Of a stretch of DNA of 64,000 nucleotides, positions 1 to 64,000 are shown in pieces. The stretch is from Sialis fuliginosa (lineage: Eukaryota; Arthropoda; Insecta; Megaloptera; Sialidae). Position 1 is the first letter of the stretch, and every line of letters starts with the position of its first letter. A program made the translations under genes and the position numbers. The notes under the pieces were generated by a model. The model searched no databases and was not told where the DNA came from. It saw nothing but the letters and a program-made list of their open reading frames with translations. The DNA lies in contig OY540813.1 in the NCBI GenBank assembly GCA_961205875.1, positions 21,547,001-21,611,000 of the forward strand, given 5' to 3'.

Positions 1-157
1 AATATATTAACTGTAACTGTCAGTGATAACTTGGTAGTCGCCATTTTGATTTATCTGTCAAAAAACATTTGATCAAATATTAGAGACTGTCATTAACTAT
101 GATCATAGAAATATTATGAAGTTAAATATTATAAAAGTTGACATATTACACTGTCAT

Positions 158-177
158 ATTTCTTTGATCAAAGAAAT
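158..177. repeat. Perfect 20-bp palindrome
   Basis: The sequence ATTTCTTTGATCAAAGAAAT reads the same on both strands. It lies between imperfect inverted ATTACACT-type segments (about 146 and 204), so the block can fold as a larger hairpin. It may be the core of a small foldback element; no target duplication was recognised. Confidence 0.6.
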
Positions 178-891
178 TTTATCACATTTCTTTGATAGTG
201 TAATAGCCGCCTTAGATGTATTTTGCTTCCTCTCAAAATTTTAAATTGATTTATCCGTTTCAATTATTTGAAGTATTTTTCTTGTGGCACGTCATTTTTT
301 ATGGTATTTAGCAAAATAATAAAAAAAAATCGACTTTTAATTTTTTACCTATAAATTATTAATTATTGAATAAAATTGCAAAAGACAAGAAATAAATTAA
401 AGATAAAATTTTTGTTTAATAGTTTGTGATAAATTGTACATTATTAATGTTTATGAAACCAGGCATTTATCTATAAACAAGTATGAGTCGATTAAGTAAA
501 GCTTCAAATTGTAATTGTTCACTGTTTTGTATGCGCGCGTGTAATCATTTTCTCCTGCAAGCAGTGTCAGCCATCACAACAACAAAATGTCAATCCGCCA
601 TTAATACAGTGTAATATATGATGTAACACAATCAGGAAGAATCGTGTTATTCTTTAGAGCGGTTTTACCCAACGTGTAGGTACACAAACTTACATGTGTG
701 TGTGTGTGTATCATAGGGTGTACAAAAAGTACAATCATTTTTAGGTTTCCGTTGAAAACTAGGAAACCTTATAGTTTCACCATGTCCATCCGTCCCCAAA
801 AAGTTTAAGCCGATTAAGATTTTTTTTAAATATTTTTTTTTGGACCCCCTTTCCATAGACTGAAAAGTGAACTCACAATGTTAAATAACCA

Positions 892-1313
892 TTCAGTCAC
901 GATATATTTACATTTAAATGTCGTTATCAGAGCGTCACCTCCCCCCTAATTTCTAAACTATCTATTCAAAAAATCTGAAAAAAATCAGAATGTAGCTTTT
1001 AATTAGTACTTCCACTAAAAATTATAACGAACACTGTCAAAATTATTTTCACTGAAAAGTGAACTCAATTTTTTTTTCACTTACTCCATTGAGTGGGGTA
1101 TCTTTAGATAGGTTTCCAAAAATGAAACAAAAAATGTTATATGGCCTTTATATTTTAACCCTTCAGTCACGATATATTTGCATTTAAATATCGTTATCAG
1201 AGCGTCCCCTCCCCCCTTCTACTTTCTAAACTATCGATGCAAAAAATCTAAAAAAAAAATCCAGACTGTAGCTTTTAGTTAGTACTTTCAATGAAAATTA
1301 TAATTAACACTGT
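892..1313. repeat. Diverged direct repeat, two ~150-bp copies
   Basis: A block starting TTCAGTCACGATATATTT at 892-1038 recurs at 1162-1313 with the same order of landmarks: CGTTATCAGAGCGTC, a C-run, TTTCTAAACTAT, TGTAGCTTTTA and TTAGTACTT. A shorter ACTGAAAAGTGAACTCA segment also occurs twice (about 860 and 1054). Origin unknown; likely an old tandem duplication of a dispersed repeat. Confidence 0.75.
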
Positions 1314-1852
1314 AGTTAGAATAGTTTATAAAAAATTTTTAAATAACTCTTGTTTATAAATCGTAATGCCTATACAGAAACCTATCATGTGCGTGTCCAA
1401 CACGCACTTGGCCGTTTTATTTTACCTATTTTTCATGATGGGTGTGAATATTTTTATAGCGTTTAACAATGCTAGCAGTATGATCAACTATATGTTTTAA
1501 TTGTTTTTAGGCTTTGTTAAAATCAGGTGATGTTTAACCATGCCATGTTAACTGACAGAATTTTCAAGATTGAAAATTGACAAAGTTCTACTGAAAAAGG
1601 GCTACACTAACCACGGCAAAATAGTCCAGAAGATTTTAAAATTTTAACAATGTATTTTTTTTCGAATTTTTTCAATGTGGGTAAGCTAAACTAATAATCA
1701 TAGATACTAATATCTATTCAATTAACCCATGATTTTTTTTACTTTATACGGCGCTATTTTTAAAACATCCTCTAAATGTTTATTTTTATACACACACAAA
1801 AACATCTAAATATTTGGTATATGTATTATATAAATATTATGCATGCCAGAAT

Positions 1853-1882
1853 ATGTGTGTGTGTGTGCGTGTGTGTGTGTGC
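1853..1882. repeat. (TG)n microsatellite
   Basis: A run of TG dinucleotides interrupted by one CG step. Similar tracts lie at about 696-710, 3446-3460 and 3540-3566 (the last mixed with CG). Confidence 0.9.
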
Positions 1883-2405
1883 AAGCATGGTGTCGATGTA
1901 AATGATGAATGATGAATGTATCTACATAATGCGCGATGATTTACAATTGACAGGCTTGTCGAAGCGAACACACTCTGTTTTGTTGTACAACGAAATCTAC
2001 ATCGGCCACCTTTCCACAATCTCCGCCTGAAGCCTTCGTGATTATGCTCTTTCAACTCGTTGCATCTGGAACTTTGGCGGTAATCTACCCTGTTGGGATT
2101 TTTTATATGTTTTTTTTTTTACTTTAATGGTCGTTGAAAAAATTAAGAACTTTCAAACAAATATCTACTTGTAAATAGGATGTAATTACTTTGAGAGGTT
2201 AATCAATACAAATTTTCCAAAAATAAAACTAATTAAAACTTTTGCAGAATGATATGATAGGTTACAAGAAAATGAGAAGAAAATTTATGTATAAGAGCAC
2301 TTTTTACTGTAGTAAAAGATTTTTTTTATAGGTGCGTTTTTTTTATTCTCGGCAAGAAATAGTTTTTCGAGATAATTCAGAATGGACAGGTAGTTTAATA
2401 ATTTT

Positions 2406-2460
2406 AGCTCAATCGGTTTGGTAGTTTTTGAGTTATGCTACGGATAGACAAACAATGTTT
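2406..2460. repeat. Dispersed repeat, AGCTCAATCGGT...TTTTTGAG type
   Basis: The string AGCTCAATCGGTTTGGTAG followed by TTTTTGAGTTATGCTAC and a GACAAACAA tail recurs with changes at about 58011-58065 (AGCTCAATCAGTCCAGTAG, TTTTTGAGTATTGCTAC, CAAACAAACAA). A relative occurs near 55450-55490. This kind of segment is widespread in insect non-coding DNA; the parent element is not known to me. Confidence 0.6.
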
Positions 2461-4794
2461 GATTTATTATAAAATTATATTTATAGAGGTAAAAAATAAC
2501 TAATAGGTACTGCGAAACAGAATAGTGTACCGAAACGTCTTTGTCTAGCAAGCTTTAATTGGCTGATGGCGTGCACTTTATGGATTTATAACAATCAACC
2601 TAGTTCATTATAGTTAACTGTGACCAAAACGATGGCGGCTATTTTTTTCAAATATCAAATGCAGTGTTATATGTACATATATCCCATTGGCGTCGGTTGA
2701 AAAATTAAACATTTACACTTTGAATTTTATTTTTAAATTAAATTTCACTATAAAATATCGCTGAAATTCTTTTAATTAAAGCTAATAAAAAGATCTGAAT
2801 GAAACGCCGCTGACTTTACGAAACACTTTTTGAAGTAAACTGATCGACTTAAATAATAGGTAGCGTGTTATTTTTTCGTGCACTCACACTTCATATAACA
2901 CCATGTACTGAAAATATTGATGGTTATCATGGCAAAAATGAAACATTTTTAAATTGAATAGTACAATGAGCAAATTCGTATATTATTTTCTATTTCTACC
3001 CGCTCACGTTCTCCCGATAGATTTATATTATTACACTTCTATGATACGTACCTTCTTCAAAACCGAGCTGCTATGATTCTATACACATAAGTGCAGCAAT
3101 TGAACAATCTAGATGTCGTCTCTGGGTTGTAATAAACACAAGCGACTACAAAGATATACTTTAGTGACGACGTCTGTGTTCGATTGTCACTCGATCCGGT
3201 TATGTAAGAAAGGGGGCGCAAAATCCTGTCGTTAACCTCCCACAAGGATGCACACCGCCGCGTGTGGGTAATTGGCAAACCTAGATCACAGGAGGCACAT
3301 ACGTAAGACTGGCGCACCCCCCACCCGCCCCACACACATGTATGAATGTATGTAGTCGACGGAAGTTGCCTCTGGCTAAAGAAACGCTTCCGTTACATAC
3401 ATATGTCAGGAGAGAATAATTTGCAATTGTGATTACGTAAGCTTGGATGTGTGTGTGTATGTAATGTTTGTACGCTATCTGCACGAGAAAATGGCACATG
3501 ACATGAAAACAGTGAACATTAATTATAACAAAGTGTACTTGTGTGCGCGCGCGTGTGTGTGTGTGTTTAATAGTATAGTAGTTGTATTTTGGTGCGACTC
3601 GATGCCGGTTGGTGTCGCTGAATGACGACAATTTAAATGGTGTAAATTAAATTGAATTTTTGTAATAAATTACACACATGCACGCAGGCTTGGAGCGGCG
3701 CCAGCGTGTGCGGCGTTATGAACGTTGTGTGTGGATTTCAGCGGGGGAAAGGGAAGCAGACTTGGGTTTAGTCGCAAATCGGATTTCGGTTATTTGTTGT
3801 ATTGTTAAATTAAATTTGTACATTAAATGAACAACGTAATTATTTTCATATTTAATATTTAACGACTATAATATCCCATGGATTTTTACAATACTAAAAC
3901 TAGTTATTGTTTTTAAAAATTACCGTCAATATGAAATTTGGAAAATTTTATAATAATCCCAAACACCTTATTTAACATAGTAGGTACTATTTCTATTTTT
4001 TTTTTTAAATTAAATTTTGTAAATAATTTGACGTGTGTGGATCAACAAAAAAAAAATTACTTTAGCTAGTTATTGAAGCGAAACAAAAAGGCAGAGAGCT
4101 TGCGATATAATAGAGAATAGAAAGAGAGGAAATATGTTTTTGTTGATTCATTTACGGTCATGGATGTGTTTAACATTGCACGTATTTTCATAACTCATTC
4201 CTTTTTTGAGGTTAATTTACTTAAGGATACATCTAAAAAGTGCAATATAACTTATCTATAAATGATTCGTAGAAACTCTTCTGCCGTTTAAAGCTAAAAT
4301 CAAGGACGAAATTTAAAAGTAATGATAAATTAGAATCAAGTTTCAAATTTATGAAAAAACATGTTAAAAGTGAGTTTAATATAGTAATATTAATAGGAGA
4401 CAAAAAAATTACATTTTTCTGAAGTAACTGTTCATAAGTATTTATATAGTTAACTTATTTCAGTTAATCTCTAGATTTTGTACATATAACCATATATTTC
4501 AAAACAATTTGGGCATTAACTTTCAGTTATATTATCATTTGATTCTGAAATTGGCACACACAGAAAAATAAATAAAATATCATAAATTTTCTCATAACTT
4601 TTATTCGGATATCCTTCCAACGAACCTTACCACCGAAATGTATTTTTCTCGCTGATAAATAACCCCTAGCTAACAGTGTCTTCAAACTACAACTGCAGTG
4701 TCACTGAATCAAACTGAAGAAGAAAAATCCAATCACGGAAAATGAGTGCGTATTGACACGCATGAATGGAGCACTCGTGCGTTCATTGACTCGT

Positions 4795-4990
4795 CTCACG
4801 TGTGTGTAAAGTAATTGGGATGGGGCGGAAAAGGGGGAGTTGGATCAGCAATACAAGACCACCACTAACGGGTCCTGTCACTGAAATAGGAGAACGAGAG
4901 GGAAATTTGCCGCTGGTGGTTTTAAGTACGAGATTAAAAGTTGTCGATAACGCTCGTTGGTTTTTGTGAATGAGATAAAGTAATAGGTTT
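4795..4990. repeat. Diverged dispersed repeat, copy 1
   Basis: Shares ordered landmarks with 6330-6545: AAAGTAATTGG, a G-rich stretch, AATAGGRGAACGAG, TTGCCGC, then CGAGATTAAA and a GATAA segment. The two copies are too diverged to define ends. Confidence 0.5.
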
Positions 4991-5694
4991 CCTTGTGCCA
5001 GAATACTTGAAGACTTGGCTTGAGACTGTTGATGATGTTTGATAGATGATGCAGTAAAATTGCAAAAAAATAGTAAGCCATTTAGTTCTCGTTTGTATTC
5101 TTCCGCATAAAATGGGGAGTGGACGATATTATGAACAAAAAAAATTTTATGATGGATTTTCTAAATTTATTGTTCTATACCGAAAACGAAAAAATAGAAC
5201 ACTGTGTCTGTCGGTCTATAACGTAAATGAAAGTTGATAAATCTGGAATTTAAATATGTAAACGTTCTATTATTATTTAAATCTGCGTTATAATAAACTA
5301 TCAAAAAAATCGAAAAAATTTTTATTAATTCTGCTAAAATTAAATAAAATTATCATAATCGAATAAATTGAATAACTGTTATACGGTACGGGACACCAGT
5401 ATGCGAGGTTCAACTCGCATTTGACAATATTCTTTCCGAAAAAATAGATATTAACGTGAGAAGGAATGCAGTTGTTTCATACATTTAACAATATAGACTA
5501 TAATATACAGTCAATACTATAGAAAAAGATGTTACACTAATACCTGTTGTGCGTGCCAAATAATGAGCATTATTAAAAACAATCATTGTGTAATTTTTTC
5601 TTTATTGAAATTTTATATAACATCACATATATATATTTTTTTTTACAATATGAGAGTTTAATAAGTACATACCAAAAAATCAATTTAGAGCAAG

Positions 5695-5835
5695 CCATCA
5701 AATCAATCAAAATCGCGGTATTTTACGTACTAAAAATACAAAATTGCAACCGCGTACCATCGAAACGGTTTAACTTAACAATGATGGTTGTAATGACTTT
5801 TTATATAAATACAACTAGCTGATCCGGCAAACGTT
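5695..5835 (+). repeat. Dispersed repeat, partner in inverse orientation at 37.5 kb
   Basis: An AATCGCGGTATTTTACGTAC...CATCGAAACGGTTTAACTTA block is matched on the opposite strand at about 37500-37580. It is followed by GCTGATCCGGCAAACGTT, a motif often seen at repeat ends in arthropod genomes. Fragment of an unidentified interspersed repeat. Confidence 0.55.
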
Positions 5836-6329
5836 ATTTTCCCCAAAAATAATTTGTTTAAAAATCTGACCATAAATACACATTTTCGTAAATATTTCAA
5901 CTTCAACGCCACCTACCGGGTCTAAAAAATGAACAAATAGTATGAATATGGTTTTGATACGTCTAGTGGTATCACTGATGAGATCACATACATACATACC
6001 AACGTTATACATATATTAAGATATCTAATTTTGTTTAAAATCATGTATGTCTACTTTTGAGAAGTTTTCAAGGTATTTAAGAAAAATCACCTGAATTTTG
6101 TTTAAAATATTGCCATATACACAGCCAAAAAATTTGTTACTGTAGTTCAGGATCACCCTAGGTATCGGTTTTAGTGTGTTTCTTTTATTGTTAAATAAAT
6201 GTCAGGTAACTTTTTAGCTGGTCGATTTGAAGAAGTTCTACTGTGCAACATACTTGCAATTATTTTTATCATTTTTGTTTTCGTACAACTATTTTTTCAG
6301 TGCATTCATGTGTGTGCCCTGTGCATGTT

Positions 6330-6545
6330 AGTAAAGTAATTGGAACGGGAGTTAAACGAATTCGATCCTGTTTTCGAACACAGACGACTGCCATGTGACA
6401 GAGCACTCCGTGCGAGTGTGTGCGTATGTTCGTCATGCGTGTGTCTGGCACCAAAATAGGGGAACGAGGCAATGGGTAGGTATTGCCGCAGGATAAATTT
6501 AGCGATAGTGATTTTATACTCGAGATTAAATCTTGATAATGTGTG
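6330..6545. repeat. Diverged dispersed repeat, copy 2
   Basis: Second copy of the repeat at 4795-4990, recognised by the same landmarks in the same order. Same orientation, about 1.5 kb apart. Confidence 0.5.
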
Positions 6546-7664
6546 TTTCGAATGTAAGAATAGAATTTGATTTGAAAATGTAGGGTTCTGTGTATCGAAA
6601 AATATTTTACAATTAAATTATTTCCTTAGGGTATAATATTAGCAGGTACATCTATTTTTTTGTTTCAACAGCTCAATGATTGATTTTTTATAATGGGTTA
6701 AGCTTCTAAAAAAAAAGTGCTCAAACGGTCATGTGCTCTTTGTGAGACTGGTAATTTTGGTGGTAGATTATTGTGTACTAAATCGTTATAATTGAATTCA
6801 GTAAATACAAAAATCTGCATAATTGTCCATTGATTATGACTATATCAAAGCGTAAAATATTAGAAAAGTACCGAAAACAGATAAGGTAGTGGCAATAGTC
6901 TTGGCAAGAGCCCCAGTAATGGCAAATTTTTAATTAAATGTACTGAATTAGAAATATGTGTTGATATTTGATTACTACCATTTCTGAATATTAATCTATA
7001 TACATTTAACTGTCATACAGCGTGATTTAATGACAATTATATTATCATAGCAACTGCTTTGACAATTCTTTCTTTTATATTTTTTTGTGTCGTCGTACTT
7101 ATCATTTTGTAATCATTAGAAAGTATCCATCACTGCGTACTCATTATTGGTTTTACTTTATCCATTACTGAGGAAAAAAACATAAAAAAATAAAAGGCTA
7201 TAATTTAATAAACAAACTATATTTGCGGACTTTGGTAATTAAATTGATTCAATAAAGAGTTACTTGTTTTATTAGTAACATGAGTTCATGATAATTACAA
7301 AAAACAAACCCCTTAATCCAAAAAAAAACTTGCTCTTATAGCGGCCATAACTGGTTATCTTATCAATTTATTTTGAAAAATAATCCTGAAAAAAAAAAAA
7401 TTTCTAGTATCTACCGATCCATTGCAGAATACTTATAGTAACATAAAAATAAACGTGGCGTCTAACAGACTGCGTTAAGCTAATTGCGATTGATATTTCA
7501 ATGCGAAAAAGCTGCCATATGTCAATGGGAGTCCAGTAGAGCGAGTATTAGATGAAGCTACAGGTTTTAAGACCGGTTTCTTATGAAAATACCAAAATAC
7601 AAGGCAGTATGACAGACCGATGAAGGGTTAATATTCTTTCTTAATAAATAATTTTATAAATACC

Positions 7665-8005
7665 GTGTATTTAACCGGAGGCTTAAAAAAACCCACCTCT
7701 GGCGGCGCGGGCGGTTTAAACTCTTAAAACTGACTGGAAATCTTAAGATGCGAAACCGGTGCCGGATTATCCGAATGTTCTCGTGCAGCGGCGTCTGTTT
7801 TGACAATATGTTTACCAAGAGTACATAAACGCGCAAAGCCGCCCCTGACGAACGCGCTCACGTTTCCGGCAATCCCCCCTCGCGCCAACGCCCCCAGTCT
7901 TGTTGTACGTGGCGGGGGTTGTAAAGCGGCAGGGGTGTGTGTGGGGGGGTGGCACTACTACTATACCAACCTCGACGCCACCGGCGCTCGAGTAATGCTG
8001 ATTTA
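7665..8005. promoter_or_regulatory. GC/CpG-rich islet, possible promoter or exon
   Basis: About 340 bp with many CG dinucleotides (GGCGGCGCGGGCGG, CGACGCCACCGGCGCTCGAG and others) stands out from AT-rich flanks. In such genomes islets like this often mark transcription starts or first exons. Short frames are open on both strands but none is recognisable, and no clear TATA or splice donor was found. It could also be a fragment of a GC-rich repeat. Confidence 0.3.
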
Positions 8006-8463
8006 TTGAGTGAAGATTCCCCGTATTAAATTAATTGTTGTTGCTAAGATTTTATCTCATGCATGCAGACTTAACTAGCTGTGTGTGTGTTGTAGATGAG
8101 GGGGGGTATGTGTGTGTTGTACTAAAAGGTACCACGTGATTGCTTGTTTGTTTTCCAGTTTGAGTCTCGTTTGTCGCTTCTTTAAGGATTAGTGAGTTCT
8201 ATACAGGGTTTGTCAAAATTAACGACCGGGCGATTCATTTTCGTAACTTATTTCGTATAAAAGTTTAATGCGAAATGCGAAAGCATTTTTTAGACAATAT
8301 TTTGTTGGTGTTTTCTTTATGACGGCATAGTTACAACGTCATGAAACCTTTTTCTAAATGACGGTAGAATAGATCATATTTGGTATCATTTTTCTCACCG
8401 GTGCCGGTGACATAATAATAATAATTTTAATTTAAAAAAAAATTATTTATATTTAAACATGTA

Positions 8464-9022
8464 GGGTTAACTGGGGTAAAAGTGAAACAAAATACAAATG
8501 TTTCATGTTTTTTGACATTTAACTATACAAATTCATACTTTAGTTTTTTCTACTAGATGCACTTATGAATTACCATGTTAAATACTTACGTCATTTGAAC
8601 TGTACGGACTTTAAAAATGAAAAAAGTGTGTTTTTAACCTGTAATATGGGAAAAAGTGAAACATGCCTCTTATGGAAAATATTTCTTGAAAAATTAAAAG
8701 AAAAGCTACATAGGCAACTTTTATTTATCTTCTTTGTGGCATATCAATGTGAAATTTTAACTTTAATTAATGTCTGAACTATACAGAAAGTTATGTGCAA
8801 AATTAAAATTTTATTCACACGTTTTGACATTGACAAACAGGGAAATCTGTAAGGGTGACACATCACTTATTAGGCGATTCATATTTTCAGGTCGCTTTAA
8901 CAAACCTTTAATGATGATGTCAGTTTTTATAATTCTCCTATAAACAAATTAGTTTTTTAGTTGCAAGCTTGTTTCACTTTTACCCCATTTTTTTGGTGTT
9001 TCATATATACCCCGCTCGACCC
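8464..9022. mobile_element. MITE with TA target duplication, ~559 bp
   Basis: The left end GGGTTAACTGGGGTAAAAGT and the reverse complement of the right end, GGGTCGAGCGGGGTATATAT, form imperfect terminal inverted repeats, each followed by GAAACA. TA dinucleotides flank both ends (8462-8463 and 9023-9024), the duplication used by Tc1/mariner-type elements. Internal copies of the GGGGTAAAAGTGAAAC motif occur, one inverted near the right end. No transposase frame, so it is non-autonomous; superfamily is inferred from the TA duplication alone. Confidence 0.7.
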
Positions 9023-10251
9023 TATGGAGTTTGCTGGTGTTCATCCAGTGCCTATTTAGGTATTCTTAAAACTATTTTGTTTTAACAATCAAAGAATTTA
9101 TTTACTTATTTTTCACGACTTTGTTATTATCTTACACTAAAAGAATACGTACATTTTTTAAATTATTTTTGATAACACTGGTCTTAGTCGACTTACACAT
9201 ATTAATTAATTTACTTTTAATTGAAAGTTCGTACAACTAATTGAATGTTCGTACAATATAACAAACATTAATGTATAATTTGTTTTAAAGAAATGTTTCT
9301 TATAAAAAACGTAAATAAGTATTTCGAAAGAAAGTAAACATCTTATTAAAATAAATATTTGGATAATTAAAAGTACATAAAGAAAATAAAAAACATTTCT
9401 CGAGACCGTTGAATTAATTAATTAGAAAGATACAGATACCTCCTTTGATTAAAATTTAAAAAAATATATTTTTATTTGTTTTAATTTAATTAAAATTTTC
9501 TTATATAAGTATTTTAATATTTGTTTATTATGTATTAATAAAGATTTTAAAACTAAAATATTTCTGGCATTCGATGGAAATGTAAAAATAAACACTAAAA
9601 TAAAATTATATAAACGAAAGAGAGCGAATAGAAAATTCAATGTCTGGTTAAGGAGGAAGCAAAGATGAATCTCGCGCGAAGTAAATGTGTCTACTGGCGA
9701 GCGGACAAACGTGAACGCGCAATGTGTGTGTGTGTGTGTTTTTGTGTATCCATATATGTGTGTGTATATGTGTGTATGTCGACGGAAGTCGTAGTACCGG
9801 AAGTTGCAGAGGAAACCGTGAGAGCAATAACGCAAGATAAATAGATTGAAATTGGAAGAGAGAACTTAACTGAAAAGCTTCGTAAGTCCATCCGTTTGTA
9901 GGTTCATACTTTTTATGTATAATTGTAAATGCTTGCACATTTCAAATGCAGCTGAACTTTTTTTATTATCGACATTATGCATGAATTTTCACAGCTTTAT
10001 ATCTTAAAGAAAAATAAAAAAATGGTGTGTGTACTTATGTAGGTACACCCGTTAGAAGTTATTCTTCTTTGGCGTTATTGAAAAACAACACAATTTTTTG
10101 TTTAATTTATTTTAAATATATTTTAGGAACAGAATATTTCTTTAAAATATTAAAATCTTAATTTTGGAAAAAAACATATTTAAAACAAGAAAATATATTT
10201 AATCCCAACCTCCACACCCGGGGATAAAGGGGTTTAATTCCTTAATGAACA
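9023..10251. other. AT-rich spacer with TG microsatellite
   Basis: No gene recognised. A mixed TG/TATG tract lies at about 9722-9776. The last ~60 bp are the left flank of the CACTA element and join sensibly to the flank after 19886. Confidence 0.6.
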
Positions 10252-10281
10252 CACTGAAAGAATTTTGTGCTAATATCAAGC
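10252..10281 (+). repeat. CACTA element left terminal inverted repeat
   Basis: CACTGAAAGAATTTT, then GTGCTAATATCAAGC. Its partner is 19853-19886. After the 15 identical bases the two ends stay similar through TGCTAA...AGC with a small gap. Confidence 0.92.
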
Positions 10282-10419
10282 AGAAAACACGCATGATATA
10301 GAGCCAAGTAAAAAAAGCGCTTAATCACAAATGTAAATGCTAATATCAAGCACATTTTTTGTTGCTTGATTCTAGCAAAATAGTTTCTTGATTCAAGCAT
10401 CATAGTTTCTTAATCACTA

Positions 10420-10700
10420 ACTATTTAAGCATCTTTATTGCTTGTATTGAGAAACTATTTTGTTTATTTAAGCATCTTTACTACTTGTATTGAGAAATTT
10501 GTTTGCTTGTTTGAGTATTTTTATTGCTTGTATTGAGAAATTATTTTGTTTATTTAAGCATCTTTACTACTTGTATTGAGAATTTTTTTTGCTTGTTTGA
10601 GTATTTTTATTGCTTGTATTGAGAAATTCTTTTGCTTATTTAAGCATCTTTACTGCTTGTATTGAGAATTTTTTTTGCTTGTTTAAGCATTTTTATTACT
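10420..10700. repeat. Left subterminal repeat array
   Basis: About six copies of a core GCTTGTATTGAGAAA, alternating with TTTAAGCATCTTTA and TGCTTGTTTGAGTATTTT segments, form units of about 55 bp or half-units. The array lies 170-450 bp inside the left end, the position where CACTA elements carry binding sites for their own proteins. That function is inferred. Confidence 0.85.
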
Positions 10701-10828
10701 CACCCCCCTCTTTACCTACCCTCTCCCCCTACTTACTCCCCCCCTTTTTCTGAAAATAAATATAAAATAAAAATACTGTTTTTTTATTATATTCATTTAT
10801 TCATATATTTCTATATAATTATAATTTA

Positions 10829-11114
10829 GGGGTCGTCCAATCTTATGTTAACATTTTTAAATAAATTTTTACCCCTCCCCCAAACTTGTCAAAAATATTC
10901 AAAGCCCACGCTAATTTTTAATGTTAGAAAAATTTACCCCCTTCCCCACTATTTTTAATTCTAAAATGTTATGAATTGCAGAAATGATATAAATTTTTTA
11001 TTTAATTTTTTGACTTAATTATTAGCGCCAATTTGTTTTGGCTTCCCCGCTTTCTGTTGACAAGCATTTTATAAACCCACTCCCCATTTTGTTCATGTAA
11101 TTAATGGACGACCC
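10829..11114. mobile_element. Nested MITE with GGGTCGTCC ends, ~286 bp
   Basis: The left end GGGGTCGTCCAATCTTATGT and the reverse complement of the right end, GGGTCGTCCATTAATTACAT, are inverted repeats. TTTA immediately flanks both sides (10825-10828, 11115-11118), a candidate 4-bp duplication, although the left end has one extra G. No coding frame. It lies between the transposase polyadenylation signal and the left subterminal array, so it does not disrupt a gene. Superfamily not assigned. Confidence 0.72.
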
Positions 11115-11280
11115 TTTACATAATACACAGTAATACACATACATAATTAAATTATTATAACAAAATAAAAATTAACATAAATTTAAATAAACATAAAAAA
11201 TGTAGTTATTGATTATGTAAACAATATTTATCAATATTAATTTTTCAGCATAGTTTATTACTAAAATTATAGAAAAGTTG

Positions 11281-11286
11281 TTTATT
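11281..11286 (-). terminator. AATAAA polyadenylation signal after transposase
   Basis: On the minus strand an AATAAA lies 7 nt after the TAA stop of the transposase gene, and a second one lies near 11254. Either would give a very short 3' UTR. Cleavage position not determined. Confidence 0.5.
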
Positions 11287-11293
11287 ACTGATT

Positions 11294-13759
11294 TTAGATC
11301 AAACTAGGTCTTACACAATTCCTTCCATCTTCTAACTGATGAATGTCTATTGGTTTAATTTTGATGTTTAACGATAATTCTAGACAGCTTAATTTATTTG
11401 TTTCTTTTTTTACAAAGTAACAACGAAAATGTTTATTCATTTCAGTTATTGATATATTTTTAATTATAAGTATTGCAGTGATATTATTTTTTATTATTAT
11501 ATTTTCAATTTTATATAATTTTTTTAAGTGAAAAATATAGGAATTTTGTTTATAATGTGTATTTTTAAAATAAATAAATGGAGTTGAGAATAAAGGTTTA
11601 TCACTTTCAATTGTCAACTCATTATAACAAGATTCATTTTTTAAATCAAATTCTTTCAAAGTTGATACTTCAACAAAACAATTTAAATCTTTAGAAGAAT
11701 TCATTAAAAAATTAGTAAATCGTAAAGAAACTTTTTTTGCTAGAGATAGTGCTATATTTTTTCTTGAAGATGTAGAATTAGTGTAATTTTTCATTTCCCT
11801 GTGTTTACTTTCATATCTAAGACAATTATATTCTTTTAGTGGTCCTGACAGTTTGATTATTCTTGGATAGTGAATAAGAAAATGATGTTTAGGTTTAAGA
11901 GTATCGTCAAAAATATTTACATATGATTTATTATGTATAATAATTTTTTTTTTTAACTCATCGATATCATTTTCACTAAAAGAGTCATAAAAAATGATTT
12001 CAACTAATTCTTGTAATGTACATACATATTTCCAAACTGTATCATTTTGGGGAATAGAATGACCTAAAATACATGTTATAAAATTTAAAAATGTTAGTGA
12101 TTCTCTAGCAGACATTTTGAGTTTATTTGCTTTAATATGATCAATTGTAATTATTGCAGGGCGATTTTTAATTTCTCTTTCGCCATAATTAAATTGGTTT
12201 ACTTTATAATTAAAATCTTCAATTGTAATAAAATGTTTAATACAGATAAAATAATAAAGTGATTTAGCAAGACCATAGTCAATAACTCCTTCCAAAACAT
12301 CATGCATTATATCTACACTGTAATTTTCAGTAACATGAAATGCATCTAACTGATTCAAAATTGATTCTTCTTTAATGCCTGTTTTTTGATAATTTTGAGC
12401 TTTTATTAAATCTTTTTCATGATTAGATTTACTTTCTAAGCAATTATTTTGTTGATTAAAATGATTCTCATAGCCAAGTTTATTTCGGACAAGATTTTTT
12501 TTTTCACTTTGAGGTTTTCTTGTTTCTGATTTTGGCATTAAACAATGCCTACAAAAGTAAGTATGAGCAAATGATTTTGAAAAACCTAATAAAGAATTAA
12601 CAGCAGCATTATCTCCTAAAACTAATCCCAAAACAAAATAAACTTTTTCGATTCCCTTTTCTGTCTCTACATCTATTCCTTCAACTTCTAAAGATTTAAG
12701 AATTTCTAAAAGTGGAGTTAAGCATCGATCATTGCCTAAATCATTGAATATATTTTTTTTTAAAAACATTGCAACAAAAATATTATCAAGAGTTGAAGAA
12801 CCCAATGGCGACGTTGGAAAACTGTAATAAAATGATGATAATGTTTGACTTGTTGGATGACTTCCAAGTGGATCATCAATAGAAAATTCATCATAATATA
12901 AAAAATATGGGATTACTTTTTTATTTTCAAATATTGTTAATTTTTTTTTCCACAGTTCTCCATCGCAAAAACTAGATATTACTCCATTGTTTTGGTTATT
13001 TAAATTTGAATTATTTAAAGTTTTCTGCAAAATGCCTGGTATTTGAAAAAATTTTTGAATTTGAAATTTTAACGGTAATAAAATAGTTTCATTAACAGAA
13101 GAATCAAGACACACTTTGCCTTTTCTCATAACTTCTTTAACTGTTTGTGAAATCACTACTTTATTTGGTGCTTTATAAAGGTTGATTGAATCTAAATGTT
13201 TAAGAAGTAAAAATTCTGAATGAATATTTTTAAAAGGACAACTGCAAAGATTAAAAATATCTTCAATGATGCTACGATCTTCACCAAAAACTAGGGGTAA
13301 TATAATATCTTTTAGTAAATCAAATATGATAGTAAACACATTTTCACTCAAATCAGAAATTATGCCCTCAATCAGTTTATTTGTTACATTACTATAATTA
13401 TTCAATTTACAGATAAAATTTAATGCTGACGTTTGGAGAATTTCTTTCACATGTGATATTTCATTACTTAAGTCATGTTTAACTTTAAATCGTTTTTTTT
13501 CGGTATTAATTAGATTATCAACAGGCTTTGTTAAAGAAAAATTTACAGGAACTTGCTCACAAGCATTTACATCATTCTTAATTTCATGAGAATTTTTTAT
13601 ATGTTTAGTAAATCGAGTAATATCAGTAAAAGTGCTAGGACACCCAAACTGTCCACATTCATATGAATCTAATTTAAATTTTTGGTGAAAGTATTTTAAA
13701 TGAGAAATCAAAAATTTTGATGACGAAAATGTATCATTGCACACAAAACACTGTAACAT
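11294..13759 (-). CDS. CACTA-type transposase with N-terminal C2H2 zinc fingers (821 aa)
   Basis: Likely the enzyme that cuts and pastes this element. The start is the ATG at 13759; the frame is open ten codons further upstream but has no earlier ATG before the preceding gene's stop. Two C2H2 fingers lie at residues about 3-26 (CxxC...HxxxxH) and 34-58 (CxxxxC...HxxxxH). The middle holds GDNAAVNSLLGF with D383, then a CRHC pair, then VDIMHDVLEGV with D483 and D487, then KPKHHFLIHYP, and RYESKHREMKNY with E650. The D383/D483/E650 set is my proposed DDE triad. The DIMHDVLEGV and HFLIHYP blocks recur in transposase-like proteins of many animals; I infer the EnSpm link mainly from the element ends. 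There is no stop or frameshift in 2.4 kb. The ATG is 31 nt after the stop of the SAM gene, so both could share one transcript, or alternative splicing could expose this start. Confidence 0.85.
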   Translation of the reverse strand: MLQCFVCNDTFSSSKFLISHLKYFHQKFKLDSYECGQFGCPSTFTDITRFTKHIKNSHEIKNDVNACEQVPVNFSLTKPVDNLINTEKKRFKVKHDLSNEISHVKEILQTSALNFICKLNNYSNVTNKLIEGIISDLSENVFTIIFDLLKDIILPLVFGEDRSIIEDIFNLCSCPFKNIHSEFLLLKHLDSINLYKAPNKVVISQTVKEVMRKGKVCLDSSVNETILLPLKFQIQKFFQIPGILQKTLNNSNLNNQNNGVISSFCDGELWKKKLTIFENKKVIPYFLYYDEFSIDDPLGSHPTSQTLSSFYYSFPTSPLGSSTLDNIFVAMFLKKNIFNDLGNDRCLTPLLEILKSLEVEGIDVETEKGIEKVYFVLGLVLGDNAAVNSLLGFSKSFAHTYFCRHCLMPKSETRKPQSEKKNLVRNKLGYENHFNQQNNCLESKSNHEKDLIKAQNYQKTGIKEESILNQLDAFHVTENYSVDIMHDVLEGVIDYGLAKSLYYFICIKHFITIEDFNYKVNQFNYGEREIKNRPAIITIDHIKANKLKMSARESLTFLNFITCILGHSIPQNDTVWKYVCTLQELVEIIFYDSFSENDIDELKKKIIIHNKSYVNIFDDTLKPKHHFLIHYPRIIKLSGPLKEYNCLRYESKHREMKNYTNSTSSRKNIALSLAKKVSLRFTNFLMNSSKDLNCFVEVSTLKEFDLKNESCYNELTIESDKPLFSTPFIYFKNTHYKQNSYIFHLKKLYKIENIIIKNNITAILIIKNISITEMNKHFRCYFVKKETNKLSCLELSLNIKIKPIDIHQLEDGRNCVRPSLI

Positions 13760-13790
13760 TTTGTACAAACTTCGAACAAAGGAGAACAAG

Positions 13791-16412
13791 TTATATATTA
13801 CTCATTACCAGTATATTTTTTACTGTTAATTTTTCTACAGTTGTAATAAAATTTTTTATGTCACCACCAATATCTGGTTTAGTGATTTTATAAAGGCTGG
13901 CCTGAATAAATTGCCATACCTTTTCACTTTCAAATGGATATTCTAAATTTAGAACAAAAAACAGTTTAAAGCAAATATCTAATGCTGATAAAAAAGTATT
14001 AAATTTGTAGTATATTTTGTCATATACCAATAAATAATTATGTTCATCAATAACATCTACAATGAACGGCTGTAAAGTTTTTCCGAAATGTCTATACTTT
14101 TCTCTCTTTTTACTGATAATATCTGATATTAATGCACTGTTCTTCACTGTCACTATAATCGAGTCTTGTGAATCACTGATACTGGGTTTCCACACTTTTT
14201 TGTCTTTGTTGTAAGTTCGGCTAGATGGTACAAGTATTGCAGATAAAATTTTAATTATATATATATTTCGTTGATCTAAAAAAAGTAAAATGTTAGATTA
14301 AAATATAATATTTTGAACTATGTAATTTGTAATATATTTAATTTAATTAGCTATATTATATATAGCTGGATTATTTACCTTCAACTGTAGTATTCTTAAG
14401 TATATTATATAGTTTCATTGACGATCTATCTTTAATTAAATCTTCAATTTTTCCATTATCTATATAAGTAGTTAAAGTATTCCAATTTAAAAATAAATTT
14501 AACCCTTTATCTTTAAATTCATACTTAAAATCAATGTCTACCTAAAAATTTAATTGAATTAAAATATATTCAATAAACATTTTCTTAAATATAATTAAAT
14601 AAAATTAATTGAAATATATTTTCAACTTTAATTGTCCATAGAACATGAAGACTATAATGTACCATCGGCTGCAAGTTTGCATTCAAATTCGTTTATCACA
14701 AACTGAGTAGGCTCCTCCCATTTAATTATTATAATATTTAAATCATTTCTACGTGTACCAAACAGACAGATATTTGATACAAAGAAAACCGATATACTGG
14801 TTCTTATATTTTCGAAACGTAAGCGAAATTGAACCTAGACGTGGTAGACCACTTGTGCAGCCGATGGTACATGAAAATATTAAAAATTTGTTCGCATTTT
14901 TAAGACTTTGGATCAAAGAGAATAATATGCAATTGTGAAATTTTCATTCTTAAATAACTACAAAAATTAATTTTGACTTACCAATACACTTCCATTTACA
15001 TGACTATATAATGGCCAATCAGACAATAAATCAACAGACTTGGTAGCAGCACTACATTTAAATTCTTGTGATCGTAATTGGCATGTTTGTTTCCAATTTT
15101 CTTTTATTTCGTCCCAGGGTTCCGCATGATTTTTTAGCCATAATTTAATGTGGTCAAATGTATGCCCATTTTCTTCATCAGCAGCATCCACAAGAGAAAT
15201 ATTATTTTTATTTATTTTTCCAAAAGTCAATCCTATAGATCTTAATCTATGTGTACTATTACGGTATCTATTATATAATATACCTTTTGGTTTTGGAATA
15301 CGAGTGTAGTAGAAAGACTAAAAATAAAATTGATATATTAAAATTCTATTTTATTATTACTTATTTATAAAAATAGTATCTATTAAATTATGTTGATATA
15401 CCATTTGTAATATAATGTAAACATTAATAAACTGATGATTCTTTTAAGCATTTTAAACTGTATCATAAAATTATACATAAAACTATAAAGTCTATTCACA
15501 TTTACCTTATTTTCAGTTGGTACTAAATTTACTATTTTGTTTGATATATTTTCAAAAATTCGTTGTGGGACATGAGTTGTTTTATTATGAAGAATTTCAA
15601 CAATTTTATGTGCCAACAATTCTCTTATTTTATTAGTTGGTGTAATTTTTAATTGATTAATTATAGGTGAAATTGATTCATTTGAAAACAATTCATTTAT
15701 ATTCTAAAATAAAATATAAATTACTTCATAACATTATAACAAAGCTAGTTGTGGAGATGATGAGAATAGTGAATTATAATAAAAGTGATAAAAGTTTGTG
15801 GGGAGAGATCAAGGCAGTGGATGTATTAATATAAAATTTACAAAACATACAATATCATTAACATTATTATCTTCACTGGATAAATAAGGACTGCTTCTAC
15901 CAGAACCCAAGTACGAATCAGAACGGGTAGGTGTACCAACTGACTGAGACTGCTCCTACCAAATGAAATCAATAATATAAATAGTAGTATATAATATAAA
16001 TATAGTTAACTTAATGTATTTAAAATAATAATGTAGAATTACGTTAAGATTTTTCCATTCTATGAGTTTTTTACGAAATTGTAGCCTGATTTTAAATTCA
16101 TTAGGATAAGGAAATAATTCTTTAAGATCTTCGTCATTAAAAAGTTTGATGTCCTCGATATGTAATTCTAAATCTAAGTGAACATATAAAAAATTAATAT
16201 TTTGAATAAATTCATTTGCATAAAAAAAATTAAATATATGCAATATATATAAATTTTTAAATTAACTTTATACCTTTAAATTTTGTTTTTAAAAATGGTA
16301 ATTCCCATTGAACTAAAAGTTCATCGAGTGGAGTTTCTTGAAAGTTTTCAAGTAGTGTATATTCTAGAGTTTGATAATCAGGATCACTATAACTAGGAAT
16401 GTGTGTTTCCAT
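13791..16412 (-). CDS. SAM-domain accessory protein of the CACTA element (spliced, 518 aa)
   Basis: Seven coding exons join in frame with GT...AG introns: 16412-16274, 16173-16043, 15955-15851, 15703-15506, 15317-14982, 14541-14379 and 14275-13791, totalling 1557 nt including TAA. The N-terminal domain (residues about 31-88, exons 1-2) resembles a sterile alpha motif: WELPFLKTKFKDLEL, then DIKLFNDEDLKELFP, then a basic KIRLQFRKKLIEW helix. A Ser-rich linker follows (91-125), then a helical segment (126-191) and a segment with IKLWLKNHAEPWDEIKENW (192-303). The C-terminal 160 residues (exon 7) match nothing I recognise. SAM domains usually mediate protein self-association; here a role in assembling transposase or ends, like the second protein of plant CACTA elements, is inference. 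All junction phases agree, so the gene looks functional. An extra exon inside the 440-nt fifth intron cannot be excluded. Confidence 0.8.
14640..14940. other. Intron segment with 17-bp inverted repeat and a 61-codon frame
   Basis: Inside intron 5 of the SAM gene, ATGTACCATCGGCTGCA occurs on the plus strand at about 14658 and inverted at about 14858-14875. A plus-strand frame at 14753-14938 includes RRGRPLVQPMVHEN and KNLFAFLRLWIKENN, which look protein-like but which I cannot assign. On the minus strand a piece with WEEPTQFVINEFECKLAADG is also open. It may be an alternative exon or a small inserted fragment. Confidence 0.35.
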
Positions 16413-18571
16413 TTTGTGTATGATCTGCTTCAATAATTATTATAATATATATTTATATATATATGTTATTCAGATTTTCCATGAAATAATTTGGAGTTAT
16501 AATCTGTAGATATTGACAAGAAATTTTAATAAATATTGTAATAGAAATGATCAAAAAATATTTTTACTAAAATACATAATTAAAACAATTAGGTACATTA
16601 TCAAAAAAATATTGCCTAGCTTTATTTATTTGAAGTTGTATAATATGACGTTTATCATAAAAATGGTAAATTTTTACTTTAAGGTGTAATGTTTTTCACT
16701 TTACGAAATTGCCACTAAGATATCGATATTTTACAGATGTAATTAAGTTTTTCACATAAATACTTTATATTTCAATAAAAAAATGAATATTCCATGCTAA
16801 ATATGTCCTTATTTTCATAAATTTACTTAAATTTTGACTTATAATACGGACGCCATAATGTACTTATGTATACCCAAAGATATCATGAGTCTAATTGTAA
16901 AGCCCGCTTTCCACTGCAAGCGGAGCGGGGTCCTTACGGACTACGTTTGACTCGCAAATGTAACTTGCATAGTAATGCTTCCACCAACAAAGAGTCAAGT
17001 AGAACGGACTGAGCGAGTAAAAATAGTTAAGAACGAGCTCGTTCCGCTAAAACAAACGGAGCGGTGTCCGTACGGACTCCGTTCGACTAGCAATCGAAAA
17101 TTACATAGTAGCACTTCCACTGGTAAAGGGGTAAGCGGAACGGATCAAACGAATAAAAATAGGTAAGAACGAGTTCGCTGCGTCACATTGCCACTGACTA
17201 GTTTGTGACGGACTCCGCGTGCCACCGAGGTGAAATAGCTTCCCTAAAGTTGGTATTTTGTTTTAAAATATCGGCCTCTATAAATGACAGAAGTTCTTAA
17301 AATTGTTCTCTGCTAACTCTGAAGTAATTCTTGAATTGTTCATCATGTAAATCATAGAACAATCTATATTCACCTCTCAACGGTCTCTCTTTGATATGAT
17401 TACTTAACCAAAACCTTGGTTTGGCGCGCTTTTTCTTGTATACTTATATAATTAAACATTTCTTTGTTTGCATATAGTCAGAATCGGCTTCACGAGATTT
17501 CCCTTCCAAATACAAAGTCCGACTAGACTCGCTCGCAATGGAATTTGACCGATTTCTCATTTTCCGTTTAACTCGCTCCGCTCATTTCTCGTTTTCATTT
17601 CTCTTTCGCAATGGAAGGGAAATAATAAAAATTATCAAAACTTTTTGTTAATGGAAGGCAAAACCTACTTTAACTAGTTAGACCCCGTTCAGCTCAACTA
17701 TTTCTCGCACATTACCCTTTTGCAGTGGAAAGCCCGCTTAAGCGACTTTTAAATTTGGCCAGCATTGCTATCAAGCGGCATAATATATTGTTTATTATTA
17801 ACAATGGCTTGTAATAGTTGCAAAGTAACTTTTTGAGTTTTTAGTCATTTGTAACGAAAATAAACAAAAATTAATACAATTTTTAAACTCTTATAACGTA
17901 ATAAAGAAAAATAAAATATATGAAAGGTGAAATTCTATGTGTAAAATTCGAAGCAATAAGTTTATATGTTCTGTCATATTTATTAAATATGTCAAGATCA
18001 TTATAGAACAGTTCGTTACGGCGGTAATTAAATCTCCGTTTTAATCTAAATTAACCCCCTTTTGCCCACGGAGATTGCCCAAACCAGTTAACGTGTATTT
18101 ACGTTTATTAAATTTGACAATATTATTTAAAAACAATGTATTCACGTCATCCAATATGCCGTTTCTTTGAAATAGTGTACCGCATAATCTGTATGTTTTC
18201 TGAATCTATTAAACGTTTGTTTCAATCAATTTCGTCTAGTATTTACATCTTACACTAAAACTTTACCATAAATATTAATAATATATTAGTTTTATAAATA
18301 AATAATAGTTTAACACATGAAATATAAAAAAAATATTTTTTATTTATAGCAACTATATTTGTCACATGTTTGTATTTTATCTATATATAATATAATAACA
18401 CATTTATATATAGTAAAATAATTTGGAGCACTAAAACGATAAATAACCAATACATGTTATTATAATTAGGTGAGAAAACATAGTAGGTTTAATCAAATAT
18501 GACTACGCATTATTATTATATTATACAGGTAATATAATATATTCTTGATAATTTAGAAAAATAAACTTACC
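16413..18571 (-). other. 5' UTR and long leader intron of the SAM gene
   Basis: A perfect donor (CAG followed by GTAAGT) lies at 18571/18570 on the minus strand. A matching acceptor (GAAGCAG) ends at 16425, leaving a 12-nt leader before the ATG at 16412. This defines a noncoding first exon ending at 18571 and an intron of about 2.1 kb that now contains the Harbinger-type MITE at 16901-17738. Exon start not determined. Confidence 0.6.
16901..17738. mobile_element. PIF/Harbinger-type MITE nested in the CACTA element, 838 bp
   Basis: Ends: AGCCCGCTTTCCACTGCAAG on the left and, reverse-complemented, AGCGGGCTTTCCACTGCAAA on the right. The flanking trinucleotide TAA is present on both sides (16898-16900, 17739-17741), the 3-bp TWA duplication of PIF/Harbinger elements. 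The left half contains a ~130-bp tandem duplication (about 16918-17035 and 17056-17175) with GAGCGG, TACGGACT, CACTTCCAC-like and AAGAACGAG landmarks. GC-richer than its host. No transposase. Confidence 0.85.
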
Positions 18572-18709
18572 TGTTGCAGTGACACTAGCAGCACAAATAT
18601 AGATACAAAATATTATACAATAAAACACATCAAATAAATGCAAAAACAAATCGTATGCGAGCGTGCTCTGCACAAGATGGATGAATGGTGAATGAGGTTC
18701 AGCATGTTG

Positions 18710-18740
18710 CTATACGCTTATACGCATGCGCAATAGCCAT
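18710..18740 (-). promoter_or_regulatory. Candidate promoter of the CACTA genes
   Basis: On the minus strand, ATTGCGCATGCGTATAAGCG combines a palindromic GCGCATGCG core (like NRF-1/erect-wing sites) with a TATAAG. It lies about 140 nt upstream of the donor that ends the leader exon. The GC-richer patch around it fits a start region. Start site not determined; inference from motifs only. Confidence 0.4.
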
Positions 18741-19079
18741 AGACGCCGTAAGTAAAGCGCGAATTTTAAATTTTATCACAAATTACTATATTATATTCGT
18801 TTTTAAAGGTTGCTTATTTTTATTTTTTAATAGAATTACATAACAATAAATAAGAAATACAAGTTAAAATACACATTTAATAAATTTTTTTACTTTGGCA
18901 ATAATTTAATTTAATTTAATATAGTTAACATAACATGAACTGTAGATTGTATACAACTAACCTTTTGTTTTTATTTAATTTACAAATTGCCTAATATATG
19001 CAATATGCCAATATATTATGGTATATTGCTACATATAGTATTTATTACAATTATCTTAATATCATTAAAAGTAACATGT

Positions 19080-19435
19080 TACCTTTTATAATATAATTTG
19101 ATTAGGTAACTATGAGAAAACACGAAAAAATATTTAAAATCTGAAATAAAATTTTGCAAATTCTTAAATATTTACCTTTTATAATATAATTTGATTATGT
19201 GAAAACACGAAAAAAATATTTAAAAAAATCTTAAACTAGTGGTTCTTTTCATTTAAGCTTTAAATGATAATATCTGAAATAAAATTTTGAAAATCTTCAA
19301 TATTTAATTTTTACAATATAATCCGATTATGTAGGAACACAAAAAAATATTTTAAAAAATCTTAGACCAGTCGTTCTTTAGATTTAAGCTTTAACAGATT
19401 ACAATATCAGAAATAAAATTGTGCAAATGATTAAT
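19080..19435. repeat. Imperfect tandem repeat near the right end of the CACTA element
   Basis: Three related units start near 19081, 19176 and 19310 with CCTTTTATAATATAATTTGA or a variant, followed by AACACGAAAAAA-like and CTGAAATAAAATTTTG-like segments. Unit lengths differ (about 95 and 135 bp) because the later units contain an extra segment. Confidence 0.75.
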
Positions 19436-19589
19436 CTCTATGCAATATTTAGTCTAATATTTTACAGACAAGTAATTATTTATCATAACAAACGTTATTT
19501 ATAGATAGGTTTGTTATTATTTATAATAACAATTTTTAAGTGTTGAATTATATTCATTAACGCTTCACTTATTTTTATGTGAATGATAT

Positions 19590-19852
19590 TGAGAAATATT
19601 ATTGCTAATATTAAGCATACAAATTAAGAGAAAAATGTGCTAATATCAAGAAAAATGTATGCTTACTTACAAAATGCTTATATCAAGCATGAAATTGCTT
19701 GATACTAGCATAAAATTTCTCAATAACTGTTGTTGTGAATCGAGCAAAAAGTATGCTTATTCAAGAACAAATTTATGCTTAATATAAACGATAAACATGC
19801 TTAATACAAGAAATTTTTGTTCTTAATCATGAAATGTTTTTGAGCACTGTGA
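19590..19852. repeat. Right subterminal repeat field
   Basis: Many short motifs related to GCTAATATCAAGCA, TGCTTGATACTAGCA, ATGCTTA and TATTGAGAAAT occur in both orientations, matching those near the left end (10260-10400). This is the expected subterminal structure of a CACTA element. Confidence 0.8.
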
Positions 19853-19886
19853 TTGCTAATATTTAGCATGAAAAATTCTTTCAGTG
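19853..19886 (-). repeat. CACTA element right terminal inverted repeat
   Basis: On the minus strand it reads CACTGAAAGAATTTTTCATG then CTAAATATTAGC. It pairs with 10252-10281. The next bases, CATGTAAAG, are flank. Confidence 0.92.
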
Positions 19887-19984
19887 CATGTAAAGAAAAA
19901 GTGCATTTTTGCCCCATGTAGGTAAGCACTAATAAAATCACCACAGGGAGTTAGTTTATGAAAAGTTAGATAGTGAAAGTGCAA

Positions 19985-20291
19985 TGGGCAGATGCGTAGG
20001 GTGGGGATAAGGGGCAGGCAGACGCATTCAAAGATGCAATTTTTTTAATTGCTCCCATTTGAGCATTGATGAATTTTGGTGGTATGGCAGTTTTTGATCT
20101 GTAGATGACCGGAAAAACAAAGGCAGACGCGTAGGATGGGGATAAGGGGCGGGCAGACGCGCTCAAACATGCAATTTTTTAAATGAAAATTGTCTCATTT
20201 GAGCATTGCTGAATTTTTTGAAGGATGACAGGTTTTGATCTGTAGATGACCGAAAAAAACATAAGTAGACGTGTAGTGTGGGGATAAGGGA
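19985..20291. repeat. Minisatellite, ~135-bp unit, about 2.3 copies
   Basis: The phrase GCAGACGCGTAGG.TGGGGATAAGGGGC recurs at about 19988, 20121 and 20265. Between copies are shared segments: GATGCAATTTTTT, CATTTGAGCATTG.TGAATTTT and TTTTTGATCTGTAGATGACC. The short minus-strand frames here (S-, A- and P-rich) are by-products of the repeat. It lies just outside the right end of the CACTA element. Confidence 0.85.
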
Positions 20292-20893
20292 TGGGCACCG
20301 AATATCGAGTACCAGGGAATGCGCATTTTTACCATGTTTTCGACTACTCGAATTAATTTGTCGAGTAATTAGTATGAATTTTAATAAAATTGAAATACAG
20401 TGAAACTTCGTTAGTACCTTTTTGAAGGAACTGGAGGTAAAACACGTACTAATGGAAAAATGTCGAGATCTAAAAAAACGCATTGAAGCAAAACATACAA
20501 ACGAAGTTCCACTCTATGTTTTATAACTTGATATAAAAATAGATTTACCATTAACAATTTTTCAAAATTTTGTATAATTTTGAATAAACAGCAGATTTGA
20601 AAAAAAATATTATTGCAAATGTGTTTTTAAAAGGAACTGCTATGGTAGCGAATTTAAAAATTGAGACAAAAATAACAGTGATATACCTACCTACCAATAA
20701 AATTTCACATGGTAAATACAAAATTTTGTATTTGTTTGTGTAAAAAAAAATTATAAAAAATATGCAAAAACAACAAAAACTGATCAAATTATGCAAATAA
20801 ATCTCAAAATTTCCAAAATATTATAGTATTAAAATTTAAAATAATCGACTAGGTACCCGGGTATTAAAAACGTCGAGTAATTTTGCACCCTAG
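20286..20893. mobile_element. Probable hAT-type non-autonomous element
   Basis: The left end reads AAGGGATGGGCACCGAATAT then CGAGTACC. The reverse complement of the right end reads CTAGGGTGCAAAATTACTCG then ACG. GGGCACC..CGAGTA-style ends are common in arthropod hAT elements. Internal GTCGAGTAATT and TACCCGGGTA segments repeat in both orientations. No convincing 8-bp duplication; the left end overlaps the minisatellite. Confidence 0.45.
20398..20514. mobile_element. Small TA-flanked MITE (pogo/Tigger-like), 117 bp
   Basis: The left end CAGTGAAACTTCGTTAGTAC and the reverse complement of the right end, GAGTGGAACTTCGTTTGTAT, are inverted repeats. TA flanks both ends (20396-20397, 20515-20516). 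CAGTG...CTTCGTT-like ends recall pogo/Tigger elements. It is nested in the hAT-like element at 20286-20893. Confidence 0.65.
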
Positions 20894-21049
20894 ACTAAAT
20901 CCGCTAAAAATCTCGATTTTGTGAGGATTATTATCTGAATTTTCTTACACTTATTCTTATGTAATAAAATTTTAACTAGTTATCGATAATCCTTTAAAAA
21001 CTGAGATTTTCTATGAAACTTATGTATAAATGAAGTTGATATCGTCTCG

Positions 21050-21129
21050 GTCTCTTCTCGTTCGAATTGAAGCTAATCTTATTTCGAGACCGATCTCATT
21101 TTGTGATTGAGTTTCGACATGCAGCTCTA
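21050..21129 (-). mobile_element. Fragment of CGAGAC-rich hAT family
   Basis: Contains CGTCTCGGTCTCTTCTCGTT and TTTCGAGACCGATCTC, ending ATGCAGCTCTA. The reverse complement, TAGAGCTGCAT, resembles the TAGGGCTGCAC end seen in the complete copy at 44688-46079. The left end is not found. Confidence 0.55.
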
Positions 21130-23711
21130 TAGAAAATAAGAATAGGCATGATATGTGTATGTATTATACGTAGATAGATATGTGAACATATGTATGTGCA
21201 TATAAATACAACGCAGTAATGAAACCCTTAATGACGTTTGAATATCAATCGAGGTCTCTTGTATGGGGATTAATTCGGCGCTCATTTGTCATATTAAGTA
21301 CGCTAATTAAATTCGTTCATCAACGAATTTTCAATATGATATTTGATCTCGACTGCTGCTTTATTTCTCTCGTCATCGCGTTATTTAAAATTTTTCGTAT
21401 TTGGAGTAAAATATAATTAAATTTTATAAATGGATTACAACGATTTTATATGAATTTAAATACGTACATTTGTATGTGTGTATTTAAAAAATCGTTCGGA
21501 AATAAACTTTTATTAGGTATACTGTTTAATGAATAGAAAATAGGAACTTTTATTCTCTTAAAAAATTATCATTTATTACAGGGGTCAATATCCCATTTGA
21601 TGTTTTAATTATTTTTGGTGCGTTACTTATTTTACACTTTATATCTGAAACAGTGTTGATTTCCCTATGTTCCGTAATTAAATTCTATATCTTGTTATTT
21701 TGGCGGGCGGTAAATATAAGTTTGAAAAAAAAAATAATACTTATAACTTATAATTAGTATTTTTTTATTGTTTATGTCCATATATTCAATTAAATACATA
21801 TTTTTTAATTATAAGAAAACAATCTCGTTTATTATACACATACACACACACTTTACAAACAAAGAGAATAACAACAACGACTACAATATACATAGCTCCC
21901 GAACGGAGCACCGTAATTTTTTATAATGGAAACAGAACTCTAGTCAAGATAAGACCAAATAAAAGCGCAAAAAGTAGCAAACAAAATATAAAACACCCAC
22001 ACATGCAGTCAATAACAACCGTGATGGGAGTGTGGGTGGGTATGTGTGTGTGTGTTTTATACACGTACACAATGCGACATGTTTTAAAAACAATAATGTG
22101 GAAACCTGGAAAAACCATTTCACCTGGCTTGTATTGGAAATACACACGGCTAACTCTGCGTATCGGGAAGTGGGAAAAACTCTCTGCTTTTTATTACGGG
22201 TAATATTGGAAGTTACTGTTTGGATTTAATTTTATAATATATGAATTTTGTTGGTATGTACATATATTACCTAATTAAATTTTTAGAGAGTTCTTTTACA
22301 AAAATTAAGTGCCTGTATTGTACTCGTATATTCATTTTTAAAGTAACAATTTAATTTAGATATTTAGTATTTTGGTATCAGTAATAGATATAAAATTTTT
22401 TGAAGAAAATCATAAATAATATACTTTATTTATTTTAAAAAATCCAACAAAAATATAATAATTATGATGTAACAATATTGTATTAACAAAAATTTTAATG
22501 GAAACGATCGTTTCATAACACAAATGTAGTTTTTTAACATTTTGTGCAGCGAAAGTATCATTGTAACTATAAAATTAATTGACCTTAAAAAAAGGTAAAA
22601 TTTTTTATAATAATAATATATTAACAAAAATGTTATATTACGAACATTCAATTGTTCAATTATACAAGATGGGTCATATTAGGTGGAACAAACTTGAACA
22701 GTTGATTGAGAAAAATAATTCAAAAAAAAAGTTCATATAAACATGTGCTTGGAAATTCTTCGCGAAGGAGCTACAGGCTCACATATTTTGTCTAAAATTA
22801 CTTTTTATTTAATATTGCGAGAACAAATTGTGACACAGTTATGAAACTTTATAATCGGTTTAGTATTAAACACGTATTAATACTCAAAAATAAAGATCGA
22901 GTGAAAATTTTGAAATCGGAGAACAATTTTTCTTTAAAAAATGATCGCAAAGCTTTTCAGATTTTCGATAATAAAACAATTAATAACAAACATACAACGC
23001 ATTTTATTCATTATTGAATAAAAATCACAATTGCCATGGAAAACTAAAATATGTTTGTTAGTCGAGGCGTCATCCAAAACTACAACAATCACTTGAGTGC
23101 AATATTAAATTTAAGTCAAGTAAGCTTTGGAAAAAAGAATGGTTGATGTTTAAAATTTTTATATTTATTAAAATTCGTTGCTTATTTTGTTAATGTATTA
23201 CAGCAATGCTGACTTTAGGGAGGGAGGCTGGGCGAATGCTCGGGGTGCCGTTCAGAAGGGGCGGCGGACGGCCACATGAAGAAAAACTAAGCTTGAATTC
23301 TAGTAGATTTTTTTAGGAAATAAATTAAGAACAAAAAAAAAACTAGATATAACTCAAAGGACCTACTACGAGTAGTGGGCATTCTTTTATCTGTAAAAAT
23401 GTATACCATCTTCTCTATTGTGAATATGTCTAAATGCTGTTTGTGATTTATCACATTTATAATTTGACGAAAGAAATGTAATTAGATTCGATCAAAAAGA
23501 ACTTATGATATACAAACAATTTAAAACAATAGATCTTACGAAGCTGTAAAAATTACAAGATTTGTACAAAAATAATACATTTTATAATATAATGTAGTAC
23601 TCTACGCCTCCACTTTTTAAGAAATACCGTATAAAATAATGGTCTATTAATTTAAGATAATAATCTATGTAGAAAGCATACATATATTGTTTTAATTATT
23701 ATTATTATTTT
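21130..23711. other. AT-rich spacer, no gene recognised
   Basis: Contains short frames without recognisable domains, a GT tract near 22040-22055 and a G-rich patch near 23217-23275 with CGGGGTGCCGTTCAGAAGGG, which may be a repeat fragment. No splice-consistent coding region found. Confidence 0.55.
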
Positions 23712-23753
23712 GATACGAGATCAAAAAAAATTTCGTCTCGGCGTGCAGCCCTA
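23712..23753 (-). mobile_element. Terminal fragment of CGAGAC-rich hAT family
   Basis: Reads on the minus strand as TAGGGCTGCACGCCGAGACG then AAATTTTTTTTGATCTCG. This is the best-preserved terminus of the family in the window; the rest of the copy is missing or unrecognisable. Confidence 0.65.
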
Positions 23754-25931
23754 ATTATGATTTCGAAAGTAACAATAAAATTGATGGTTTTTTTATATTG
23801 TCTGATCAATACAAACATAATCAAAATAAACAGAAAAACAAATTAGACAACAATAAACGAGTGTTGTTCTTTTTGTAACCTAAAAAATAATAAAACAACA
23901 TTCTCTCACAACAGCAAGAAAACAATTACCTTAATACCTAGCAAATTCTAAACCTATCAAATTTATAACTCATTATTCAAATAGGTCTGTTCATTCCTGC
24001 AACACATTTAACAGAAAACTTTTGTGTAAATAACAAAAAAACAAAAATACACAGTAAGATGTTCCTGTAGCACATAGCGATACCGCATTTATTTTTATGT
24101 TATTGCAGTTGTATAAAAATACATAATTCCATGTATGTAATGTATGTATACGTTCTTATTTTGAATTGAAACAAGTCCATTTTCATACAGACGTTAGTGG
24201 AAACATTAATATTGTTTACATTTTTGTGAAAACAATACAGTTTTATGCGCAGATGCTCTATGTATATACAATGAGATGATAAAATAAAAATATAGGCCAT
24301 TGTTTTATCTTGCTACAGCCGCATTCAATATTCTCAAGGGCTATGTATGTTATAATAGTAGATATTAAATTAAAAATGATAATATTGTTAATTGCCTTTT
24401 ATAAGAATATACACGTACACTTACAAGTAATATTACGTATAAGAAAGCCCCATAGCATTAATTAATAAATGCATGTATAATTTTTCTTAAGAAAATAATT
24501 TATGACAACTGTGTACTTTTTTATTATTAATGGTCCAATTAATATGTCTATACATTTTATATTTCTATGTGTGACAAATATATAAAAAATATTTTCTTCT
24601 TTTTCTATAAACACATTAATGTATAATGTTTATACGTACAATATTTATATCCGTATAATAGCTTTACGTCGAAGCCGTAAAAATATTTATTAAATTTGTT
24701 ACGCCCACATGGCAATTAAGTAGAGATTGAGAAATGAATAAATTTCGAAGACGATTAAAACTAATGTCACCTGGTAGCATTACTTGCTGTTGCAGTGAAA
24801 TATTGGACGTCGTCACACATGTACTGTGTCATTATTTCCGTATTAATATTATTTATTATCACATCTGTCATATTTTTTTACTATCCGATATAAATTATCA
24901 TAATGTTTCAGAATTTTCTTGCTCTTTAGTATTTTCATAAAACGGTTTCGGTTACATATCTTCTTTAATCTGTCTGTGTGTCTGTTTATCCGCTTATAAT
25001 TCAATAAAAACTAAACCGATTTCATTACGGTTTTCTTTGATATGTAGGCTATGTAAATACATCATATGGTCAGATATATGTTAATGTCGAAATTGAATTG
25101 GCCCCATAGTTCTCAATCTGCACGGGTAATACGAAAACCGGAATTTAAGAATTTTTATAAAAACAGCGACAACTCATGTTTTGTCAGTAATGATTCAAAC
25201 GCACTTAGTTCTTGAATTATATCCATTTTTTGCTGTTGATAAGATGTGAATTATATCTAGTAACAAAACGTCAAACTTTATGTACATAAAACTCTATATA
25301 TATTTTTTTATTTGTCATATGGTCAAAAGTTTTTGTAAAAACCAATCAAGTTTGGAAATTTACTACGTCAATTCCATCTTGTATATTATTGCTTGTTCGA
25401 CTCCACATAAACTCTGGTTTGTACTTTATACAGCCGACGACGACTGAGAAAAAATCGACAATTTTACGAACCGTATATTAAATACATAACTTACAAGTTA
25501 CAAATTTCACCGATACCTTACACCTGTAAGTGTATGTGTGCGAGTGAGTATGGGTGTGTGTGTGTATGTTCATTCAGAGCAATGTAGTAATTCATAACTG
25601 CGGTCAGGGGCGGCTAACAGTAACAAATTTGGAATTTTTGATTTTCTATTTTAATAATATTTGTATAAATCGATCCGTCCTCAAAAACTATGTTTTTTAT
25701 AATAAAAATAAAATATAATTTAACATGTAATAGAAATCATAGAAACCCAATTTTTAACTTACAATTAATGTAATTTGTGATTAACTTTGTTTGAGCACTA
25801 CTCAATCTTTTACCATTTATGAAATATTCGTGAAGGAACCGTGCATCACGGAGATTATAAGACGTGATACTATTTATGAGCGTCCCATACTTTTATTTTC
25901 AGTGGTATGATCCTGAAAGCTTTGTGATGAT
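23754..25931. other. AT-rich spacer, no gene recognised
   Basis: Contains a worn dispersed repeat at about 24965-25135 (partner at 31383-31545) and a TG tract near 25550-25567. No coding region seen. Confidence 0.55.
24965..25135 (+). repeat. Dispersed repeat, partner at 31.4 kb
   Basis: Shares with 31383-31545 the ordered landmarks TCTGTSTGT, CACTTATAACTC-like, CCGATTT.CAT, TTTTCT, TTAATGTC-like and GCACGGGTAATAC. Diverged copies of one interspersed repeat of unknown class. Confidence 0.55.
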
Positions 25932-26214
25932 TAGAGCTGTATAAGAGACAAGAGGAGACAACTGTCAAGTAAGTCTTGTCTCGGTTTCAATTATCGTCTC
26001 AATCTCGACTCGTGCACGTTATCAATCATTGATAATACTTTAAAACTGAATTTCGAAGTGACTTCCACAAAAAAAATACATCGTATTGTTCGTATATAAG
26101 CCAATCTCGTCTCAGTTGCGTTTCGCCAGAACTATAGGCATTCTCGTATCGGTCTCGATCCTGTTTCGAAACTAAAACAAGACTTAAAATATCTCGTCTC
26201 GGCATATAGGCCTA
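25932..26214. mobile_element. CGAGAC-rich hAT-family copy, 283 bp
   Basis: Ends TAGAGCTGTATAAGAGAC and (reverse complement) TAGGCCTATATGCCGAGAC. Multiple GTCTCG/CGAGAC motifs occur inside. The flanking octamers GTGATGAT and ATAATGAG match at 5 of 8 positions, compatible with a decayed hAT duplication. No coding frame. Confidence 0.65.
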
Positions 26215-26650
26215 ATAATGAGTCTTTTACTTAAAATATAATACTGAAATATCTGAAAGAATAAATATTTTGTCTACATAAAAAAAATTCATATGTAATA
26301 TGTAAGTATTTTAATGAAAATTAATTAACATAAACCTCAGATTAACTATAATTGACAAATTATTCTTTATAAGACAATACAAATTGAAATGTAACTATCC
26401 AAAAGGGGCTACAGCTCTCCAGTATCAATGAGTGAATCAAACCGCCTCTGGCTTGGACCCTAAAATACCACGTATGTTTCCCGTATATTGGTACGTTTCC
26501 CACCGTCTGATGCTAATAAAAAAAATACCAATCCTGATTGCGAGGGTAGCTAGCTAACGAAAAATTGTAGATAGAAAAACACAGAGGTCTGGTCATACTT
26601 TGCGATACATATTGACTGTTTTATAGAATTTATTTTTGTATGGTTTAACC

Positions 26651-26825
26651 CAGTGTTTGCCAAACTGTGTGCCGTGGCACTGTATTGCGCCGCGAAAAAT
26701 TCCAAGTGTGCCACGAAAGATTTAAAAATATAGGTTTATATTAAATATATTATTTTATAATAATATAAGAATTTATGTATTTTTGTTTATTTTGTTGAGA
26801 TTTTTATTTGGTTTGGCAGACACTG
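26651..26825. mobile_element. hAT MITE with perfect 8-bp duplication, 175 bp
   Basis: The left end CAGTGTTTGCCAAACTGTGT and the reverse complement of the right end, CAGTGTCTGCCAAACCAAAT, are inverted repeats. The octamer GTTTAACC flanks both ends exactly (26643-26650, 26826-26833). The internal GTGCCGTGGCAC...GTGTGCCACGA segment is typical of hAT elements. No coding frame. Confidence 0.92.
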
Positions 26826-29800
26826 GTTTAACCAATATATGTACACACCGATTAATTTTTTCGATCTACATTTTTTATAACTAAATTTGTATAATTCTTA
26901 CTTAGGTATAGTAATAAATAAATAATAAAAGCAATAAAACTCCATGTTTTTTTAACATATTCATATACTATTTCTTTTAAAGCAGGCATTTTCAAAACGG
27001 ATTATAGGAACCTGTTGCCCTTTGGTCACTTCTCCTCACCACTAGAAACTAGTTTAAAGTTATTTTTAACTGAATTAAGTTTGTTAAATCTTTTTAAATG
27101 GAAATATTACACTATTTATATAATACACCTAAAATAATTTAACAATTGTATAGTTCAATTTGATGTAGTATGAGTTTTTAACAAGTATGTGAGAGTAAAA
27201 AAAGAATATACTTGTCAGGTCTCAGAATCTGATATTGAAAAAAATTTAAGATTGTATATCTGAAAAAAAAGCTTTTATAAAACTGAAATGATCGCTCTGT
27301 CTGAGCGATGAAGACAGGTGAGCTCAATGTTGTTGTTTGTCTGTCAAATGGAAATAAACTTACGGCATTCAGACAGACGCCTGACCACCGCCTCCGATAC
27401 CTTTCTGATTGAAAAACAAGACTGCCATTATTTTATATTTACTATACGAACACAAACACGCAGGATGATTCAGAACTTGTGTGCCGCCAAATCTTAACAG
27501 GTGTTTTAAAGAGTTTATTTTAAGCAGGATTGTCTAGTTGACATTTATCTGAAAAGTGCTCTAAAGCATATCTTTTTTTTTACTTTGCATCACGTCTGCA
27601 TTAAGATAAATATTGGTTTTGGTTAAAAAGTGACCTTATTAATTTTTATGTTTCAGAATCCTTCAAATCTGAAAGACGCGTTTTTTTAAGAATAATGTCT
27701 GTCCAGCAAACTAGCCGAATGATATTAAATAGGCCGTGTGGAAAAAATTTAAATTTCGTACGTTTGTTACTTTTGCTGGCCCGGTGAAAAATTGCGATGT
27801 GCCATTTTAATCCAACTTCCAATTTTATTAGAAATAGCTTAAAAATATGATAATTTAAATACAAACCGATACTTTTTTGCAATAAATTGAAAGAGTAGGT
27901 AATCTCAAATACAAACATACTTTTATGTCGATCTGTGTGTCTGTCTATCGCAGCAAACTAGCCGAAATACTAAGAAAACAGCCGTATGAAATTTTTTTTA
28001 TTTTAAAAAAAAAACTTATTGCTAATTGAAAATTTGTTCTATTTCCTTATAAACTAGAACTTTCCCTTGTAAAGCGTCAGAAAAAAATACATAGTATCTA
28101 CAAATGTCTAATATTAATCAAAATAGATAAATAGAGTCTTATTAACATTTTTGATGGATTATACATCATACTTTATTATAACGTATGAAGTGTTGGGAAC
28201 GGGCGCTCATGTTAGTTAAAATACCTACTTGATTAAATGGATTAATGTTGAGTTCATATATATGATGTCCTGGATCATCCTGTATGCATATTTGCAGGCA
28301 CGTGTACATTAGTTTACATACATATATATTAAGAAATACTACAAGAATAAATGCACACAGTGGTGTCTATGGTTTTTTTGTGCAGAATCTATATTGCAAT
28401 GTCTGGAGATGCATGTGTGGTAATAAAAATAAATTGAGATGTAAAAAAATCTTATCATATGGACCTGTGGTGAGTTTTTATCCTCAAGGATTGGAAAATA
28501 TTATTCCATTTAAATAAATGTTTCAAGTATTTTGTATACAAAAATGTACAGCGTGTCCCCGGTAAAGGAGCGACGACGCATCAGTAAAAGACAAAAATAA
28601 ATTTTGATTTTTCAAAATTAAGTAGGTCTTGATAATTATAAGTAATGATTCTTCAGGTAAAGTAATTTTTCTGTACAATAAAATTTTATCGAGAAAAGTT
28701 ATTCAAAATAAAATTAAGTATATATTTCTACATAAACATATCATATCGAACTTATTTTACTTTAAAAATATATAAAACACAAAACAAAATAAAATTAAAA
28801 AACACACTTTTAATAAATTCTCTCTTGCAAAACATAAAGTTATGTGCTGACCATACCATCGATACCAAATATTAGTGCTGACGTGCGAAAATTTCACACA
28901 ATAGGTTTGAAAATTCATCGCGAACGAAAATTGAGCTGCACCAATTTATGTACTTGTATGTGTGTGTGTTTGTACAACGTGTGAGTGTGTGCGTGTGTGC
29001 CTGCGTTAATTATTCATCGCGTATGCGTATGGATTTGATTGAATTTACTCAACCGATGTATTTTCGTGTAATGCGCTGAAACAGACATTGTTTTTTTTTG
29101 CGAAACTCCATAACCGAATCATAGAAGCTGATTTAATATCTGCCATTCAACGTTGAGAGGGTTTTTTTCTATGTGTGTTTTTTGCTTAAAATAATCAAAA
29201 CTAGATATATTATGGTATGTTTAGTTAGGACATTTTATAAAATGTTTTTGGAGGTTAGGGTAGTTTAAAAAAACTAATAACGTTAGAACTACGTCCATTG
29301 TTACTTTTATATTATAGATAATATTTAATATTAATGATTAATTTTGACGGCTATAATAATAACTTTTCTATGCTATTGTATTTAAGTGTTGAGGTATTAT
29401 GGGTTAACACTAAAAATTTATTGTTCTACGATTATTAGTTTCGGAGATATAAGCTTTCAAGTGGTGATATATTTTCGTTGCATTATTGCTTCCAAGTTTA
29501 CCCCCTAGTATTATACTATCAGAGTTAATTTAATTAAATATTTAGAAACGATTTTAACTGTTGAAATCAAATTGATTTTAGCGAATCTAAAATTGTTATA
29601 TGCAGGTATTTATAATAAGATACTTATAATAATATATTTGCACCATTCCAAAATATATGTAGTAAATAAAATGAGAAAATCAATTTTACTTGTAAGTACG
29701 TTTATACTCGTAAAAGTCTCTTTTTGTTACATATTCTACTAAATATTCAAGTTATTTTTCTTCTATTTTATGTACATCGAAATTCCCAAAGTCTCACAGG

Positions 29801-30714
29801 CTCGATACAGTTTTAGAACAAGAAAATCAGCTAGAACATGTATTGAAAAAAAGTAAAATTTAAATATTAATTATAATAAAACTTATTATAAATAAATAAA
29901 AAAAGTATTAAGAAGTAAAAAAAAATTATTTCATCTTCGTCCTTTATTGAATCTCTGATCTGGATAAGAAGTCTGGCTCACCCTAAAATTTTAAAATTTG
30001 TGAAAATATTATTTGGAATTATGAGGTACTTTGAAATTTTAATGTTATATTTAATACCTGAATAAATAAATATAAAATTGTCAGACTACTCAATCGATTC
30101 TAAAGTAATCGATTTGTTGTTCAGGTAATATAGAAATACTATTGTACGAAGTTTGAACATCCCTCAAATATCTAATAAAAAAAAATAACAAGATTCTTTG
30201 TACACCACTGACTGTCATTTCTTCCAGAATGATTTCTTCTTGCTTGATGTTTTATTCCTGATTGATTGTTTTTTAACATTTTTAGTAATGATGAATCATA
30301 CACAATAAAACTAGTGACATGCGTAAATCTCCATTTCTTTCTTTCCGCGATCATTTTGACCCATCTACAAATTCTCTCTGAAAGGCACGTTTAAGATTAA
30401 AGAGATAACCATTAAGTAATAATAATAATAATAATGTGTGTCAGCGAGTTGATATTTTATTAACTGTAATTAAAGTAATGCACCCTCTTCACACGAACAC
30501 ATTGTGAAAGTATAGTCTCGGAACGGAGTTATTTTAAACTCGTTTTAAATTTCCTTTGTTTGTCTTTTAAGATATTTATTACGGTGCTAATTAAACGATT
30601 ATTAAACGAGCGTAATTGTCCTTGATAATTAAATTTTATACTCGTGTCGTGTAATTAAACTGAGCATTATTCAGTCTATTATTTATTTTGCAAGAGATAT
30701 TATACATAGTTACA

Positions 30715-30880
30715 CAATGAATAGAATATCCGATAAATAAATCTCCCAGTGTACACTATAAACAAGAATTAAAAAAGTGTTTTCTTTCTTCTTGTGTATT
30801 CGATCCGGTGGAGTTGAAGTAATTTCATTTACTCCCGACACGTAGGTTTTCTATCTACGATATATTTATTTGACAGTAAA
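30715..30880 (+). repeat. Dispersed repeat pair member (partner 32440-32560)
   Basis: Both copies share CTATAAAYAAGAATTAAAAA, then GTAATTTCATT.ACTC..GACACGTA. Diverged; ends not defined. Confidence 0.5.
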
Positions 30881-31382
30881 TTTCAGTGACCGTTTGAGAG
30901 TAAAGTTTATTTTTTCTTGTTTTTTGTGTTGTTGTTTATTGCGAGTTGATTGTTTTTAAATGATGATATTTTAAGTGGTTTCTTTTTCGGTAGATATCTA
31001 TAAGAAAACTCATTTATTGTTTTTATTTGATTTACTAACTATCTAGAATAGTTTTGTGTATTATAATGTCTTAATTTGATCGAAAATACCACTGAGTAAT
31101 AATTAGTGTTGATTATTATTATAAATTTCTGATAAAGGGCATGGATTTAATTAACAAACTGGCAACTAATTTTGAGAGAGTTCATTACTCGGAAAATATT
31201 TAATATGATTTTTTTAATCTTTCAAGAATTTAGCATCTGTGAATTCTTTTCACCTTTAAAATGTTGTAAACTGGTGTAGTTTTTTTGGTCGTGAGAACAC
31301 TCGAAAGTAAATATTTTTTTAATTATTTGCCCATTCCTATCATAGTATATGTTACCATATCTTCACATTTATAAAATGTAAC

Positions 31383-31545
31383 GTTTCTCTCTCTGTGTTT
31401 GTCCACTTATAACTCGAGAAACATTGATCCGATTTTCATGCAGTTTTCTAACATATATAAGTACGCTATTTCAACAGGTTTGTCAATGTTTTATTAAAAT
31501 CGGATTCGTAGTTCCCTATATATATTTATATGCACGGGTAATACA
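31383..31545 (+). repeat. Dispersed repeat, partner at 25.0 kb
   Basis: Second copy of the repeat at 24965-25135, ending with the shared GCACGGGTAATAC. Confidence 0.55.
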
Positions 31546-32439
31546 GAAAAAATAATTTTCGACAAATTTTATACATTTTCTTAAAATTTTCAGTGTCGAC
31601 ATATAATTTAAACGCTAATTATTACTGATATCTTTTTGATATCCATGTAGAGTAGCTTCAAAGTTATATCGAATAGGAAATCCAGTTACTCCAATATATT
31701 TACGTTACCCAGAGCTAAAAAAAAAACTAAATAATGTAAACCGTGTATAAGGTACCTATGTATATAAAAATAAGAATAAAATAAAAAACATAAAACAATT
31801 TTAATTGAATTTACGCACAATACATAAAAGTCTATCATGTTGATGAAGTATGTATAAATATTTCTTTAAATAAATCATCTTATGTGTGGAATCATAAAGA
31901 AATTTCTAAAATTTTCTATAAAAGCTTGCAAGCACATAGAAACGAGGTATCTAACTTATACGACATTTTCTTGACATTTAACGGCAGTTCGCGGATAAAT
32001 TGTAACTAAAATTTAATAGGGGCCGTTTTTATCATTTTTTTCCTTTTAAATATAAGAACGATTTTAAACATATTTTATGTTTTTAGAAGGTTAACTGTTC
32101 AGCATTAAGCTGATATATCGTTAATCTAGTCATTCGGTGCAAGAAACTAAATTAAATGAATAAAGTCTTATGGCGAGTTATGGGAATATCAACATAATAT
32201 ATTTGACGCAATGTATTATAATGTATTTATTGATTTAAATAAAAAACAGCCCTTTAATTAGTGTTTTTTTAAAGAATGGATATCAGATATATAAATTGAA
32301 GTATCACAGTTCAAATATCCCGTTCAACATACTTGACAGTTAGCAAATTTTATTAAATTTGTTTGTAAAAGTGGACAATAAATATAAGAATACAATAAGT
32401 ATTGTAATTCTTTGGTAAGGAATCTGTTCCATCTCTAAC

Positions 32440-32560
32440 AGTAATAGATCCCCTATAAATAAGAATTAAAAAAGAAAGTTCCCACGAATCTCGGTGTGTG
32501 TTTGTTTGTAATTTCATTAACTCAAGACACGTAAACCTTCAATCTCCATTACATTTGTCT
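32440..32560 (+). repeat. Dispersed repeat pair member (partner 30715-30880)
   Basis: Recognised by the landmarks given for 30715-30880, in the same orientation 1.7 kb away. Confidence 0.5.
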
Positions 32561-34435
32561 GCCAGCCAATATTCACCCAAACACGGCAATAATGGCAGCC
32601 GGCTTTGTTTTCGCGACCGATGTTTTTCTCACTTTGCGGCAGCCAAGAGATATGTATCGATAGTTTGCTTGTTTACCCCGGTCTCTTTCTCTCCCTCTCT
32701 CTCACTCTTGCACCGTCTCTTTCGTTCCAATTACTAAACTTCCCTGCTCTAACAAACTACGCTTTATCTCGTATTTGGAATTGTTTTTGCGACCCTCTTT
32801 GTTGCGCGTTTGTCCGGATCTCTTTTCTTTCTTTCGATAGTTTTTCCGTAGGTTGGTACACCTGCCCGGTAGGGATGCACAAGAGGTCGTAAATACTGAT
32901 TTAATTTAATATCGTTATTTGTATCAATAAATCGGTGACTTCCTTGTTTCGGGGTCGTCGGATTGTTATTGGTTTTTGTCTGTTCGGTAATACAGGGTAG
33001 TAAAATATTATGGTTCGTATAAAACTACTTTGCAGTTTTACAACTGTATTAAATGTATCTGTTTATATTTATTATTTCAGGATTTGAGTTCCTTTGCTCA
33101 AGACTGAATCACATGATAGGCTTACTTTTGATTGAAAACTGAGAAATAAAAACGTAAAATCTCTATTTGATAAATATAAAAAAACAATATTAAAATTCAC
33201 TTGTCTATATCATTTTCTGTCGGGAATTATCGGAAAATTTCGTCGATTGTATTATCATTACCCCAATTTACAAAAAAAAATCAACCAAAAGGCCCATTGC
33301 TCTTGTACGGGATTCTTTCTTTTGCTCTACAGCTTAATTAAACGGTTCGTTTGCGGAAATGTTTTTAATAACAAAAAGCGATTGTTTTATTGTCCTCGAC
33401 AATTTCTGAAATTTGTCAGTGTGTTTATGGGACATTCTGTATATAGAAAATTTCCAATTTGATTGAACTATTAACCTTTTAATATAGAAGCATAAAAAGT
33501 TAAGCTAATTTTTTATATTACTTTTATGTTATGTATTGTATAAAAAAAAGTAATAATAGACGTGGTTCTATGTTATTAGTTGCGGCACATTTGCTACTGT
33601 ACTACTAGTATTTTTCATATCTCAGGTATTACTGTAACACATATTTTACTAACATGAACAAAAAACGAAACTATAAATGGCTCTTTGTTGATAACAATGC
33701 AGTTTTGGAGATATATTTATATTAACGTTTTATCTTATTTTTAATTATATAACAAGAATATAAACTTATTTTGTGTAATTTGAAGCATCCGTATTAAGTT
33801 AAATTCTGCAATACTCTCTTATTTTCGATATTTTTCGAAAACGGTTGATCCTATGACAAATGAACGAAGTATATTTTTGTCTATTTTGTGTCATATAATC
33901 TTCTACAAGTACCCAACTCAGAAAAAAATTAAAGAACAAAAAAATACTTGATAAAAATTGACGGATCCACTGGCCCCATACACCCTTGGTCTAAATTATT
34001 ATTTTTTGATACTAAAAATCGATAACTCTTATTAATAATAAAGACTGTAACTCCCTCACGGAGAATTTCCGAACACAGGTTCACATAAAGTTTTTTGCTT
34101 AAAATTACATCCTCAATCTACTATTAAATTTGTTTACACTTTTTTTTCGCTCTGTATAAATAGATACACGTACTCTGTTTTACGTATAATAATAGTTTTT
34201 CATTAACAGGTTAAAAAAACTGGTAGGTATGTCATCATGAGCCATGTATGTATAGCTGAAATTATACAAATTATAAAAAAATATGTTCTAGTTCAAACTC
34301 TCTTTTAGATAATACACACTTATGTATATAAAAAATAATGTTTAGTTTTCAATAGATAAAGCCGTAGATATTTCAACAGCCTTCTTCGTTTTCTCTTTCT
34401 TTTTTTCCGGTATCCATAGACTCTCAATCCCTTCC

Positions 34436-34466
34436 CCCCACACACACACACACATACGCACACACT
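34436..34466. repeat. (CA)n microsatellite
   Basis: CA run with one TACG interruption following a C-rich stretch. Confidence 0.9.
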
Positions 34467-35407
34467 TTTTGTTAGGAACACGTTGCCGGAAAGCCGCCGA
34501 ACTAATCGAACGTAGCTTATAAATCTGAATCAGTGACGTGAACCTGACGTCGGAATGAAGTTGAAAAAGTGTGTATGTATTGTTGAATGTACCTTCGTAC
34601 ACATACATAAACATATGTATGTGTATGTTTGCATTGGTATTATTAAATGTGTTCGTGTATGCAAATGTCATATTGTATATGTATGGATTTCAGAGAGAGT
34701 ATTATATTAGAAAGATTCTGCAAATTTGCTTAGCTCGGATGGTGTTTTTTTTTTTTGTTCTCTTATAATCAATATATTCTGATTGAAAAACTTATCGCGG
34801 ATGTTTACAATGTCTAGGATTTAATGAGAAAATAAGATTTTGATTACTAGTCGATATGGAATGAGTTTGTTAATTTAAAATACAGGATTAATCGAAACGA
34901 TTACAATCTTATTATTATTAGTGGTAATATATTTATGACTCACCTGTATAAAATTATTTAATGTTGTAGGCTAATTGTAAGATTTCTTGATATTGTGTAG
35001 TTAATTATATCATATTTAATAAACCAACCGTTTGATGGACGTGTTAACCTATGTCATTCACTAAGGACGAGGTTTTATTATAACCGATCTAGTTAAACCG
35101 TTTCAAGTGGTGCTATTTACACATACAAGAATAAGTGACGTCAGCTGGAATTATAATTCCGATTTGAAATACGCTATAAGTTCGATGATGTACCAACAAG
35201 AAATCTAAAAAATATGACGTCTCTTTTATGTCCCACGAATCACGTTTTTTTTATTTTCTATCTCTTCGTCTCAGGTGTTTTAACCATATTTTAACTGACG
35301 ACGCTTTTTCAAATGTTAATGCGAAGTGCATTACGATGAAATCTCTATACTCCGTAGATACTTATATTTTTTGAGGTTGACTAAATAGGTATAACTATGT
35401 CCATGCA

Positions 35408-35579
35408 GTTTACACGCATTTTTATTCCTGCTCTATTCCGGTTTACTTATGCTATTCCCGTAGACCAAGAGGAATAGCATAACTAAACCCGATCAGTTAT
35501 GTCGGGTGTAAAGTGCCGTTTACACCTGGTTTTATTACATCTGTTATAGTTAAACCGGAATAAAAGCGCTGTGTAAACG
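35408..35579. mobile_element. Compound foldback/MITE cluster with GTTTACAC ends
   Basis: Outer ends GTTTACACGCATTTTTATTC and (reverse complement) GTTTACACAGCGCTTTTATT are inverted repeats. Inside, GGTTTACTTATGCTATTCC (35440-35458) pairs with GGAATAGCATAACTAAACC (35471-35489) as a hairpin with a 12-nt loop. A third, shorter foldback runs from GTTTACACCTGGTTTTATT (about 35518) to the right end. No target duplication was established. Confidence 0.65.
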
Positions 35580-37580
35580 TACTCAATGTTGGGTACAACA
35601 GCAACAGCCTGTATATTTTTAAAATGCTTTTTAAAAGCTCCTACATTAAATTCAGCACCGATAAAGAATTCGGACATCCGATATCTATTGGCGTTCATTG
35701 ATGTAGATGTACATCGTGCACAATGGAACAAGAGAAAGACAGAAAGAGGGACGTGTGACAGGCCCGCGTGTGCACGAGAAGGAGGACGGAACGGGTGCAC
35801 GTGAGCCGGATCCGAATCAGGCCTGGGATTCGAGTAACGGCTCGTCTCGCGTGTCGTGCGAATGCAACCAGCGAGCATAATGGTGACGATACACGTAACA
35901 CGTGAGCGTGAGCGTGTGTGTGTGTGTGTGTGTTCGTTTCGTCCGGACACTGAACTGTTGAGAGACGACACAATTTTTATTTTATCTTTTTACTGTAAAG
36001 GTGCTTGAAATAAATTATTGTCTCGAGTTAGGGGTAAAAAGAACATCTGCCAAGTAAATGCACAGTGCTTTCTCGTGTTAAATACATCAAATGGATTAGT
36101 TAATTATCGAACAATTTTAATAAATATCGATAAAGTATTTACATGGACAATCTGATTATTATTTTTGTACATTTTTTAATATCGATTCAATGGTTCATAC
36201 ATGTGACAAGGATTCAGGAGACACACACAAACATACATGTTAAGTGTTAGCCTTGATCTGAAACAGTGGAAATTTTAAAAAGTATGTACTCCACTTTTTT
36301 CTACTTTCAAAAATGATCACATAGCTTCCCCTATCCTTCGGCTATTGGGAAGAAGCAAAAGATATTGGTAAATATTTACGTATATAAGTTGATTAGAAAC
36401 ATACTACTTACGTGTACATGCTGGGTTATGACGTCACGAAACATGGCGCGCTAGTTGGAGTGTTTGAAAAGTACCTTTTTTAAATTTTATATTTTGAGGT
36501 CGGGATAAGCTTTTGGAGTATGAACAAATTTTCTATAATACAATGTTTTTTTCAACTCTTTGATTAGGATTAAACAGGTTTTTAGGGGCTTTCATTTTTG
36601 ATCGGTTTACTCTATTATTGGTGAAAATAGTGCAAGACAACCTTATCATCCTTTATTTGAAAAATTATTTTTTAAAGATTATTGAAAAAAACTGTCGAAA
36701 AAAATATAAATCGAAAAAAAATCATCAAATCATAAAAAAATATAAAATAATTTGTGCGGATTATTTGCCCACCTGTAAGGACACTATGTGCCGTTATACG
36801 TGGTGGAGTTTGTGTTTTTTGATGAATTTTTTTTTGTAGAGATTCGTACTGAATAGTCACATAACGACATTTGTATCGCTTCTTTTCTTTTTGCTTTGTG
36901 TATTTTGTTGTGTATATATACCGATCAGATCTTCAGATAATTCAATAAGGGTTTGTGTTTCTATCACTCATCACTTAAGTATGCTTTCTTTTTCTGACAT
37001 ATTAATCTTAATATTTGCTGTATGTATTATATTTGAAAATTTCGCCTCAATAATTCTGTAATAATTATTAATGCAATATAAGAAATAATCGATAATTAGG
37101 GTGGTCATTATTAATAATGGTCATTATAATAAACAAAAGACGAGTGATTTTTCTTTTTTTTTAATATATTGAACTGAACAAAATATTTATTTTTTAATGT
37201 TTGTTGTAAAATATTCCCTTACAAAGATTTATCTCAATTTGCTTTAAAAAAATCGTCATTTGTTTTTTATAATCGTTATTTACATTGACATATTAAATAT
37301 CATTTTTTTACATAGCCTAAAAAATTTCAGTTATATTCAAATTGTTAAAAATTAAAAAAAATTAAATATAAAATAATTTAAAAAAATATAAATAAACTAC
37401 CTTTGGTGAATTTAGCACGCGGAATCACTGAGCATTTACTAGGCAGATGTTTTTGTTCATACCAAATTAAAATTCTCTTTAAGAAAGGTCATTATAGCTA
37501 TCATTGTAAGTTTAACTGTTTCGATGCTACACGGACGCAGCTTTGTATCTGAAGTACGTGAAATTCCGCGATTTTTATCA
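35580..37580. other. Spacer with GC-richer patch and TG tract
   Basis: 35690-35940 is CpG-richer and ends in a TG tract (35908-35933). A minus-strand frame of 162 codons crosses it and the foldback cluster, but its composition (His/Thr from the microsatellite, then mixed) does not look like a real protein. 37500-37580 is the inverse partner of the repeat at 5695. Confidence 0.45.
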
Positions 37581-38456
37581 TAATGTATTTTAACCATATA
37601 ATTTTTGAATAAAATAAAAATATGAATATCAAAATACTACTAAATCTATAAACTGAACAACTATTCTGAAATAATGGCATTCTCGAAATCGTCTTATTAA
37701 TTAAATTATCAAATTGCAGATACATATAAATACGCTATTAAGTCTTAAGGATAAATTGTACAGTTTCATTGTTTATTTTACAAATGTGCAAAAAATATCA
37801 AAATTCTTTCAATTTTTTATTTTGACCACAATCATTTTTTAATCAAATTAATTTACATATGTATTTTATTAAAGATGAAAGTTTTTAGATAAAAATTTTC
37901 ATTGCAAATTAATTATATCACGGTATTACATAAAAGTGTTTCAGAAACATTTCTCTGATATGATAGTCAAAACGTCAAAAAATGAATACACAAGTTCATA
38001 TGGACAACGGACACGGGAGCCTACATAATAAAGTTTTGATTTTACATGGTTTACACACAAAAGCCAAGATTTATATATCATCCAGAATCCATAAACTAAG
38101 CTATCTTTGTTATTGTTTATGCATAATCTAATATTGTGGCTAAGATTATTATGAAACTGTAATAGAAGACCACAATGGCCAATTGTGTTTGATTTATGTG
38201 GTGACTATTACTAATAACAAATCGTGGCTGTATAGTAATTAATTTGTAGGTGCATATAAATAAGCGTGTGGTCAGGAAACACTATATTATACTAGGATGT
38301 ATGTACTAATGTAATATATTAACAATAAAACTTATTTGTATTGATATTTGGCCATTCAAAATTATTTCAGAATAGTTGTTCAGTTTATAGATTTAGTAGT
38401 ATTTTGATATTCTGTATTTTTATTTTATTCAAAAATTATATGGTTAAAATACATTA
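37581..38456. mobile_element. Element with 95-bp near-identical inverted ends, ~876 bp
   Basis: The left arm 37581-37675 and right arm 38361-38456 are inverted copies differing by one indel and about one substitution (roughly 98% identity). Landmarks: TATAGATTTAGTAGTATTTT and AAAAATTATATGGTTAAAAT. TA occurs at both outer borders, which would fit a Tc1/mariner-type duplication, but this is not decisive. The 685-bp centre has no coding frame. It could instead be an inverted segmental duplication. The high arm identity implies a young event or gene conversion. Confidence 0.6.
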
Positions 38457-38828
38457 AATTAAAAGAAAAAAAAATCTCTTCTTTTTTCTTTAATTTAATT
38501 TTAATTTAAATCGATTGTTTTACTGGTAATTAAAACGTATCTCAGGATTCAACAAAAGGAATTTGTATTTTAGTCATCAAATTGAGTGAAACTGAATCTG
38601 AATACACAAATTGCATTTTTTATAAAATAATGTTCTGTGCCGTAAAATAATATAACAAATTAAATCAATATCATATTTAATCCCCTAAACTGTTCAAATG
38701 ATTAGGTATTAATTAAAAATAAAATTATTGAGGAAAGTGTGTAGTAATGTTTTGTGTTGTAATTCATTAAATTGAATATCTGTAATGTTCAAAATATTAT
38801 TTATATATACAGAAACATATAACAGCAT

Positions 38829-39260
38829 ATGCGACATCACCACACATCTACTGCTTGTACACTCACCACCCGACGAAACCCGCCATCACCACGGCCACCG
38901 TACAGAACGCGACCGGCGCTAATGTCTTGTGAACCGGACCTCAGATCGATCAAATCATTCGTAAAACATAATAGTGAGAACACGCCTGAGCGCTGCTGCC
39001 CGCCCGGCCCGCTCGTCCACCCCGGGTTCCGTTTGTTCGGACCCGAGCATTGGTTTTTGTCCTCGACTGCCAGCTCCCGATCAATCACTACTCGCGCTGC
39101 TAATTTGCTCCGTGTGCCTTCCCCACCCCCCCTCCGTCCTTCCACCCTGTCTCGTCTCGTTTCGCCATGGCTTGGTCGGTCGCCGGTGCCTTTCGACGGC
39201 TCTCTTCCGTTTCCGACGGTCTTACTTCCACGGCCGTCCTTTCGGTCGTATATATGTGTG
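38829..39260. promoter_or_regulatory. CpG-rich islet, candidate promoter / first exon
   Basis: About 430 bp rich in CG dinucleotides in an AT-rich context. On the minus strand an open stretch encoding FTNDLIDLRSGSQDISAG and then RVLYGGRGDGGFRRV runs directly into GTGAGT at about 38873, a good splice donor. That makes a minus-strand first coding exon possible. On the plus strand 147- and 121-codon frames are also open, as expected for GC-rich DNA. Direction and product are undecided. Confidence 0.4.
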
Positions 39261-39387
39261 TGTGTCCAGTGACGTGTATAGGAGGGTTGAAAAGAAACAT
39301 TTGTTGTATTCGCACATTTTACTTTCTTATATTATATGATATATATGTATGAATTATATCACATATAAAATATAAATAATAATCTTA

Positions 39388-40232
39388 TGGCCAATCTCAC
39401 CGCTTAACCTTAGCGATTATGGAACACATAAAAATTTAAAATTGTTGCACCAACGATTTAAGTGTTCCTTAAGTCGTTAAGTATCACCTAAATTTAAGTC
39501 CTAGTCAAAGTGATACTTTAGTTCCACTTAACCTGAAAACTGTACACAAAAATGAATATTGTAAACATTTTTGATAAAATTATTGATGGCAATGATGCAG
39601 ATATCATAGGTATAATAGTTTATGGTATTTCAAGCCAAGTTTATTATAAATTTAACTAACCATTTTCATGATATGTCAAAATTTACCTTTTTAAAACTGT
39701 TTCGTTTAACAAAGCTTCCAGTGTTAGCTTTAATAGCTCGTTTGAAAAATAGACTCGAATATTTATATGACATGTTAGTAGTATTTCTTAAAACTAATAT
39801 AAAAAATAACAAAAATTACAATACTTTGAAATTTCATACATATATTTAATATATTTTAAATACAAAAAATGTAATATTTTATCTTCCTGCTTGAAACTCG
39901 CTCCTCTCTTCTATTGCTTTTGACATATACGTATTTTACTGAATATTTTTTGAATAACAATTACATCAGTACATCAAATCTATAATTCATATTCAAAATT
40001 ATATTGACATAAACCAAGGTGTAACTACCTTGGATACAAACAAATTATAAACCTGCATCATAGCAACGTACATCAAAAATCAAAATTCCCTAGAATTTTG
40101 TTATTTAAGTGACACTTGGCTAACTATATGATAAGATAGACCTGTGAGATCGACGTAAAATTTAGGTTCAACTTAAGACTAAGGAACACTTTACTAAGGA
40201 ACAGAAATAAGTTTAAGCGGTGAGACCGGGCA
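39388..40232. mobile_element. PIF/Harbinger-type element, internally deleted or MITE, 845 bp
   Basis: The left end TGGCCAATCTCACCGCTTAA and the reverse complement of the right end, TGCCCGGTCTCACCGCTTAA, are inverted repeats. TTA flanks both ends (39385-39387, 40233-40235), the Harbinger-type 3-bp duplication. More inner inverted similarity follows (AAGTGTTCCTTA). At about 39552 an ATG opens MNIVNIFDKIIDGNDADIIG; the neighbouring frame at 39622-39849 is Leu-rich. These may be remnants of a transposase N terminus, but I cannot confirm that. Confidence 0.85.
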
Positions 40233-40235
40233 TTA

Positions 40236-41722
40236 GTATATTATATAGCGAAAGAAGTTGGTTGCAAATGAGAATATGTATTGTATATGTATAAATGTAT
40301 TGAAATTCAATAGTTTATTGTTTAAATTGACGTCTGAAAGAGCATGGTTTACATGTGACACAAGCTGTCAATTTCATTGGGTTTTATGAATTGAAATTTT
40401 TGAAAAGATAAAAAAATTCAGTAATATACAAAAATAATAAATACATACAAATTTAGAAATCAGTAATACCAAAAAAATTAACAATTTCCATTTTCTAATA
40501 AAATATTATAAAAATTACCTTTAATCTATTAGAAAGAAAATCATTACAAAATAATTTAATATAAAAAAAAACATCGAAGATGCTTCTTTGAATACGTTGA
40601 ATGCAAAAATGTGTAAATGATCTTTTTCCTTTTTGTAAAACATTAAAAAATAATTATAGGGGTATAATATAATAATATACTAGTAGTGATCTTAAATATA
40701 AATTTAAAAAAATGTTTTTAGGTATAATATAATATATACATAGGAAATTCGTAACCGATGACTGAGACCGACAAAATTTGATTATTTAAATAGATATCTA
40801 TATATTATAAATAAGTATTGTAAAACCGATTTTTGTAGAATTTATGATTTCGGTGGAAAATTCTATTTTGACCTTCTCTGAATCCATTCTGGCTTCTTTC
40901 GCACTCGTGTTTTCTTCTCCAAAATTTGTGTCTTTTTCCTCATATCCTTAGTTCTCGGTAGCGCCACTGTATGTGTTGTAGGAGCGCACACGGGATCAAA
41001 CAGTCGGTTACGAAACGTGATTTAATTGGTCCAAAGTATAATAAAGGTCAGTAAGTTTCGGTCCCTTTAATGTAGTGTGTGTACTTGTTCTGGATACGCT
41101 CCCGGGATGAATCTTGTAAAGTGAGTTAGAAATGAAAGGGACCCCTTTCCTTGTTCTTTGTATATACATTATACATACATCTGATTTGGAACTCGTGCAG
41201 CAATGTAAATATATGTGTATGCGGTTTATACTTTGTTGATAATCATCAATTAGTTATGTAATCAAAGCGAAAAATATATGTTAAGTTTTTAATTTATTAA
41301 AATCAAATGCTATAAAATCGAAAAAAATATATTTATATCAGATTTGAGACATAAGCCGCATTGTGTTTATCCTATTCTAAATTAATATCTATAACTTCTC
41401 CTTAAATTTACTATTCTGTTAGTCTGTCTGTCTGTCTGTCTGTCTGTGAACGCTTTACAACTAAAACGGTGAAACGTACAAACATTAACATTGTGTACTG
41501 TTGATGTTCACTTCCTATTTTTGAAGTGCCTGGAAACGGATATTTACTTTTGTCAATTATAGAGTTTTTTAAATTATTTTTGAAACGGTGAGTATATAGC
41601 AAAAAATGTTTTATTTAATTAAGTATCTTTAATTTATGTTCTATTAATTTTATTTTTTAATTTACCTTTTGAAAGATATACTTATGATAGATATAATTAT
41701 AGAATGGCACATAAATAGATTA
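40236..41722. other. AT-rich spacer, no gene recognised
   Basis: Contains a single CTGAGACCGAC fragment near 40762 reminiscent of the CGAGAC hAT family, a GC-richer patch at 40900-41110, and a (CTGT)n microsatellite at about 41420-41447. No coding region seen. Confidence 0.55.
41420..41447. repeat. (CTGT)n microsatellite
   Basis: About six tandem CTGT units. Confidence 0.9.
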
Positions 41723-41976
41723 TAGCAGTACACAAGAGACGAAATGAGAGTCTAATAAGTCTTGTCTCGTTTCGTTTTCAAATTTAACAAGTGATAGTCA
41801 CGTCTAGGTCTCGTTTCGTAAAGAAATAAACCAGTAGGTATCGTGTTTCATACACGTGACCGAGACTGACAAAAATCTTGATTCCGGATGATTGAAAATG
41901 TGTAATAAATATTTTTTTATTAAAATTATTAATGTCTCGGTCTCGTCTCAGTGTCAAGTATCGCCGTGCAGACCTT
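41723..41976. mobile_element. CGAGAC-rich hAT-family copy, ~254 bp
   Basis: Ends TAGCAGTACACAAGAGACG and (reverse complement) AAGGTCTGCACGGCGATAC. Contains GTCTTGTCTCGTTTCG, GTCTAGGTCTCGTTTCG, GACCGAGACTGAC and GTCTCGGTCTCGTCTCAG. The flanks ATAGATTA and ATAGAAAA match at 6 of 8 bases. Confidence 0.65.
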
Positions 41977-42250
41977 ATAGAAAAAAATAAACTGTTTATT
42001 TTTTTGTATTTTGTTTAAAAAAATTATCGCATTCTTAGCTCTCATTTGTATGCTAATTAATAAATAGGTACCTATATTATATTAATCATAGACAAAAAAA
42101 TTATATTTACCTACTTTTTTTGAATTTTAACGATAACATTATCAAAAAAATAGACGATGTTAATGGTCGAATTGTTTGAAGTTTACATCGCACATGAATT
42201 AATAACGAAACATGTTTATTTTTTATGTGTATGTGTGGGTGCTAACACAA

Positions 42251-42268
42251 CCCCCCCCCCCCCCCCCC
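42251..42268. repeat. Poly-C tract, 18 C
   Basis: Eighteen consecutive C, followed by TCCG. Unusual in an AT-rich genome and G-quadruplex-prone on the minus strand. Confidence 0.95.
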
Positions 42269-42451
42269 TCCGTTTTCCTATTTTCCTACACCGTGAGAGA
42301 GTTCTGCCCGCCGACTGTTGCTGACCCGGACTCGAACCGGTTGGCCTTTGAGCTCCGGATGAAGTCGTCACACAAGCAGGGAATCGGATTTTTGTAATGT
42401 CTTTTGAATAATGCGACGACCGTGCGTGCCGTATATTTTACCCTTCAAGCT

Positions 42452-42453
<2 letters not shown>

Positions 42454-42482
<29 letters not shown>

Positions 42483-42510
42483 GCATACACACACATACAC
42501 CCACACACAC
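42454..42510. repeat. (CA)n microsatellite
   Basis: CA run of about 57 bp with ATGCAT and TACACC interruptions, leading into a CpG-rich patch (CGCGCCCGCGTCGTACGCGTCG). Confidence 0.95.
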
Positions 42511-44687
42511 GCGCCCGCGTCGTACGCGTCGATGTGAGATATGGAGTTTTCTGTTTGTTTTGTGTTGTTATTTTTTTCTCCGTATTTTTACAAAAGATCG
42601 ACGTGATAGCGCGCAAGTGGCGTAGAAGAAAAATAATGGAGGATTCTGTTGTCTTTTGTTATTTACAAGTTGTAGAACATTTATAAGCTCTTAGAGAGGT
42701 TCCCGTTGTGAAGTTCTATTATGTTAAAGTTTTGTATTCAAAAAGTTCTTGTCTATTTTATTAAGTATTTGTAAACATATGTGTATGCGTACATAGAACG
42801 TGCATAGTAAAACCGATTTGTTTCGAACTCGAAGTTTTAATGGAAATATCCATTCTGTCTATTTTCTAGAATGTCAATTTTGAACTATTATTGAAATGGC
42901 TTACGTATTTAAAAAATAGTTTAGGTAAAAGTTGTAAAAAATATTATCATCTATAAGTTATGTCCTATTCATTTTTTTTTAAACAAAAAAAAAAAGGAAA
43001 AAATTATATTTAAAATGGTTCATAACAGAGAAAATGCCTTTGAGACTGCTTTGTTTATACATTTTTTGATATTTCAAAAATAAATTGCTAATGACACCTG
43101 TAACTCCATCCAATTCTCACTCTATTGAACCTCCTCCAACATTCGATTTGCATCTTCTTCCTATGCTTGAATTATCAACTGTAATTAGTTCAGGGCAGTT
43201 TGTTACGAGTCTCTTTACGTTACTATATTCTGCAATGCATGTAGATGTAATAAATATTGTTTGTATTATTATGACTTCTCACCATGAATAAGTTACTTGT
43301 TTTATTTTTTTATCAAAATAAGTTTAAATGTCGATATTTCTTTTTAGTACTGTCTTTAACAATAAGTAGATTTTTGTTAAATATTTTTTCTTAAAGTTTT
43401 TCTGCTAACGATTTAGTGAAGAAGAGTAGCTGTGTGGTTTTTTTTTCTGTCCCAGTCTCACAGCCGGCACCAAATATTCATGTGTTGGTAAAACGAGGTT
43501 ACAATCATATAACCAATAAAGTATATAATTGAATGTACATTGTACATATTTATATTAAAGATAAAAGAAGTTCTCTTCTTGTGTGTATGTATTTCGAGCA
43601 GTTTGTACATTAATGTGATATCGTTATGATATTTTCGTAATTAGCAAGTATACGACATGACGTCTAAAATTTGCTCTATGAACAAATTTTCATTATGTAG
43701 ACCAACGTTATGGGTGTTTTATGTTCAGTGCGCAGTTAACTTAATAACACTGGCGTATTTAATACACTTTGAAATTATCAATTTACGTTCCAGAGAAAAT
43801 ATATGATAATAGGAATGCTTACGCGGCAGCGTAGTCTCATATCTTGGCTATTAAAAACAGCGCGAGATGTGGGACGTGTGTGTGTGTGTGTGTTTGTGTG
43901 TGGATAGGTGTGTAGGTGATTTTAGTAAATCTGGGAAATTTAATATTGGTTGTGAATTATTTTATGATTTTCAAGTGTGATTAGAGCGAAACTTCTATAT
44001 GCGTTAGGTGAAGATATTTTGTCATTACAGTAGCAATAAATAGAGAGGTTACTTTTATGAAGTTCATCTCAAGTTTATTGAAAGGTATTTCTCTACGGCT
44101 TCTTTATGATATGATTTAAATGTTTATAAGTATTATATAATTATTTATAAATTTGTATAATTAAATATTGCTTGTGAAGGTTTACAGTGTAGTAGTTTTT
44201 TTAAGGAGGGGGGGGGGCATTTGTAAGCAAGAGTGTATTACAGATACATTGATTGTGTAATATATCAAAATTTCGAGATATTAAGGTTTTTGATGCGCGC
44301 AAAGAAAAAATACATTTGTGATTTTGTTATTTTTATTGGAAAAAACATCTTACAATAAAATCCAAAAACATCATTTTTTTTAAATCAATTTCTCTTATTC
44401 TCAAAGAGTATTTTGCAAATATTGTTTCTGATGAATTATAATTAAAATAAAATTTCAACAACCACGAGCAATTTTGTTGTAAACTTTATTTTGAATAAAT
44501 CGGCATTCGTAACTCAAAAATCATATTTTTGTGAGTTAATACTTGAGTGCATAACACAATCCAAATATACACATATATAATATTATGTAACCAGCTCCTC
44601 ACTGGTTAGTTACTGTAGCTATAATAATCATAATGAACCAAATTATTATTATTTGCCCTTCTTTCGGTCAAGAGTTGAACAGATAAT
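42511..44687. other. Spacer; one Pro/Ser-rich open frame at 43085
   Basis: No gene assigned. A plus-strand 68-codon frame at 43085-43291 encodes MTPVTPSNSHSIEPPP then TFDLHLLPMLELSTV, which looks more protein-like than most frames here, but it lacks splice signals and a recognised domain. A TG tract lies at 43875-43902 and a G-run near 44204-44217. Confidence 0.4.
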
Positions 44688-46079
44688 TAGGACTACACAC
44701 CAAAAAGAAACTTTTCTGTCTCATTTCGGTCTCGGAACAAGATCGAAACTGAAACGAGATCGGCTGAAATTCGGACGAAACGAGACCGCTTAAGGTTTTA
44801 ACGAGATGATATTAACTTTATTTATAAGTGTTTCAGAGAGTCTCGGTTTTAATAGACTATAAATAATTAGTAAAATTTTATCAAGTAAAATGAATACGAT
44901 TTTTTTATATTTTAATATATCTATGTTTATTACAGAAAACTAATCGGAAAATATATATTTTTTATAAAAAAATTCACACGAGACCAAAAAAATCTTGGTC
45001 TCGTTCAAGTGTATGAAATAAGACCAAAACGAAACCAGCTTAAATTTTTTTGAGTCGAGATCAAATTGAGACTGTCACTTGTAAATTTCAAGACTGTAAA
45101 CCACTGATTCCCAAACTGCGGTCCTCGGCTCCCTTGACGGTAATGGGGAGATCAAAGGGAGGCCTGGTGGCTCTGGATGTAATTGGAGAGCCCCAGAAAG
45201 ACAAAAGGGGGCCTTTTTAATGTTATAAAATGTTATAATACTCTTTATTACACAATGTACGTTTCTAATTTGTTTCATTGTTTGATTCATGAAAGTGACA
45301 CGTCGTACTGCATAAACTAACCAAAAAAATTATACCGAGTGAAACTGACATTTGAATATTCACACTACCTGTTATTTGTAGCTTTTGGTGTTTTTTTGCC
45401 GTTTTAAAAATAAATATAGGTGTACCACAAAGTCAGTTTCGCTTTGTCTGGCTAATTTTAATAACATGTATTGAATTATCTCATTTATCCGGCATTTCAA
45501 CAGTTTTCCATTCTTCATTTTTACAATCAGCCAATCCAAAGTGTTAGTTTTTTTAACAACAATTCATTAGAAAACGCGATTTCTTATTGGTACCCCTAAT
45601 TATAATTATGATTTTATATTATTATGGTTTTATATATTACTAGTATTGCCTATGGTCGAAATTCGACGAATATTTTACCTGCCTTAACGGCAACATATAC
45701 ACGCGAGAGGAAAAATCATGTGTGTATGTTAACTTTATTTTACCTGTCTTAACGGTAACATAAATACATGATTTTTTTGCACATCTATGGCACAGTACTT
45801 TTGAATGACATAAGTTTCATTCGCCTCCTTTTATAATAAATACTAAAAAACGTACGACAATTTTATATTACTGTTATATAACAATAGATATGTACAATAT
45901 AAATACATATATGAAAAAATGTTCACTACCAAAAATGTAAATTATCAGGGGAGCTTTGTGATTTTCTATAGCTGAAAAGGGGGTAGTAGGTCAAATAAGT
46001 TTGGGAACCTATGCTGTAAGCCGATACGAGGCGAAACTTACCTGATTCTTGTTTCGTCGTTTCATCGTGTGCAGCCCTA
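44688..46079. mobile_element. Complete CGAGAC-rich hAT element carrying a nested hAT, 1392 bp
   Basis: Ends TAGGACTACACAC and (reverse complement) TAGGGCTGCACAC. The octamer CAGATAAT flanks both ends exactly (44680-44687, 46080-46087), the hAT signature. Many CGAGAC/GTCTCG motifs lie near both ends. It is interrupted at 45102 by a second hAT element. No transposase frame; without the insert and its duplication it is about 470 bp. This copy defines the family. Confidence 0.9.
45102..46013. mobile_element. hAT element nested in a hAT element, 912 bp
   Basis: Ends CACTGATTCCCAAACTGCGG and (reverse complement) CATAGGTTCCCAAACTTATT. The octamers CTGTAAAC (45094-45101) and CTGTAAGC (46014-46021) form an 8-bp duplication with one mismatch. 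TTCCCAAACT is a widespread hAT end motif. The GC-rich left part (GGAGAGCCCCAGAAAGAC) contrasts with an AT-rich interior. No transposase frame, so non-autonomous. Confidence 0.87.
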
Positions 46080-46426
46080 CAGATAATTCACAAGCTATAA
46101 TTTTATTATATTTTGTAATTAGGTTACCATCTATTAAATTGCATCGGATATATGCTAAAAAGTTTCTCATAATCTTGTTCATGTTGACGAAACATAAACA
46201 TCGATAGTCGCGAAGTTTCTATAGTATAACATCGAGGTTTAAACACAGAAGCCAGGTGTAAGGGGGAGGTTAGATAGCACATGCATGGCTTTAATGTAAA
46301 CATTCTCTGTCCACACGGTCGACGTGCATTTGCACTGCACTGTGTTTGTTTTTATGAAAAGAAATCAACGGCAACAAAAGTACGGATGTTCTGTGACTGA
46401 CACAGGCCGTGTGTTTTTCTCTCTCG

Positions 46427-46460
46427 TATAAAAATTCCGTCCGTGTGACTGCGTCATTTT
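46427..46460 (+). promoter_or_regulatory. Candidate core promoter: TATA box plus initiator
   Basis: TATAAAAAT starts at 46427. TCATTTT, matching the insect initiator TCAKTY, has its A at 46456, 29 nt downstream, which is the normal spacing. The upstream 200 bp are GC-richer than the region. A GTAAGT lies 8 nt after the initiator and could act as a donor for a tiny first exon. Confidence 0.45.
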
Positions 46461-46470
46461 AAAGTAAGTA

Positions 46471-46587
46471 ATGGCACGCCTGGAGTTTTGTGTGAAGTTG
46501 CAGAATGCAGCTAGTAAAATGCGCCTGTGTCGTGTTACCTGCTTTACTTTATTTTTATTTTATTATGTTGTTATTCATGTATATTGA
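46471..46587 (+). CDS. Possible 38-residue small ORF after the candidate promoter
   Basis: ATG at 46471, TGA ending at 46587. The first half is basic and polar (MARLEFCVKLQNAASKMRL); the second half is strongly hydrophobic (CFTLFLFYYVVIHVY), long enough for one membrane segment. It begins 15 nt after the putative start site at 46456. No homologue is known to me. A frame of this length arises by chance easily, and the hydrophobic half comes from T-rich DNA, so this is a weak call. Confidence 0.2.
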   Translation: MARLEFCVKLQNAASKMRLCRVTCFTLFLFYYVVIHVY

Positions 46588-46730
46588 ATGTAAATTGAAT
46601 GACGGCAAATGTAATTTAGATAAAATGAAATACGAACACATGTTTATATTAAATTTTTTCTTATGAAATGAACATAGGAAAATATTATGAATAAAATACA
46701 TACATGCAAGGTGTAGAATTAAATTACAGA

Positions 46731-46753
46731 ATATTATTATTATTATTATTATT
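46731..46753. repeat. (ATT)n microsatellite
   Basis: About seven ATT units. Confidence 0.9.
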
Positions 46754-46827
46754 TAAGATGCATACAAGCAAATATTTGCTCTCCTGATTATACTATAGGT
46801 ATATTAAAGAACATTTTTTATTGTAAT

Positions 46828-47114
46828 GGCTATAGCCAGGTAAGCATGCACAACATGCCTTTACATTTACAGGACCAAAATAAAATTACATCTGATGAGT
46901 CATAAGTACCTCTATAATATACATAATAAACAACCAGCACCATCAAATTAGATTGACAGATTATCAAACAAAAAATTTTTTTTTCGAAAACTATAAATTT
47001 TTGGAAGCTAATATTATTTGGTTAGGTTGAAAGTTAAATAGAATGTGACTTTCAAAAAAATAATCAGCCTAATCCAGGTAAAGGTACGTTTTGCATGCTT
47101 ATCCGGCTATAGCC
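46828..47114. mobile_element. MITE with palindromic GGCTATAGCC tips, 287 bp
   Basis: The left end GGCTATAGCCAGGTAAGCAT and the reverse complement of the right end, GGCTATAGCCGGATAAGCAT, continue similar for almost 40 bp. The outermost ten bases are themselves a perfect palindrome, so the exact border and any target duplication are ambiguous (a TA-centred duplication is possible). No coding frame; superfamily unassigned. Confidence 0.7.
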
Positions 47115-47936
47115 TTTGAAGCTTGATCCATACTTGGACTATACTTATACACTAAAATATAATTTTTTAGTTATGACTATAGTTTCATACAAAACAAAGT
47201 TTACAACATTACAGAATATAGCTCATGGCTAATTTTTATTTGAATTGTTATTTAACAAATACACTTTTTGCAAAACCCTCTTAACGATTTGGTTGAAGAG
47301 ATAATAATTAGATTTTTTTGAAAGGTGTATCTAATGAACCAATCAAGCGCCAAATTCCCTTTTATCAAAAAAAAAGAAATGTAACAAGTTTGCACCCCTA
47401 ATCTTCTACGCTCATCGTTTTCATAAAATGTAGTTATAAATCTACTTATGTGCCAATTTTCGTTGTATGAACTTTTTTAGCCTTGAATTTGCTTATAAAC
47501 ACCAAAAGTAGTTATAATTTAAATTATCAGCTAAGAAATTTAACAGCTTGAAATTTAACATAATATGTATATCCTTTTACTTTAAGTATTTGAAATTACT
47601 TTTTGAAAAATTAACAATTATAATGATAGCTTTTTTTAAATTTTAAAATTTAAGTATAAAGTTAAAACTTAAGTTATCAAAAACTATCGAATGTTAAAAT
47701 GAAAACAGTAGAGTTGTTGTTTTGTTAAAAATTTATAAAAAATAATAATAATTCATACCTCGAGTTACGGTTCTTCTATTTACTCATACTGTACATTTTG
47801 AATTATCATCTTTAGAAAATTCGTAATTAATTTTCTTTCATTCATATTTTCCTGTTCAAATAACAATTAAACCGACAACCCAAACAAACCAACTCTAAAA
47901 AAACTGTCAACGTACCACCACCTCCACCCCATTCAC

Positions 47937-47961
47937 ACATACACACACACACACACACACG
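47937..47961. repeat. (CA)n microsatellite
   Basis: About twelve CA units. Confidence 0.93.
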
Positions 47962-50900
47962 TACAATACTTCTTATCAGAACCCTGCACAAATGAACTGC
48001 CACATTGCCTGTTCAGCCGTAGATTTCTTATCGATCTAACCTCTGACGAACGGGGGATGGAAAACGATAGTGGGACGATACACCACCTCCACCTCTGCAT
48101 TCACCGCCTTCGCGCAACCCCAATCAACAACCCCTGTGAACGAGAGTAAGCGTTCTTACGGGGTGAGTAAGGGAGGGGGGATAGACGCGTCCGCAGGGCA
48201 ACGGAAATAAAGAGATGACATACTCGCTCTAATTAGTCTCTCGTTCGGAGAAAACTTAATCTTCATTACGCGAACTTTCCTGTACAATTGAACCGTTTGA
48301 TATATTGTTAAAATTTTAGAGGAAGTCTGTCTTTTCGAGAAATCGGAGGAAGTTAAACGTAGTATTGATGTTATATTAATGGAAAAAATGTTTTCGAACT
48401 AATGAATAGAGTTGAGCTTTGCGTCCAATAGAATTTATTTTAATTTTATTTTGTATCAATGTACCTAATTGTGTGTAACTTTTCTGTAGCTTTATTAAAC
48501 CTGAAGTCAGGGACATACATACTGCACATATAAAGATCCGAAATGCAAATACAAAATGAATTGAATAAAAAAATGACTACACGATATGTTAAATTAGATT
48601 GCTTTACTATTGTGAAACCTTTTTTTGCTCTTCGTCAACCATCTTTTCGAGACCCCTTCCTTTACTTTACTTACTACTGTCCCTCGCGAAGCTTCTGTCT
48701 AGTGCCACCCGCACCTGTTCTGTCTAAAGCTACCGAGATTTAAACTTGCAACAATTGGACCCGTGCCGATTCTTATACCTCGATATTAGGAACATACATT
48801 AAAGTTAATTCAACTTTTAATTTAAGAGCAGATTGATACATTTAATAATAATACATTAACAGATGAATTTGTTGTAATTCAATAGCTAAAAATAATTTTG
48901 AAACTTTCTATAAAAATCCATGCGGGGGTTAAAAAAAGAGTGCAATTGAAAAAATAAAATAAAAGTTGATTTTGCTGGCGCCTCTGTTAAATGACAGAAG
49001 AAATATCTATAAACCTCAGAGCTGTGCACAAATACAATCAATAGGTATTTAAGTGCAAATACTTAAAAAATATATCCAATCAAGTATAAGAATAATTTTA
49101 ATCTAAATTGAAACACAAAAGTATATAGATAATATACATATAAATATTTGAAAAATCACGTGAGAGTAATTTACAAACTGAATCAAAATCCAAACTTGAA
49201 ATAACAGTTTAATTCATACAGAAAATCTATTAATGATTGAAACTAATAATTGGTTTACTTACAGCATTTCTCAAATTGAGAGTACAAGCAATGCAAACAT
49301 AAGTCGATTGCACTTGTATGCAGCTAACTATTAACCTTCCCAAACATTATATAGCTTCGTAGAATGTACACCAGTGGTACCAAACAATCTTATATAATCA
49401 AAAAAAACTTTTATTTCGAAATATTTCAGAAAAAAAAACGATGTGATGATTTGAATTTTGTCCAACCTCGAACTTTCAAAAGTTATGTTATCATTCATGA
49501 TTTTAATAAAATAGTTTACATATTTATATTATAACGATGATCTGGCTCGAAGGACCAAAAAATTAATTGATGCAAATTTAATTCTCGATACCTACTTAAA
49601 AATGTTAGCTTTGCAGGTCCGTGCAAACGAACAATCAACATAATTTAAATAGGGATTAAAAAGAGTAACATAAGATAAAACTAATCTTTTTCATTTAATT
49701 TAAAATGAAATAAGTACATTATATTTTATTGAACAACCCTGGTATATTCTCAACTAGAGAGCTCTGGATACTTCATCAGCTCAATCTATCAGTTCTACTT
49801 ATAGTTCAACAAGTTAAAGTAAACATGGGGCTTGGAGAACTTGGAGTAGGTATACTATATATATATAATGATAATAATAAGACGTATCTTGGAAAGATAA
49901 TAGTTGATTGTCTTACTTGAAAAATAAAAGAAAATAATAAAACACTACTTTCTTTGTCGATACTCCAAGTAATATCTATCCTTTTGTCTTGATATAAATT
50001 TAATTTTGTTCATGCTATTTCTATGTTCTTTTTCTATATTTTCTATACAGCTATATGATATAATTGATAAGATTACAAGTAAAATGAAAGAATTTATATT
50101 TACTCACTCATTCACCCATCAAAATACAGCCCAAACTCCTGGACTTAGATATATTATATTTTATGGACGTCTACCTTTTATTAACACTAACTGAGAAGAT
50201 TTTTTTCGAAATTCAATGAAAGATAAGGATATTAAACTTTTTTAAAATTTTGGTTCGATTATCTGCATAACTGTTTAGATTGATTTCAAGCAAAATAATA
50301 TTTTTTTAAAGTAAAAACTAACAATATTAATATTAATATTAAATTATTCCAGACAACAGCAAATAATCATAGAAACGAATACAGCTAGAATATTGCTAAT
50401 AAATAATATACATATGTATATATATATTATATATATGTAACAGTAATAGTAATAAAAGTTCCTAGATACGCCTCTGTCCAAGGAAAGCTTATAAATTATA
50501 ATGTTATACCCAAAATTTATTAACGGTTGGAAAAATACACATTTAAAACAAAAACTTATTGTTCTTTATTCTGACTTTCTGACATATACCTACTCATATT
50601 TTCGACTTTTTGAATCGTTATTATAAAATACTTCGTCTCTCTAGCATGAGTGTGTTCATTAAAATTTAACCCCGTTCCATTTTTTCATTTACTTTTTCAC
50701 GTGTATACATAAAATCAAAGTTTTGGATCAATTTTTCATTGTTGTTTGAGGAAGGTAATTAAATTTTTTAATAAAAATTTTATGATATTTTTAATTGAAA
50801 ATATTTTCCGTGTTAATATTAAATATTATTAATTAACCAGGCATATTTATTTACTTTTATTAAAAATTTAAACTAAGTTTAATTAACATATATGTATGTA

Positions 50901-51554
50901 TGTATAAAGGTAAAATACAACCATTATATATACGACGAATATCCATGGTATGTTAACAAAAAATTTAATAAAAAATCTCACATATATGCACATGCACATA
51001 TGTATATTAGTATAAATATTTATGCTTAGTATATTGGCCTCTTCTGAGTGTATACCTAACCTACCTTATACATCCATTTTTGATAGTTTTTTTTGTTTAT
51101 TTGTAAACTCCGAAAGCTATTGGACTGATTTTAATGGTTCAAAATGTTTCTAACGTAAGTTTTTTCTTTAGTAATTAATTAGTTTAATATACTACGTTAA
51201 TTGAAATTGAGTATTATGAAATAAATTTATTTGTTTTCAATTATTAGATGATTTCATTATATTAAATTACATTTATATTAAATTATATTCATCTACTTTT
51301 CTACTGCTATATATGTACGTAGTTGTTTAAAAAAATATATTAAAAACCGTTTTTCATGTATTACTAATAGGAAAGGTGTAAAACGTATTGAGTGGAACAA
51401 AAATAAAGTTTTTATTTCAAATAACGTTTATATTCAATATTTGAAATTTCATTTAATATCTGATAAATAGAAAAAAAACATTAGCGATCTCGCTTTTACT
51501 AATAAGCAACAGTGAGTCGCGACATAACACAATAATAAATAAAGAGCCACAATC

Positions 51555-51764
51555 TCACCCGCCCCTCGACATTTCACCAGACAGTAACTTTTTGCAATCG
51601 TCAGATAACGATGATTTCGCCCCGAAACGCCCCCTAATGAGGCCTGGGGGCGGAACCCCGTTTCTCTGACAATAATCGTAAACTGATACTCGTTCTACTG
51701 TTCTGTTGTAGCGCTGTAGAACTCTCCATGCAATGCTTTGTATTGCTGTACGCAGTTCAGACAA
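51555..51764 (-). CDS. Orphan open frame, possible exon or gene fragment
   Basis: About 70 codons on the minus strand with balanced, protein-like composition: RTAIQSIAWRVLQRYNRTVE, then VSVYDYCQRNGVPPPGLIRG, ending in a Ser/Gly-rich tail and TGA. It is GC-richer than both flanks. There is no ATG at its start (the frame continues upstream into AT-rich DNA), so it would have to be an internal or terminal exon or a fragment of an old element. Product unknown. Confidence 0.25.
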   Translation of the reverse strand: MSELRTAIQSIAWRVLQRYNRTVERVSVYDYCQRNGVPPPGLIRGRFGAKSSLSDDCKKLLSGEMSRGG

Positions 51765-53560
51765 ATGTTTGAAAAAATTAATGTTGAAAATGTATATTTT
51801 TATATTTTATATGATGCAAATGTGTTGATTGCAGTCAGAAACAGATTTCGTTTGACGATGGGTTTTCTTTATCATTTACCTTTTGTATTGTTATATTTAC
51901 GAATAGATGCTTAATTTTGGGTATATAAATATATAAGTACGCAATATTTTATACACTTTTAGCGTTAAATATATTGTTTTTATGCAATAACATTTTAAGT
52001 TTTGAGCATTAATTATACTACCTATAAATTTTTTTTCTAAGTTTTTTTTTTATTTAATTTCGTAGATAAAAAATATTAACCCAGATAACGAAAAGTTCTT
52101 TTTTACTGGTGTATCATGTTAATAATTAAAAATGATTCTTAGGAGTTGGTGGGGGGGAGGTCGGGAAGAATAAATTTTTGAAACTTCTTATACTACTCAT
52201 GTGATTTGAATATTAATTAAACCCATTACACCTCTGTACAATTAAAAAATATGTATTAAATCAAGATTTCAGCAAATGACCATTTAGTAACTTGGCCGCT
52301 AGCGCATTTTTCAAACATGTCACGGGCCGGTAATTTTTCAAAAAAACATTGCTCTTTATGAAAGGAATTTATAAAAATGTATACGTGTGTATAGAACAAT
52401 ATTTCGCAGCGGGCTGTTGCGTTATAATTTTTCAATTAACTCTTCCGTACATTTTGACCTAACGGACCGTAAGTTTAATGTAATTTTCCTGACAATTTAA
52501 GCCGCGGACATGGATTTATTTCCCAATCCTCACAAACTCTCCAATTGTAATTCCTGTTGACTGTTATATACGTCATGAATAAATATATAGATATGCATAT
52601 GTACATTATTGTACACTCATATGTACAGTAGAAAATTTATTATACATAATTTAAGAAAGTATTATCAAGCCGATTTTTTCGAATTTAATATTTTGATTGA
52701 AATATCCATTTTTACCTTCCCTTAATTTATTTTGCCTGTTTTCGGCATGCTGTCTGTGTGTACTCAATGTGAAAAAGTAAAATTTTATATTAAGGAACAA
52801 TTCCATTAACAAATAAGTTAAAATGCATATTCAGATACAAATCCTCTAAACTCAGAAAATGTAAGAGTTTAGACTTACATTTGTTCCAATAGTAAGTAAT
52901 ATGCCCGGTATTATGAAAGAAATAAGTAAATTTATTTGCCAGGAAATTTCAAATGAGGTATCAAACGTATTTGAGAGTTCCCTTGAAGTTTCATGAAGTG
53001 TTTGGCAAGTTTCTCGCACGCCCGGTAATATGAAAATCATCTTGTACAGTCAGAATCTCCAACTGTGTTATAAGAAATTGAAGTACATATTACTGATCTA
53101 AATTCCATAACAAAAACATAGATAATATAATATCACATAATTAATACCCAGTTGAATGTGCTTGTTAGCTCATTTTTAAACCTGGACATTAAAAGATTCT
53201 GATGATCTATTGAAACACTCAAATCTGTACTTATGAGAGGTTTCGTGGCATAAGCATTGACTTAAAAAACATTTTCCCTAACTCGTGCGCTATAAATTTA
53301 TGTATTATTATTTTTGTGCTTCGGGCCTCAAAATTTCTAAAAACTACTCTAAACACTTGTAAGACCAAACTTCTTTCAATTTTGTGTGTTAAGGAAGTTG
53401 TATTTTATAAGTAATATTAATAACCATAACTTTGACTGTTAAATATTATATTAAGAATACAATATAAAATAAGAAGAAACATAAGTAAACAAAAAGTTGT
53501 AATAAATAATTTTAAAATTTACAATTGCAAAATGACCTACATATATGTACATGCATATGT

Positions 53561-53581
53561 ACGTATGTATGTATGTATGTA
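53561..53581. repeat. (TATG)n microsatellite
   Basis: About five TATG units. Confidence 0.9.
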
Positions 53582-54075
53582 GCGAATCGGATATTGAATA
53601 ATAATGGGATTTGTTCAGCTTCGCATTTAAAATAAATAGTTTCTAGTCGAAATTTTTGTTATTTTTATTATTGGTTTTTCGAGTACATATATAAAGGTAC
53701 TTCCATTATAACCCTATTTATATAACTAATAGTTCAGTAGTGAGAGTCGTTCAGAATTGCAAAACCAAAAGCCGTTCTTTTTAATATCGCAATATGCCTC
53801 GATCATCTATAAAATGGAATATCGGTATTCAAAAATGTCCCCAAAATAAACAGTCTTAAAGTTATTTACGAGTATTTTTACATTATAGTAAATTTTATAT
53901 AACTTATAAAAAAATAAATGATAAAGCTTTTTTACTAGATGAAACATTCTAGTTGTTCAAGTTATTTTTAATTTGATTAAAACGATTTGTATTTTATTAA
54001 TTAATATACACAACAAAAAAGTGAAGATTGCTACCAAGCAGAATAAATGTTTTGCAATTGTTTTACTATTTTTAA

Positions 54076-54130
54076 TTAACTCCGCGGCCACCTGAGTGCG
54101 TCGCCGCCCGCGCCGCCTGCCTCGTCGCAC
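54076..54130 (-). other. Short CpG islet, possible terminal exon on minus strand
   Basis: About 50 bp of almost pure GC (CGTCGCCGCCCGCGCCGCCT on the plus strand) lies in AT-rich DNA. On the minus strand an acceptor-like TTTATAACAG precedes an open frame, CDEAGGAGGDALRWPRS, ending in TAA. This could be a last coding exon; it could equally be an expanded GC repeat. Confidence 0.25.
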
Positions 54131-54590
54131 TGTTATAAATACCGAGAGCAATTTGTTAATGAACACAGAGAGAATTTTGTTGTACTAATAATTGTAGGTG
54201 TTACGCACTTTATGAATGTAATTGTTAAGTACCAACAATTAGTGTTGATTGCTATAGATAATTAGTTATGGGATTTTAAATTAAAACTGATATTTATCTG
54301 TTCACACTTATTTTTACTTTTCAGTTTGTTTAGTTGTGCATGTATTTTGTTGTTTTCCAAAACTGTTGAATTGCGCTGAATATTTTATATTCTCATTTTT
54401 AAATATTAATCACACTGTCATGTAGGGGTCTTTAACCGGTTGGGATGGACCATGTTTGTCCTCTTTTTAATCAAGTATTGATCCTTCGATTAGTGGATCA
54501 GTCTTATTTAGACAATAAAAATACTCTCCCAAAAATGTATATACACTTTTATTATTTTTGAGAATAAGTAAAATACAAACAACAACACTT

Positions 54591-55168
54591 GAGGAGGTTA
54601 GTATCAAAACGCAATATCTGCACAAAGTTTCATTTTTCACCTAAAGGTGGAATCAGATGCATCTTTGCAGCCTCTTTTTCGTTGATAAATAATTATGGGT
54701 TAAAATGCAATGCGTTCCATAGTTAAGGTACTTTAAGTGTTAATTTTATTTCAAAACGCAATATCTGTGCAAAATAAATATATTAAAAATTACATATTTT
54801 ACTAAATTCACGTTTAAAAAAATGTAATAATTTGTTTATTTTGTAAATGTTTATTATGTAAATATGTTATATTAATCAAAAGAATAATCTTGTATACAAA
54901 TCATACTCTTTGATAATCAAAATTGGGTTCAAAAAGCAATATGTACCTTCTTTTGGTTCAAAAATCAATAAATAAAAAGCAAATAATTTTTTTTAAATTC
55001 CAATTATTTTTTTTATTTTTCGTTTTAGTAGATTAATTACCGACGTCCAATCTTCTAATAGTGAAAATTTGAATACTTTCCTCCGCTTGTCTTACCAGTT
55101 ATCAGTTTTTACCATTTTCTCAACATTTTTTATTATGTCAGATATTGTGTTTTGATACTAACGTCCTC
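54591..55168. mobile_element. Sola-like non-autonomous element with 4-bp duplication, 578 bp
   Basis: The left end GAGGAGGTTAGTATCAAAAC and the reverse complement of the right end, GAGGACGTTAGTATCAAAAC, continue as GCAATATCTG/ACAATATCTG, so about 30 bp of inverted repeat. ACTT flanks both ends (54587-54590, 55169-55172), a 4-bp duplication as in Sola elements. Internal copies of CAAAACGCAATATCTG (near 54755) and CAAAAAGCAATATGTA (near 54931) resemble the ends. No transposase; the Sola assignment is inference. Confidence 0.75.
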
Positions 55169-55172
55169 ACTT

Positions 55173-56322
55173 GTTAATATGAATTTTTACAATATATTAA
55201 CTAAACATCACTTTATTAATTACACTTAATATTGTGAAAATAGACTTTTTCAATAATGCAAAAATAAATGTTACACTTAACATCAAATTTTTATGCACAC
55301 TGAAAAATTCAATTATTTTTCTAACAAAATTACACTTTAGTCAGTATTCTTGTTTAATGTTACATTTTATCAACCATAACATTTTATTTTATTAGTAAAG
55401 CTCTTTTGTCCATCTGTCCACACTACTCCACAGCATTACATAAATTCTAAACCGATTGAGCTGAAATTTGGAATATTATATATGTAAAATATTGTCTATA
55501 TACACAACATTTAGTTTAATATATAAAAATCGTAATTCATAAATTAAATCAGTGGCACTCTATAACCATTAGAGTTCTAGGCAGAAAATAATATAAGACC
55601 CTCTTGTCAGGAGACTCTTATTACTTTCTTATACCATGTATATAAAATATACAATAGTATAAGTAATTTTTTATAACTATCCGAAAATTAGTCTTAAGAT
55701 TTCGTTTTCTAAAAAAATATCTTTTGGACCTGTTTTTTAATCCCCCCCCCCCCCCCACCCGTCTAGTTACGGAGTCTCATGCACTTGGTACAGAATTAAA
55801 TAATAAAATGGTAGAAAATCCTATCTAAAAACATCTAGAACTCATGCAGTAGAATTCCTTGTGACATTTGAACAGAATGTTATACATATAGATATTTTTG
55901 TAGGTATCACAACGTAGTTACGCGTGAACCCCAAGTAAAGTACGTTTATAGATCACGTGAATATTACATGAGTAAAAACTACGGGCTATGCTAATTCGTG
56001 GTGATAGTGAGAGCACACATACACGGTTACAACGTCGCGTTTCAAATGTCAATTATTCAAAAGGGACAGATATATAACTGTCACCGGCACGCCGGAAGAT
56101 ATTTATTGTTACAAAATTAAAAGGGAATCGGGGCTCGGTCGTGCGCTGGTTATTTTATTTACCAAATAGTACTTTGTGCGTAATGTTTGCGTGTAGAAGT
56201 CTGTTATTTATTTGTGTGTATGTTTTTATTTCTATACAATATATCATTTTCTCCATTATAGTGTTAACAGTCAACTTATGAACTAAAACTGTTATAGATT
56301 TTATAAAATTGAGTGTCTATTG
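55173..56322. other. AT-rich spacer with poly-C tract
   Basis: No gene recognised. A worn dispersed repeat (CTAAACCGATTGAGCTGAAA) lies near 55450 and a 15-C run at 55742-55756. Confidence 0.55.
55742..55756. repeat. Poly-C tract, 15 C
   Basis: Fifteen consecutive C followed by ACCC. Confidence 0.95.
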
Positions 56323-57022
56323 TACATAATACACGCTGAGACGAGACCGAGTCAATATCACTTGAATATTAACAATATCAAAACTCATGTTTCGGGTTTA
56401 AACGATTTTCAATAACTAATACAAATTTACTATTTGATTGAGAATTTGTTGAAATGTATATTCAATACGTCTCTTGAATCCCTCCGTAATCAATATATCG
56501 AAGAAGAAAAACAGGGGGACGCGTTACAAAATATACGGTTTTTATTAACTTAATAAACAATGTTACGGTTATGTAATTGTAAAACAAATAACTTGTCTGT
56601 TAAGATTATAAAAGATACGTATAATTTTGAAAAATATTTACTTTTAGTCAAAAATGTCTTAAAAACATCACCCTAAAATTGAACAAAATGCAAATCTGTC
56701 CGGATCGAAAAATGTGTTATTTACTTATAACTTTTCAAAAAGACACCAAAAAATTAATAATCTACGGGAAAAACCTATCGGATCCAACATAAAGTTTTAT
56801 GTGACTTAACATTGCTCAAAGGTCTTGTGCTCTATTTATTGCATAGAAAAGATAGAAAAAATGAAATAAAAATTCACATTAGACCGAAATTTTTCTCAAT
56901 CTCTCGATCGCGGATACGAGATGAGATCGAGACACGATTGTCGATTGTCAATTCCGAGACAAGACTTCAGTACATTAACCGAGACGAGAAATGATTTAAC
57001 TCTCATCTCCTGTGCAGTTGTA
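56323..57022. mobile_element. CGAGAC-rich hAT-family copy, ~700 bp, degraded
   Basis: The left end has TACATAATACACGCTGAGAC and CGAGACCGAG. The right end, reverse-complemented, starts TACAACTGCACAGGAGATGA. Many GAGATCGAGAC and CGAGACAAGAC motifs lie in the right third. The flanking octamers do not match, so the borders are approximate. Confidence 0.5.
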
Positions 57023-58770
57023 CACATTATTTAACCCGAGTAAAGACACGGGCTAAGTGCTAGTATCACAATAATATCATTTTTGAAGTGCTATCAATAA
57101 CTTCATACAAAAATAATAAAACCTTGTTAATATAAAAGAACTTATACATACCTATACTCGTACATATTATTATGTAGTTATTTCAGTTGATATTTATTAT
57201 TTGATAACTGGCAAAATAATGCCAAACCTGATTTTAAAGCAATGACAAAACACTCACGATTAATAAAGAAAACAATCTTTTGAATTTTAAATATAGAACT
57301 TTCGTGGGGGTGGTGTTGTTGTTTTGAATCTTATTGATTGTAAATATCTATTGTCATCATCACCGTTGAGAAATTTATTCACAAGATGTCTCAGTTTCCT
57401 TAATTCCCTTGGGTTGTCTTCAAATTGACGTACTTAGATTTTATCTTTTGTTGTGCATTAATCAAACACTGTAATTTCCGCTGTAATTGATTACATCCCT
57501 CCTGTTAATTGTCAACATAACATCGGTATAGATATAACCCAAACATTTAATTGTATATTTTTACAGTTTTTCTACAATGATTTAGTTATTTTAATAGTTT
57601 TTTGGGATGATCTTAATTAATGACTTTTCGTTGCACATTGACAGTGGGCGTCTCTAAGACTCTGAAAAACCTGGAGAATAGTTAGTTTTTAACGGTATAA
57701 ATAAATTGACCAGGTTCGGAGAGGTTATATTTCCCTTATACTCCCAATTTTTATCATTTTTTTCAACTAATCAGTTTCGGAATTACAGATGGGGAAATCA
57801 TTTCTTCAAAATTTATACAATTTCTACAATTATTTGCAGGCAAATAATTTTTTAATGGTAGGTATATGTATATGTGTATATTTTGGAAATCAGCTCGAGA
57901 CGCTTATTTTGATACCCCACTTGTATACATTATATCGTAGTTTTTTTTTTATTACGACAAAAGATTTTTCAAGATTATTCAGGGTGTGCAATCATATATA
58001 TTCTAAATTTCAGCTCAATCAGTCCAGTAGTTTTTGAGTATTGCTACAAGGTCAAACAAACAAAGGAATTTTGATGGACTCCTAAAAATTTCGGTGACGG
58101 AACCAAATTTAGACTACTAATCAAGCGCTCCATCTCTACTCCAGCAGCTATACAGTAGCTCCGAGAGCAGTTGTGGACTCTAGCTCAGGCTAGAGACATA
58201 CGAATAGCATACTACCCAATATTGAAAATTCACCTGAACATTTTTTTCCTACAGTTTGTGCGATTCGATTGAACTCCCACATGATATCTTCATGCATACA
58301 ACATTTGTGTTTCTCTCTATACCGAAATCGGAGCTGCGGCCCTGAGCAATTACAAATGGCAATTCCCATGACGACACGTGTTCAACAAATGAACTGAAAA
58401 CAAAGCATACGTCTATCCGTTTGTGTGTATGCGTGTGTGCCAGCGCGCGCGTGTGTGTGTGTATGTGTGTAGGTAATTTCCATAACATCACATGATAAAT
58501 CAAACAGAAACGTTGTCGTAGTCGTCGTTTGTTCCTCCCGATAACTTGCAGACGTTTGCCGACATTTGACGATCGATTTTCAACAACGCAAATAACACAC
58601 ACACACACACAAACATATTTTGTGTTTGTTTAGCTCTGATGGGTAATGAACAGTGTTTTCGATGAGCTAAAATAGAATGTTTAATTTTAGAGCTAATGAT
58701 AAATATTATAGTATCTTAAGTAGGAAAAAGAGTATAATGTTTTTAAAATTGGATTAATTTAAATTGTACA
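57023..58770. other. AT-rich spacer with TG/CG and CA tracts
   Basis: No gene recognised. A repeat member lies at 58011-58065 (partner at 2406). Mixed TG/CG tract at about 58420-58472 and CA tract at 58593-58612. Confidence 0.55.
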
Positions 58771-59635
58771 GGACCCCGCAAAAAGCAATTGATTTGGACT
58801 TTTAAATGACATTTTTTGTAAAGAGATAAATGATGGTTCAAAGTGTGTTGATTAAAAGTTATATTGGACGCAACGAAAATCCATACTTTTCGTTCCAAGA
58901 GGCACCTAATATTTTATTTTTATTTTTATCTCCTAAACTTTAGGACCTAAAGAATCAACTATGTATTAGAAAAAATTTCAAATTGTAAAAAGTGCTTACA
59001 AGGAAAACCCTTGAACCTGTTCTTTTCGATTTTCTTCATATTGAAATATGTTGTAGAGGGGGGTTCCCCGATAACACCTATACCCGGTTCTGGACGTAGA
59101 CGGGTAATAGTTTAGAAGATATGATCCAAAATATTTTTTAATGCTGCATATACACCTATTTGTTAAAACTGTAGACATAAGCGTGTTGACCTAGCGGAAA
59201 TGATAATAGAAAATTTTTATTTTTATTTTTAATTGCACACAGTGACATTATTTAAATATATAGTTCTTCTGTAAAATATCTTATGAATTTATTTTTAATG
59301 TTTATTTTTCAAAATGTTTGTTAAAACTATAGAGATAATCATAGTACATATATGCAGCATTAACAATTATTTTGGATCATATCTTCTAAACTATTACCCG
59401 TCTACGCCCAAAACCGTGTATAGGTGTTATCAGAGAACCCCCCTCTACAACATATTTCAATATGAAGAAAATCGGAAAGAACAGGTTCAAGAGTTCTCCT
59501 TGTTAGAATAATCCAAATAATACAAAGAAATAATTATTAAAAATTTTCAAAAAATTTTCAACACCTTTTTCCAATGAAATTAAAAAATATAAATAAAATG
59601 TATTCTTTTTTTGTATTACTTTTTGTGCGGGGTTC
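58771..59635. mobile_element. Foldback element with long inverted arms, ~865 bp
   Basis: The tips GGACCCCGCAAAAAG and (reverse complement) GAACCCCGCACAAAAAG are inverted. An inner ~190-bp block is also inverted (minus strand 59175-58984 against plus strand 59330-59510), sharing GGATCATATCTTCTAAACTA and CATATTTCAATATGAAGAAA. Read on either arm it gives the same protein-like string (FGSYLLNYYPST, YNIFQYEENRKEQVQ), a consequence of the repeat and not evidence of a gene. Arms differ by an indel of about 90 bp between tip and block. No target duplication found. Confidence 0.8.
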
Positions 59636-59842
59636 TTTAAAATTCATGATTTTAGATAAAGTTTTAGAACAATAAAAATATTAACTGTGGATCAAATATC
59701 TGCATATGTATGAAATATTATTGAAACCCTGTACCTATATGTACTTACTACTTACTGTTAGTATGTATTACAATATGCACATACGTATGTGCATATAACG
59801 CGGTAAACTGACACCGAATACGAGCAGTGCCACCCACCTTCC

Positions 59843-60115
59843 ATGGCGTGTATAGTTCACCAAATCGCCGGCCGATGGGGTCCGCCGCCGCTGCCCCGGC
59901 CTGTCACGGTGAGTACGCGTGGTATTTTTAAACGCGTTTTATGTTTTCTCCAATTGTTTTTTCGTGTGCGGGAGTTGCAGTCTATTTTCGGCGACGACGT
60001 CGTCTACCGCGATCCCCGCTGTCGAGTTTTAGCGGCGTATTGTGTATTGTGTGCACATGAACACATATGTCGATACCACATCTCTATGCGTGTGTTTGCA
60101 TTTGTAGATTTTTAA
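59843..60115 (+). CDS. Candidate first coding exon(s) of an unidentified host gene
   Basis: A CpG-rich stretch starts with CCATGG at 59841-59846. The frame gives MACIVHQIAGRWGPPP then LPRPVT and runs into a good donor (ACG then GTGAGT) at about 59908. A pyrimidine-rich stretch and GAGTTGCAG acceptor at about 59980 would then give an intron of only ~70 nt. The second exon continues in the same frame with SIFGDDVVYRDPRCRVLAA. The frame is also open straight through to 60115. I do not recognise the protein. It could be a 5' UTR islet that is open by chance. Confidence 0.35.
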   Translation: MACIVHQIAGRWGPPPLPRPVTVSTRGIFKRVLCFLQLFFRVRELQSIFGDDVVYRDPRCRVLAAYCVLCAHEHICRYHISMRVFAFVDF

Positions 60116-61879
60116 CTATCGATCGTAGAAACGATTGCGTAATATTAGTTTCTCAATATTTCATAGACACGTTTAACTCCCCTTTATTGCAGGTATGATC
60201 GATACTCTTTGAAAACAAACAAATATCAAGTGATTGCACATGTAGTGCTTCTCGTGCTAAATTCACCAAAGGGAGTTTATTTATCGAATAATCTTAGTAA
60301 AATTTCGATAAACTATTCTGATAAACTTATATTGGTTATTCATTTTACTAGAAAATATTCATTTGAAACTTTTCTTAATACCTGCCTGGTTATTATCACC
60401 TAAATCTATTTTTTCCGCACGCATACGTCAAAAATTACATATACATATGTATGTATACTATTTAACATACGAGTGTATCAAAAAAACTTTAGGAGGCAAA
60501 ATTCTATAATTTGTATTTTACTACAAAGTTGTAATAAGCTTTTCGTTGTTCTTCAGATATTAAAAAAACAATCCTAGAATACCACCATACTAACTCATGA
60601 TTTTTATATCGGCCAATCTTCAAGTCAGATCCAGTGTGGTTCATGAGTTATATGTATATATGTTATATGCGTGTGGCAAGGATTCATACAGACAGACAGA
60701 CACTAAAAATGTTTCTCTTAACCTTTCTTCTGCTATGATAAATGATCACATAGGTTTCCCTATCCTTTGGATCTATTTATTACTATCAATATGTTTATTT
60801 ACATTTTTATAAATAATGGCTTTTGTAAAATTAATTATGTGAAAAAATTGTAAATCTATGTTTAAATTATACATATTAATATGAACAAATATTATTTTCA
60901 AATCATTATCATTTAACAAATATGGGTATATTTTTCGTATTTACATATAATAAGTGTCTGTAAAGTGATTTTTTAAATTGAATATTCTAAAATCATCTAC
61001 AATAAAAATACATATACAGGGTGTATGCCGGAAAAGGAGTGATTATTGACTTATGTATATTGTTGCAGCTAAAAAATCAGTTAATTAAATGGGCAAAGTA
61101 TCAGTGCTTAATACGGGGTGAATAATGACGGCGTCAAAAAAACATTTGTCTCCGAAGTTTTTTTTTACTGGATTAAATCCAAAAGTTATATCTTATTGTA
61201 TCTCTGAAAGATATTTTTACAAATTAGTAACGATCACTTTTTTTCTTTTTCTGACCCGTATGGTGTCGTGAACTCACTATAATTGGACATTCGTTTTGCA
61301 AGTTAGTCGCCACACTCTTATACTTAGGTAGTGAAGTACTTCTTATTTGAGCAGCTTTTGTTTACAATTATTATAAACTAATATAAACATACATTATTAC
61401 TAACATGCACTCAACAGTGTCGAAATTCCATTGGATATCTGCTGACGCAGATATCCTATTACATATAAAAGCTGCGGACGGGGGCCTATTTATCGCAACT
61501 CAACTGTATTTAAATCAATATTTCTCCGCCCCTGCTCTATAACCTTCTTCTACACCATTAAAATTTTAGTATAGTACCTACGAGTAGAGAATAGGATTAT
61601 TGTCTATAAACTTTATAACAAATATGAAACAGAGTTTAAATCCGATTTCAGCAGGCAAAAAAATCTGCACAGCGAAACGGCAAACAAAATAAAAAATAAA
61701 AAAAACTAGCAGACATGGAACGCGTGCAACAGTTGAAACACATACACACACACATACACATAGAGTATGATAAAATAAGTTTATGTTCATTTCATAACAT
61801 CGAAACGTTGTAGTCTAGAAAAGTAGCAGTGACTTTTATATCATCGGCAGCATTGAGAGTTAGTAAAATAAATTTAAAA
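60116..61879. other. AT-rich spacer, no gene recognised
   Basis: Contains a dispersed repeat near 60640-60780 (GCAAGGATTCATACAGACAG and AATGATCACATAGGTTTCCC; a relative at 36200-36340), a repeat end at 61018 (CAGGGTGTATGCCGGAAAAG) and a CA tract near 61740-61760. Confidence 0.5.
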
Positions 61880-62200
61880 GAAAAATACTACACAACAAAA
61901 CGCAGCAGCATCACGAGCTTCCACAAACAGATTTTCCATCGTCGCAGTCGTTGTCGTTCGACAATAATAATAATAATAGAGTGCGGGTGTGCGTGGACGC
62001 GGTGTGCGCATGCGCTCGTGCGCCGCGGCGACGGCGTCGTCGTCGTCGGGACGTTAGCTGCTGCGGCAGTAGTAGCGCCGTGTGTGTGTGACGTCGAGCA
62101 GCACTCGCTCGGTCAGTCGACTCGCGCCCGCCGTACGATCAAGTGAACGTCCGCGTCGTACCGTTGTGTGTATGTCTGTCAGTCAGCAGCGTTTATGAGT
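61880..62200 (+). promoter_or_regulatory. Strong CpG-rich promoter / 5' UTR candidate
   Basis: The most CpG-dense block in the window (GCGCCGCGGCGACGGCGTCG and neighbours). It contains a palindromic TGCGCATGCGC (62005-62015), matching the NRF-1/erect-wing site found at many animal promoters. A TCAGTC at 62113-62118 matches the insect initiator. A run of short ATG frames follows (for example at 62172), as in a 5' UTR. The 105-codon frame across it (61829-62146) is Arg-, Ala- and Val-rich from CpG repeats and is probably not translated. Expected coding exons would lie beyond the window. Confidence 0.5.
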
Positions 62201-64000
62201 GACATTGTATAACAACCGAATATAATATTGATATGCTGTGTCTTCTCTTCAAGACACACCCGATTCGATTGTTTATCATCTTGCGGTTTTAAAATATTTT
62301 TGTGATATAAATATAAAAGACTTTATTAGACTGTAAAGCCTACATCTATTTACTTTTATTTATCATGTGATACTTATTTTTAATAGAGTGTGGTTTTTAA
62401 TAATAAATGTTTTGTTGTATAACGTTTTGATGACGATATAAACATGTACATTGAAAGTGATGTTAAAATGTGTACTGTAAGGAAGAAATCATATTTTCTG
62501 GATGTTTACTGTTGTTGAAGTTTTTAGTTGATTGTTTGTTTGTTTTTATTTTTTTGGAATCTGTTCGTCAAAAGAAAGAGAATTTTTTCTTTTATACATT
62601 GTTTTTGGAATGAAGGTACTACTTCTTTTATATAATAGAAATCTTTTTGTAGGAAGCAAACATGTGAAGACAAAATTATTATTTATAAATATTTCAAGCC
62701 ATGCCAATTTCTTTTACATGTCCAATTCTCTGAAAATGTAAGAATATGTTATTTTTATTTCTGTAGATTAAAGTAATATGCTAAAATCGTTTGAAGATTT
62801 TGTTTATGTTTATTTTTGACAGATTATTATTTTTGCTGTGACACTATAAAAATTTAATTGATTTTTTCTTTGAAAATGCATTTATATTTCAACTATTTGT
62901 ATTTTATTATATATCTCTGAATGTTTTTGATATCTAAATATGTACTAAAATGAATGTGTTATTTTATCTTAAATGCTGGTCGAATAATTAATTCTTATTT
63001 CAAATATAGTAATAAATAATATAATAAATAAATAAATACTTTACTTGTGAAAAGAGTAAGAACGCAATTAAAATATTTCCTTACTTCAAAAAACTAGTAA
63101 CGAATATTTACCGGAAGACTTGGTAATTAATTTGTATAATATACATATGACTTATACGTGTGTATAATTTTTTCTATGCTATGTTGACATATTTCCTACA
63201 GTTGTAATGTAGTCAACGAAATAAATAAAATGTATCATTTATTATAAATATGATAATAAAATGTATTCGTTAATGAAATAAAACCGATAATTTTAAAAAG
63301 AAATATTATTTTAATAGAAATGAATTCTCTTATTACGAAAAAGATTAGATGTAAAATCTATAACTTAATAACTTTTTTATCGCTAAGTATATTAATATAT
63401 TTTTTATTTTTCAAATTATAAGTGACTAAAATAGTGAAATAAAAAAATAATAATGAAATAAGTATATTAAGTTCATAACAAATATTATTCTTATCATATT
63501 TTATATTCTCCGTCCAAAACAAATATAAATAAACTGTTTAAAAATTCAATATACACAAACACGTATCAACAAATTTCAATTTCCCCGGAAAAAAAACTTA
63601 CGTTCAGTTTGAATTTCAACTCAAAAAATATGTAATACCCTATTGTATATATATATATTGTTGTTACGACCCTTTGCGACCACAGTGTATATGCGTGTGT
63701 GTGTTTGACCCATATGTCATCATGGTCTTATCTTCGCACACCATCTGCAGCTTTTCCTTTGCATTTCTCAACGCCACAAAAGTACACTGAGAAAAAAACT
63801 ATTCAAATAGTTTTACAATTTTACATACAGAGACAAAAAACTAAAAAAAAAGGTTTTGTTCTACTCTATTTGACAAAAATGTATTTAAAGATAATTTATG
63901 TTACGCATATATCTGAATATTGTAATAAAAAATGTTTATACCTAAAAGAATTTTTCAACTATATTTGTATACATATATATATTTTTTTAATTTCTATAAT
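62201..64000. other. AT-rich, probably first-intron DNA; no gene recognised
   Basis: T-rich DNA on the plus strand after the CpG islet, with no coding frame. TG tract near 63690-63705. If the islet is a plus-strand first exon this would be its intron; that is inference. Confidence 0.4.

Follow-up and report, generated by a model that had tools for sequence, protein, structure and literature searches.

The question raised by this locus is whether a 9.6-kb stretch with matching ends, described from sequence as an apparently intact CACTA-type two-gene transposon, is indeed such an element, and whether it could still move. We analysed the window (the whole 64,000-nucleotide stretch of DNA) together with its source genome (392 Mb, 20 contigs). 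The results favour a DNA transposon of the CMCT clade (CACTA/EnSpm-Mirage-Chapaev-Transib), autonomous and of the cut-and-paste type, that has been very recently mobile in this genome, a reading to which we assign a probability of about 0.9. The assignment as a CACTA-type two-gene transposon, which agrees with the sequence-only reading, is based on clade motifs, the predicted fold of the transposase, the ends, the target-site duplications and the presence of other copies. The features of the locus, numbered by position in the window, are as follows.

10250..10251, left 2-bp target-site duplication (CA)
10252..19886, whole element, 9635 bp, with the same ends in four copies at unrelated sites
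10252..10266, plus strand, left terminal inverted repeat CACTGAAAGAATTTT, an exact pattern match
10268..10400, subterminal repeats on the left side (TGCTAATATCAAGCA type)
10422..10697, array of 43/86-bp tandem repeats, motif GCTTGTATTGAGAA
11254..11259, minus strand, candidate polyadenylation signal AATAAA (TTTATT on the plus strand), read by eye
11294..13759, minus strand, gene A, single-exon transposase of 821 aa plus stop codon
13760..13790, minus strand, 31-bp gap between the gene B stop and the gene A start
13791..14275, minus strand, gene B exon 7, the part conserved in other families; stop codon 13793-13791
14379..14541, minus strand, gene B exon 6
14982..15317, minus strand, gene B exon 5
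15506..15703, minus strand, gene B exon 4
15851..15955, minus strand, gene B exon 3, Ser-rich linker; alternative starts 15949 or 15943
16043..16173, minus strand, gene B exon 2
16274..16412, minus strand, gene B exon 1; start codon 16412-16410
16898..17738, nested insertion in the window copy only, upstream of gene B; 841 bp, being 838 bp plus a TAA duplication
18571..18732, minus strand, candidate promoter / 5' non-coding exon region, from motifs only
19603..19873, right subterminal repeats
19872..19886, minus strand, right terminal inverted repeat, an exact match to CACTGAAAGAATTTT
19887..19888, right 2-bp target-site duplication (CA)

The inverted ends are perfect over 15 bp, and a pattern search of the window returned just two exact matches to CACTGAAAGAATTTT, one at either end of the element, in line with the matching termini claimed earlier. 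With up to three mismatches allowed there were 16 matches against 8.4 expected, and the looser matches were therefore read as chance. The whole genome contains 14 exact matches (reversed control: 1), nine of which belong to this element: eight mark the two ends of the four full-length copies, and the ninth lies at one end of a truncated one. The other five (C1, C2, C4:23055863, C5:10668986 and C6) were considered as short non-autonomous copies and dropped as chance, because blastn of the 8803-bp element gave no row there (E 1e-5). Termini are 5'-CAC..GTG-3' in 4/4 full-length copies, with CACTG as the pentamer, and the other full-length copies show no extension beyond it. The subterminal repeats are likewise borne out by copy L009, where TGCTAATATCAAGCA clusters at the ends (outer ~500 bp), with eight matches there and none in the middle at up to three mismatches, and 11 and three, respectively, at up to four.

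Besides the window copy, three full-length copies (L009, L010 and L011) were found at unrelated sites, all with both ends and both genes. The sequence-only reading had proposed a search for full-length copies of over 98% identity; these three are each exactly 8803 bp long, with zero differences among them. The window copy departs from them by 11 substitutions, nine deleted bases and the 841-bp nested insertion, which is absent from 3/3 of the others. Its coding frames are still open despite these changes, and the term 'intact' is therefore limited to the coding parts because of the insertion at 16898-17738. The target-site duplications of the four copies are TA, CG, CA and CA, which is to say 2 bp in 4/4 and 3 bp in 0/4. 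On the strength of the three letter-identical copies, it is very probable that the element moved recently in this genome, and the earlier suggestion that it could still be active is strengthened by the same sequence identity, such that present activity is possible.

Letter-identical copies could likewise result from segmental duplication or an assembly error, with no transposition involved. We consider this exceedingly improbable: similarity between the copies ends at CACTG..CAGTG, the flanks of different copies have nothing in common and every insertion is bordered by a 2-bp duplication of its own. Empty sites had also been suggested as a check, and no clear one was found; a single paralogous repeat arm beside L011 was examined, which aligns across the junction for ~12 bp, gapped and with mismatches, and is too weak to count. 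Searches for relatives of the transposase in other genome contigs and in viral contigs gave 59 and 11 pattern matches, respectively, none of which was confirmed; an alignment-based search yielded no sufficiently conserved stretch.

The transposase frame is uninterrupted, as had been reported, and runs open over 835 aa, or 821 aa counted from Met (residue numbers follow the 835-aa frame, in which Met is 15). Its N-terminus bears two C2H2-type fingers, and the clade signature is made up of D304, D397, C417/C420 as C(2)C, H640/H644 as H(3)H, and E664. The protein thereby conforms to the CMCT pattern, a DDE site with C(2)C and H(3-4)H between the second D and the last E (available part of PMC12730594). 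An RNase H-like catalytic fold related to RAG1/Transib is predicted, RAG1 and Transib being the best fold matches (at ~10% sequence identity) of a structure model of middling confidence. D304, D397 and E664 are the likely catalytic residues. Our first choice of catalytic glutamate, E504 (in MHDVLEG), is present in 7/8 alignment rows, and E664 is missing in one row of six (L037); E664 is the better candidate in view of motif order and the stretch that the RAG1 match covers. All Pfam matches of the transposase fall under the curated cut-offs (FOXP-CC, E 0.0012; DUF4218, E 0.018; EndoS_helical, E 0.069; zf-C2H2_4, E 4), and a Transposase_21 match, also sub-threshold (E 0.01), was obtained for the relative L031 only.

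Sub-threshold Pfam matches, a 2-bp duplication, CACTG in place of CACTA at the termini and a match of the distant relative L037 to Plavaka (E 0.018) could all point to a separate CMCT lineage (Plavaka- or ESTA-like, or new) rather than to EnSpm/CACTA proper. We think this unlikely, since CAC..GTG ends are the ones described for EnSpm, whereas Plavaka ends are TGT or CATCA and the ESTA duplication is TA (from the accessible portion of PMC12730594), a dinucleotide seen in only one of the four duplications here. The closer relative L031 and the window transposase furthermore match Transposase_21 and DUF4218, respectively, although both matches are sub-threshold.

Gene B can be joined as proposed, its seven exons and six GT-AG introns giving a 518-aa product; the exon 3 acceptor is ambiguous, the frame being kept by three of the four tried. 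Both the window copy and L009 keep this frame open, and so do L010 and L011, whose sequences do not differ from that of L009. The description of this second protein as domain-bearing was not borne out, in that no Pfam family was reached (best match Nop5_N, E 0.64). Exons 1 and 2 look SAM-like to us, by eye; no SAM match was found in Pfam or PDB sequences. The best PDB match (E 0.0031) is a designed protein and was taken as chance, and a structure model of exon 7 was too poor for a structure search (mean pLDDT 58.7). Relatives were sought by tblastn on element loci, with seven full-length-copy loci of this family left out. At least three other families in the genome carry such a relative, just upstream of the transposase and on its strand; the transposases of these families are 25-31% identical to that of the window. 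The last exons of the relatives in F3 and F4 are open, the F2 relative, a short one, is partly broken, and the one at L034 contains a stop; no match was found beside L037, L039 or L040 within the ≤1.5 kb covered there. Since the relatives occupy a like position and strand in at least three families, gene B is probably part of the transposition machinery.

Gene B might instead be a captured host gene or a passenger with no role in transposition, as the SAM-like look of its first exons, the partly broken F2 relative and the lack of a match to known transposition proteins could suggest. This seems quite improbable when relatives keep their place and strand beside such diverged transposases, with last exons open in F3 and F4, and when all four full-length copies have kept the frame open (L010 and L011 through their identity to L009). 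The candidate promoter region contains TGCGCATGCGTA, beginning at 18732, which we take to be an NRF1-like motif, and the element's only CAG/GTAAGT donor, with the intron starting at 18570. A candidate splice acceptor, pyrimidine-rich and with 13769 as the first exon base (by ad hoc scoring), lies within the 31-bp gap. More tentatively, and from motifs, both genes may belong to one minus-strand transcription unit, in which the 5' non-coding exon would have two alternative partners, gene B exon 1 and the gap acceptor before the transposase start. A two-cistron message, separate promoters or a 58-nt intron (13808-13751) fusing both proteins would also accommodate the short gap, and a donor at 13808 with an acceptor at 13750 would, by hand, join the genes in frame. 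We give these somewhat less than an even chance, because the gap has its own acceptor and the next ATG is that of the transposase, because the fusion acceptor scores 6.7 versus 8.2 (ad hoc scale), and because F3 and F4 likewise have acceptor-like sites before the transposase ATG (by eye). No acceptor was evident before the F2 transposase ATG.

In the mechanism we propose for this cut-and-paste element, the transposase would bind the clustered subterminal repeats, with the C2H2 fingers as candidate binders, and then pair the element ends. Cleavage would occur 5' of CAC by the RAG1/Transib-like DDE site (D304, D397, E664), and the ends would be joined to the target with a 2-bp stagger. By analogy with plant CACTA elements and their second protein, gene B may act as an accessory protein needed for transposition or its control. 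A bolder version, which we hold to be rather doubtful, is a distinct lineage of animal CACTA elements, active at present and characterised by CACTG ends, 2-bp duplications and a RAG1-like transposase, dependent on an undescribed co-inherited partner, with both proteins expressed from one alternatively spliced unit and constituting an independent two-gene solution with respect to RAG1/RAG2.

The element is a new member of an already known kind of transposon, and the surprise is moderate for that reason; publications on animal CACTA elements go back to 2006 (PMC1636069). A complete animal CACTA element accompanied by identical sister copies makes a useful reference. In this case the copies establish where the element ends, its 2-bp duplication, its gene order and which residues are likely to be catalytic. 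No description of a second gene of an animal EnSpm/CACTA element was found among the papers listed in literature searches (titles and abstract starts), and this conserved partner protein may be undescribed. As an extension of the bolder version, it might be related to vertebrate SAMD3-like proteins; were this true, the latter would be transposon-derived. The RAG1-like fold and CAC ends also offer a testable comparison for the evolution of RAG-type recombinases and their partner proteins.

Plant CACTA elements (maize En/Spm) resemble this one in their CACT-type ends, in encoding a DDE transposase and a second protein, and in their clustered subterminal repeats. They differ in their 3-bp duplication and CACTA ends, as opposed to 2 bp and CACTG, and the transposase here is single-exon, unlike theirs. 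Several proteins arise from one transcription unit in plants (PMC1636069, in its available part), as the motifs tentatively suggest for this element. The animal TRC elements (SmTRC1 of Schistosoma; Tribolium, Aedes) likewise belong to the CACTA superfamily and share the 2-bp duplication, a CxxC motif and several proteins, but their ends begin CCC, not CACTG (same source and part). Fungal Plavaka and ESTA share the CMCT motifs and, in some cases, a 2-bp duplication; Plavaka ends are TGT..ACA or CATCA..TGATG, neither of which is present here, and the ESTA duplication is TA, found here in 1/4 (accessible part of PMC12730594). Transib and RAG1 provide the best fold matches and the same D-D-C(2)C-H(3-4)H-E order, but at ~10% sequence identity and with another partner protein. 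The duplications of ProtoRAG, like those of Transib, are 5 bp rather than 2 bp, while ProtoRAG and the RSS have in common with this element a CAC at the cut end.

The element is real and has very probably been mobile recently. The genome searched comprised 392,097,322 bases in 20 contigs, with the window at G000:C5:21547001-21611000. The matching termini and subterminal repeats claimed by the sequence-only reading were both borne out: the ends form a perfect 15-bp inverted pair (CACTGAAAGAATTTT), and a count of TGCTAATATCAAGCA-type motifs on one 8803-bp copy (L009) gave 8 at the ends versus 0 mid-element when up to 3 mismatches were allowed, and 11 versus 3 when up to 4 were. Exact matches to the terminal pattern number 14 genome-wide versus 1 for a reversed control, and eight of these are both ends of four full-length copies. 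A ninth is the end of a truncated copy (C5:3623546) that matches the element at 100% identity over its own first 1249 bp; the remaining 5/14 showed no similarity to it by blastn.

10252-19886: whole element, window copy, 9635 bp
10422-10697: tandem array of 43/86-bp units
16898-17738: TAA-flanked nested insertion, 841 bp (838 bp plus the TAA duplication)
C4:8074163-8082965: full-length copy, 8803 bp
C5:10896679-10905481: full-length copy, 8803 bp
C12:4247296-4256098: full-length copy, 8803 bp
C14:4776231-4778539: older piece, ~99.2% identical, with stops
C1:43070882-43072308: older piece, ~99.2% identical, with stops

The search for other full-length copies of >98% identity thus found three, with 0 differing positions among them. 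The older pieces cover two variable sites and carry the window's base at both, so that the bases of the three identical copies are derived there and, on this sequence comparison, one recent source for these copies is probable. The left and right flanks of all four full-length copies give 2-bp target-site duplications (CA in the window; TA, CG and CA in the others), a pattern with a chance probability of ~6e-5 at an assumed 29% GC; a 3-bp duplication was found in 0/4. Over the ~500 bp compared, the flanks of different copies share no similarity. The C12 copy alone has a left flank resembling its right (92% over 220 bp, inverted orientation), and it lies in or near the end of an inverted-repeat arm (~91% over 235 bp). 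A 135-bp tandem repeat (GGCAGACGCGTAGGGTGGGGATAAGGGG..) occupies 19987-20290, a little beyond the right end of the window copy.

The description of the window copy as intact holds for its coding capacity but not in the sense of the cleanest copy, since it differs from the 8803-bp copies by 11 substitutions, 9 deleted bases (1 + 8) and the 841-bp insertion, which precedes the gene B start codon by ~490 bp. The transposase is uninterrupted, as claimed, its 835 aa being 100% identical in at least four copies (4/4 full-length), and the sole protein change is at residue 51 of gene B (H versus N in the other copies), leaving coding capacity unimpaired. The 838-bp nested insertion, which we take from its TAA duplication to be PIF/Harbinger-like, has inverted ends of ~19 bp (AGCCCGCTTTCCACTGCAA on the left, a near match on the right) and contains a 136-bp tandem repeat. 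Two short MITE-like inserts with inverted ends (10826-11120, GGGGTCGTCCA..; 14641-14890, ATGTACCATCGGCTGCA..) are present in the other full-length copies, the first also in the truncated copy, and therefore predate the amplification.

The seven predicted coding exons of gene B do join, through six GT-AG introns, into 518 aa; a 31-bp gap separates its stop codon (13793-13791) from the start of gene A. No support emerged for calling this protein domain-bearing: the sole Pfam match was Nop5_N (E 0.64), and a PDB search with residues 1-191 returned 15 sequences at E <=1, none SAM by name and none convincing, the best being a designed protein (E 0.0031). The SAM-like stretch searched separately likewise gave no SAM and no convincing match. 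The C-terminal half has relatives upstream of other transposases in the genome, on the same strand.

F3 (L027-L030; C6:2874139, C4:18106568, C10:3684966, C5:31892345): upstream of transposase, same strand
F2 (L025, L032): upstream, same strand; short, partly broken
F4 (L031): upstream of transposase, same strand
L034: upstream, same strand; contains a stop

In families F3 and F4 the last exon is open and each is 27% identical to the window's, with 12 invariant columns in the alignment. The F2-F4 transposases are 25-31% identical to the element's, so gene B-type genes recur beside considerably diverged transposases; none was seen within at most ~1.5 kb upstream of L037, L039 or L040. The transposase search gave at least 30 matches (36 candidates scored), including several more diverged families besides the element's own and F3. 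Across ~5.2 kb the four F3 copies show between 2 and 13 substitutions, plus as many as 32 gap columns, and their 816-aa transposase frame is open in 4/4; judged by sequence, F3 is another young family belonging to the element's clade. Contig C14 holds 13/30 matches, with diverged relatives clustered at 6184263-6306781 and 648964-650681; one of these, L037, is weakly like fungal Plavaka (E 0.018).

The element's structure, its copies, the target-site duplications and the conserved motifs are established by the sequence comparisons. By analogy with the clade, the transposase would cut at the 5'-CAC of the ends, act by DDE catalysis and join the element to its target with a 2-bp stagger. The element's only CAG|GTAAGT donor, at 18570, and an NRF1-like site at 18732 outline a candidate 5' non-coding exon, which may splice to 16424 to express gene B or alternatively to 13769 to express gene A; on this model the first intron would contain the window copy's nested insertion. 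By eye, F3 and F4 also have acceptor-like sites ahead of the transposase ATG, but none is evident in F2.

Published ends and duplication lengths place the element in the CMCT clade as EnSpm-like, outside both the plant type and TRC. A fungal paper gives EnSpm CAC..GTG ends and 3-bp duplications (PMC12730594). The plant type has CACTA ends and, according to a plant paper, a 3-bp duplication (PMC4158355), whereas here it is 2 bp; animal TRC shares the 2-bp duplication, but its CCC ends are absent from our element. Animal CACTA elements have been in print since 2006 (SmTRC1; PMC1636069), and CMC-EnSpm makes up 4.69% of the zebrafish genome (PMC4746887). None of the literature matches listed shows, by title or opening of the abstract, a described second gene of this element type. 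The animal kind is already known, and the element comes with a recurring partner gene, gene B, that is worth study. In maize Spm, several proteins arise by alternative splicing of one unit (PMC1636069), much as proposed here for genes A and B.
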